This document shows positions 1 through 40,861 of a DNA stretch of 40,861 nucleotides, in pieces. Made by a program: the position numbers and the translations under genes. How positions within the stretch are numbered: position 1 is the first letter of the stretch; each line of letters opens with the position of its first letter. A model generated the notes under the pieces. It saw nothing but the letters and a program-made list of their open reading frames with translations. It did no database searches and was not told where the DNA came from. This DNA is from Desulfobacteraceae bacterium (GTDB lineage Bacteria; Desulfobacterota; Desulfobacteria; Desulfobacterales; JAABSP01), in the NCBI GenBank assembly GCA_011389855.1, contig JAABTM010000009.1, positions 1-40,861 of the forward strand, given 5' to 3'.

Positions 1-1
1 G

Positions 2-757
2 GTGCTGACCGAGGGCGTCAACATCGTTCTGGCCGTGGACCTGTCCGAGAGCATGGCCGCCCTCGACTTCCGGCGGGAGGGCAAGATCGTCAACCGGCTG
101 GAAGCGGTCAAAGGGGTGGTGGGGGACTTTATCCAGGGGCGCGGGGGCGACCGGATCGGTCTGGTGGTCTTCGGCGATGAAGCCTACACCCAGCTCCCGC
201 TGACCCGGGATTACAACGCCATCGCCGCCATGCTCGACCGGCTGGAGATCGGCGCCGCCGGAAAAAGCACCGCCATCGGCGACGCCATCGGCATCTCCCT
301 CAAGCGACTGTCCGACATCGAGAGCGCGTCGAACATCATCATTTTGCTGACCGACGGCCAGAGCAACGCCGGCCAGCTCTCCCCCGAAGCCGCCAGCGAA
401 ATCGCGGTGGAAGGGAACGTCAAGATCTATACCATCGGCGTCGGAACCCGGGGACGGGCCCCTTTCCTAATGAGGGATCCGGTTTTCGGCGAGCGGTACG
501 TCTATCAGCGGGTGAACATCGATGAGGAAACGCTGAAGGCCATCGCCGAAAAAACCGACGGCCTCTATTTCCGGGCCGAGGATACCGAGGCCCTCGCCAC
601 CATCTACGACCGGATCGACGCCCTGGAAAAGACCGAAGTGGAAGTGAAGACCTTTTCTGAATTCAACGACCTTTATCCCTACCCCCTGCTGCCGGCCTTC
701 GGCCTGCTCGTCCTCTGGGCCGTGCTGGCAAACACCCGGTTTCTGAGGATTCCATGA
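2..757 (+). CDS. batA: BatA-type von Willebrand factor A protein, 5' end outside window
   Basis: Partial gene; the reading frame is already open at the first base, so the real start lies upstream. The visible 251 residues begin just before a VWA domain with the MIDAS motif DLSES (D13, S15, S17) and a later TDGQS segment, which together bind a divalent metal. A hydrophobic segment near the C-terminus (about residues 228-244) would anchor it in the inner membrane with the VWA domain in the periplasm. The stop overlaps the ATG of the next gene (ATGA), and the downstream order VWA-TPR, BatD, BatE is the classic Bat operon. Bat proteins are linked to stress tolerance and envelope complex assembly, and their precise biochemical role is unsettled. 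BatA rather than BatB is chosen because it comes first. Confidence 0.88.
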   Translation: MLTEGVNIVLAVDLSESMAALDFRREGKIVNRLEAVKGVVGDFIQGRGGDRIGLVVFGDEAYTQLPLTRDYNAIAAMLDRLEIGAAGKSTAIGDAIGISLKRLSDIESASNIIILLTDGQSNAGQLSPEAASEIAVEGNVKIYTIGVGTRGRAPFLMRDPVFGERYVYQRVNIDEETLKAIAEKTDGLYFRAEDTEALATIYDRIDALEKTEVEVKTFSEFNDLYPYPLLPAFGLLVLWAVLANTRFLRIP

Positions 758-2592
758 CGTTCGCCAGAATCGAAATGCTCTTTCTGATCTGGGCCGCGCC
801 GGTATTGGCCCTGGTCATCGCCTACGGCATGCGCAGGCGGCGGAAAGCCCTCTCCCGGTTCGCCTCCCGAAACGGGCTGTCCGTCATCGCGCCGACCCCC
901 TCCGCCCGAAGACGGTGGGTCAAAGGGGGACTGTTGATCGCCGGGCTGGCGTTTCTATCCCTGTCCCTGTCCGGCCCGCGGTACGGGTTTCACTGGCGGG
1001 AAATCGAACGCCGGGGGGTGGACATCCTCATCGCCCTGGACTGTTCCCGATCCATGCTGGCCCGGGACCTTCAACCCACCCGGCTCGACCGGGCCAAACG
1101 GGAGGTGCTGGATCTCATCGCCATGCTCCAGGGAGACCGGGTAGGGCTGGCGGCTTTTTCCGGAACCGCCTTTCTCCAGTGCCCCCTCACCCTCGACTAC
1201 ACGGCGTTTCACCTGTTTCTCGACGTCTTGTCGCCGGATTATCTGCCGGTGGGCGGAACCGACATCACCGGGGCCCTGACCGTGGCCCGGAAGGGCTTCG
1301 ACCCGAAATCAGCGGCGGAAAAAGCGGTGATTCTGATTACCGACGGCGAGAACACCGGCCGGGGCGATCCGATAGAGGCGGCCCGAAAGCTGGAGGAAGA
1401 GGGGATCACTCTTTTTTGCATCGGCGTCGGCGGCGAGGAAGGGGTTCCGGTGCCCGCTGAAGACGGCGGGTTCAAGAAAGACCGGGAAGGACAGATCGTC
1501 ATGACCCGGCTCGATGAAGACGTTTTGCAGCGGATGGCCGTGCTGACCGGGGGAACCTACGTCCGGTCCGTGGCCGGGGATATGGATCTGGACGTCGTCT
1601 ACCGCCGGGAAATCAGGGGAAAAATGGAAGCGGCCGCCCTGGCCGGCGGCCGCAAACAGGTCTGGGAGGACCGGTATCAATGGTTTCTGGCCCTCGCCAT
1701 TCTCTGCCTGATCGCCGATCTGTTCCTCCGGCCGATGCGACGAACGTCGGGCGTCGCGATGGGATGCCTCCTGTGCCTCCTGGCCGGGGCCTTGTTCCCG
1801 TCTCCGACCCTCGCCGGACCGCTGCAAGAAGGCGTCGAGGCATACGACCGGGGGGAATACGAAACCGCCCTCAACCGCTTCATCGACGCCCAGCTCGACG
1901 CGCCGGACCGCCCCGACATCCTCTACAACATCGGCAACGCCTACTATAAACTGGGGGACTACGAAGCCGCCCTGGCCCATTACCAACAGGCCCTGGAAAA
2001 AGACCCGGCCGGACTGGGAGAAAAAGCCCAGTACAACAAAGGCAACGCCCATTTCAGAAAAGAGGAATACGAAGCGGCGATAAAGTCCTACGAAGCCGCC
2101 CTGAAGATCAATCCCGACGATCATCAGGCGGAGGAAAATCTCCGGTTCGTCCGAAAGGTGATGGAGCAACAACAACAACAACAGCAGCAGCAATCCGGCA
2201 AGGAAGAGGATGACGAAAAAAAGGAAAATGAAACATCTCGACAGGACGACCCTGGGCGGCAAAACAAACCATCAGGGGAATCCAAGAACGATGGACAATC
2301 CGGGCAGCCGCCGGAGCAGGGACCGGCGCAGCAGCCCGACGCCCCGGAACCCGGCCCCGAGTACGGCGACGAAATGACCGACGCGCGACAGCCCGGTCCC
2401 CGGCCGGATGAAGACGCCCCGGAGGAGAGCGCCCAGGCGGCGCCGCCGGCAGCGGCCGCCGAAACCCCTCCGGACGACGCCGAACGCGAAGCCGCGAAAC
2501 GGGCCCTGAACCGACTGAAGGACCAGCCCGGGAAAGCGCTGATGCCGCCGACGCCGCGCTACGGGCGTCCGGCGGTGGAGAAAGACTGGTGA
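754..2592 (+). CDS. BatB-BatC fusion: membrane VWA protein with C-terminal TPR domain
   Basis: 612 residues. Two N-terminal membrane segments (about 7-25 and 58-74) are followed by a VWA domain with MIDAS residues D96, S98 and S100, a downstream GGTD (T169/D170) and TDGEN (D197). A third membrane segment lies near 309-326. A second hydrophobic stretch (333-354) resembles the signal peptide of a stand-alone BatC, and it leads into TPR repeats (about 355-465, with motifs such as YNIGNAYYKLGDYEAALAHY). The tail is low complexity: a run of nine glutamines at 472-480, then charged and Pro/Ala/Glu-rich sequence. BatB and BatC are usually separate genes, so this looks like a fusion. Its start overlaps the batA stop and its stop overlaps the batD start, indicating translational coupling. 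A TPR-VWA protein in the periplasm would offer a protein-interaction platform. Confidence 0.88.
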   Translation: MTFARIEMLFLIWAAPVLALVIAYGMRRRRKALSRFASRNGLSVIAPTPSARRRWVKGGLLIAGLAFLSLSLSGPRYGFHWREIERRGVDILIALDCSRSMLARDLQPTRLDRAKREVLDLIAMLQGDRVGLAAFSGTAFLQCPLTLDYTAFHLFLDVLSPDYLPVGGTDITGALTVARKGFDPKSAAEKAVILITDGENTGRGDPIEAARKLEEEGITLFCIGVGGEEGVPVPAEDGGFKKDREGQIVMTRLDEDVLQRMAVLTGGTYVRSVAGDMDLDVVYRREIRGKMEAAALAGGRKQVWEDRYQWFLALAILCLIADLFLRPMRRTSGVAMGCLLCLLAGALFPSPTLAGPLQEGVEAYDRGEYETALNRFIDAQLDAPDRPDILYNIGNAYYKLGDYEAALAHYQQALEKDPAGLGEKAQYNKGNAHFRKEEYEAAIKSYEAALKINPDDHQAEENLRFVRKVMEQQQQQQQQQSGKEEDDEKKENETSRQDDPGRQNKPSGESKNDGQSGQPPEQGPAQQPDAPEPGPEYGDEMTDARQPGPRPDEDAPEESAQAAPPAAAAETPPDDAEREAAKRALNRLKDQPGKALMPPTPRYGRPAVEKDW

Positions 2593-4418
2593 GCTTGTTG
2601 TTTGTTGTTTGTGGTTTGTGGTTTGTGGCTTGTGGTTTGTGGCTTTTGGCTCGTGGCTCGCGGCATCACTATCCACTATCCACTATCCACTACCCACTAT
2701 CCACTATCTGTCTGACGATGCTTTTGTGCCCCCTCGCCGCCCCGGCGGAAGCCGCTTCGGTTCAGGCATCCGTGGATCGGAACACGGCGGCCCTGGGCGA
2801 ATCCGTCCAGCTCCGGGTGTCGGCCTCCGGGGTCGGGGACGGAGACGTTGATGTCTCGCCGATCCGGGATTTCAAGGTCATCCCCCGGGGCAGGAGCACC
2901 AATCTCCGGGTCGTCAATGGAACGACGTCCCGGGAGATCGTTTTCAACTACACCCTCGTCCCCCTGAAAGCCGGCGACCTTCGGATCCCGCCCCTCGCCG
3001 TCCGGACCCCCGGGGGCGACTACAGGACCCTAAGAATCGACATTACGGTCTCCGAACGGCCTCAAGAAAGCGCGGAGGATCGCGATATCTTCGTCAGGGC
3101 GGAGGTTTCCAACGACCGCCCCTATGCGGGAGAGCAACTGGTCTACACCTTCCGCCTCTACCGGACCCTCCGGATCACCGAAGCCCGGTTCCAGAAGCCG
3201 GATTTCGCCGGATTCACGGCTGAGCAGATCGGAGAAGAGCGCTCCGACATCGCCGTAATCAACGGAAAACGGTTTCACACCACCACGCTCTCCTATGTGC
3301 TGATTCCGCTGACCGCCGGCCCGAAAACCATCCAGCCCGCCGTTCTGGAATGCGGCGTGGTCCAGCGGGACCATCGGGGCGGGAGTTCGCCCTTTGATTT
3401 CGATTCCCTCTTCGGCCGGGGCCGGGTGGACACCCGGGCCCTGCGGACGGACGCCATCGACATCGACGTGCGTCCCCTGCCGGACCATCCGGAACCCCAC
3501 CCTTTTTCCGGGCTGGTGGGAAAGATGGACATCCGGGCGAGCCTGGATAAAAAAGACCTCAAGACGGGAGAATCCGCCACGCTGACCCTCGTCATCGAGG
3601 GCGCCGGCAATATCGTGGACGCCGAAGCCCCGGCCATGGACGTTCCGGACGGGTTCAAGGTTTACGCGGACGCCCCCCAGGAGGAGATCGCCCTGGACCC
3701 TAACGGCTACTTCGGGAAAAAGACCTTCCGGATGGCCCTGGTTCCGCTGGAACCCGGCGCTTACCGGCTGCCCCCCGCGAACCTGACCTATTTCGACACC
3801 GGGTCGGAAACCTATGTCGACCGCCGGACGGCGTCTTTCGATTTGACCGTGGGCGAGAGGGAAGCGGAAGAAGAGATGACCGTGGTTTCGGCCCCGAACG
3901 GCGGCAACGGGACCGACAAACAGAAAGTGGCGTTTACGGGACGGGACATCCTGCCCATACGGGAGGATCTGAGCGCGCTGGAAACCCGGCGGCCGCTCTC
4001 CATCCAGTGGTTCCTGGCGCTTCTCGGCATCCCGGCGGCCCTTTTCGCGGGGGTGGGCGGAGTCTTTCTCGCCCTTCGCAAGGGCGATGATCCGGCCGGT
4101 CGCATGGCGCGTCGGGCCCGTGTTTCCCTGAAAAAGGCCGGCGCTTCCGGCATCGGGGAGGATGTCTTTCTCTCCTGCCTCTACAGGGGGGTGGTGTCGG
4201 CGATTCTCTCCAGGTCCGGGGCTTCGGGGGAATCCCTCACCGGCGCCGAAGCCGAAATGATCCTGAACGGGCAGGGGTTCCCTCCCGAGGTGGTCCAAGG
4301 GGCCTCGGGGCTTCTGGAGCTGATCGAATCCGCCAAATTCGGCGGCGCTCCCCTGGCCTCCCCGGAACGGGAGCGGTTGCTGGCGGAGACCCGGCGCCTC
4401 GTCAGGCGGATATCGTGA
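2589..4418 (+). CDS. batD: BatD-like membrane protein, tandem-repeat-encoded N-terminus
   Basis: 609 residues. The body is a series of beta-rich immunoglobulin-like domains (about 56-445) followed by one membrane segment (about 475-497) and a cytoplasmic tail, the usual BatD plan. The GTG start is chosen because GGAG lies 8 nt upstream and the codon overlaps the batB-batC stop (GTGA), as at the other junctions of this operon. The first 55 residues are unusual: they are encoded by two heptanucleotide tandem tracts (2607-2662 and 2664-2705) and read as repeated FVVCGLW and YPLSTIH units before a more normal signal-peptide core and an AEA-type cleavage site near residue 55. ATG at 2718 is an alternative start giving a short signal peptide, but it has no Shine-Dalgarno sequence. 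Confidence 0.85.
   Translation: MSLLFVVCGLWFVACGLWLLARGSRHHYPLSTIHYPLSTICLTMLLCPLAAPAEAASVQASVDRNTAALGESVQLRVSASGVGDGDVDVSPIRDFKVIPRGRSTNLRVVNGTTSREIVFNYTLVPLKAGDLRIPPLAVRTPGGDYRTLRIDITVSERPQESAEDRDIFVRAEVSNDRPYAGEQLVYTFRLYRTLRITEARFQKPDFAGFTAEQIGEERSDIAVINGKRFHTTTLSYVLIPLTAGPKTIQPAVLECGVVQRDHRGGSSPFDFDSLFGRGRVDTRALRTDAIDIDVRPLPDHPEPHPFSGLVGKMDIRASLDKKDLKTGESATLTLVIEGAGNIVDAEAPAMDVPDGFKVYADAPQEEIALDPNGYFGKKTFRMALVPLEPGAYRLPPANLTYFDTGSETYVDRRTASFDLTVGEREAEEEMTVVSAPNGGNGTDKQKVAFTGRDILPIREDLSALETRRPLSIQWFLALLGIPAALFAGVGGVFLALRKGDDPAGRMARRARVSLKKAGASGIGEDVFLSCLYRGVVSAILSRSGASGESLTGAEAEMILNGQGFPPEVVQGASGLLELIESAKFGGAPLASPERERLLAETRRLVRRIS
2607..2705 (+). repeat. Two heptanucleotide tandem tracts inside the start of batD
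   Basis: Eight units related to GTTTGTG run from 2607 to 2662 (exact at 2607, 2614, 2621 and 2635, decaying to GCTTTTG, GCTCGTG and GCTCGCG). Six units related to ATCCACT follow from 2664 to 2705 (exact at 2671, 2678, 2685 and 2699). Three units equal seven codons, which produces the repeating FVVCGLW and YPLSTIH peptides. Since 7 is not divisible by 3, gain or loss of one unit would shift the frame between the GTG start and the mature BatD protein. Confidence 0.9.
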
Positions 4419-5203
4419 GCGTCGGGCCGCCCAAACGAACCGTTGTCGGGTGGGGATGCCTCGCCGTCATGATCGGCCTGCTGGCCCTGGCGGGACCGGC
4501 GGACGCGGCCGAAGACCGGTCCGCGGCGGCTCGGACCTTCCTGGAGGGCGTGGAATCCTACCGGCGGGGGGCATACGGCGCCGCCGTCTCCGCGTTCGGA
4601 ACCCTCGCCGCCTCCGGGGTCCGGAACCCCCATCTCTACTACAACCTGGGAAACGCCCATCTCAAAAACGGCGATCTGGGCCCGGCCATTCTCTGGTACG
4701 AGCGGGCGTTGAAACTGGCCCCGGATGATCCGGACCTCACTTTCAACCACGCCTACGCGACCTCTCTTGTAAAAGACGAGCGGGAAGACGCGTCGGCCGC
4801 CGTCTACCGCATCCTGTTTTTCTGGAGGCGTCTTTTGAGTCCTTGGGCGGCGGCCGCCGCCGCTTTGGTCTTCAACGGCCTGTTCTGGCTCGTCCTGACC
4901 GTCCGTTTTCTTCGGCGGAAACGGGCGCTGAAGGGGATCGCCTATCCCCTGCTGGCGGGGGCGATTATTTTTACGGCCGCGGCGTTTTACAATTATTATG
5001 AAGCCGCCTATGTGCGGGAGGGAATCGTGCTCCCGGAAACGATCTCGGTGCGGTCCGGTTTGTCGGAGGACGCCACCGAACTGTTCGTTCTCCATGCCGG
5101 CGCGAAAGTGGCGATTCAGGGGCGAAAGAGAGGATTTTACCGGATAGGCTTTTCAGAGGGCAAGATCGGCTGGGTGAAGGGGTCGGAGATCGGCGCCATC
5201 TGA
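4415..5203 (+). CDS. batE: BatE-like TPR and SH3 domain membrane protein
   Basis: 262 residues with an N-terminal signal peptide (hydrophobic core about 12-28, AAE-type end), two TPR-like repeats (about 38-110, with YYNLGNAHLKNGDLGPAILW), two membrane segments (about 143-162 and 173-192), and a C-terminal bacterial SH3-like domain (about 205-262, with ISVRSGLSEDATELFVLHAG). This TPR plus SH3 order is the BatE arrangement. It starts at a GTG overlapping the batD stop, so the operon is coupled through to its last gene. It ends 1 bp before the stop of the convergent lipoprotein gene, with no clear intrinsic terminator between them. Confidence 0.85.
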   Translation: MSVGPPKRTVVGWGCLAVMIGLLALAGPADAAEDRSAAARTFLEGVESYRRGAYGAAVSAFGTLAASGVRNPHLYYNLGNAHLKNGDLGPAILWYERALKLAPDDPDLTFNHAYATSLVKDEREDASAAVYRILFFWRRLLSPWAAAAAALVFNGLFWLVLTVRFLRRKRALKGIAYPLLAGAIIFTAAAFYNYYEAAYVREGIVLPETISVRSGLSEDATELFVLHAGAKVAIQGRKRGFYRIGFSEGKIGWVKGSEIGAI

Positions 5204-5204
5204 T

Positions 5205-6212
5205 CTACTCGCTCTTCTCCTTTTCCATCTCTCCCAACCGTTTCAGCAACCGCCGCGCCAAACCGATATTTTTTTGCACGTTCTGGTAATCCGGGTCGAT
5301 CTTCCGGACCTTCTCCCATTCTTCGATGGCCTTCGCCAGTTCCTCGTTTTCAAAATGCCGGATGCCGTTTTTGTAGTGGAGATCCTTGTAGATCGCTTCG
5401 CAGGCGGCCTTTTTCTCCCGGCACTCCTCGCACGCTTCATTGTATTTCAGGGCCTCTCCAAAGGCCTGGGCCGCCCGCGGGTAGTCCTTTTCCGCCAGCG
5501 CCGCCTCCCCCAGGGCGAAATAGCTTTTGTACAGGTAGTCGCGGACGTTGGGATCACGGGGCCTCGACCGGTAGGCCTTGGAAAGCGGGACGATGGCGGC
5601 GGCATACCCCTTTTGCTCGAAATACCGCCGCCCTTGGCCGAGCAGGTTCTGGAAGTCGTTTCCAGGGGCGTTCGGCGCCGGCTTTTCAGGCGCCGGGGGA
5701 GGCGCCGTCGCTTTCGGCCGCTCTTTTTCGGCCGGTTTCCGGTCCTCCGGCTTCATTCCCGCCCGAAACGGGAGCCCCTGTATCCGGGGCAAAAAGATCT
5801 CGCCGCCCACCCTGAGGCGGGAAGAATCGAGTTTGTTGAGCCGGGCTACGACGTCGGAGACCTTGCCCATCCGCCTGATCTCGCTTTTATCGTATCGATC
5901 GCTGATTTCCGGCGTCATGAACGCCCGTTGCGGCACATGGTAATCCACATCCGTTAAATAGGTGTCGTAATAGGACATGGCGATGCCCGAAAGGGTCTCC
6001 CCGTGACGGACGGTGTGGGAGACGGAATCTTTCCCCCTGACCTTGTAGCGTTCGAACTGATCGCCCCGTTCGATGGCCTCCGGGCCGGACTCCGGCGCCG
6101 GTTGGGGGCCGCCCTGCTGCAACATTTCGGCGCATCCCGATAGAGATAAGACCAGAATTACGATGCCGGCGACCCGTCGCAATAGCCGAATATGTGTACT
6201 GCTGCTTGTCAT
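5205..6212 (-). CDS. Lipoprotein with LysM domain and TPR repeats
   Basis: 335 residues from the ATG at 6212, chosen because GGAG lies 7 nt upstream; a TTG nine codons further upstream lacks such a site. A lipobox LSGC with C27 follows a hydrophobic signal sequence, so the protein is predicted to be lipid-anchored. A LysM-like domain (HTVRHGETLSGIAMSYY and a closing VGGEIFLPRI, about 60-150) suggests peptidoglycan binding, although the domain carries a long insertion. A Pro/Ala-rich linker leads to TPR-like repeats (about 185-325) that include a CEEC motif. It lies 36 bp downstream of ubiB on the same strand and is probably co-transcribed with it. A role in envelope assembly or peptidoglycan tethering is inferred; the specific function is unknown. 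Confidence 0.8.
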   Translation of the reverse strand: MTSSSTHIRLLRRVAGIVILVLSLSGCAEMLQQGGPQPAPESGPEAIERGDQFERYKVRGKDSVSHTVRHGETLSGIAMSYYDTYLTDVDYHVPQRAFMTPEISDRYDKSEIRRMGKVSDVVARLNKLDSSRLRVGGEIFLPRIQGLPFRAGMKPEDRKPAEKERPKATAPPPAPEKPAPNAPGNDFQNLLGQGRRYFEQKGYAAAIVPLSKAYRSRPRDPNVRDYLYKSYFALGEAALAEKDYPRAAQAFGEALKYNEACEECREKKAACEAIYKDLHYKNGIRHFENEELAKAIEEWEKVRKIDPDYQNVQKNIGLARRLLKRLGEMEKEKSE

Positions 6213-6248
6213 GGGACCGCTCCGTCTGTAAGATGTCAAGTTTTGAGT

Positions 6249-7907
6249 TCAATAGTTTCGCGATCGAATGATATTGAACACCAGCCACAGGCCCAGGAGC
6301 GCCGACACGACATAGCCGATGATGCCGAAGGCCGGGTACCCGAAAAGATACGGCCGGACCCCGGTGGTGATGATCATGGACGATCCGATGACCAGGGCCC
6401 CGATGATGATGCCGAAGGTCAGGCGGTTGGCGATGTTGTCGAAGGTGTCCTGCAACCCCTGGAGGTTTTCGTGTTCGAACCGGATGTGGAGCTTCCCGTG
6501 TTCCAGTTTCTGGACGATCTTGGCCAGGCGCCGGGGCACGCCGCCGCGCATGGTGAAGAGATCGGAGAGGATGGATGTCAGATTCCGCCAGATGACCTTG
6601 GGGCTGTGGCGCCGGGCGGCGATCCGGCGGACAAAGGGTTCCGCTTCGGAGACGACGTCCATGTCGGGGTAGATCGACCGCGCCACGCCTTCCAGGGTGA
6701 TGAGGGCTTTGATCATGGTGGCCATATCCGGCCGGATGCCCAGCCGGTGTTCGCGCATCGTCTCGGTAATGTCCAGGAGGAGATTGCCGAGGTTGAGTTC
6801 TTTGATGGGGACGGACGCGTACAGGTCGATGATCTCCAGCAGCTCCCGCTCCAGGCTCCGGGTGTTGATCTCGTCGTCCTTCTGGACGGACATTTTCAAC
6901 ACGGTCTCCAGCAACGCCTGACCGTCCCGGTCCGCCAGGGCGCGGATCATGTCCACGAGATCGTACCGGTCGCCCACGGTCAACCGGCCCACCATTCCCC
7001 AGTCGACCATGCAGTAGCGATGGTCTTCCATAAGGATCAGGTTGCCGGGATGGGGGTCGGCGTGGAAAAACCCGTCCCCGAAGATCTGCTTGATGCCGGC
7101 CCGGAGTCCGATCCGGGCCATAAGATGGGCGTCTTCAAGGGCCGACAGGTCGATATTTTTGAGCCGATCCCCTTTGATGTGTTCCATGACCAGCAGCTGG
7201 GCGGTGCAGTACTCCTGATAGACTTCGGGGATGTAGATGCCCGGCTGGTCGGCCATGTTCGACTTGGCGATCCTCAGATACCGGGCCTCCCGGTTGAAAT
7301 CCAGCTCCCGCATGAGGGTCCGCCGGGTGACGCGGACAAGTTCCGGCAGGTCGTACAACCGAATCTCTTCGTACCGCTGGTGGATCCGCTTGGCCACGGC
7401 GGAAAAGATGTTGAGATCCGTCTCCATGGTGTGGCGGATGTTGGGGCGCTGCACCTTGACGGCCACCGCCGGCCCCTGGGGCGTGAGCGCGGCCCGGTAG
7501 ACCTGGGACAGCGAGGCCGCCGCGATGGGCTGGGGATCGAAGACCGGAAAGACCGATTCCAGGGGTTTTCCCAGATTTTGGTCGATCACCTTGCGGGCCT
7601 CTGAAAAGTCGACCTCCGCCACGTCGTCCTGGAGTTTTTCCAGCTCTATGATGAGGTTCGGCGGCAGGAGATCCGGCCGGAGGCTCATGATCTGTCCCAT
7701 CTTGACAAAGGTGGGGCCCAGCTCTTCAAAGGCCATGCGCAGCCGCTCGTAGGAGGGCAGCCCCGAGGCCACCTGCCGCTGCCGCGCCTCGGTCGCGTTC
7801 CGCCCCGGCAGATCGAGGCGTTCGACAAGATCTTCAAACCCGTATTTCAACAGGATGAACACGATGTCCTTGAACCGTCCCAGATTGCTCAGCGACTTGA
7901 TGTCCAC
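6249..7907 (-). CDS. ubiB: UbiB/AarF family ABC1 atypical kinase
   Basis: 552 residues, full length for the family. Visible motifs are the N-terminal KxGQ signature (K69-M-G71-Q72, in TFVKMGQIMSLRPDL), an alanine-rich nucleotide loop near 128-138 (PIAAASLSQVYRA), a conserved lysine at about 151, the catalytic segment HADPHPGN (282-289) and the metal-binding D302 in VDWG. Two C-terminal membrane helices (about 497-517 and 527-547) match the UbiB anchor. In other bacteria UbiB proteins support quinone biosynthesis and have ATPase activity; here the substrate pathway is probably menaquinone, which is an inference. The start is GTG at 7907, preceded by AAGGA. It begins 3 bp after the stop of the phasin-like gene, so the two are likely translated together. 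Confidence 0.92.
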   Translation of the reverse strand: MDIKSLSNLGRFKDIVFILLKYGFEDLVERLDLPGRNATEARQRQVASGLPSYERLRMAFEELGPTFVKMGQIMSLRPDLLPPNLIIELEKLQDDVAEVDFSEARKVIDQNLGKPLESVFPVFDPQPIAAASLSQVYRAALTPQGPAVAVKVQRPNIRHTMETDLNIFSAVAKRIHQRYEEIRLYDLPELVRVTRRTLMRELDFNREARYLRIAKSNMADQPGIYIPEVYQEYCTAQLLVMEHIKGDRLKNIDLSALEDAHLMARIGLRAGIKQIFGDGFFHADPHPGNLILMEDHRYCMVDWGMVGRLTVGDRYDLVDMIRALADRDGQALLETVLKMSVQKDDEINTRSLERELLEIIDLYASVPIKELNLGNLLLDITETMREHRLGIRPDMATMIKALITLEGVARSIYPDMDVVSEAEPFVRRIAARRHSPKVIWRNLTSILSDLFTMRGGVPRRLAKIVQKLEHGKLHIRFEHENLQGLQDTFDNIANRLTFGIIIGALVIGSSMIITTGVRPYLFGYPAFGIIGYVVSALLGLWLVFNIIRSRNY

Positions 7908-7910
7908 CGG

Positions 7911-8243
7911 TTATTCCTTTTCCTTTCGGCTCTCATGCGCCTTTTCCAGGATGGAAAGGCGGATCTCCAGGGCGTCCACCTTATGCTTGAGCCGTTCCAT
8001 GGCTTCCTGACGCCCCACCCCGATGTTGTCCAGGCCGTCCTTGAAGGTGTCGCTCAGGGCTTTCTCCAGTTTGGCGAACTGTTTTTCCCCGCTCTCCACC
8101 AGTTCCTCGGTGAGCCGGCGGGCATCCTCTTCGGACAATTTGGCCTCTTTCACCAGCCCGCGGGTCGCCTCTTCAACCTTCTCCCGTGTCAACAACACGG
8201 CGCCGATGCCGGCCATCAATCCTTTTCGTATCTCTTTGAACAT
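7911..8243 (-). CDS. Phasin-like coiled-coil small protein next to UbiB
   Basis: 110 residues, highly charged and predicted to be helical throughout, with a C-terminal coiled coil (about 78-103, QEAMERLKHKVDALEIRLSI). The start at 8243 is supported by an AAGGAGG site 4 nt upstream; a longer in-frame extension toward 8504 would run through repeat sequence and is rejected. Proteins of this size and shape are often labelled phasins, which coat polyhydroxyalkanoate granules. The C-terminal coil also resembles that of UbiK/BMFP accessory factors of ubiquinone synthesis, and the gene directly precedes ubiB. A membrane- or granule-associated helper of UbiB is therefore an equally good guess. Confidence 0.78.
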   Translation of the reverse strand: MFKEIRKGLMAGIGAVLLTREKVEEATRGLVKEAKLSEEDARRLTEELVESGEKQFAKLEKALSDTFKDGLDNIGVGRQEAMERLKHKVDALEIRLSILEKAHESRKEKE

Positions 8244-8272
8244 GGTGCGCCTCCTTATTTGGGGACATGATT

Positions 8273-8347
8273 TGAGCCTATTCCTGTGGTTGAAAAAGAG
8301 CTTCGGCCTTGCCTGGAACCAAAATCTAAGGTTTTCGGACAGGCTCT
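8273..8347 (-). repeat. Degenerate copy of the 145-bp inverted-repeat element
   Basis: The right part (8290-8347) is the reverse complement, with a few changes, of the first 60 bases of the element at 25511-25655. Shared stretches include CTTGCCTGGAACCAAAA and the terminal TTTTCGGACAGGCTCT. A shorter GAGCCTAT at 8274 could be the remains of the other end, making this an internally deleted copy. It sits just upstream of the phasin-like gene. Confidence 0.65.
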
Positions 8348-8370
8348 TTCTGGAAATTTTACCAAATTCC

Positions 8371-8516
8371 CCCCAAAAGATAAAGTCTGATTGTAACGGA
8401 TTTTGGGGATGGCCCTGAAAGGGCGGCATATATTCTGGGCTTTGATCATCATTTCGCCCTTTATTCCCAGTTCCCAGGGCGTTGCCCTGGTCTGGTATGT
8501 CCAACCCCTTCGGGGC
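8371..8516. repeat. Hairpin-rich repeat region between phasin-like gene and sat
   Basis: The 414-bp gap between the two divergent genes holds several palindromes. CCCCAAAA at 8371 pairs with TTTTGGGG at 8401. GCCCTGAAAGGGC lies at 8412-8424, CCAGGGC-GTT-GCCCTGG at 8474-8490 and CCCCTTCGGGG at 8505-8515. The phrase TTTGATCATCATTTCG (8441-8456) closely matches the terminal repeat of the element at 36478-36612. This is REP-like non-coding sequence; no ORF with a ribosome site is visible in it. Confidence 0.6.
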
Positions 8517-8544
8517 TTGCGATCTCGATAAATCTTAATTGCTC

Positions 8545-8573
8545 TTGACAAATCCTTTAATCCCTATTATTTA
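8545..8573 (+). promoter_or_regulatory. Sigma-70-type promoter of sat
   Basis: A perfect -35 TTGACA (8545-8550) is followed after 17 nt by TATTTA (8568-8573) as a weaker -10. This predicts a leader of about 78 nt before the sat ATG, which has AAAGGAG 8-9 nt upstream. Confidence 0.55.
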
Positions 8574-8657
8574 CTACACCCTTATATATTTGAATTCACG
8601 GTATCGACGGGATACCTCGCATTAATCAAAAAAACCAGTGAAAGGAGAAGCGAACCG

Positions 8658-9932
8658 ATGTCTAATTTAATTCCTCCCCATGGGGGCAAAGGCCTTACCT
8701 GCTGTCTGCTGGAAGGCAAGGAACTCGAAGACGAAAAGAAAAAAGCGGAAAACCTCAAGAAAGTGCCGATCTCTCCCCGGGAGAAGGGCGACCTGATCAT
8801 GATGGGAATCGGCGGTTTCAGCCCCCTCACCGGCTTCATGACCAAGGCCGACTGGCAGAGCGTCTGCGACGATTGTCTGCTGGCCGACGGCACCTTCTGG
8901 CCCATCCCGGTGACCCTTTCCGTGGAAAAAGAGATCGCCGAGGGCATCAAAGACGGCGAAGAGGTCGCGCTCCTGGACACCGCCCGGAACGAAATCATGG
9001 CCACCATGAAGGTCACCGAGCGATTCCAGATGACCAAAGAGAACAAGGAGTTCGAGTGCGAAAAGGTCTACATGGGCGAAGGGACCAAGACGCCGGAGGA
9101 ATTCTGGAAGATCGCCAAGGACGATCACCCGGGCGTTCAGATGGTCATGAATCAGCACGACTACAACCTCGCCGGGCCCGTCAAGGTGCTCAGCGAAGGC
9201 GAATACCCCGTCAAGTACGCCGGCATCTATCAGCGTCCGGAAGAATCCCGGAAAGAGTTTGAAAAACGCGGATGGAAGGAAGTGGCGGCCCTGCAACTCC
9301 GGAACCCCATGCACCGGTCCCACGAATACCTGGCCAAGATCGCCGTGGAAGTCTGCGACGGCGTTTACATCCACTCCCTGGTGGGCAACCTGAAGCCCGG
9401 CGACATTCCCGCCGAGGTCCGCGTCAAGTGCATCGACTCCCTGGTAAAGAACTATTTCGTGGAAGAAAAGGTCGTCCAGGGCGGCTATCCGCTGGACATG
9501 CGCTATGCCGGACCCCGTGAAGGCCTCCTCCACGCCACCTTCCGTCAGAACTACGGCTGCTCCCGGATGATCATCGGCCGCGACCACGCCGGCGTGGGCG
9601 ACTTCTACGGCATGTTCGAAGCCCAGACCATCTTCGACCAGATCCCCACCCCGGACGAACCCGGCAAGGCTCTTCTCTGCACGCCGCTGAAGATCGACTG
9701 GACCTTCTTCTGCTACAAGTGCGACGGCATGGCCTCCCTGCGGACCTGCCCCCACGCCAAGGATGACCGCGTTCTGCTCTCCGGCACCATGCTGAGAAAG
9801 CTCCTCTCCGAAGGCGGGAACCTCCCCGATCACTTCGGACGCGACGAAGTCGTCGAGATCCTTCGGCAGTACTATGAAGGCCTGACCGACAAAGTCGAGA
9901 TCAAGACCCACAAGGCGGCCACGGGCGCCTGA
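8658..9932 (+). CDS. sat: Dissimilatory sulfate adenylyltransferase (ATP sulfurylase)
   Basis: 424 residues, normal for the homo-oligomeric dissimilatory enzyme. It catalyses ATP + sulfate = APS + pyrophosphate in the cytoplasm, the activation step of sulfate reduction. The nucleotide-binding motif [10 protein letters not shown] spans 213-222 (H219 and H222 are the HxxH-type histidines) and a second active-site motif GRDHAGVG spans 307-314. Cysteines C352, C355 and C364 with H366 form a zinc-ribbon-like motif ([15 protein letters not shown]) seen in dissimilatory Sat proteins. It is monocistronic, with a -35/-10 promoter upstream and a strong intrinsic terminator at 9973-10005. It faces the aprBA-qmoABC block rather than belonging to it. 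Confidence 0.97.
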
Positions 9933-9972
9933 CGCAGCGTTTTCAATAGTCAAACGTTCCTGAACCAAGAAA

Positions 9973-10005
9973 GGGAGCGGGGGTTTCCCCTGCTCCCTTT
10001 TTTCT
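9973..10005 (+). terminator. Rho-independent terminator of sat
   Basis: The stem GGGAGCGGGG / CCCCTGCTCCC with a short TTT loop is followed by an almost pure T run from 9998. It lies 40 bp after the sat stop. Confidence 0.92.
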
Positions 10006-10035
10006 TTTCAGAATGCCGGCCGGCCTGCACAAGAT

Positions 10036-10081
10036 AAAAAAGCCCGTAAAAGCGGCCATAGTGAGCACGCCGTTACGGGCT
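10036..10081 (-). terminator. Rho-independent terminator of the apr-qmo block
   Basis: Read on the minus strand, AGCCCGTAA (10081-10073) pairs with TTACGGGCT (10049-10041) and is followed by a T run (A run at 10036-10040 on the plus strand). It lies about 105 bp beyond the qmoC stop. Confidence 0.75.
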
Positions 10082-10152
10082 TCAGGGAATTCTAAAAATT
10101 CAGAACACCTGTTTTTATGCTGAAACCATAGGGATAAATTAACCGAAAATCA

Positions 10153-10178
10153 TAGGGGCGAAAAATTTTTCGCCCCTA
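10153..10178. repeat. 26-bp perfect palindrome, copy 1
   Basis: TAGGGGCGAAAAA followed by its exact reverse complement, 7 bp past the qmoC stop. A near-identical copy lies at 36391-36416. It could form a strong hairpin at the 3' end of the qmoC message, or it may simply be a REP-type repeat. Confidence 0.85.
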
Positions 10179-10184
10179 CACATT

Positions 10185-11321
10185 TTAAAACTTCCGCCCG
10201 CTGTACTCCGCATAGGCCATGGCCACGGTGCGATAGACCAGGTGGGCCAGTTTGGAGAAGGGCAGGTAGGCGAACAGGGCGAACACGAAGATCAGGTGGA
10301 TGAAATAGATCGTGTAGGAAAGCCCGGCCGCGCCGCCCAGGCGGGTCATCTCGGTCAACATGCCGGTGAGCCCCAAAGCCAGGGCCAACCCGATCAGGGA
10401 CCAGTCCTTGTAGGTGGAGACCTGGTCGGTTTTGGCCAACCGGTTTTTGATCATCAGGGCCGAACCGATGACCAGGGAGACGCCGGCGATATTGGCCAGC
10501 CATTTCACCGGATTGAGCTGGGAATACGGCCCGTGGATGCCGAAGATGTAGAGGACCACGAAGAAAATGCCGGTGACGATGAACAGGCCGATGAAGCCGA
10601 ACAAGACCATCATATGGGATGTGGCCCGCTCTTCATTCTCCCCGCATTCCGAAAATTTACTGTGCTTCAGTATGCGCGGGATGACCCGGACCAGGGCCTT
10701 GATGAATTCAGCCGGTTCGATTTTCTCTTTATCCGTTTTCCCCGTCGCAAGGGCGTTTTGATGAATGTCGCCGATAAACCGCTTGAGCCCGAGGGCGAAG
10801 ATCGCCACCATCCAGATGGAAGCCGGGATCATGACCAGGTCCACCAGCCAGGTGGAGAAAAATTTGCCGTGGACGATCTCGCCGCCGCCCGGCGTGAAGT
10901 CAAGCAGGCCGGTAATCAGCCCCACCACGATGAAGATCAGCGCGGGGATCGCCAGCAGGATGGGGAGCTTTTTGGGATCGTTTACCGCCCTGGCGATGGA
11001 TTTCGGCTGGGCGTATTCCGTGATGGCGTAGGCGCGGATCGCCGCCATCACGTCGCCGGGTTTGGCGTCCCGGGGGCACATGGTGGTGCAGTCTCCGCAG
11101 TTGTGGCACAGCCAGACGTCCGCGTTGCTCACCAGCCGGTCCTTGAGACCCCAGCCCGCCGCGATCATCTCTTTGCGGGGGAAGGGCTTGTTGTCCGGTG
11201 AAATGGGGCAGGCGACCGAACAGGTCGCGCACTGATAACATTTTTTCAGGGTGTCGCCCCCAAGCCCGACCACTTCATTCAAAAATCCAATGTCAGGCTC
11301 CACCAGGTATTTATCCGTCAT
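10185..11321 (-). CDS. qmoC: Quinone-interacting membrane-bound oxidoreductase subunit QmoC
   Basis: 378 residues. The N-terminal half is HdrC-like with two [4Fe-4S] motifs: CYQCATCSVACP (from C28) and CHNCGDCTTMCP (about 72-83). The C-terminal half is a heme-b type membrane domain (HdrE/NarI-like) with about six hydrophobic helices between 120 and 370. QmoC anchors the Qmo complex and exchanges electrons with menaquinol on behalf of APS reductase. It is the last gene of the aprBA-qmoABC block, 126 bp after qmoB, and that gap contains a long GC-rich hairpin. The ATG has AAGGAGG about 6 nt upstream. Confidence 0.95.
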   Translation of the reverse strand: MTDKYLVEPDIGFLNEVVGLGGDTLKKCYQCATCSVACPISPDNKPFPRKEMIAAGWGLKDRLVSNADVWLCHNCGDCTTMCPRDAKPGDVMAAIRAYAITEYAQPKSIARAVNDPKKLPILLAIPALIFIVVGLITGLLDFTPGGGEIVHGKFFSTWLVDLVMIPASIWMVAIFALGLKRFIGDIHQNALATGKTDKEKIEPAEFIKALVRVIPRILKHSKFSECGENEERATSHMMVLFGFIGLFIVTGIFFVVLYIFGIHGPYSQLNPVKWLANIAGVSLVIGSALMIKNRLAKTDQVSTYKDWSLIGLALALGLTGMLTEMTRLGGAAGLSYTIYFIHLIFVFALFAYLPFSKLAHLVYRTVAMAYAEYSGRKF

Positions 11322-11374
11322 GCCAATACCTCCTTATTGTCATTTGTGGGTTCGCCAGTCTCCTGGCTGTCCTC

Positions 11375-11419
11375 TGTCATGGCCGGTCGCCCCGGGGGGC
11401 GACCGGCGCCGATATGACA
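11375..11419 (-). other. GC-rich hairpin between qmoB and qmoC
   Basis: GGCCGGTCGCC pairs with GGCGACCGGC around a short GC loop, flanked outside by TGTCAT / ATGACA, giving an extended stem-loop of about 45 nt. There is no T run, so an intercistronic mRNA-processing or stabilising element is more likely than a terminator. Confidence 0.75.
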
Positions 11420-11447
11420 AACGACGGACGACCGGGTTCCAGTCGAA

Positions 11448-13781
11448 TCAGAAGCCCTTGAAGGGGTTCGGGCCGAGTTCCTCGATCTGCTTCACGAAAT
11501 CGTTGATGATCTGCGGAATCTTGGGATAATCATCGATGGCCACTTCGTACTGGACCACCCGCTCCTCTTCCAGGGCCAGGCTGGCCAGGGCGTCGCCGAT
11601 CTTCTTGACCCGGATCTCCGCCAGCTCGGAGCCTTTGACAAAATGGCACTGATAATCGTCGCCATGTTTGCATCCCAGCAGGAAGACGCCGTCCATCCCC
11701 TGTGAAAGGGCGTCCTTGATCCAGATAACGTTCATGGAGCCCAGGCAGCGGATGGGAATGATCCGGACGTCCGCCGAATAGGAGATGCGGTTGAGACCGG
11801 CGATGTCCAGGGTCGGATAGGCGTCGTTTTCGCAGACCAGCCCGAGAATCCGGAAGGGCGGCTCGGTGTAGTCGTCCTCGGAAGGAACCTTGACCGCCTT
11901 GAGCATGGAGCCTACGGAGTCGATGCTGTAATCGGAGAAGTTGATGATCCGCTCGGGGCAGGCGCCCATGCAGGTGCCGCAGCGCCGGCAGCGGGTCGGG
12001 TTCGGCTTCGGCGTGCCCTTGGCGTCGTCGTCGATGGCGCCGAAGGGGCATTCCTGGGTGCAACGCTTGCACTGGGTGCAACGCTGGAAGAAGAAATCCG
12101 GAAAGGTCATGTCGCCGGACCGGGGATGGACCGACACGCCCCGGTTGACCGACTCCAGGCACTGGATGGCCTTCAGGGCCGCGCCGGAAGCGTCCTCGAC
12201 GGCCTCTTCCATGGTCATGCTCCGCCGGACGGCGCCGGCGGCGTAGATGCCGGTCCGCTGGGTCTCGTAGGGGAAGCAGATGAAGTTGGAATCCACATAG
12301 CCGTTGAACAGGTCGATGTCCCGGAAGGCCGGTCCCTGGCGATAGGCCATGTTGACCACGGGTTCGTCCTTGGTCAGGGGCACCATGCCGGCGGCCAGCA
12401 CGACCATGTCGGCTTTCACCCGGATCTTCTCGCCCAGCAGCGTGTCTTCCGCTTCGACGATCATGCCGTCGCCGTTTTTGGATACGGAGGCCACCTTGCC
12501 CTTGGTCATGAAGATGCCCGGATCCTGCTGCACCTTTTTATAGAAGTTCTCGCTCAGGCCGGGGGTCCGCATGTGCTGGTAGAAGATGAAGGACTTGCCG
12601 TCCCCGAAATCCTCCCGGACATAGGTGGCCTGCTTGAGGGCCACCATGCTGGTAACCGCGCCGGCGTAGTCGAAATCTGCGTCGCTTTCCAGGCCGGGGC
12701 TCTGGATAAAGACCACCGACTTGGCTTCCTTGCCGTCCGACGGACGGACGATCTTGCCCTGGGCGGCGATTTCTTCGAACTTGTGGTTGGTGACCACGTC
12801 CGGCAGTTCGCCGTAGCCGAGATGGGCGAATTCGTCCTTTTTCGGCTCGTAGGGCCGCCATCCGGCCGCCAGAATCACGGCGCCGAACATCTCGCCGTCG
12901 GGATCAGGGGTCAGGATGTCCCGGCGGCCCTCGTTGTACTCCATGAATTTCTGATGGAGGGTTTCCGGATCGAGTTCCTTGCCGCTTTCATCGACGGTCA
13001 TCTCCTCGGGCAGGGGATAGGGCACGTCGAATTCGATCTTCTCCCCCGGCTTTTTGACGGTGACGATGAATTCACCGGGCTGACCGGCGATCCGGGCGAC
13101 CACCGCGTTGGTGCGCACGGTGATGTTGGATTGCTTTTCCACTTCGTCGATGCAGGACTGGACGATGGGCGGAATGGGGGTCTCATAGGGATCCTTCATG
13201 GGCAGCTGCTTGCGGATCTTAGCCGCGTAGCCGCCCAGGGTCGCGCCCTTTTCCACGATGGTGACTTCGTACCCGACCCTGGCCGCGTCCACGGCCGCGG
13301 ACATGCCGGCAACGCCGCCGCCGATGACCAGGATCTTCCGGTTAAGGGTGTCCAGCTTGTAGGGTTCGGGCGGCTTGATCCGCTCGACCCGGGCCATGCC
13401 CATGCGCAGGTAGTCTTCGCCCATCATCTGAACGCGGTCGAAGTTGTCCTCGTCTTCCTTCTCTTCTTCGGTCAGGACGGGGAATTCGGACCGCGGATGG
13501 GACCAGACCACCCCTTCCCGGAGGTTGACCCGGTCGACGATGCAGCCGTCGAACCGGAACACGTCGTAATTGACCCGCCGGGAACAGGCCGCGACGACCA
13601 GCGTGTTGACGCCGCCCTCGATCTCGGATTTCAGCAGGTCCACCCCCTCCTTGCCGCAGAACATGGAGTGGGTCTTGCATGTGAGCCCCTCTTCCTCTGC
13701 CACGTCGCACATGGCGGCGACGTCGAGGGACTCCCCGATGCCGCAGCCGGTGCAGATATAGACGCCAAATTTTTTATCCAT
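11448..13781 (-). CDS. qmoB: Quinone-interacting membrane-bound oxidoreductase subunit QmoB
   Basis: 777 residues, HdrA-like with a C-terminal MvhD-like domain. An N-terminal cysteine-containing region (CTGCGIGE, CSRR) precedes an FAD-binding fold (ILVIGGGVAGMSAAVDAA at about 150, then VEKGATLGGYA). Two ferredoxin [4Fe-4S] motifs follow (CTQCKRCTQECP and CRRCGTCMGACP, about 570-620). The C-terminal region (about 650-777, with CLGSMN and GCKHGDDYQCH) matches the MvhD fold that handles a [2Fe-2S] cluster. As the soluble core of Qmo it probably contacts AprBA. It starts 10 bp after the qmoA stop, so the two are tightly coupled. Confidence 0.95.
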   Translation of the reverse strand: MDKKFGVYICTGCGIGESLDVAAMCDVAEEEGLTCKTHSMFCGKEGVDLLKSEIEGGVNTLVVAACSRRVNYDVFRFDGCIVDRVNLREGVVWSHPRSEFPVLTEEEKEDEDNFDRVQMMGEDYLRMGMARVERIKPPEPYKLDTLNRKILVIGGGVAGMSAAVDAARVGYEVTIVEKGATLGGYAAKIRKQLPMKDPYETPIPPIVQSCIDEVEKQSNITVRTNAVVARIAGQPGEFIVTVKKPGEKIEFDVPYPLPEEMTVDESGKELDPETLHQKFMEYNEGRRDILTPDPDGEMFGAVILAAGWRPYEPKKDEFAHLGYGELPDVVTNHKFEEIAAQGKIVRPSDGKEAKSVVFIQSPGLESDADFDYAGAVTSMVALKQATYVREDFGDGKSFIFYQHMRTPGLSENFYKKVQQDPGIFMTKGKVASVSKNGDGMIVEAEDTLLGEKIRVKADMVVLAAGMVPLTKDEPVVNMAYRQGPAFRDIDLFNGYVDSNFICFPYETQRTGIYAAGAVRRSMTMEEAVEDASGAALKAIQCLESVNRGVSVHPRSGDMTFPDFFFQRCTQCKRCTQECPFGAIDDDAKGTPKPNPTRCRRCGTCMGACPERIINFSDYSIDSVGSMLKAVKVPSEDDYTEPPFRILGLVCENDAYPTLDIAGLNRISYSADVRIIPIRCLGSMNVIWIKDALSQGMDGVFLLGCKHGDDYQCHFVKGSELAEIRVKKIGDALASLALEEERVVQYEVAIDDYPKIPQIINDFVKQIEELGPNPFKGF

Positions 13782-13791
13782 TGAGTGCCTC

Positions 13792-15069
13792 CTACCTTCT
13801 CACCAGGGTTTGTATCGCTTTCAGGGCCATACCGGTCGCGTTCTGGTTGGACGACATGACGTCGGCCGGCTTGTTGGCGCATCCCGCGGCAAACATCCCG
13901 CCCTTTTCAAAGTCGTTGACGATGAAGCCGTCCGCATTGAACGTGAGATCCGCAGGAAGTTTGGTTGTCGCGGCGGTCGGCTGCATGCCGGTGGCGAGGA
14001 CGACCATGTCGACGGTCTGACGGGTCTTTTCGCCGGTCACGGCGTTTTCGGCCACCACGGTGATGTTCTTGGTATCCGGATCTTCCGCCACCTCGGCCAC
14101 TTTGCCCTTGATGAGGAAGATGTTCTCGTCCGCCTTGATGTCCTGATAGAATTTTTCATACCGCTGACCCGGGGTGCGGATGTCGATGTAGTAGATGTAG
14201 ATCTTGGCATCGGGGAACTGCTCGCGCACGTAGGTGGCCTGCTTCAGGGAGGCCATGCAGCAGATGTAGGAACAATAGGGCAGATGGTTTTCGTCCCGTG
14301 ATCCGGCGCACTGGACAAAGGCCACGCTTTCGGGGGCCTTGTCGTCCGAGGGCCGCTGGATCAGGCCCTTCGTGGGGCCGTTGGGCGCCGAAAGCCGCTC
14401 CATCATCATGTTGGTGATGATGTTGGGGTAGCGGCCGTAGCCGAGATTGTCGATCCGGTTGGCGTCGTAAGGCTGCCAGCCGGTGGCCCAGACCACGGCG
14501 CCGACGTCCAGATTCAGGGTCTTGGCCGTCATGTCCAGGTCCACCGCGTCGTATTTGCAGGCGTCCTTGGCCCGCTGGGCGTCCTCGGCGCCGATGATCT
14601 GGGGCGATATCACATAGCGGGCCGGAAAGGCCATCTCATGGGGCAGATAGGCCCCCTTGATCCGGTCCATGCCGAAGTTGAAGTCGTTTGAGACCTCCAT
14701 CTTGCAGGCCTTGGCGCATTCCCCGCAGAGGGTGCAGTTCTCGTTGACGTACCGGGGATTGACCTTGATCTCCACTTTATAATTGCCGGGGCCGCCGGAG
14801 ACCTTCTCCACGTCCGCCATTGTGAGGACTTTGATTCTCGGATTGTCCTTGATGCGGCGGAAATTGATCTCCAGCCCGCAGGTGGGGGGGCACAATTTGG
14901 GAAAATACTGCTTCAACTGTGCGACTCTGCCGCCGAGGTAGGGGTTTTTCTCAACCAGGAACACCTCGTACCCGACTTCCGCGGCTTCCAGGGCGGTGGT
15001 CAACCCGCTGATGCCCCCTCCGACGACCAGGATGGACCCGCTCGCGGGAGCTTGTTTATCGTCTGTCAT
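13792..15069 (-). CDS. qmoA: Quinone-interacting membrane-bound oxidoreductase subunit QmoA
   Basis: 425 residues, HdrA-like flavoprotein. The dinucleotide-binding motif is VVGGGISGLTTALEAA (about 15-30), continued by VEKNPYLGGRVAQL. One [4Fe-4S] motif CTLCGECAKAC lies near 112-122, and a further cysteine set (CAGSRDENHLPYCSYICC) lies near 255-272. It lacks the extra ferredoxin and MvhD domains of QmoB, which distinguishes the two paralogues. QmoA is a soluble subunit of the complex that transfers electrons between menaquinol and APS reductase. A GGAGGG site precedes the ATG. The 237-bp gap to aprA carries a terminator-like hairpin, so part of the transcription may stop before qmoA. Confidence 0.95.
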   Translation of the reverse strand: MTDDKQAPASGSILVVGGGISGLTTALEAAEVGYEVFLVEKNPYLGGRVAQLKQYFPKLCPPTCGLEINFRRIKDNPRIKVLTMADVEKVSGGPGNYKVEIKVNPRYVNENCTLCGECAKACKMEVSNDFNFGMDRIKGAYLPHEMAFPARYVISPQIIGAEDAQRAKDACKYDAVDLDMTAKTLNLDVGAVVWATGWQPYDANRIDNLGYGRYPNIITNMMMERLSAPNGPTKGLIQRPSDDKAPESVAFVQCAGSRDENHLPYCSYICCMASLKQATYVREQFPDAKIYIYYIDIRTPGQRYEKFYQDIKADENIFLIKGKVAEVAEDPDTKNITVVAENAVTGEKTRQTVDMVVLATGMQPTAATTKLPADLTFNADGFIVNDFEKGGMFAAGCANKPADVMSSNQNATGMALKAIQTLVRR

Positions 15070-15131
15070 GCTATCCCTCCATTGTATCCGGTGATAGATT
15101 TAGGGGTTTTTGGTCACAGGTCACGGGTTAT

Positions 15132-15180
15132 GGGTTATGGGTGATAGGCGATAAGCGCGGTCGCCTGTCACCCATGACCC
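15132..15180 (-). other. Long imperfect hairpin between aprA and qmoA
   Basis: The 20-bp arm at 15132-15151 matches the reverse complement of 15161-15180 at 18 of 20 positions, around a 9-nt loop. The surrounding sequence is a decayed heptamer repeat (GGGTTAT units from about 15124). It sits in the leader of qmoA, downstream of the aprA terminator. Confidence 0.7.
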
Positions 15181-15207
15181 ACAACCTGTCCCATGTCCCC
15201 CTTACTT

Positions 15208-15243
15208 AATAAAAACCTCCAGGCGTCTTTCGACACCTGGAGG
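15208..15243 (-). terminator. Intrinsic terminator between aprA and qmoA
   Basis: On the minus strand CCTCCAGGTGTC pairs with GACGCCTGGAGG (one G-T pair) around a GAAA loop, followed by a T run (A run at 15208-15215 on the plus strand). It lies about 65 bp past the aprA stop, inside the apr-qmo block, and probably makes the aprBA message more abundant than the qmo message. Confidence 0.88.
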
Positions 15244-15306
15244 CATTCTCAAATCAATCCACTCGGACGACCGTCTTAACGACCGGCATCTCGACTACCG
15301 AATTGA

Positions 15307-17283
15307 TTAATCGGGGATGATTTTGACGTAATCCCGCTTGAAGGTATCCCAGGTTTTGGCCTTGGGATCGTACTTGGAGTTGGTGAAGCAGAACCAGTTC
15401 GCGTCATCCTGTTTCGGATAATCGGACTGATAGTAGAAACCGGGATACCGGGTCTCTTTCCGGAACTGGATGTGGCGCAGATGGGATTCCACCGTCCAGA
15501 TGCGGTGGTAGATCTCCCAGGCTCTCATCAGCTCGTGGAGGTCGCCGGCGGCCAGCTTCTCGCAGTCTTCCCGCATGGTCTCCAGAAGATCCATGACGAT
15601 CTCGAGATTCTTGGAGGTGGTCTGGTAGTAGGTCGCCGTTCCGGCGCCGTACTCGTGGGTCGCCTTCATCAGCCGGTACATCATGCCCTCGGGCTTGAGG
15701 TAATTCGGGTTGATGTCGATGGCGGTGGTGTACTCGTGGTTGTCCAGGAAGATGCGGACCGGCTTGTAGACCATGTCCACCAGTTCTTCCTTGGACTGAG
15801 CGATGGTCGGCGTGAAGTCCTTGTTGTCCCGCACGAACTTGACCATCGCCTTGGCGGCCATGCGGCCTTCCGCATGGGAGCCGGAGGAAAACTTGTGGCC
15901 GGAGCAGCCGACGCCGTCGCCCGAGGTGAACAGACCGGCAACGGTGGTCATCCGGTTGTAAACTTTGCCGTTGTGGCCCCATTTGTAGGCATCCGGAACC
16001 CAGTCGTAATCGGGGCCGGAGCACCACAGACCGCAGCAGCCGGAGTGAGACCCCAGCAGGTAGGGCTCGGTGGGCATGATCTCGGAGTTTTTCTTTTCCG
16101 GCTCGCAGTTCTGAGCGCACCACAGATTGGCCTGGCCGCAGGTCATGTCGAGAAAGTCTTCCCAGGCTTCGGATTCGAGGTGCTTGAGTTCTTTCTTGTC
16201 CATGGTCTTGCCAAGCTCGGCCAGCGCGGTGACGGTGTCCATGATGATGGGGCCGCGGCCCGCCTTCATCTCGAACAGCATCAAATGGTTCCGCAGACAG
16301 GTCGGGGTAATGGCGGCGGTGCCGTAGGGGGCGTAGTTTTCCAGTTCGACCTTGGCGGCGTCGGAGCCGGCGAAGGCTTCGCCCAAGCCATTAAGCGCTT
16401 TGGCCTTGAACAGGAGGAACCAGGCGCCGACCGGGCCGTAACCATCTTTAAAACGGGCCGGGGTGAACCGGTTTTCCATCATGGACAGCTCGGCGCCGAC
16501 CTTCATGCAGAGGGTGTAGGTGGAGCCGGAGTTCCATACCGGATACCAGGCGCGACCCTTGCCCTCGCCGACGGAACGGGGCTGATAGATGTTCACGGCG
16601 CCGCCGCAGGCGACCATCATAGTCTTGCACTTGATGATGTAGACCTTGTTTTCGCGAACGGAGAATCCGATCGCGCCGGCGATCTGGTTCTCGTTTTTGG
16701 CGTCCAGGAGCAGTTCGACGATGAAGACCCGCTCCAGGATGTTGTCTTCGCCCAGGGCCATCTTGGCGGCTTCGGCGACGATCCGTTTGTAGGATTCGCC
16801 GTTGATCATGATCTGCCATTTGCCGGTGCGGACCGGGGTGGCGCCGGACTTCAGGGTGCCCTGTTTCTGGCCCTTCTTGCCGTCCAGGTTTTTGCCGTCG
16901 TCGGTCTTCTTCCAGACCGGCAGGCCCCATTCTTCGAACAGATGGACGGAGTCGTCCACGTGGCAGCCCAGGTCGAAGATCAGGTCTTCACGGACAATGC
17001 CCATCAGGTCGTTTCTCACCATCCGGACGTAGTCGTCGGCGGAGTTGTCGCCGATGTAGGTATTGATGGCGGAAAGGCCCTGGGCCACGGCGCCGGAGCG
17101 CTCCATGGCGGCCTTGTCCACCAGCAGCACGCTCTGGTCGTCGGACATCCATTTTTTAACCTCGAACGCGGAGCCGCAAGCCGCCATGCCGCCGCCCACG
17201 ATCAGAATATCAACTTCGCGCTCCTCGACTTCAGGATCCCTGACAGCCTTAAGTTCACCCTTGGGTTTGTTCGGTAATGCCAT
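15307..17283 (-). CDS. aprA: Adenylylsulfate reductase alpha subunit
   Basis: 658 residues, the usual AprA length. It is the FAD-containing catalytic subunit that reduces APS to sulfite and AMP in the cytoplasm. The N-terminal FAD motif is DILIVGGGMAACGSAFEV (about 25-42). A cysteine- and tryptophan-rich segment GSHSGCCGLWCSGPDYDW (about 408-425) and the flavin-domain segment SGDGVGCSGHKFSSGSHAEG follow. The ATG has TAAGGAGG about 6 nt upstream. It follows aprB by about 100 bp and is terminated by a strong hairpin before qmoA. Organisation with qmoABC indicates the reductive rather than the sulfur-oxidising pathway. Confidence 0.97.
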   Translation of the reverse strand: MALPNKPKGELKAVRDPEVEEREVDILIVGGGMAACGSAFEVKKWMSDDQSVLLVDKAAMERSGAVAQGLSAINTYIGDNSADDYVRMVRNDLMGIVREDLIFDLGCHVDDSVHLFEEWGLPVWKKTDDGKNLDGKKGQKQGTLKSGATPVRTGKWQIMINGESYKRIVAEAAKMALGEDNILERVFIVELLLDAKNENQIAGAIGFSVRENKVYIIKCKTMMVACGGAVNIYQPRSVGEGKGRAWYPVWNSGSTYTLCMKVGAELSMMENRFTPARFKDGYGPVGAWFLLFKAKALNGLGEAFAGSDAAKVELENYAPYGTAAITPTCLRNHLMLFEMKAGRGPIIMDTVTALAELGKTMDKKELKHLESEAWEDFLDMTCGQANLWCAQNCEPEKKNSEIMPTEPYLLGSHSGCCGLWCSGPDYDWVPDAYKWGHNGKVYNRMTTVAGLFTSGDGVGCSGHKFSSGSHAEGRMAAKAMVKFVRDNKDFTPTIAQSKEELVDMVYKPVRIFLDNHEYTTAIDINPNYLKPEGMMYRLMKATHEYGAGTATYYQTTSKNLEIVMDLLETMREDCEKLAAGDLHELMRAWEIYHRIWTVESHLRHIQFRKETRYPGFYYQSDYPKQDDANWFCFTNSKYDPKAKTWDTFKRDYVKIIPD

Positions 17284-17382
17284 TCTACAACCTCCTTAGC
17301 AATGTGATCCGACGCGCGTCGGACCGAAATTATTCTTAGATCAAACTTGTTCAAATAACAAAAATGGCGTGGCGGAACTCCC

Positions 17383-17820
17383 TTAGACTGTCGCCTGGGG
17401 TTTCGGAACCGAATAGCCGTCGGCCTCTTCGGTGCTGAGCAGTTCGCTGTCCAGATCCTTGCCCTTCAGATCCGCATAGGCGTTGGCCTGGCCTTCAGGG
17501 GTTGTCCGAATGGGGAACTTAAAGCGCTTGATGGTGCCGTTGCGGAACTTACACGTCCACATCACGTCTTCGGTGCCCATCATCGGCATGATGCTGCTTC
17601 CCAGCGGCACGAAGTCGGCGTAGCCTCTGACCTCGATGGCCTGGGTGGGGCAAATCTTTACGCAGGAGAAGCACTCCCAGCACTGATCGGGCTCCTGATT
17701 GTAGGCCTTCATGGAATTGGGCTCCAGGACCATCAGGTCGTTGGGGCAAATGTACATACAAGCGGTCTTGTCGCCACCCTTGCAGCCGTCGCATTTCTCG
17801 TTGATTACAAAACTCGGCAT
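17383..17820 (-). CDS. aprB: Adenylylsulfate reductase beta subunit
   Basis: 145 residues. Two [4Fe-4S] binding sites are visible: C10, C13, C21, C25 (the spacing is widened by the GGDKTA insert typical of AprB) and CWECFSCVKICP (C47, C50, C53, C57). The C-terminal half (about 75-145) is the extended tail that wraps around AprA. AprB passes electrons to the FAD of AprA. It is the first gene of the aprBA-qmoABC block, with AGGAGG 8 nt before the ATG and a leader of roughly 235 nt from the predicted promoter. Confidence 0.96.
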   Translation of the reverse strand: MPSFVINEKCDGCKGGDKTACMYICPNDLMVLEPNSMKAYNQEPDQCWECFSCVKICPTQAIEVRGYADFVPLGSSIMPMMGTEDVMWTCKFRNGTIKRFKFPIRTTPEGQANAYADLKGKDLDSELLSTEEADGYSVPKPQATV

Positions 17821-18019
17821 TTATCATACCTCCTGACTTGTGATTAATAAAGTTACCATTATCGATTCCAGTTACGCTGCGGTACAATCCCTGACTGTTC
17901 GCACCTCCCTTCATCTCAGATGGTCAAAAATGATTCCGACCAGCTCACCTTAACCTCAAAAACTCTAAACACTCGCTATCTTTACAACCCATGGCCTGGG
18001 TAAACCGCCAACAAAAATT

Positions 18020-18057
18020 CTCTCTGAATTCAGCCATATAACCTGATAAACAGAGAG
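18020..18057 (-). promoter_or_regulatory. Hairpin at the extreme 5' end of the aprB leader
   Basis: CTCTCTG (18057-18051, minus strand) and CAGAGAG (18026-18020) form a perfect 7-bp inverted repeat around 24 nt. It begins within a few bases of the predicted start of transcription and is followed by AATTTTTG. It could protect the 5' end or act as a weak attenuator. The rest of the leader (17821-18019) shows no ORF with a ribosome site. Confidence 0.45.
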
Positions 18058-18059
18058 CA

Positions 18060-18089
18060 CATATATCATTTGTATTTTTGGCTTGTCAA
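18060..18089 (-). promoter_or_regulatory. Sigma-70-type promoter of aprBA-qmoABC
   Basis: On the minus strand a perfect TTGACA (18089-18084) is followed after 18 nt by TATATG (18065-18060). It is the only strong -35/-10 pair upstream of aprB and predicts a leader of about 235 nt. The stretch from 18090 to about 18356, up to the tRNA promoter, shows nothing else that can be supported. Confidence 0.65.
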
Positions 18090-18356
18090 GACTTTTCTGA
18101 AGTCCTCATTTTCTTTTTTTCGGGGCCTAAAAAACTGAAATCGCGAATAAACTCCCGGCCCCGAAGCGGGACGCCCCTTGCCGCCTCCAGCCGGTGGTCG
18201 AACGGAGGCATGTTCCAAGAGGCGGCTTATAGCAGCTTTTTCCCTCAACGACAAGACCATAATCCATAATAGCGCGGCGTCATCCACGTTTCCCCTCATC
18301 AGCTATCGCCTTCGACGATCCCGTAAAAAAATTCTCGCCCCGGCGCCATTTTTTCG

Positions 18357-18386
18357 TTGACACCCCTGAAAAGTATGCTGTATAGT
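18357..18386 (+). promoter_or_regulatory. Promoter of the tRNA-Lys/tRNA-Glu pair
   Basis: TTGACA (18357-18362), an 18-nt spacer and TATAGT (18381-18386), placing transcription start a few bases before tRNA-Lys. Confidence 0.75.
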
Positions 18387-18399
18387 TTTCTTTTACTGA

Positions 18400-18475
18400 G
18401 GGCCGTTAACTCAGTCGGTAGAGTATCTGCCTTTTAAGCAGAGAGTCGCTGGTTCGAGCCCAGCACGGCCCACCA
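18400..18475 (+). tRNA. tRNA-Lys (anticodon TTT)
   Basis: Complete cloverleaf: acceptor GGGCCGT pairs with ACGGCCC, anticodon stem CTGCC-TTTTAA-GCAG type loop with TTT, T-arm CTGG-TTCGAGC-CCAG, and encoded CCA. It decodes AAA/AAG lysine codons. It is followed 15 nt later by tRNA-Glu and is probably in the same transcript. Confidence 0.96.
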
Positions 18476-18490
18476 GGACATACCGATTGC

Positions 18491-18568
18491 GTCCCCATCG
18501 TCTAGCCAGGTCCAGGACACCGGCCTTTCACGCCGGCGACAGGGGTTCAAATCCCCTTGGGGACGCCA
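18491..18568 (+). tRNA. tRNA-Glu (anticodon TTC), integration target
   Basis: Complete cloverleaf: acceptor GTCCCCA pairs with TGGGGAC, anticodon arm CCGGC-CTTTCAC-GCCGG with TTC, T-arm AGGGG-TTCAAAT-CCCCT, encoded CCA. Its last 46 bases (18523-18568), from the anticodon arm to CCA, are duplicated exactly at 19851-19896. This is the pattern left by a tyrosine recombinase that integrates into a tRNA 3' half and rebuilds the gene. Confidence 0.96.
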
Positions 18569-18585
18569 AAAAAACAGGTTGTTAG

Positions 18586-18620
18586 GGGCGCTGAGGGTCG
18601 ATCTCATCGCCCGTTTTTTT
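18586..18620 (+). terminator. Terminator supplied by the island after tRNA-Glu
   Basis: GGGCG (18586-18590) pairs with CGCCC (18608-18612), flanked by AAAAAAC / GTTTTTTT pairing and ending in a run of seven T. It would end the tRNA transcript at the island border. Confidence 0.6.
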
Positions 18621-18622
18621 GG

Positions 18623-18640
18623 TGGACACAAAGCGGACAC
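18623..18640 (+). repeat. Arm-site-like direct repeat, left copy
   Basis: TGGACACAAAGCGGACAC, 55 bp inside the left end of the island. It matches 19759-19776 at 16 of 18 positions in the same orientation. Placement just inside each end suggests integrase arm-type binding sites; this is inference. Confidence 0.6.
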
Positions 18641-18713
18641 ATAAAAGGCCAGGGCTCAATCATCAGGATATTCCGAGGTAAAAATCCTTTCCTTCTTCAA
18701 GTCGGCTTTATCC

Positions 18714-18825
18714 CAATACCCGTGAATGAATGAGATTCAGTCGTTTTTTTACCCGTAAAACAGCCTTCCAGGCTGTTTGAACAGCCTGGAAGGCTGTTTT
18801 ACGGAGAATTCGTTCACGGGTATTG
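18714..18825. mobile_element. 112-bp MITE-like palindromic element
   Basis: The ends CAATACCCGTGAATGAAT and ATTCGTTCACGGGTATTG are inverted repeats (17 of 18). The core is a perfect 25-bp inverted repeat (18753-18777 / 18780-18804) with a 2-nt loop. The element is flanked by the 10-bp direct repeat GGCTTTATCC (18704-18713 and 18826-18835), which looks like a target-site duplication. It has no coding capacity. Confidence 0.8.
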
Positions 18826-18875
18826 GGCTTTATCCGTCACCTGGATTTTCCCTCTGTGCCGGTTTATATATTTGA

Positions 18876-19514
18876 TTACCAAGACGGGGGCTTACTTATA
18901 TGGGTTCCATCAGACAATATGCATGGATTGTCGAATTGATGCGAAACATATTTTGGACCCTTTATGGTAAACGAGTTTGGGCAAAGGGTCTGTAATTCTC
19001 TATTTTTTCTCTGATATGGAAATGCAAAGCAAACTTTTTTATTAGGAAACACCTCCCTCGCTGTTTTTACCGCTGGCGCAATATCGGTATCTCCTGAAAC
19101 AAGAATTGCGGTGTCGCATTCGTCTTTTAAAAATATCTCAATAAGCTTAATAGATATGGCAACATCAGTTTCTTTTTCTTCGTGCTTTTTTATTTGACAC
19201 CCACAATTTGGACATTTAATCTCTTTTTTTTTGAACCGATTAAGCTCAACGAATATGCCTTGATCTTTCAGACACCTTAAAAAAGTTTTATGCCTTTTTG
19301 TTACGTCGGGATTTTTTGCTTCTAAATGCAAAGCTAGGGCAGAAAAATAATAAATTGATGTTAAAACAGCGTTTTTTCCAAAAAGATGTAAATAGGAAGA
19401 ACAAAGTGCCCTTATGTTCAGCCATTTTGTTGATGATTTAAGGGCAGACTCAGCCTGTTTGACCGAGTGGTACAAGTTGAATCCGTCTACAATGAAAGAA
19501 ACTCTATTTTTCAT
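18876..19514 (-). CDS. NYN-domain (LabA/DUF88-like) putative RNase with zinc ribbon
   Basis: 212 residues from the ATG at 19514. The NYN (PIN-like) fold is shown by its acidic residues: D10 and N13 in FIVDGFNLYHSV, D117 in KETDVAIS, and D142/D144 in VSGDTDIAP. These positions coordinate metal in nucleases of this class. A CPNCGC motif (C101, C104, C106) lies just before the second acidic residue, an inserted zinc-ribbon-like element. Upstream in-frame codons are part of the leader and are rejected as the start. An AAGGAG ribosome site sits close to the ATG, directly behind an intrinsic terminator. It is AT-rich relative to the flanking genes and is the only gene in the tRNA-Glu island. An RNA-cleaving toxin or defence role is plausible but unproven. 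Confidence 0.82.
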   Translation of the reverse strand: MKNRVSFIVDGFNLYHSVKQAESALKSSTKWLNIRALCSSYLHLFGKNAVLTSIYYFSALALHLEAKNPDVTKRHKTFLRCLKDQGIFVELNRFKKKEIKCPNCGCQIKKHEEKETDVAISIKLIEIFLKDECDTAILVSGDTDIAPAVKTAREVFPNKKVCFAFPYQRKNRELQTLCPNSFTIKGPKYVSHQFDNPCILSDGTHISKPPSW

Positions 19515-19527
19515 AGCTCCTTTTTGC

Positions 19528-19559
19528 AAAAAAAACCCGCTGGATCGTAACCCAACGGG
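19528..19559 (-). terminator. Intrinsic terminator immediately before the NYN ribosome site
   Basis: An 8-bp stem with one G-T pair, loop GTTACGAT, then a run of eight T on the minus strand. It ends only 14 nt before the NYN start codon, so read-through or anti-termination must decide expression. Confidence 0.75.
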
Positions 19560-19598
19560 GGCCAGGGAGCCTTTTTCAAGGCCCTTCTGGGGATGATG
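19528..19598 (-). ncRNA. Short structured leader RNA ending in a terminator, upstream of the NYN gene
   Basis: From the predicted start near 19598 to the T run at 19528, the minus strand contains two hairpins. The first is GGGCCTT-GAAA-AAGG-CT-CCC (about 19586-19566), with a GNRA-type loop and a 2-nt bulge. The second is the terminator stem CCCGTTGG / CCAGCGGG (19559-19552 / 19543-19536), followed by eight T. The RNA would be about 70 nt if terminated. It may be an attenuator controlling the NYN gene or a separate small RNA; no known family is recognised. Confidence 0.5.
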
Positions 19599-19604
19599 TT
19601 TATA

Positions 19605-19634
19605 AAGATAGTAAAAGTTGGTTGTATTTGTCAA
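19605..19634 (-). promoter_or_regulatory. Promoter of the NYN leader
   Basis: On the minus strand TTGACA (19634-19629), an 18-nt spacer, then TATCTT (19610-19605). Confidence 0.6.
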
Positions 19635-19758
19635 AGACTTTTCGCGCTTTTGAATATCATTTCCTCCTCGATCAAAACCCGATCAAGAATTCCCCGGCGG
19701 CATCAAAAGGGTTCGCAGTTGTCCCGCGCCCATTGGCGGATTTTGATCGTCGGCAACT

Positions 19759-19776
19759 TGGACACAAAACGGACGC
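19759..19776 (+). repeat. Arm-site-like direct repeat, right copy
   Basis: TGGACACAAAACGGACGC, about 75 bp inside the right attachment repeat; partner of 18623-18640. Confidence 0.6.
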
Positions 19777-19850
19777 AAACCTCATACTCTTTCTGTCCAC
19801 CCATGCCCGTTGTTTTCTATAAGTATCAGATATTTAGGGTGGAGTCCGTT

Positions 19851-19896
19851 GCCTTTCACGCCGGCGACAGGGGTTCAAATCCCCTTGGGGACGCCA
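19851..19896 (+). pseudogene. tRNA-Glu 3'-half remnant (right attachment repeat)
   Basis: 46 bases identical to the 3' part of tRNA-Glu, from inside the anticodon arm through the T-arm, acceptor strand and CCA. The 5' half of a tRNA is absent, so it cannot be functional. Confidence 0.93.
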
Positions 19897-19907
19897 CAAG
19901 AAATCAA

Positions 19908-19948
19908 AAGGTCCGATCTATCCCCGAGGGTGGACGGACCTTTTTTTT
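19908..19948 (+). terminator. Probable original tRNA-Lys/Glu terminator, displaced by the island
   Basis: AAGGTCCG (19908-19915) pairs with CGGACCTT (19935-19942), followed by T residues to 19948. It lies 12 bp after the tRNA-Glu remnant, where a terminator for the intact tRNA operon would be expected. From here to 20072 no gene is visible. Confidence 0.75.
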
Positions 19949-20072
19949 ATTGTCATTTTTTTCCGTCTTTGATAGTTTTACGCCTCTGCGCGATTAGAGA
20001 ATGGGGAATGGGCTGTTCCCATCTCCTTGCCGGTGGAAAATCGCCACTATTTCTTGAATGGGGAGGAACGGA

Positions 20073-20732
20073 ATGAAGAAATGGAAATGCACGGTATGCG
20101 GCTACATCCATGAGGGGGAAGAACCTCCCGAGAAATGTCCGGTCTGCGGCGCGGATAAAAGCAAATTCATAGAGCTGCCGGACGAAGGGGAATCGAAAAA
20201 GGAGACCGCCGCCCAACCGGACACGCCTGCCGCATCGGAATCCGGGGAGGCTGAGCCCCGGGAGAACAATGCTTCGGTCTCGAAGACAGAGAGGAAAGAA
20301 GACAAGCTGTCCGGGATGATCGTCAAACATCATGCCCACCCCATGACGGTTCACGTTCCCAACGGCGTCCTGCCCGTCACCGTCCTGTTTGTGCTGATCG
20401 CTCTTCTTTTTGGATGCCCGACCCTGGAGACGGCGGCCATCTGCAACATGGTCATCGTCCTCCTGGCCATGCCCGCGGTGCTCTACACCGGCTATAAAAA
20501 CTGGCAATACAAATACAAAGGGGCCAGAACCGACCTGTTTTTCACCAAAATCCTCTGCGGAACCCTGGTGACGGTTTTGACCATTTTCCTGCTGATGTGG
20601 TGGATCATCGACCCGGACGTCGCCGGCAGCGGCGGCGCCGCCGGTTGGATCTTCCTGCTCCTCCACCTTTTTCTACTCCTGTTTGCCGTCATCGCCGGTC
20701 TCATGGGCGGCAGGCTGGTGTTTAAGGATTGA
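20073..20732 (+). CDS. Rubredoxin-like domain fused to a multi-helix membrane domain
   Basis: 219 residues. The N-terminus carries a rubrerythrin-type rubredoxin motif, [20 protein letters not shown] followed by VCGA, with two CxxC pairs (C6/C9 and C21/C24) for one iron. A charged, Pro/Glu-rich linker (about 35-85) leads to a membrane region with four hydrophobic helices between about 100 and 216. A conserved-looking H-A-H-P segment precedes the first helix. GGAGG 8 nt upstream favours the ATG at 20073 over one five codons earlier. It could be a membrane redox protein accepting or donating single electrons; the membrane part resembles small cytochrome-like or DUF2231-type domains. The stop overlaps the start of the next gene (TGATG). 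Confidence 0.75.
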
Positions 20733-21832
20733 TGATGATGATGATGATGATGAAAACACGATTGCGATTCGTATTGTTTTTGGGTCTTTGCGGAATTTTG
20801 GCGGCGGGTTGCGGCGGCACGCCCGATAAGGCGGACAAACCGCCGCGCATCCCAACGGCCCTCGCGCAGGTCGAGGACGGCGTTTATGCGGCCATCGACC
20901 GCCACGCCCTCCAGACGCCGCCGGAAGCCGAACGGTCCCTGGACCGACTGGCGGCCTACCTCGTCCGGCCGGCCCGAAACGACGCGGAAAAGGCCCGGGC
21001 CATCTATCGATGGATCGGGGACAACATCGCCTATGATGTCCAACCCAAGGTTTTCTCGGGGAGAAGCACCCAGGCCGGGGCCGAACGGACGCTTAAAAAC
21101 CGTAAAGGGTTATGCGACGGCTACGCGTCCCTTTTCCATGGATTGGCCCGGCGGGCCGGGCTGGAGGTTGAGCGGATTCGGGGATACAGCAAAGGCCACT
21201 CCTATTATCCGGGAAAGCATTTCGACGACGTCAACCATGAGTGGAACGCGGTCAGGATCGACGGCGACTGGCGATTGATGGACCCGACCTGGGGGGCGGG
21301 CGTCATCGAAGGCGGCCGATTCCTGAAAAAATTCGACGCCATCTATTTCCTCACCCCGCCGGCCTATTTTCTGTTCGATCACCTCCCCGAAGATCCGGAC
21401 TGGCAGCTGGTCGGGAAAAAAATGAAACTGGCGGAATTTGAAGCCCAGACCTATCCGGGACGCGCCAACCTGCGCGCCTTTTACAATATCGGCATACCCG
21501 GCGAGGATCTGAGAAAACAGATGAGCCGAAAAGATTTTACCGATTTACCGGAAGTCTACGATTATGAGGATAAGGATCAGGACATTCGGATCAATAAAGC
21601 CCCCCTCAACGGACGGCTGGAAAGCGGAGAGACATATTCGTTTTCCCTGGATGCGGAAGGCATTTCAGGAGCCACGCTGTACAACGAGGGACGATGGCGG
21701 GATCTGGAAAGGAATGGGGGGGGGCGTTACAGGGGAACGATCCGCCCCACTTCCGGCGTTCTGAAACTGAGCGTTCAGTTTCCGGGCAAGGTGGACGAGT
21801 TCTGGCCCGTGTTGATCTACTCGGTCAACTGA
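20732..21832 (+). CDS. Transglutaminase-like lipoprotein
   Basis: 366 residues if the first of seven consecutive ATG codons (20732-20752) is used; which one is the true start cannot be decided. A signal sequence ends in the lipobox LAAGC, so the protein is predicted to be membrane-anchored outside the cytoplasm. The transglutaminase fold is indicated by the triad segments: Cys in GLCDGYASLFHGLA, His in NHEWNAVRIDGDWRL and Asp in MDPTWGAG. The C-terminal about 120 residues look beta-rich. These proteins act as proteases, amidases or peptide crosslinkers; the substrate is unknown. It is translationally coupled to the rubredoxin-like gene by TGATG. Confidence 0.82.
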   Translation: MMMMMMMKTRLRFVLFLGLCGILAAGCGGTPDKADKPPRIPTALAQVEDGVYAAIDRHALQTPPEAERSLDRLAAYLVRPARNDAEKARAIYRWIGDNIAYDVQPKVFSGRSTQAGAERTLKNRKGLCDGYASLFHGLARRAGLEVERIRGYSKGHSYYPGKHFDDVNHEWNAVRIDGDWRLMDPTWGAGVIEGGRFLKKFDAIYFLTPPAYFLFDHLPEDPDWQLVGKKMKLAEFEAQTYPGRANLRAFYNIGIPGEDLRKQMSRKDFTDLPEVYDYEDKDQDIRINKAPLNGRLESGETYSFSLDAEGISGATLYNEGRWRDLERNGGGRYRGTIRPTSGVLKLSVQFPGKVDEFWPVLIYSVN

Positions 21833-21921
21833 ACAAGGCGAATTACGGAAATGAATATCCCAACAAGGCGAATTCAACGGCGCCGCTCGCCATCCATCTG
21901 ATGATGATGCAAGGACGATTA

Positions 21922-22113
21922 TTAATCCCCCAGGGCCTCGTCGGCCGCCTTTCGAGTGGCGTCTTTGTCGCCGAACACCTTTTCCACCGATTGGGGGGTT
22001 TTGACATCCGGTCCGCCGGAAAAATCGAACCAGGGGATGTAAACCACATTAAAATAGTGGAGCCCGAAGGCGATGCCGACGAGGACGACGATGGTGGTGA
22101 TGATCTTACCCAA
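21922..22113 (-). CDS. Small single-helix membrane protein of unknown function
   Basis: 63 residues, TTG start. AAAGGAGG lies 7 nt upstream, a strong ribosome site that supports a real gene. The N-terminal helix (about 4-20, ITTIVVLVGIAFGLHYFNVV) is followed by a short polar tail, IPWFDFSGGPDVKT, and a charged C-terminus. No family is recognised. It is transcribed away from the histone-deacetylase-like gene and toward the transglutaminase gene. The 89-bp gap to the latter contains the 13-mer AACAAGGCGAATT twice (21832 and 21862). Confidence 0.6.
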   Translation of the reverse strand: MGKIITTIVVLVGIAFGLHYFNVVYIPWFDFSGGPDVKTPQSVEKVFGDKDATRKAADEALGD

Positions 22114-22222
22114 GGATAAACCTCCTTTATTGACTTTCTGTTACAGTTCTTGGTAAAAATAAGGCGGCCCATGGGATTGTTCAAGGTCTTCCGATCATAT
22201 GACGCGAATACAGGAGTCCGAC

Positions 22223-23539
22223 ATGCTGCAAGCCGCCCATAAAACCGGTCTGGTCTTTTTTCCGGCCTTCGACTGGGCCATCAGCCCGACCCACCCCGAG
22301 CGGGAGGAGCGACTCCTCTATACCCAGGACCAGGTGTTCGAGGAGGGGCTGTTCGATATCGAGGGCATCACCGAACTCAAACCCGATATGGTCCGGGCCC
22401 AGGACATCCAGCGGGTCCATTTCTGCGTGCCCGATGTCTGGGAGGTGGCCACCGAATCCCATTTCATCAGCGCGGGCGGGGCCAAAACCGTGGGCATGGC
22501 CGTGATGGAAAAGCGAATCGAACGCGGGTTCGCCCTGGTCCGGCCGCCGGGCCACCACGCCATGCGGGTGGTTCACGGGGCCCGCGGATTCTGCAACATC
22601 AACATCGAGGCGGTCATGATCGAATTCCTTCGAGCCGCCTACGGCGTGGACCGGGTGGCCATCGTGGACACCGACTGCCACCACGGCGACGGCACCCAGG
22701 ACATCTACTGGCATGATCCCGACACGCTGTTCATCTCCATGCACCAGGACGGCCGCACCCTCTACCCCGGCTCCGGCTTCATGAACGAGTTCGGCGGCCC
22801 CAACGCCGTCGGAACCACCCTCAACATCCCCTTGCCGCCCAACACCTCCGAGGAGGGATTTCTCTACGCCGCCGAAAAGATCGTGATGCCCATTCTCGAA
22901 GAATTCAAGCCCGATCTGATCATCAACTCCGCCGGCCAGGACAACCATTACTCCGATCCCATCACCAACATGAACTTCTCGGCCCAGGGATACGCCGAAC
23001 TCACGTCGATCCTGAAGCCGGACATCGCCGTTCTGGAAGGGGGCTACGCCATCGAAGGCGCCCTGCCCTACGTCAACGTGGGGATCATCATGGCCATGGC
23101 CGGCCTCGATTACAGCGGCGTGGTGGAACCCGATTACGATCCGGCCCGGATCCGGCAGAGCAAAGACGTGACCCGCTACATCGAAAAAACCGGGGAAAAA
23201 ATCCTGCTGGCCTGGTCGCGCCGGGACGAGGTCCGGGACCACCTTTGCGACGGGAAAGACGTGATGGAAAGGGACCGGTCCATTTTCTACGACACCGACG
23301 GCATCACGGAGCGGCAACGGGAAACGATCCGGATCTGTTCGGACTGCGGCGGCGCCCTACGCATCGACTCCTCCTCCGACCGGGGGGACCGGATCCTGGC
23401 GGTGCATGTCCCCCGGAAAGCCTGCGACGCCTGCCGGGACCAGGGACGCCACTGGTATGAAACGGCGGACGGCGCCCGGTTCGGCTACGCCTATATGCAA
23501 AATCGTCCCGAGGATAAATACCTGAGCAAAAAGCCGTAA
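22223..23539 (+). CDS. Histone deacetylase / acetylpolyamine amidohydrolase family enzyme with C-terminal zinc ribbon
   Basis: 438 residues from the ATG at 22223, chosen for the AGGAG 6 nt upstream; an ATG eight codons earlier has a poor site. The deacetylase fold is clear: RPPGHHA (H111, H112 proton-relay histidines), DTDCHHGDG (D151 and H153 zinc ligands), SAGQDNHYSDP (D240 third ligand) and LEGGY (Y275, transition-state tyrosine). Enzymes of this family remove acetyl groups from lysines or polyamines. Beyond the catalytic domain, about residues 365-438 add CSDCGG (C372, C375) and CDACRD (C401, C404), which look like a four-cysteine zinc ribbon and are not part of the minimal family. The gene is followed 13 bp later by epmA. 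Confidence 0.88.
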   Translation: MLQAAHKTGLVFFPAFDWAISPTHPEREERLLYTQDQVFEEGLFDIEGITELKPDMVRAQDIQRVHFCVPDVWEVATESHFISAGGAKTVGMAVMEKRIERGFALVRPPGHHAMRVVHGARGFCNINIEAVMIEFLRAAYGVDRVAIVDTDCHHGDGTQDIYWHDPDTLFISMHQDGRTLYPGSGFMNEFGGPNAVGTTLNIPLPPNTSEEGFLYAAEKIVMPILEEFKPDLIINSAGQDNHYSDPITNMNFSAQGYAELTSILKPDIAVLEGGYAIEGALPYVNVGIIMAMAGLDYSGVVEPDYDPARIRQSKDVTRYIEKTGEKILLAWSRRDEVRDHLCDGKDVMERDRSIFYDTDGITERQRETIRICSDCGGALRIDSSSDRGDRILAVHVPRKACDACRDQGRHWYETADGARFGYAYMQNRPEDKYLSKKP

Positions 23540-23552
23540 CCGTCCGCCTCCC

Positions 23553-24473
23553 TTGTTTTCCCAGCAGGCCATACCACACCGGGAGATCCTCCGTTTTAGG
23601 GCCCGCATCCTGTCGGCCATCCGCGGCTTTTTCTCCGCCCGCGGCTACCTGGAGGTGGAAACCCCCATCCGGATTCCGGCCCCGGCCCCCGAGGCCCATA
23701 TCGACGCCGTCCCGTCCGGAAGTTGGTTTCTCCAGACATCCCCGGAACTCTGCATGAAGCGGCTGCTGGCCGCGGGTTGCGAACGGATTTTCCAGATCTG
23801 CAAATGCTTCCGGCGGGAAGAGCGGGGCTCCCGTCATCTGACCGAGTTCACCATGTTGGAATGGTACCGGGCGGGAAGCGATTATTTCCAGATGATGGAC
23901 GAGACCGAATCGATGATCCGATCAGCGGCGGACGCCGCCGGCAAAGGGGCCCGTCTATCTTATGCCGGGCACGATGTGAATTTGGAAGGCCCATGGGACC
24001 GGATGCGGGTGTCGGAGGCATTCGACCGCTACGCCGCCGTCTCCATGGAAAATTCCCTGGAAACGGACCGGTTCGACGAGGTGATCGCCCTGGAGATCGA
24101 ACCCCGTCTCGGGTTTCGACGGCCCCTGTTTCTCTACGATTACCCCAAGGCATCGGGGGCCCTGGCCCGATTGAAAGCCGACGACCCGACGGTGGCCGAA
24201 CGGTTTGAACTCTACATCGCCGGCATGGAACTCTGCAATGCCTTCACCGAACTGACGGATCCGGCGGCGCAGCGGCGGCGGTTCGAAAAGGAAGAGGCCC
24301 TTCGCCGCCGGGCCGGCCGCGACCCCTATCCCAGCCCGGAACCCTTTCTGGAGGCCCTGGCCCACATGCCGGCGGCCGGCGGCAACGCGCTGGGCGTCGA
24401 CCGTCTGGTGATGCTGCTGGCCGACGCCGCAGCCATCGACGAGGTGGTCGCCTTTACCCCCGAATCCCTATAG
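23553..24473 (+). CDS. epmA: EF-P lysine lysyltransferase-like protein (EpmA/PoxA/GenX)
   Basis: 306 residues, a stand-alone class II lysyl-tRNA-synthetase catalytic core without the anticodon-binding domain, as in EpmA. Class II motifs are visible: motif 2 as FQICKCFRREERGSRH with TEFTMLEWYRAG (about 80-108), and motif 3 as GNALGVDRLVML near 278-289. EpmA attaches beta-lysine to a lysine of elongation factor P to help translate proline stretches. Neither efp nor epmB is in the window. The start is uncertain: TTG at 23553 has no good ribosome site, but it lies 13 bp after the preceding stop, so re-initiation is likely. Its stop overlaps the end of the convergent HTH gene by 6 bp. Confidence 0.85.
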   Translation: MFSQQAIPHREILRFRARILSAIRGFFSARGYLEVETPIRIPAPAPEAHIDAVPSGSWFLQTSPELCMKRLLAAGCERIFQICKCFRREERGSRHLTEFTMLEWYRAGSDYFQMMDETESMIRSAADAAGKGARLSYAGHDVNLEGPWDRMRVSEAFDRYAAVSMENSLETDRFDEVIALEIEPRLGFRRPLFLYDYPKASGALARLKADDPTVAERFELYIAGMELCNAFTELTDPAAQRRRFEKEEALRRRAGRDPYPSPEPFLEALAHMPAAGGNALGVDRLVMLLADAAAIDEVVAFTPESL

Positions 24474-25211
24474 CGCCGGTTCCCCTTTTTTGCCTTTTTT
24501 CTTTGAGAACCGAAAAGGCGCATGGTGCTGCTGGCGATGTTTTTTGCCCCCCTTCCGCCGTTGCCATTCATGGTATTTTTCCATGTAAATCCGGACGGTG
24601 GCGATGGGATCAAGGGAAAGGCACCGGGCAAAGCTTTTGACAAACCCTTTGACGTAGACTTCCGGGGGCAAATCCGGAAAATTTTCGGTCTCTATATTTT
24701 CCAGGGTCGGGATGCGGATCCTGGTTTCCTCATAGATCCACTCCAGGGAGATATTCAGATTCTCCCGGATCTCCTTCAGGGTCTGGCCGCTGAAATCGGC
24801 GATGTCCGCCAGGGGCCGTTCTGCGGCGACGGGCCCGGTTTCCGCCGCATCCGGCCCAACCGCCTCCACGGGGGGAGGTTCGTCCTCCCGGGCGGCGATC
24901 TCCTCCGGCCGGGCCGGCGCCTCTTTTGCGAAAAGCCGCTGGAGACTCCGGTAGGCGGCTTCGATCCCGCCGATCATGTCCTGACGGCGCTTTTTTTCGA
25001 TGGCATAGCCCACCGGCGACGACATGGAGATCAGCTCGGGCGAATAGGCTTCCTTCAACCGCTGGTAGGCTTCGGTCACTTCGTCGGGCGTCGCATTGGT
25101 GGAGAGTTCCAGGGTCTCGAAATCCTTGTGATAGGCGCCCCGGTCGATCTCCCCCGCTCCGCCGTCTTCGTGGGATCCGTCGGCGTCGTTTTCATTTTCT
25201 CTGTAAAACAC
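24468..25211 (-). CDS. RodZ-like HTH protein with J-domain-like N-terminus
   Basis: 247 residues, GTG start with GGAG 8 nt upstream. The N-terminal region (about 27-100, YHKDFETLELSTNATPDEVT with later EAYSPELI) resembles a degenerate J domain lacking the HPD tripeptide. A Pro/Glu-rich linker follows. A RodZ/Xre-type helix-turn-helix lies at about 140-210 (LKEIRENLNISLEWIYEETR, IPTLENIE, LPPEVYVKGFVKSFARCL). Typical RodZ has a membrane helix and a periplasmic domain after this; here the protein ends in a strongly basic tail (RRKGGKKHR, KKKGKKGE) with no membrane helix. Roles in cell shape or in DNA binding are both possible. Confidence 0.75.
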   Translation of the reverse strand: MFYRENENDADGSHEDGGAGEIDRGAYHKDFETLELSTNATPDEVTEAYQRLKEAYSPELISMSSPVGYAIEKKRRQDMIGGIEAAYRSLQRLFAKEAPARPEEIAAREDEPPPVEAVGPDAAETGPVAAERPLADIADFSGQTLKEIRENLNISLEWIYEETRIRIPTLENIETENFPDLPPEVYVKGFVKSFARCLSLDPIATVRIYMEKYHEWQRRKGGKKHRQQHHAPFRFSKKKGKKGEPAL

Positions 25212-25314
25212 GTTATGCTCTCCGCATGGATAGGGTTCGACATTACGACATATCGGAATTCATCGCCCTATATAATGCGTTCCAACGATAAAATTCAAGA
25301 AAATAATTTGCCTT

Positions 25315-25363
25315 GGCCGGGGAAACCGACGATCCGTGGATAAAACGGGCCGATTCCCCGGCC
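25315..25363. other. GC-rich inverted repeat upstream of tRNA-Ala
   Basis: GGCCGGGGAA (25315-25324) and TTCCCCGGCC (25354-25363) are exact inverted repeats 29 bp apart, in the gap between the HTH gene and the tRNA promoter. No function is assigned. Confidence 0.5.
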
Positions 25364-25380
25364 GCCGATGAAAATCCTGT

Positions 25381-25409
25381 TGACAGGCCCCTTCGCTTTT
25401 GCTACAAAG
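25381..25409 (+). promoter_or_regulatory. Promoter of tRNA-Ala
   Basis: TTGACA (25381-25386), a 17-nt spacer and TACAAA (25404-25409), 15 bp before the tRNA. Confidence 0.75.
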
Positions 25410-25424
25410 ACTTCTGTTGACACG

Positions 25425-25499
25425 GGGCTGTAGCTCAGCTGGGAGAGCGCATGACTGGCAGTCATGAGGTCAGGGGTTCGATCCCCCTCAGCTCCACCA
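25425..25499 (+). tRNA. tRNA-Ala (anticodon GGC)
   Basis: Acceptor GGGGCTG pairs with CAGCTCC (one G-T). The anticodon arm CATGA-CTGGCAG-TCATG presents GGC, the T-arm is GGGG-TTCGAT-CCCC, and CCA is encoded. It reads GCC/GCU alanine codons. It is a single-gene transcript with its own promoter; its terminator is about 160 bp downstream because a repeat element lies in between. Confidence 0.95.
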
Positions 25500-25510
25500 A
25501 TCGAAGACCA

Positions 25511-25655
25511 AGAGCCTATCCGAAAATCGTAATTTTTGGTTCCAGGCAAGGCTGCGGCACTTTTTCAACCGGAGGAATAGTGGGACTATTTCGAGGATTG
25601 AGAAAGGGCGAGAACGCGGCATGGGGCCAAAAAGTGCGGTTTTCGGATAGGCTCT
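25511..25655. mobile_element. 145-bp MITE-like element with 16-bp terminal inverted repeats
   Basis: The ends AGAGCCTATCCGAAAA (25511-25526) and TTTTCGGATAGGCTCT (25640-25655) are perfect inverted repeats. The interior has no ORF with coding character. A related, shortened copy lies at 8273-8347. It has inserted between tRNA-Ala and its terminator. Confidence 0.8.
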
Positions 25656-25657
25656 AA

Positions 25658-25687
25658 AGGTTAGCCCTCCCGGCTAACCTTTTTTTA
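25658..25687 (+). terminator. Terminator of the tRNA-Ala transcript
   Basis: AGGTTAGCC-CTCCC-GGCTAACCT, a perfect 9-bp stem, followed by a T run. Confidence 0.9.
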
Positions 25688-25749
25688 TGGCATCCCACGG
25701 CCCGGGGATGGTCCCAACCCCCCGGGCCCAACCTTCCAGGGAGGCGCCC

Positions 25750-26082
25750 ATGACCCAGGACTGTATTTTCTGCAACATCGCCAACGGCAAAACGGACACC
25801 GAATTCCTCTACGAGGACGACCATCTGGTGGTGTTCCGGGACATCAAGCCCCATGCGCCCGTCCACCTGCTGATAGTCCCCAAACGGCACATCCGGAGCG
25901 TCAACGACCTGACGGACGACCACCGGTCCATCCTCGGCGATCTCTTCATGGCGGCCAGGGACATGGCCAAAAAGGAGGGCGTCGATAGATCGGGCTATAA
26001 GCTGCTGTTCAACGTCGAAAAAGGTGGAGGGCAGGTGATCTTCCACCTCCATCTCCACCTCATGGGCGGCTGGAAGCGGTAG
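25750..26082 (+). CDS. HIT family (Hint-type) nucleotide hydrolase
   Basis: 110 residues from the ATG at 25750, which has AGGGAGG about 6 nt upstream; a longer in-frame start at 25687 lies on the terminator T run and is rejected. The N-terminal CIFCNIANG (zinc-type cysteines C5 and C8) and the C-terminal histidine triad HLHLHLMGG (about 99-107) identify a Hint/PKCI-type protein. Such enzymes cleave AMP-lysine and related phosphoramidates. The preserved triad suggests an active enzyme. It is monocistronic and convergent with the acyl-CoA ligase gene. Confidence 0.93.
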   Translation: MTQDCIFCNIANGKTDTEFLYEDDHLVVFRDIKPHAPVHLLIVPKRHIRSVNDLTDDHRSILGDLFMAARDMAKKEGVDRSGYKLLFNVEKGGGQVIFHLHLHLMGGWKR

Positions 26083-26129
26083 CCGCGCCGTCGGTCAAAT
26101 CGACCCGAAGGGCCGCGGCCGCCGCCCGC

Positions 26130-27917
26130 TCACCGGTACAGGGCCGCGATCTCGTCCGCGTATTCCGCCTGGATCGCGTTCTTTTTGAGCTTCATGGTCG
26201 GGGTCATCATGGCGTTGTCGATGGTGAATTCGGGAACCACGACCACCTTTTTAATAGTCTCGAAGGAGGCGAACGCCTTGTTCTTCTCCGCCACCTCCGA
26301 TTCCACGAGGGCCTGGATCTTGGGGTGGCCGATAAGGTCGTCCACCGCGTTGAAGGAGATCCCCTCGGAACGGGCGTAATCGGCGACCGTTTCCGGGTCG
26401 AGGGTCACCACCGCGCTGAGGAATTTCCGTCCGTCCCCCACGACGAACACCTGGTGGAGGTATTTGGACATGGCCATCACCCCCTCGATGGCGGCCGGAG
26501 CGATGTTCTTGCCGCCCGCCGTGATGATCAGCTCCTTTTTCCGGCCGGTGATCCGGAGGAAATTCTCCTCGTCGATCTCCCCCAGGTCGCCGGTTCTGAG
26601 CCAGCCGTCCTCGGTGAAGGTCGCCTTTGTCTCCTCCGGCATTTTGTAGTAGGCGGGCATGACGTTGCGGCCCCGGAACTGGATCTCGCCGTCTTCGGCG
26701 ATCCGCTGCTCGATGCCGGGCCCCGGAGGTCCCACCCATCCGAACCGGTAGTTGTCCGGCCGGTTGAGGTTGGAAAACGACGTGTTTTCGGTCATGCCGA
26801 GCCCCTCAAGGACCAGGATGCCGGCGGCGTGAAAAAACCGCGCGATGTCCGGATTGATGGGCGCGGCCCCGCTGATGCACCACCGCACCCGTCCCCCCAG
26901 GGCGGCCCGGAGCTTGCGGAAGACGAGCCGGTCGGCCACTCCATACTGAAATTTGAGCAGGGGCGGAACGGGTCGGCCCGCCAGCTTTTCATCGCTGACA
27001 CGACGTCCCACCCGGCCGGCCCATCGGAAGATCTTGAGGGCCATCCCGCCTTTGGCCTCGGCCCCGGCCAGGACCCTGGCGTGAATTTTCTCGAAGATCC
27101 GGGGCACGCTGATGAACCAGTGGGGTTCGGCCGCCTTGAAATTCTCGATGAGGGTGTCCATGTCGCGGTTGAAGACGGTGGTGTTGCCGATCAGCGCGGC
27201 CGTGTAGACCGCGGTCCTGGCGAAAACGTGGGCCAGGGGGAGGAAAAGAAAGGTCGAGTCGCCGTCCCGGAAACCGCCGCAGCCCCGGCAGGACTGGGCC
27301 GTGAACGTGATATTATCGTGGGTCAGGATCACTCCCTTGGGCCGGCCGGTGGTGCCGGAGGTGTAGATGATCCCGGCCGGATCATGGGGATCCACCGCCG
27401 CGGTCCTTGCCGCCAGGTCGGCGTCGGACGTCCCGTCGCCCAGTTCAAGAAAATCCTCGAAAGACAGAACCCAGTCGTCTTCCGGCGGCGTTCCCTTGAA
27501 CAGGATCACCCGCCGGACCCGGGGAATCTCCTCCCGGATTGTCATCAACTTGGCCAACTGGGTTTCATCCTCGGCGAAGGCCAGGACGCTGTCGCTGTGG
27601 TCGATTATGTACCGGCAATCCCCGGCCAGGGTGGATTGATAAATGCCGACGGTGCAGGCGCCGATCCGGTTTATGCCGAAATCGGAGAGCGCCCACCGGT
27701 AGCTGGTGTAGCTGAGGATGACGACCTTGTCGTCTTTTTCGACGCCCAGGGCCATGAGGCTTTTGGCGACCTGGGCCGTCTGAGCATCGAAATCCGCCCA
27801 GGTCGCGGATTCCTTTTCGCCGCCTTCGGCAAACCACGAATAGGCGAGCCCCTCGGGGGACCGCGCGACGGTCTCCGCGAGCATTTCGTGAATGTTTCGA
27901 TAATCCCTGAATTCCAT
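26130..27917 (-). CDS. Long-chain acyl-CoA ligase (AMP-forming)
   Basis: 595 residues, full length for FadD15/Faa-type ligases. The AMP-binding P-loop is IIYTSGTTGRPKGVILTH (183-200). Further motifs are the adenylate-binding GLGMTEN segment, the DGWLRTGDLGEID hinge region and the ITGRKKELIITAGGKNIAP motif. The C-terminal MTPTMKLKKNAI carries the catalytic lysine. It activates long-chain fatty acids to acyl-CoA with ATP and CoA, feeding beta-oxidation or phospholipid synthesis. AAGGAG precedes the ATG. It is divergent from the chemosensory cluster, and no other fatty-acid gene is adjacent. Confidence 0.92.
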   Translation of the reverse strand: MEFRDYRNIHEMLAETVARSPEGLAYSWFAEGGEKESATWADFDAQTAQVAKSLMALGVEKDDKVVILSYTSYRWALSDFGINRIGACTVGIYQSTLAGDCRYIIDHSDSVLAFAEDETQLAKLMTIREEIPRVRRVILFKGTPPEDDWVLSFEDFLELGDGTSDADLAARTAAVDPHDPAGIIYTSGTTGRPKGVILTHDNITFTAQSCRGCGGFRDGDSTFLFLPLAHVFARTAVYTAALIGNTTVFNRDMDTLIENFKAAEPHWFISVPRIFEKIHARVLAGAEAKGGMALKIFRWAGRVGRRVSDEKLAGRPVPPLLKFQYGVADRLVFRKLRAALGGRVRWCISGAAPINPDIARFFHAAGILVLEGLGMTENTSFSNLNRPDNYRFGWVGPPGPGIEQRIAEDGEIQFRGRNVMPAYYKMPEETKATFTEDGWLRTGDLGEIDEENFLRITGRKKELIITAGGKNIAPAAIEGVMAMSKYLHQVFVVGDGRKFLSAVVTLDPETVADYARSEGISFNAVDDLIGHPKIQALVESEVAEKNKAFASFETIKKVVVVPEFTIDNAMMTPTMKLKKNAIQAEYADEIAALYR

Positions 27918-27986
27918 GTACCGCTCCTTTTTCGGTTGGGGTGGTTCCGCTCTCGGTTCAGCTTCCTCTATTACATGAGATCCCTG

Positions 27987-28015
27987 TTGCTGGCAATCTC
28001 AAAAACTGCTATGAA
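27987..28015 (+). promoter_or_regulatory. Candidate promoter of the chemosensory cluster
   Basis: TTGCTG (27987-27992), a 17-nt spacer and TATGAA (28010-28015). The predicted start near 28022 gives about 33 nt of leader before the ATG at 28055. Confidence 0.45.
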
Positions 28016-28054
28016 TTAACGTCTTGTATGACCCATAACCAATGGAACGCATCC

Positions 28055-30007
28055 ATGACCCATGATTCCCGCAGTGATCCGCCCATTCTGGTGGTGGAAG
28101 ACAATCCCTTCAGCCGCGAGCTGCTGAAGACGGTCCTGACCCGGCAAGGGTATGGCGTCGTCGAGGCCAAAAACGGCAAAGAGGCCCTTGAAGCCATCGG
28201 CGCCCGGTCCTTCCGGCTCATCTTCATGGACCTGCTTATGCCGGGGATGGACGGGTACGAGACCATCCGCCGAATCCGGCGCATGGGGGTCCGGACCCCC
28301 ATCATCATCGCCTCCTCCATGGACGACAAACAGGACCGCCTGCAATGCCTGGAGGCCGGGGGCGACGATTTTCTGCCCAAACCCATCGACCTGAAGGCGG
28401 TGGAGGCCCTGGTCAACCGATACGACCGGGTTAGGGCGGACGACGCGCCGGCGGCGGAACCGGCAACGCCCCAGGCCGATCCGGAGCGGTTTTCCGGGTT
28501 CTCGGCCATCCTGGTGGAAGAGGATCCGGCCCTGGCCGACCGGCGGGTCCAATTCCTGACGGCTCATCACCTCGAAGTAGTCCGGGTCCCGAGCGGAGAC
28601 AAGGCCCTGGAGGCCCTGGAAAACCGGTGGCGCAGGTTCGAGATCATCATCAGCAGCCTCTTCGCGCCGGGCATCGACGGGATGGGAATTTTGGCCCGGG
28701 TCAAACGGAACCGGCCCGAGCTTCTGGTCTTTATTTACGCGCCGGAATACGATAAGGACACCTTTCAGCTCGCCCTCCAGTTGGGGGCCGACGGCGTCAT
28801 GGCCGACGCCGATTTCGAGACGTCGATCCTGCAGGCCGTCGAATCGGCCGTGACCCGGGCCGGGCAGAAGGGCTCCCGGGTCCGGACCGCCTCCACGGCC
28901 CATCAGGTGCGCAAGGCCCAGGCCAACCTGATCCGCTACGGCTGCGGAACCGCCTGCGAGACCATCGACATCGCCTACTCGCCCCTCACCGACGCCGGCG
29001 GCGATCTGGCCTGCTGCCGGCGGTTCAACCTCTCCAACCGGTGCGGGATCTTTCTGGGGGACGTGTCGGGTCACAGCGTCATGAGTTCCTATCTTAGCGC
29101 CTTTTACCTGGGGGTGCTCACCGCCAACTGGAACCGGGCTCAGAAGCCCCATGACCTGCTCAGGACCATCAACCACGAGCTGAACGCCTCGGATTACCGC
29201 GAATACCACCTGTGCGCTTCCGCGCTGCTGTGGGACCGGAACCGCCGGCGGGTGGAAATCGGCACGGCCGGCAACCCCGGCGGGCTCCTGGCGCGGCCGA
29301 CCGCTGGAGGGGGCGTCGATATCCGGGAGCTGACCGGCGGCGGCATGTGCCTGGGGCTGCTCCCCCAGGACGACCTTTTCCATGAGGACGGATTCCGGTT
29401 CGAACCGGGAACCTATCTTTTCCTGTTCACCGACGGGTTGCCGGAATATACGATCCGGGCGGCCCTCGCCTCCGGCGGGATCAGGCTCGACAGGGAATCG
29501 ATCCACGGCCTGGGCCGGGAGATCATCGACTATGCGCTGAACCGGGAGACTCAGACCGACGACATTCTTTTGGTCACCCTCCGGGCGCCGGTCCGGCCCC
29601 CGGACATCGGCGACCACCGCGCCTTCAAATCGGGGTACGGCGAGGTGGACGACGCCTGCCGGTGGGCCGGGACGATCCTCGCCCCCCATGCGCCGCCGTT
29701 CGGCAAGGACCGGGAGTTCGTGATGCTGGCCCTCCGGGAGGCCCTGATCAACGCGGTTCAGCACGGGAACCGGCAGGCGCCGGGGGCCTATGTGGACGTT
29801 TCCATTTACCGCACGCCGGACCGCCTGCGCATCGACGTGTCCGACGAAGGCCCCGGCTTCGAGCTGCCCGAGCCGCCCCGGACCATCGACGCCGTGGACG
29901 CGCTCCAGAACAGGGGCCGCGGGTTGGCGGCCATGCAATCTATCGCGGATGAGGTCGCCGTCGCCGGGGGGACGGTGTCGCTCATTTTCGAAAAACACCT
30001 TTTGTAA
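28055..30007 (+). CDS. REC-REC-PP2C-HATPase response regulator (RsbU/RsbW-like)
   Basis: 650 residues from the ATG at 28055 (GGAAC 6 nt upstream; ATG at 28028 is an alternative). Domain 1 (about 10-125) is a receiver with E15/D16 and phospho-acceptor D59 in FMDLLMPGMDG. Domain 2 (about 148-270) is a second receiver in which the acceptor position is serine (SSLFAPGIDG, S201), so it cannot be phosphorylated normally. Domain 3 (about 305-510) is a SpoIIE/PP2C phosphatase with AGGD, GDVSGHS and FTDGLPEYT. Domain 4 (about 545-648) is an RsbW-like ATPase with ALREALINAVQHGN and DEGPGFELP. The phosphatase would dephosphorylate the STAS protein encoded next door, and the ATPase domain could re-phosphorylate it. 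Control by CheA through D59 is inferred. Confidence 0.88.
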   Translation: MTHDSRSDPPILVVEDNPFSRELLKTVLTRQGYGVVEAKNGKEALEAIGARSFRLIFMDLLMPGMDGYETIRRIRRMGVRTPIIIASSMDDKQDRLQCLEAGGDDFLPKPIDLKAVEALVNRYDRVRADDAPAAEPATPQADPERFSGFSAILVEEDPALADRRVQFLTAHHLEVVRVPSGDKALEALENRWRRFEIIISSLFAPGIDGMGILARVKRNRPELLVFIYAPEYDKDTFQLALQLGADGVMADADFETSILQAVESAVTRAGQKGSRVRTASTAHQVRKAQANLIRYGCGTACETIDIAYSPLTDAGGDLACCRRFNLSNRCGIFLGDVSGHSVMSSYLSAFYLGVLTANWNRAQKPHDLLRTINHELNASDYREYHLCASALLWDRNRRRVEIGTAGNPGGLLARPTAGGGVDIRELTGGGMCLGLLPQDDLFHEDGFRFEPGTYLFLFTDGLPEYTIRAALASGGIRLDRESIHGLGREIIDYALNRETQTDDILLVTLRAPVRPPDIGDHRAFKSGYGEVDDACRWAGTILAPHAPPFGKDREFVMLALREALINAVQHGNRQAPGAYVDVSIYRTPDRLRIDVSDEGPGFELPEPPRTIDAVDALQNRGRGLAAMQSIADEVAVAGGTVSLIFEKHLL

Positions 30008-30028
30008 CGCTTTTCTGGAGAAAACCAA

Positions 30029-30346
30029 ATGAAAACCCGAGTGGAAGACGATACCCTGTTCCTGATTCCCGAAACCGATCTAGTGGCCAGCCGCATCGAA
30101 TCCCTCCGCAATTTCTTTGTGGAACAGATGGCGGCCCATCCGGAAGCGGCGAAGGTGGTGCTGGATGTCCACGGGGTGGAGACCGTCGACTCCCTGGGCG
30201 TCAACCTGGTCGTAGGGCTCTACCGGGAGGCCGCGGGCGCGTCCAAGACCATCGAAATCGTGGGCGCCAACGAGAAGTTCATGAAAGTGGCCCGTTTTTT
30301 CCGTCTGCCCGCCATCTTCACCATCCATCAGGAGGCGGCCCCGTGA
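30029..30346 (+). CDS. STAS-domain anti-sigma factor antagonist
   Basis: 105 residues, a single STAS domain. The phosphorylation loop DSLGVNLVVG contains the expected serine (S55). TGGAGAA lies upstream of the ATG. It starts 21 bp after the PP2C gene and overlaps the cheA GTG by 4 bp. In partner switching, the unphosphorylated STAS protein sequesters an RsbW-type kinase; here the likely partners are the kinase and phosphatase domains of the neighbouring fusion protein. Placement between the PP2C gene and cheA argues that it belongs to the same signalling chain. Confidence 0.9.
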   Translation: MKTRVEDDTLFLIPETDLVASRIESLRNFFVEQMAAHPEAAKVVLDVHGVETVDSLGVNLVVGLYREAAGASKTIEIVGANEKFMKVARFFRLPAIFTIHQEAAP

Positions 30347-33300
30347 CCGATTTCGATGAACTCCTGCCCGCCTTTGTCGAGGAATCCCAGCAGCACCTTC
30401 AGGTCATCGAGCCGGATCTGCTGGCCCTGGAAAAGAGCGGAGAAAATGTCGATCCCGACACGGTCAACCGGATCTTCCGGGGCGTTCACAGCATCAAGGG
30501 GGCGTCGGGGTTTTTCGGGTTCCAGAACATCGGCCGCCTCAGCCACGTCATGGAAAACTCCCTCTCCCTGCTCCGGGACAACAAGATCCCCCTGACCACC
30601 CCGCTCATCGACGCCCTCCTGTCGGGGGTGGACGCCCTGAAAAGCATGCTGGAAGACATCTCCGGCAGCGAATCCTTCGACATCGACTCCGAGATCGCCT
30701 TTTTAAAGGGGCTCATCGACGAGAACGCCGAGGCCCCCAAAACCGTGGCCGTGTACAAAAAACCCGCCGATCACCAGACGACCGGGACCGTGCCCGCCCA
30801 GTTCCATGTCCCCCGGAGCGAAATCCGGCGGCTGGTGGAGGCCGGCCAGAACCTCTACGCGGTGAAGATCTACCTCAACGAGGATCTCCGGAAACGGGGC
30901 CGGACCCCTTACGATTTCATCAACAACATGGAGACCACCGGCGAGTTCATCGATTCTTTTCTCGATGTGGAAAGCGTCTCGGGCCTGTCGGACTGCCTGG
31001 AAAACGAACTGGCCTTCGATTTTCTCTTCGCCACGGACCTGACGCCGGGAACGATTCCCCATGCGCTGGATCTGCCGGGGGATCGGGTGACGGTGATCGA
31101 TTTGGGGGCGGTGGAGGGGAAAGAGGGGAAAGAAGGGACAGAGGGACAGAGGGACAGAGGGACAGAGGGACAGAGGGACAGAGGGACAAAGGCGGGAAAC
31201 GAGGGCGCGTCGGAGGTTCCGGGGAAAAAGGAACCGGAGGGGCGGGGGCGGGGGCGGGGGCGGGGGCATGTGCAGGCCGAGGAGAAGATCCGGGTGGGGG
31301 TCAATTTTCTCAACGAGCTGGTCAATCTGGCCGGGGAGCTGGTGCTGGGCCGCAACCAGTTGCTCCAGGCGGCCCTGCCGCTGGTCAAGTCGACGCCGGG
31401 GCTCAATCCCGTCCTCCAGCACATCAGCCGCGTCACCACCGAGATGCAGGAAAAGATCATGCAGATGCGGATGCAGCCCCTGGCGATCGTCTTCGACAAG
31501 TTCCAGCGGGTGGTCCGGGATCTGGCCAAAAAGCACTACAAGGAGATCCGGCTGGTCGCGTCCGGCGGCGACGTGGAGCTGGACAAGACCATCATCGAGG
31601 GGCTTTCGGATCCGTTGACCCACCTGGTGCGAAACGCCGTGGACCACGGCATCGAATCCCCCGGGGACCGGGAAAAGGCGGGCAAGCCGCGGTACGGGAC
31701 CATCACCCTCAAGGCGTTTCACCAGGGGGGACAGGTCCACCTGACCATCGTCGACGACGGCCGGGGCGTGGATCCCGATTTCGTGGCCGGGAAAGCCGTG
31801 GAAAAGGGGATCATCTCCCGGGAAGCGGCGGCCGGCATGAGCGCCAAGGACCGGACCCGCCTCATCTTCCGGCCGGGATTTTCCACGGCCAAGGAGATAA
31901 CCGACCTCAGCGGCCGGGGGGTGGGCATGGACGTGGTGCTGACCAACATCGAAGGCATGGGGGGGACCGCCGACCTCGAATCCGCCCCCGGCCAGGGCTC
32001 GACGGTCACCCTGGTGCTGCCCCTGACCCTGGCCATCGTGTCGGGGCTGATGATCGAATCGGGGGGCCAGTTCTTCATCCTCCCCGAGGTGGACATCGAC
32101 GAACTCGTCCGGGTCAAGCCCGACGAAATCGGAGAGCGGATCGACGCGGTCCGGAACGCCTGGGTCCTGCGGCTGAGGGACGTGCTCCTTCCCCTGGTGG
32201 ACCTCAACCGGCTCCTGGGGTTGACGGAACCCGGCGCCGGAACGGATCTGACCGACCGGGACGATCCCCTGCGGATCATCGTGGTCAAACAGGGCGGGAT
32301 CCGGTTCGGCCTGGTGGTGGACCGCATCGTCAACACCGAAGAGATCGTGGTCAAGCCCCTGCCCCGGTATCTCAAGCGGATGGCCTGTTTCTCCGGGGTC
32401 TCCATCCTGGGCAACGGCAAGGTCTCCCTGATCCTGGACGTGGCGGGCATCGTCAAAAAAACGGCCATCCGGCGGCTGGAAACCATCGACGAGGAGGCGG
32501 AGCGGGCCGGGGAACAGGAGGAAGGCGCGGTGGCGGCCGAGGTCCAGACCCTGCTCATCTTCGACAACGACACCCCGGAGCGGTTCGCCCTGCCCCTGGA
32601 ACTCATCAGCCGGATCGAGAAGGTCTCGGCGTCCCGCATCGAGCGGATCAAGGACAAGCAATTTCTCCAGTACCAGGGCGAAAAGCTCCGGCTGGTTTTT
32701 CTGGAGGATCATCTGCCGGTGACCCGGCCCGAGCGTTCCCCCGACGACACCATCGGCCTCATCGTCCCCAAGGGGATGGCCCATCCCATGGGGATCGTCT
32801 TCAAGGAAGTGATCAACACGGCCATGGCGGCCGTGGAACTGGACACCGCCAGCATCATGGCCCCGGGCCTGTTCGGCGCCGCGGTGATCGACGACCGGAT
32901 CACCCTTTTGCCCGACATGTACCGCCTCTTCGAGATGGCGGCCCCGGAGTGGTACCGCACCGAACAGGCGCCCGGCGGGGTGGAGAAGAAGGCGCCCCGG
33001 ATCCTCCTGGCCGAAGACACGCCGTTTTTCCGGATGGTGGAAAAGGACTACCTCGCCTCGGCCGGCTACGAGGTGCTGGCGGCGGAAAACGGCCGGCAGG
33101 CCCTCCAGATCCTGGAGGAGGAACCGGTGGATGCGGTGATTCTCGACATCGTCATGCCCAAGATGACCGGGTGGGAGGTCATCGCCGCCATCCGCTCCGA
33201 TCCCCGGCTGGAAAAGCTGCCGGTGATGGCGGTGACCTCCCTGGGCAACGAAGGGGATCTGTCGGTGGTGGAAAAAGGCTACGAGGCCGGATTCGACGAG

Positions 33301-33387
33301 TGGGAGCTGAAGCTGAACAAGACCCGGCTCCTGGAGAAACTGGCCGGTATGCTGAGATCCGCCGGCGCCAAAGGAGAATCGTCATGA
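30343..33387 (+). CDS. cheA: Hybrid CheA histidine kinase with C-terminal receiver
   Basis: 1014 residues, GTG start overlapping the STAS stop. The HPt domain (1-110) has H49 in GVHSIKGASGFFGF. A second, less conserved domain spans about 135-262. A repeat-coded linker (about 263-307) contains GQRDRGTE units from an octanucleotide tract and an RG-rich stretch from a GGGGGC tract. The dimerisation domain (from about 310) precedes the ATPase core, with HLVRNAVDHGIES (N box, from 427), VDDGRGVD and GRGVGMDVV (from 524). There are two CheW-like domains (about 565-710 and 730-860) and a final receiver with D935 in ILDIVMPKM. It should autophosphorylate in response to the adjacent MCP and pass phosphate to its own receiver, CheB, or the PP2C regulator. 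Confidence 0.92.
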   Translation: MTDFDELLPAFVEESQQHLQVIEPDLLALEKSGENVDPDTVNRIFRGVHSIKGASGFFGFQNIGRLSHVMENSLSLLRDNKIPLTTPLIDALLSGVDALKSMLEDISGSESFDIDSEIAFLKGLIDENAEAPKTVAVYKKPADHQTTGTVPAQFHVPRSEIRRLVEAGQNLYAVKIYLNEDLRKRGRTPYDFINNMETTGEFIDSFLDVESVSGLSDCLENELAFDFLFATDLTPGTIPHALDLPGDRVTVIDLGAVEGKEGKEGTEGQRDRGTEGQRDRGTKAGNEGASEVPGKKEPEGRGRGRGRGHVQAEEKIRVGVNFLNELVNLAGELVLGRNQLLQAALPLVKSTPGLNPVLQHISRVTTEMQEKIMQMRMQPLAIVFDKFQRVVRDLAKKHYKEIRLVASGGDVELDKTIIEGLSDPLTHLVRNAVDHGIESPGDREKAGKPRYGTITLKAFHQGGQVHLTIVDDGRGVDPDFVAGKAVEKGIISREAAAGMSAKDRTRLIFRPGFSTAKEITDLSGRGVGMDVVLTNIEGMGGTADLESAPGQGSTVTLVLPLTLAIVSGLMIESGGQFFILPEVDIDELVRVKPDEIGERIDAVRNAWVLRLRDVLLPLVDLNRLLGLTEPGAGTDLTDRDDPLRIIVVKQGGIRFGLVVDRIVNTEEIVVKPLPRYLKRMACFSGVSILGNGKVSLILDVAGIVKKTAIRRLETIDEEAERAGEQEEGAVAAEVQTLLIFDNDTPERFALPLELISRIEKVSASRIERIKDKQFLQYQGEKLRLVFLEDHLPVTRPERSPDDTIGLIVPKGMAHPMGIVFKEVINTAMAAVELDTASIMAPGLFGAAVIDDRITLLPDMYRLFEMAAPEWYRTEQAPGGVEKKAPRILLAEDTPFFRMVEKDYLASAGYEVLAAENGRQALQILEEEPVDAVILDIVMPKMTGWEVIAAIRSDPRLEKLPVMAVTSLGNEGDLSVVEKGYEAGFDEWELKLNKTRLLEKLAGMLRSAGAKGESS
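31133..31188 (+). repeat. Octanucleotide tandem repeat inside cheA
   Basis: Six perfect GAGGGACA units (31141-31188) preceded by one variant unit (AAGGGACA). Three units equal eight codons and encode the repeating peptide GQRDRGTE. Change by one or two units would shift the cheA frame. Confidence 0.95.
31239..31267 (+). repeat. GGGGGC hexamer repeat inside cheA
   Basis: Four perfect GGGGGC units (31244-31267) after one imperfect unit, encoding alternating Arg-Gly. The unit is a multiple of three, so length changes would only lengthen or shorten the linker. Confidence 0.9.
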
Positions 33388-33875
33388 CCCGACAGATCGC
33401 AACCTTCCACCTGGGCGAGACCCTGATGGGGATCGACATCCTCATGGTCAAGGAGATCAACCGCCAGGTGAACATCAGCCCCATCCCGGACGCCCCGCCC
33501 CAGCTCCGCGGTCTCATGAACCTCCGGGGACGGGTGGTGACGGTCATCGACCTCAACGTCTGCCTGAACCGTTCCCCCACCGGGAACATCGACGCCGCCC
33601 GGCTCCTGATCCTCAAAACCCGGGAGGACATCCAGGACTTCGTGGCCGACGGCCAGCTGGAAGACATGGCCGTGGGCGAGGATATCGTGGGGTTCGTCAT
33701 CGACCGGATGGACGACGTGGCGACCGTGGAGGAGGACGAAATCCTGCCCCCGCCCCCCAACGTCGCCGACATCGGGGAAGACCTGATCCGGGGGGTGATC
33801 AAGCGGGGAAACCGGCTGATCATTTTGCTGGATGTGGCGGCGGTTTTGGAAGATGTGATGGCGGCGGGGAAATGA
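33384..33875 (+). CDS. cheW: CheW-type coupling protein
   Basis: 163 residues. The ATG overlaps the cheA stop (ATGA) and has AAGGAG 7 nt upstream; longer frames beginning inside cheA are rejected. The CheW fold is shown by TFHLGETLMGIDILMVKEIN at the N-terminus, LRGLMNLRGRVVTVIDL (about 42-58) and a closing IKRGNRLIILLDV. It links the MCP to CheA in the signalling array. It contains a slightly long insert around DIQDFVADGQLED. An octanucleotide repeat begins 2 bp after its stop codon. Confidence 0.94.
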   Translation: MTRQIATFHLGETLMGIDILMVKEINRQVNISPIPDAPPQLRGLMNLRGRVVTVIDLNVCLNRSPTGNIDAARLLILKTREDIQDFVADGQLEDMAVGEDIVGFVIDRMDDVATVEEDEILPPPPNVADIGEDLIRGVIKRGNRLIILLDVAAVLEDVMAAGK

Positions 33876-33876
33876 T

Positions 33877-33937
33877 GAGGGACAGAGGGACAGAGGGACA
33901 GAGGGACAGAGGGACAGAGGGACAGAGGGACAGAGGG
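33877..33937 (+). repeat. Octanucleotide repeat between cheW and mcp
   Basis: Seven perfect GAGGGACA units (33877-33932) plus a partial one. Same unit and orientation as in cheA. It fills most of the 100-bp gap. Confidence 0.95.
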
Positions 33938-33975
33938 TGGGCGGGCAGACCGATCTATAGAACGGAGAAGAGAGC

Positions 33976-36279
33976 ATGATCAGAGCGTTCATGAACCTGA
34001 AAGTCGGCATGAAGATCGGCATCACTTTCGCACTGGTGCTGGGCCTCGGCGTCGTCCTCGGCGGCGTCGCCCTTCTGGACATCCGGGAGGTGCGGAAGCA
34101 ATCTCAAAAACTGGCCCGGGAATACGCGCCGGAGGTGGCGGAATCCGGCCATGTGGAGCGCCACAGCCTGCTGACCATGTACAACATTCGGGGGTACGCC
34201 CTGAGCGGGGACGAAACCTATCTGACCCGGGGCCGCGAATACCTGGCCCAGGTCCGGGACGATCTGAAGGACGCCCAATCCCTGGCCCAGCAGTACGAAG
34301 ACCTGGCCCAACTCCGGGAGCCTCTCAGCGATGCCCGGATCGCCGTGGACACCTATGAGGGGCTTGTGGAACGGACGGTCGCCTTCAACCGCGCCATTTC
34401 GGGCAACCGGGAAACGCTGGATGCGGCCGCCGACCGCTATGTGACCAACATCCGCGAGTTCATCGGCCAACAGACCGAGTCCCTGGCCCGGGATATCCGG
34501 GCCGGCGCCCTCGGCGAAACCCTGCTGGAACGGCTGGAACGGGTCCGCCTTCTCCAGCGAATCATGGAGGAGGGCAACGCCATCCGCGTCGCCAACTTCA
34601 AGGCCCAGACCAGGCGGAACTACGAAGCAATCCGGGAGATCCTCAAGGATTTCGACGCCATCCGGAACCTCCTGGAACAGCTCCGGGCCATCACCCTGGA
34701 CGCCGAAGGACTGCGCCGGATCGACGTCGTCGCCGACGCCGCCGGCAATTACCGGACCGTTATGGAAAAGCTTCTCGACAACCGGCTGGCCATCGAATCC
34801 CTCAACACGGAGCGGGACGCGGTGGCCAAAGGGCTGCTCGACATCGCCCAGGACGTCTTCGTCACCGGCATGGACCGGATGATCGCCGTGGCGGCCGACA
34901 CCGATGCGCTGCTGTCCAGAACCGTGACGGTCTCCTTTTTCGGATTGATCGTCGGGGTCCTTCTGGCCGCGGCCGTGGTGGTTTTTCTCACCCGGCTGAT
35001 CACGCGGCCCATCCGACAGGTCATGGAGGCGACCAAACGGTTCGGCGACGGAGACCTCACCGCCGCGGTGTCCGTCGAATCGGAGGACGAGATCGGCCAG
35101 ATGGCGGGGAACCTCAACCGCTCCATCGGCAACCTGCGCGCCCTCATGCAGGAAATGGCCGACGCCGCCAACACCCTTTCCAGCGCGTCCGAGGAACTCT
35201 CCTCGGTTTCCAGCGATATGGCGGCCTCGGCCGAGGAGATGAACGCCCAGGCGGGCACCGTGGCCGCGGCTTCGGAAGAGGTCAGCGCCAGCGTGGGGAC
35301 CGTGGCCTCGGCCGCCGAGGAGGCCAGCGCCTCGGTGTCGAGCATCGCCTCCATGACCGAAGAGATGTCTTCGACCTTCGGGAACGTGTCCGGCGCCGGC
35401 CGGAAGACCGCCGACAACGTGACGGCCATGGCCCGGTCCAGCGAAGACATCTCGTCCCAGGTCAACAGCGTGGCCTCGGCCGCCGAGGAGATGACCACGT
35501 CGCTGAACGAGGTGGCCAAAAACACGGCCCAGGCCAGCCGGATCTCCCAGAACGCCAAATCCCGCACCGACGTCATCAACAGCCGCATCGACGCCCTGGT
35601 CGCCGCCTCCAAACAGATCGGCAAGGTGGTGGGGGTCATCAAGGACATCGCCGACCAGACCAATATGCTGGCCCTGAACGCCACCATCGAGGCGGCCGGC
35701 GCCGGGGACGCCGGCAAGGGGTTCGCCGTGGTGGCGGGCGAGGTCAAGGAACTCGCCCGGCAGTCGGCCGACGCCACCGACGAGATCGCCGACCAGATCG
35801 ATCAGATCCAGCGCTCCACCGACGACGCCGTGTCCGCCATCGAAGAGATCAACAAGATCATCGGCGAGATAGCCGGCATCAACGAGATGATCGCCTCCTC
35901 CTCGGAGGAACAGACCGCCACCGCCTCCGAAATCTCCAAATCGGTGGCCGGGGCCGCCGTCACCGTAAAAGAAGTCGCTGAAAACGCGGGTGAATCGGCT
36001 GATCTGGTGGGGGAAATCGCCCGCTCCATCGACGAGGCATCCAAAACCGCCGCCGAAGTGGCCCGCAACATCGACGAACTCCTCAACGGGGTCAAAGAGG
36101 TGGCCCGATCCTCGGACGAGGCGGCCCGGGGCGTCAACGACATCTCCAAAAACATCCAGAACATCAGCCAGGCGTCCCGGCAAACCGCCTCCGGCGCCGC
36201 CCAGACCGACCAGTCCTCCAAAGAGCTGGCTGAAATGGCTTCGAAATTGTCGCGGTTGGTGGGGCGGTTTAAATTGTAG
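33976..36279 (+). CDS. Methyl-accepting chemotaxis protein
   Basis: 767 residues, ATG with GGAG 8 nt upstream. Membrane helix 1 (about 11-33) and helix 2 (about 317-338, [20 protein letters not shown]) enclose a sensor domain of about 280 residues that is mostly helical, a size fitting a helical bimodular type sensor. HAMP follows (about 339-392, [20 protein letters not shown]). The cytoplasmic signalling hairpin tip contains [14 protein letters not shown] and [20 protein letters not shown] (about 558-595), the CheA/CheW contact region. Many Ala/Ser/Glu heptads provide the methylation helices. There is no C-terminal CheR-tethering pentapeptide. The ligand is unknown. The stop codon abuts another octanucleotide tract, and the gene is thus bracketed by direct repeats. 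Confidence 0.94.
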
Positions 36280-36302
36280 AGGGACAGAGGGACAGAGGGA
36301 CA
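36279..36302 (+). repeat. Octanucleotide repeat at the mcp stop codon
   Basis: Three GAGGGACA units; the first G is the last base of the mcp TAG. Same orientation as the tract upstream of mcp. Confidence 0.93.
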
Positions 36303-36390
36303 GAGGGGGAAAACCCCGTATCGCAATAGATAGCGAGACTGAAACCCTAAAAACCAGCTCAGTAATATTGATAATGCGTTGGTCCGCCTG

Positions 36391-36416
36391 TAGGGGCGAA
36401 AAATTTTTCGCCCCTG
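36391..36416. repeat. 26-bp palindrome, copy 2
   Basis: TAGGGGCGAAAAA followed by its complement, with one terminal mismatch. Nearly identical to 10153-10178. It lies in the 425-bp mcp-cheB gap, which otherwise holds only repeats. Confidence 0.85.
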
Positions 36417-36477
36417 CGACAATGACGAAATGCCGCATCCTCATTATCTATTGGCTATTGGAAAGAATGTATTGTTT

Positions 36478-36612
36478 TTGATCATCGTTTCGGCCATACA
36501 CCTGCCTGCGCCCCTTCAGGGCGCATTGGTTGGTCGTCCCACCCTGGGGTTGAAACCCCAGGCTATATACCGTTGCCGCTCCGCGGCATCCATTGGCCAA
36601 AACGATGATCAA
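36478..36612. mobile_element. 135-bp hairpin-rich element with 19-bp terminal inverted repeats
   Basis: The ends TTGATCATCGTTTCGGCCA (36478-36496) and TGGCCAAAACGATGATCAA (36594-36612) are inverted repeats with one mismatch. Inside are the palindromes GCCCCTTCAGGGC, CCTGGGG-TTGAAA-CCCCAGG and CCGCTCCGCGG. No coding capacity. Similar motifs occur at 8441-8516. Confidence 0.78.
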
Positions 36613-36615
36613 GAA

Positions 36616-36679
36616 TGTCCCTCTGTCCCTCTGTCCCTCTGTCCCTCTGTCCCTCTGTCCTTCTGTCCCTCTGCCCTTC
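36616..36679 (-). repeat. Octanucleotide repeat upstream of cheB, opposite orientation
   Basis: Five perfect TGTCCCTC units (36616-36655) then three variants (TGTCCTTC, TGTCCCTC, TGCCCTTC). This is the reverse complement of the unit found in cheA and around mcp. It ends about 15 bp before the cheB ribosome site. Confidence 0.93.
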
Positions 36680-36704
36680 TGCACCCTTTCATTAAGGAAA
36701 ACAT

Positions 36705-37859
36705 TTGGAAAAAGACCTTAAAATCCTGGTAGTAGACGACACGGTGACTGATCGGCAGATTCTGTCCAAGGTTATCGGCGACATCGACAGGGTCGAGCTG
36801 GCGGGGGTGGCGTCCAGCGGAAAGCTCGCACTTTCCAAAATCGACGCCAAAAAACCCGATCTGGTGCTGCTGGACGTCAACATGCCCGACATGGACGGCC
36901 TGGAGACCCTCAAACGGATCAAAGAGCGCCATCCCGACGTCGACGTGGTCATGGTCAGCGGCGTGGGCCGGGAGATGGCCCGGATCACGGTCAAGGCCCT
37001 GGAATCGGGGGCACTGGATTTCATCTCCAAGCCCCGGGGGGCGTCGGCCGCGGCGAATGCGGGCGAACTCCGCCAGTCTCTATCCGGGCTCATTTCCATG
37101 GCCCGGACCCGGAAATACTCCAGGCAGATCAAGGGGATCGCCAACGGCCGGACCGCTGTTCCGGTTCCGCAGCCGGCCTTCCGTCCCTTGGTCAAGCCTC
37201 CCCCGCCCGCGCCAGTCGTTCCGACGGAGAAAACGCCGACGCCCATCCTCAAACGGCCCGACCGAAAGCCGGGGCGCATCGACCTGGTGGCCATCGGGGT
37301 CTCCACGGGCGGGCCCAACGCCCTCCAGGAGGTCGTTCCCAAACTGAAGAACGATTTTCCCCTGCCCATCCTGGTGGTGCAGCACATGCCCGCCATATTC
37401 ACCGCCTCCCTGGCGGCCCGGCTCGACAGCATCTCGGCCATCCGGGTGGTGGAGGGGTCCGACGGCGGGGCCATCGGCCGGGGCGCCCTGTACATCGCGC
37501 CCGGGGGCCGCCACATGGTGGTCCGGCGAAACCCCGGCGACCGCCGGGTGCTGGCCCTGACCGATTCCCCGCCCGTCAACAGCTGCCGTCCGTCGGTGGA
37601 CGTCCTGTTCCGCTCCCTGGCCATGACCTACGGCGGCCACGTGCTGATGGTCATCCTCACGGGCATGGGCTGCGACGGACTGGCGGGGGTGACGGCCGTC
37701 CGGCGCAAGGGCGGATACGCCATCGTCCAGGATGAAAAAAGCAGCGTGATCTGGGGCATGCCCGGCGCGGTGGCGGAGGCGGACCAGGCCGACGAGATCG
37801 TGCCCCTCTCCCGGATGGCGGCCCGGATTAACGAGATCGTGGACAAAGGCCATATTTGA
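36705..37859 (+). CDS. cheB: CheB protein-glutamate methylesterase
   Basis: 384 residues, TTG start with AAGGA 6 nt upstream. The receiver domain (about 5-120) has D11/D12 and acceptor D57 in LLDVNMPDMDG. A Pro-rich linker (about 150-185) leads to the methylesterase domain with catalytic S200 (IGVSTGGPNAL), H227 (VQHMPA) and D324 (GMGCDGLAG). It removes methyl groups from the MCP when phosphorylated by CheA. The gene is separated from mcp by 425 bp of repeat elements, so it may depend on read-through. Its stop overlaps the cheR start (TGATG). Confidence 0.95.
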   Translation: MEKDLKILVVDDTVTDRQILSKVIGDIDRVELAGVASSGKLALSKIDAKKPDLVLLDVNMPDMDGLETLKRIKERHPDVDVVMVSGVGREMARITVKALESGALDFISKPRGASAAANAGELRQSLSGLISMARTRKYSRQIKGIANGRTAVPVPQPAFRPLVKPPPPAPVVPTEKTPTPILKRPDRKPGRIDLVAIGVSTGGPNALQEVVPKLKNDFPLPILVVQHMPAIFTASLAARLDSISAIRVVEGSDGGAIGRGALYIAPGGRHMVVRRNPGDRRVLALTDSPPVNSCRPSVDVLFRSLAMTYGGHVLMVILTGMGCDGLAGVTAVRRKGGYAIVQDEKSSVIWGMPGAVAEADQADEIVPLSRMAARINEIVDKGHI

Positions 37860-38746
37860 TGCTGAAGATCAACGCGCCCGAATATGTCCTCATGACCCGG
37901 TACATCGAGGAACATTGCGGCATCCACCTGGAAAAAGACAAGGAGTACCTCATCGAGTCGCGCCTTTCCGACCTGTTGGCGGAAACCGGCTGTCGGTCCT
38001 TCCAGGAGTTCCATTTCAAGGCCCGGACCGATCCCACCGGCCGGTTGCGGGACCGGATCATCGACGCCATGACCACCAACGAGACCTCCTGGTTCCGGGA
38101 CGGAAGCGTCTGGGAATACATGGAGACGGCGGCCGTGCCCGATCTTCTGGACCGGGCGGCCCGGACCGGGACGGTGCGGATCTGGTCGGCGGCCTCGGCC
38201 ACGGGGCAGGAGGCTTATTCCTTAATGATGCTCCTGGACGAGGCGGCCCGGCGGCGGGGGGCGCCGTCCCTGCTGGACCGGATCGAGATCCTGGCCACGG
38301 ACATCTCCACCACCGCCCTGGCCACGGCGGTGGCCGGCCGGTACGACGCCATCGCCATCAACCGGGGACTTCCCGAGGAGAAACGCCGGAAATACTTTAC
38401 CCAGGAGGGGCCGTCATGGGTCTTTGACGAACGGCTGCGAAGCCGGGTCCGGTTCAAGAAATTCAACCTCCAGGACCCTTTCATTTTTCCCTACCGTTTC
38501 GACCTGATCCTTTGCCGGTACGTCTCCATCTATTTCTCGGAGTCCTTCAAGCGGGCCATGTTCTCCAAACTGGCCAACGTGCTCAAGCCTGGCGGGGTGC
38601 TCATCCTGGGGGCCACGGAGTCGCTGCGGGAGTTTTCGGACGAATTCGACATCGCCTATCATAAAAACGCGGTCATCAACACAAAAAAAATCCCGGGACT
38701 GAACCACCCCGGCAAAGAGAGAGAAATAGGGTATGGATATGGATAA
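37859..38746 (+). CDS. cheR: CheR protein-glutamate methyltransferase
   Basis: 295 residues from the ATG at 37859, coupled to cheB by TGATG. The N-terminal helical CheR domain (about 1-75) is followed by an S-adenosylmethionine-binding methyltransferase fold. Motifs are TTNETSWFRDGSVWEYM (about 73-89), VRIWSAASATGQEAYSLMML (about 106-125), ILATDIST and FDLILCRYVSIYF (about 217-229), with LKPGGVLILGATESL near the end. It methylates glutamates on the MCP for adaptation. Its last 14 bp overlap the start of the ETF:quinone oxidoreductase gene. Confidence 0.95.
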   Translation: MLKINAPEYVLMTRYIEEHCGIHLEKDKEYLIESRLSDLLAETGCRSFQEFHFKARTDPTGRLRDRIIDAMTTNETSWFRDGSVWEYMETAAVPDLLDRAARTGTVRIWSAASATGQEAYSLMMLLDEAARRRGAPSLLDRIEILATDISTTALATAVAGRYDAIAINRGLPEEKRRKYFTQEGPSWVFDERLRSRVRFKKFNLQDPFIFPYRFDLILCRYVSIYFSESFKRAMFSKLANVLKPGGVLILGATESLREFSDEFDIAYHKNAVINTKKIPGLNHPGKEREIGYGYG

Positions 38747-40403
38747 TGAACGCGAAAAGATCGACTTCGACATTCTCTTCGTGGGCGGGGGACCCGCCTC
38801 TCTGGCCGGCGCCATCCGGGTCATGCGGGGAGCGGCGGAAAAAGGACTGGAATTGGAGGTCGCCGTCATCGAAAAAGGCGCGGAAATCGGCTCCCACGCC
38901 CTGAGCGGGGCGATTCTCAATCCCCGGGCCCTCCGGGAACTGATGCCCGATTACCAGGAAAAAGGCTGTCCCATCGAAACCACCGTCCGGGGGGACGGGT
39001 TTTATTTTCTCACGGCCAATAAAAGTCTGAAAATGCCCATGACGCCCCGGCACATGCACAACGCCGGGTTCCATGTGGTCAGCCTGTCGAAACTGACCCG
39101 GTGGCTGGCCGAAATCGCCGAGGAGATGGGCGTCAACATCTTTCCCGGATTTTCGGGCAAGGAGGTTCTCTACGGGCCGGACGGAAAGACGGTGGCCGGG
39201 GTCCGCACCGGGGACCAGGGGATCGGCAAGGACGGGGAAAAAAAGCCCAATTTCGAGCCGGGCATCGACCTCATGGCCAGGGCCACGATCTTCGGGGAGG
39301 GCGCCCGGGGAAGCCTCACGGCGGACGCGGCCAAAAAACTGGGCCTTTTCGACGGAAAGCTGCCCCAGGTCTTTGAGACGGGCATTAAAGAGGTGATCCA
39401 GTTGCCCGAGGACAACGGGTTTGTGGGCAGGCCGGTCAACGACCTCCACACGTTGGGCTACCCGCTGGATCTCTCCACCCCCGGCGGCGGGTTCATCTAC
39501 GAGATGGCCGACAACCGGGTCTCGGTCGGGTTCCTGGTGGGACTCGCCTACCGGAACGCCAAGCTGGACCTCTATGACGAGTTCATCAAATTCAAGGCCC
39601 ACCCCTTCGTGGCCGACATCATCCGGGGCGGGACCGTGGTGGAGCAGGGGGCGCGGACGGTGAGCACCGGCGGCTATTACACCATGCCGGAATTGGCGGT
39701 GAACGGGGCCATGTTCGTGGGCGGGTGCGCCGGCATGCAGAACACGCCGGGTCTCAAAGGAATCCACTTGGCCATGAAAAGCGGGATGCTGGCCGCCGAC
39801 GCGGCCCTGGCGGCCGTGGAAGCCGACCGGTTCGACAAGGAGACCCTGTCGGCGTATCCCGAGAGCCTGTCCGACAGTTGGGCCGTGGACGAACTCTACG
39901 AAGGACGCAATTTCGCCCAAGCCCTGGGGAGAAAGAGCCCCGTCAAATGGGTCCACCTCGGCGCCCAGTACATCACCAGGGGCCGGGGGATTCTGGACCC
40001 CATGCCCATGGAACCCGACGCCCGGACCCTGGAACCGGCGAAAGCCGGGGAACCGGAACAGCCCGACAAGGCGATCTACGACGGCACGCTGTATGTGGAC
40101 AAACTCACCGGCGTCTACCTGTCCAAAACCCAGCACCGGGAAGACCAGCCCTCCCACCTCATCGTCCACGACACGCACTTGTGCGTCACGAAATGCTGGG
40201 GAACCTATGCCAGCCCCTGCACCCGGTTCTGCCCCGGCCAGGTCTACGAAATGGAGACCGACGAGACGACCGGTGAACGAAAACTGAAGCTCAACCCCTC
40301 CAACTGCCTCCACTGCAAAACCTGCGACATCAAAGACCCCTACGACAACATCACCTGGACCTGCCCGGAAGGGGGGGATGGGCCGAATTATACGGTGGTG
40401 TGA
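38733..40403 (+). CDS. Electron-transfer flavoprotein:quinone oxidoreductase
   Basis: 556 residues, full length for ETF-QO. The FAD motif is ILFVGGGPASLAGAIRV (about 14-30), with EKGAEIGSHALSGAI after it. The central GGFIYEMADNRVSVGF and the quinone-side segment GTVVEQGARTVSTGGYY lead to CAGMQNTPGLKGIHLAMKSG. The C-terminal [4Fe-4S] domain contains CWGTYASPCTRFCPG and CLHCKTCD (about 485-535). It passes electrons from ETF, reduced by acyl-CoA dehydrogenases, to the quinone pool at the membrane. The ATG lies inside the end of cheR (14-bp overlap), so it belongs to the chemosensory transcript, an unexpected location. Confidence 0.93.
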   Translation: MDMDNEREKIDFDILFVGGGPASLAGAIRVMRGAAEKGLELEVAVIEKGAEIGSHALSGAILNPRALRELMPDYQEKGCPIETTVRGDGFYFLTANKSLKMPMTPRHMHNAGFHVVSLSKLTRWLAEIAEEMGVNIFPGFSGKEVLYGPDGKTVAGVRTGDQGIGKDGEKKPNFEPGIDLMARATIFGEGARGSLTADAAKKLGLFDGKLPQVFETGIKEVIQLPEDNGFVGRPVNDLHTLGYPLDLSTPGGGFIYEMADNRVSVGFLVGLAYRNAKLDLYDEFIKFKAHPFVADIIRGGTVVEQGARTVSTGGYYTMPELAVNGAMFVGGCAGMQNTPGLKGIHLAMKSGMLAADAALAAVEADRFDKETLSAYPESLSDSWAVDELYEGRNFAQALGRKSPVKWVHLGAQYITRGRGILDPMPMEPDARTLEPAKAGEPEQPDKAIYDGTLYVDKLTGVYLSKTQHREDQPSHLIVHDTHLCVTKCWGTYASPCTRFCPGQVYEMETDETTGERKLKLNPSNCLHCKTCDIKDPYDNITWTCPEGGDGPNYTVV

Positions 40404-40494
40404 GATGTCAGGGGATCGGAGTTCGGAGCACCGCCTTCAGGCGGCGCTTACAGTCAAACGCGGCGATTGGAGAGCAAAAAGTCGATGGTTATTT
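40404..40494. other. Intergenic region with a short hairpin
   Basis: The gap between the ETF-QO stop and the convergent antitoxin gene contains AGCACCGCC-TTCA-GGCGGCGCTT (about 40427-40450), a short stem with one mismatch. It may act as a terminator for both sides, although no T run follows. Confidence 0.4.
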
Positions 40495-40773
40495 TTATTT
40501 TTCGTCTTTTTCTCCATGATTTTCAAGCGATTCCCAGAAATCATCGTGCTGGATGCCGCCAGTCTTTTCAATGCGTTTGTCCGCCTCGTTTATCAATTTC
40601 CGGAATTTTGGGTTATATGCCAGTGACAGGCGCTCCATATCGTCTTTTTCGGAAATGGGCAGCAATACGGCAACAGGCTTGCCGCCTTCGACTATTATGA
40701 CCGGATGCTCTTTACTTTCTTTTATGTAGCCTTTAAAATTTTTGCTGACATTTGAAATAGTTGCGGTATTCAT
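40495..40773 (-). CDS. Phd/YefM-family antitoxin
   Basis: 92 residues, ATG with GGAG 8 nt upstream. The N-terminal part (NTATISNVSKNFKGYIKESK, then PVIIVEGGKPVAVLLPI) is the Phd/YefM DNA-binding fold. The C-terminal tail (about 60-92, acidic) is the region that normally wraps around the toxin. It overlaps the end of an upstream gene by ATGA. The sequence suggests a type II toxin-antitoxin module with the toxin gene first. Confidence 0.85.
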   Translation of the reverse strand: MNTATISNVSKNFKGYIKESKEHPVIIVEGGKPVAVLLPISEKDDMERLSLAYNPKFRKLINEADKRIEKTGGIQHDDFWESLENHGEKDEK

Positions 40774-40861
40774 AGTTCAAACTCCACTCCATCAATAAAA
40801 AGCTGGTTTTTCCGTTTTTCTCCGATGGCCAAAATTCGGACTTTCCCGACGGATGGATCAC
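40770..40861 (-). CDS. 3' end of a RelE/ParE-like toxin gene (partial)
   Basis: Only the last 28 or so codons are inside the window. They read through VRILAIGEKRKNQLFIDG to a TGA that overlaps the antitoxin ATG. The strand-loop ending VRILAIG is common at the C-terminus of RelE/ParE-type mRNA interferases and gyrase poisons. Identity rests on this short tail and on the adjacent antitoxin. Confidence 0.55.
   Translation of the reverse strand, partial: DPSVGKVRILAIGEKRKNQLFIDGVEFEL

Follow-up and report, generated by a model that had tools for sequence, protein, structure and literature searches.

A convergent heptamer array at the start of batD belongs to a family of repeats dispersed through a Desulfobacteraceae genome

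The start of batD and its repeat array

The stretch of DNA analyzed here (the window, 40,861 nucleotides) is contig C317 of a draft MAG from the Desulfobacterales (5.26 Mb, 569 contigs). Pfam searches identified a BatD domain gene in a bat operon, with VWA and TPR genes on its flanks. Comparisons were made with a sister species, the Desulfobacteraceae MAG S20.Bin143 (G001; locus L084). The features discussed below are as follows.

754–2592, plus strand: fused batB-batC type gene (VWA plus TPR; Pfam)
2577–2580, plus strand: GGAG ribosome-binding site for the batD GTG, within the end of batC (sequence read)
2589–2591, plus strand: batD GTG start, overlapping the batC stop (GTGA) and shared with G001
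2589–4418, plus strand: batD (Pfam BatD, PF13584, E 3.9e-41)
2595–2664, plus strand: left arm, 10 heptamer units of GGYTTGT type (TRF; lag-7 score 39)
2611–2705, plus strand: predicted RNA hairpin, in which left-arm GUGG pairs with right-arm CCAC, with 3-nt internal loops between unit pairs
2646–2648, plus strand: in-frame TTG within the array, a possible, unproven alternative start; the leader from here reads MARGSRHHYPLSTIHYPLSTICLTMLLCPLAAPAEA
2667–2708, minus strand: right arm with 6 heptamer units of CACTATC, read as GGATAGT along the minus strand (TRF; lag-7 score 29)
2712–2755, plus strand: native leader remnant, made up of the last part of the hydrophobic core plus the cleavage region (TMLLCPLAAPAEAA), against ...AAWLLSASAFAAS in G001
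2713–2715, plus strand: TGA that ends the GTG frame on simulated loss of one unit, two bases before ATG 2718
2718–2720, plus strand: ATG named in the preliminary description as the alternative start, with no ribosome site and a leader without basic residues
4415–5203, plus strand: batE-like gene (TPR plus SH3), overlapping the batD stop

The preliminary description had favored a GTG start with a good ribosome site and an operon overlap, and this choice is supported by comparison. The GGAG site lies 8 nt upstream of GTG 2589, and the same overlapping start is conserved in the sister species, where batC ends in ...EKDW, batD begins from the overlapping GTGA and the leader reads VIHSAGKIIVAALAVMAGAAWLLSASAFA/AS with the array absent. 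In most relatives, batD starts a few bases from the batC ...KDW stop.

A signal sequence has been predicted for BatD of another bacterium (PMC3557215). When read from GTG 2589, the leader in the window spans 57 residues (about 31 in G001 and 22–40 in most relatives), carries no Lys or Arg among its first 20 residues and includes two hydrophobic stretches. Because this leader is unusual, export may differ from that of the relatives, or another start may be used. If batD started downstream, at ATG 2718 or TTG 2646, the array would be mostly an untranslated leader that alters batC-batD spacing or coupling. A codon-usage gene caller indeed favors 2718, though the caller penalizes repeats, and the leader from TTG 2646 has two Arg among its first six residues, as in relatives. 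However, the sequence before ATG 2718 (CTATCTGTCTGACG) contains no ribosome site, and the resulting leader of ~13 residues would lack Lys and Arg, whereas most relatives have 22–40 residues, one or more of them basic and close to the N-terminus. With the overlapping GTG and its GGAG also kept in the sister species, we assign the downstream starts a small though appreciable chance.

Two period-7 tracts lie between GTG 2589 and mature BatD, as determined by TRF and lag-7 scoring. Their lag-7 scores (39 for the left tract and 29 for the right) are well above the highest value, 12, from 200 whole-window resamples under a Markov-1 model. The left arm is composed, in order, of TTGTTGT, TTGTTGT, TTGTGGT, TTGTGGT, TTGTGGC, TTGTGGT, TTGTGGC, TTTTGGC, TCGTGGC and TCGCGGC, that is, two TTGTTGT units, five TTGTGGT/TTGTGGC units and three decayed ones. 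The right arm consists of three CACTATC, one CACTACC and two further CACTATC units. We thus count 16 units (10 at 2595–2664 and 6 at 2667–2708) rather than the 14 given earlier, while the peptides then assigned to them, FVVCGLW and YPLSTIH, are correct on translation. The units are imperfect and diverged, and the longest perfect stretches span 3.1 and 3.7 units.

Reverse-complemented, CACTATC becomes GATAGTG, or GGATAGT in another phase, and the left arm can be read as GGTTTGT or GGCTTGT. Since CACTATC reversed gives GGATAGT, both tracts fall into one degenerate family, GGNTWGT. The two tracts described earlier are present, but they are not unrelated repeats: they are inverted arms of a single family, opposed to one another like the two sides of an imperfect hairpin. 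The RNA minimum free energy for 2586–2725 is -42 kcal/mol (z -2.95), and the DNA fold of the opposite strand at the array gives z -3.20. Stop codons are absent from both tracts in all three forward frames, and a heptamer array yields an identical 7-residue peptide whichever of the three frames is read.

Other arrays were also observed in the window. Octamer arrays of GAGGGACA at 31117–31192, 33877–33937, 36278–36307 and 36616–36682 show the same habit as the heptamer family: one lies in frame within the linker region of a kinase of CheA type (30343–33387; Hpt, dimer, ATPase, CheW and receiver domains), two are in gaps in the same orientation and one is reversed. The same CheA linker also contains, at 31239–31267, a hexamer array of GGGGCG coding for Arg-Gly repeats. 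A second small convergent array occupies intergenic DNA at 15112–15180, with GGGTTAT heptamers first and reversed units of the CCCATGACCC type after them.

Dispersal of the GGNTWGT family

A search of the source genome with 200 bp around the tract returned 33 matches, and pattern searches added further ones. Overall, the genome harbors at least 23 array sites of the GGNTWGT family, batD included. We examined 22 other sites in the source genome together with sites in G001 and in a further genome (G002). Among the 22, 19 are intergenic apart from slight overlaps with gene ends, as judged by a home-made, simple codon-usage gene caller, and these gap copies often reach the ribosome site of the gene that follows. 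Every two-armed site was convergent and none divergent (19/19: batD, 13 others in the same genome, 4 in G001 and 1 in G002), the sites representing the source genus and a second, related genus. Distribution across the phylum is patchy: of 395 genomes sampled, 6 contain three exact, consecutive GGNTWGT units. From dispersal alone we infer that the element may move; the G001 sites read as array-free (batD and C241:417) are too diverged for a clear call of target-site duplications. A conserved core between the arms (GCTTCAGCCNCCGGATT), suspected from three loci, was dropped when a pattern search found it mostly away from arrays.

Copies were also found inside proteins. The element occurs within three long open reading frames with Pfam domains and, judging by the open frames and Pfam matches on either side, is a palindromic insert that would be read in frame in unrelated genes. 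In an HrpA-type helicase, the array occupies residues 614–629, between the HA2 and OB domains; the linkers at this position in relatives consist of non-repeat sequence. An activase of the 2-hydroxyacyl-CoA-dehydratase type carries the element in frame, and the array at the same place in G001 is shorter by 99 nt, a length divisible by 3 though not by 7. An HdrA-like protein of G001 with a response-regulator domain has ~45 residues at the array, in place of a linker that is 3 to 5 residues long in four relatives. A fourth array-bearing frame (L130) has no Pfam match and may not be a gene. Separately, the HrpA gene of another genus (G009, L163) has its own heptamer array, TCGAAAC, in frame at ORF positions 945–970 and 2887–2938.

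This distribution bears on the idea that convergent arrays are functional RNA or DNA elements, acting in stability, termination or regulator binding upstream of ribosome sites, with batD as one regulated member. The hairpin is significant (z about -3), many copies stop a few bases short of a ribosome site, and a like idea has been put forward for the TAACTGA repeats of Beggiatoaceae (PMC4679880). The batD copy, however, lies downstream of the start rather than upstream and is missing in the sister species. One-armed copies and copies within proteins argue against a single conserved role, and placement before starts may simply follow from the filling of short gaps. We therefore see only a rather slim chance that batD is a regulated member of such a set.

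A false join or a misassembled run of units is a further concern in a draft MAG of 569 contigs. Yet the genes flanking the tract, batC to the left and batD to the right, follow the gene order of the operon in relatives, the tract is ~115 bp long, and similar arrays occur in the separately assembled G001, making an artefact highly improbable. Because the genome is a draft MAG, the unit counts at batD could nevertheless be wrong.

Turnover, leader and reading frame of batD

Ortholog comparison with G001 covered five sites. In the C462/C370 gap, G001 has the left arm only and the source genome has both, which suggests that a second inverted arm may have grown on an existing arm, loss in G001 being equally possible. 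Arrays are present in both species in the C241:3501/C129 gap, with changed units and an 8-nt length difference, and the small array of the C241:417 gap is missing in G001. At batD, G001 has no array but the same GTG start and an ordinary signal peptide, which argues that the array is lineage-specific, although its absence from the G001 batC-batD junction could also reflect loss there.

The distance from the start to the mature anchor is 78 nt longer in the window than in G001. Since the remnant TMLLCPLAAPAEA/AS matches the end of the G001 leader, the array appears to have taken the place of the n-region together with the early hydrophobic core. The proposal that the repeats write the signal peptide thus holds for the n-region and early core, whereas non-repeat sequence accounts for the end of the core and for the cleavage region (TMLLCPLAAPAEA/AS). 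The BatD leader of the window is odd, yet its end resembles a signal peptide.

Short repeats were also noted in the BatD leaders of relatives, namely GAGAGGT (L086/L090) and GGATGCT (L087). The batC-batD junction as a hotspot of heptamer arrays was considered and rejected, as only two other loci in 43 had such arrays, at low score; we retain the weaker statement that the BatD leader may be permissive for repeats. At the junction in L097 and L013, the end of batC and the start region of batD are duplicated in tandem. The BatD leader of Desulfosarcina widdelii (L106, upstream of 6001) contains an FRRRPESR-type stretch, a palindrome-type peptide that we take to resemble a common palindromic repeat peptide.

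In simulation, loss of one unit reduces the GTG frame to 39 codons ending at the TGA at 2713–2715, gain of one unit brings a stop at 2849–2851, and loss of three units restores the BatD frame. The expectation that a one-unit change breaks the frame is therefore confirmed. Such arithmetic is what a phase-variable switch would need, with single-unit slippage alternately breaking and restoring the BatD frame, in the manner of the Neisseria opa leader repeats or E. coli neuO. A unit length of 7 is not divisible by 3, the tract separates the start from the mature protein, the product would be truncated at 2713 or 2849 on loss or gain of one unit, and repeat-coded leaders are already known (PMC3899988). 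On the other hand, the units are diverged, with perfect runs of only 3.1 and 3.7 and no long homogeneous tract, and these short runs make frequent slippage appear less likely. The same element occurs in core enzymes, where switching is implausible and where the 99-nt difference in the activase keeps the frame, and it is found at no fewer than 22 further sites in the genome. None of the observations made here indicates phase variation of bat genes. The notion of a variable switch specific to BatD, as advanced in the preliminary description, is not supported by these observations; we assign slippage-driven switching a low probability and consider a dedicated phase switch at batD unlikely.

Origin of the batD array and comparison with known repeats

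Dispersed heptamer arrays have been described as the TAACTGA repeats of Beggiatoaceae, cyanobacteria and Bacteroidetes (PMC4679880), as the heptanucleotide elements of Geobacter metallireducens (PMC2700814) and as cyanobacterial STRR. A literature search turned up no account of heptamer arrays from Desulfo-type genomes. The GGNTWGT family shares with STRR, TAACTGA and Geobacter heptamers the 7-bp tandem units, the many dispersed and mostly intergenic copies, often just before starts, the patchy spread among genomes and the occasional coding copies. It differs from the TAACTGA family in that its unit is degenerate and both batD arms are stop-free, whereas TAACTGA has forward-strand stops. Facing arms are common here, unlike in Beggiatoaceae, where one indirect repeat was reported against 169 sets of direct repeats (PMC4679880). 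Also unlike known heptamer arrays, other GGNTWGT copies lie inside proteins and not only at protein ends.

Rickettsia palindromic elements (RPE) are palindromic repeats that lie in frame in unrelated genes and are read as extra residues (PMC10969869). In-frame palindromic inserts in unrelated genes are thus common to both, but RPE are ~150-bp families with a conserved peptide, from which an array of variable length with no conserved core is set apart by description. In Neisseria, leader-coding repeats switch genes (PMC3899988). Like the CTCTT repeats in the signal-peptide region of opa and the heptanucleotides of E. coli K1 neuO, the batD tract is made of short tandem units in 5' coding sequence whose length is not a multiple of three. 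Whereas those are single-gene phase switches, the batD tract has two arms and diverged units, and many further copies are dispersed through the genome. The opa and neuO switches work through longer, more uniform tracts. The GGNTWGT element has features of each known kind and fully matches none, being distinguished by its degenerate unit, convergent arms and within-protein tolerance.

We consider it likely that the batD tract is a copy of a dispersed convergent heptamer array, a passively tolerated insertion that rewrote the start of the leader, and not a dedicated switch. The element would have the layout (GGNTWGT)n, a short spacer and the inverse (ACWANCC)n, and would have entered, or grown at, the batC-batD junction, most likely after the split from the sister species. 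As the two genes overlap and leave no gap, the array lies within the beginning of batD, flanked by the original GTG and the original end of the core. Given a net insertion of 78 nt (26 codons) and stop-free arms, translation from GTG 2589 could read through into BatD in vivo, and the array probably now encodes additional leader residues. The left arm would then supply an extra hydrophobic stretch, and the junction ARGSRHH and the YPLSTIH units would supply a basic, polar n-region, with the native core TMLLCPLAAPAEA still placed before the cleavage region. The arms presumably lengthen and shorten by replication slippage, and the inverted arm probably arose from fold-back copying of the first arm. 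Any effects on batD are likely incidental, whether exerted by an mRNA hairpin ~20 nt downstream of the start or by rare changes in unit number that break the frame.

More broadly, convergent stop-free heptamer arrays could be an actively multiplying palindromic class that writes signal peptides and linkers de novo, with other heptamers playing the same role in related genomes, a reading that we put forward only tentatively and regard as doubtful. On this wider reading, insertions would be tolerated unusually often because the peptide encoded by a stop-free heptamer array is the same whichever frame is used.

The batD array cautions against equating a heptamer tract near a start codon with a phase switch until the rest of the genome has been checked. 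Pairs of sister genomes such as the source species and G001 would allow the gain and growth of arms to be tracked site by site. If the wider reading is true, these arrays would represent a second, unrelated case beside RPE of dispersed palindromic repeats supplying coding sequence, with a simple reason for their tolerance in any frame.
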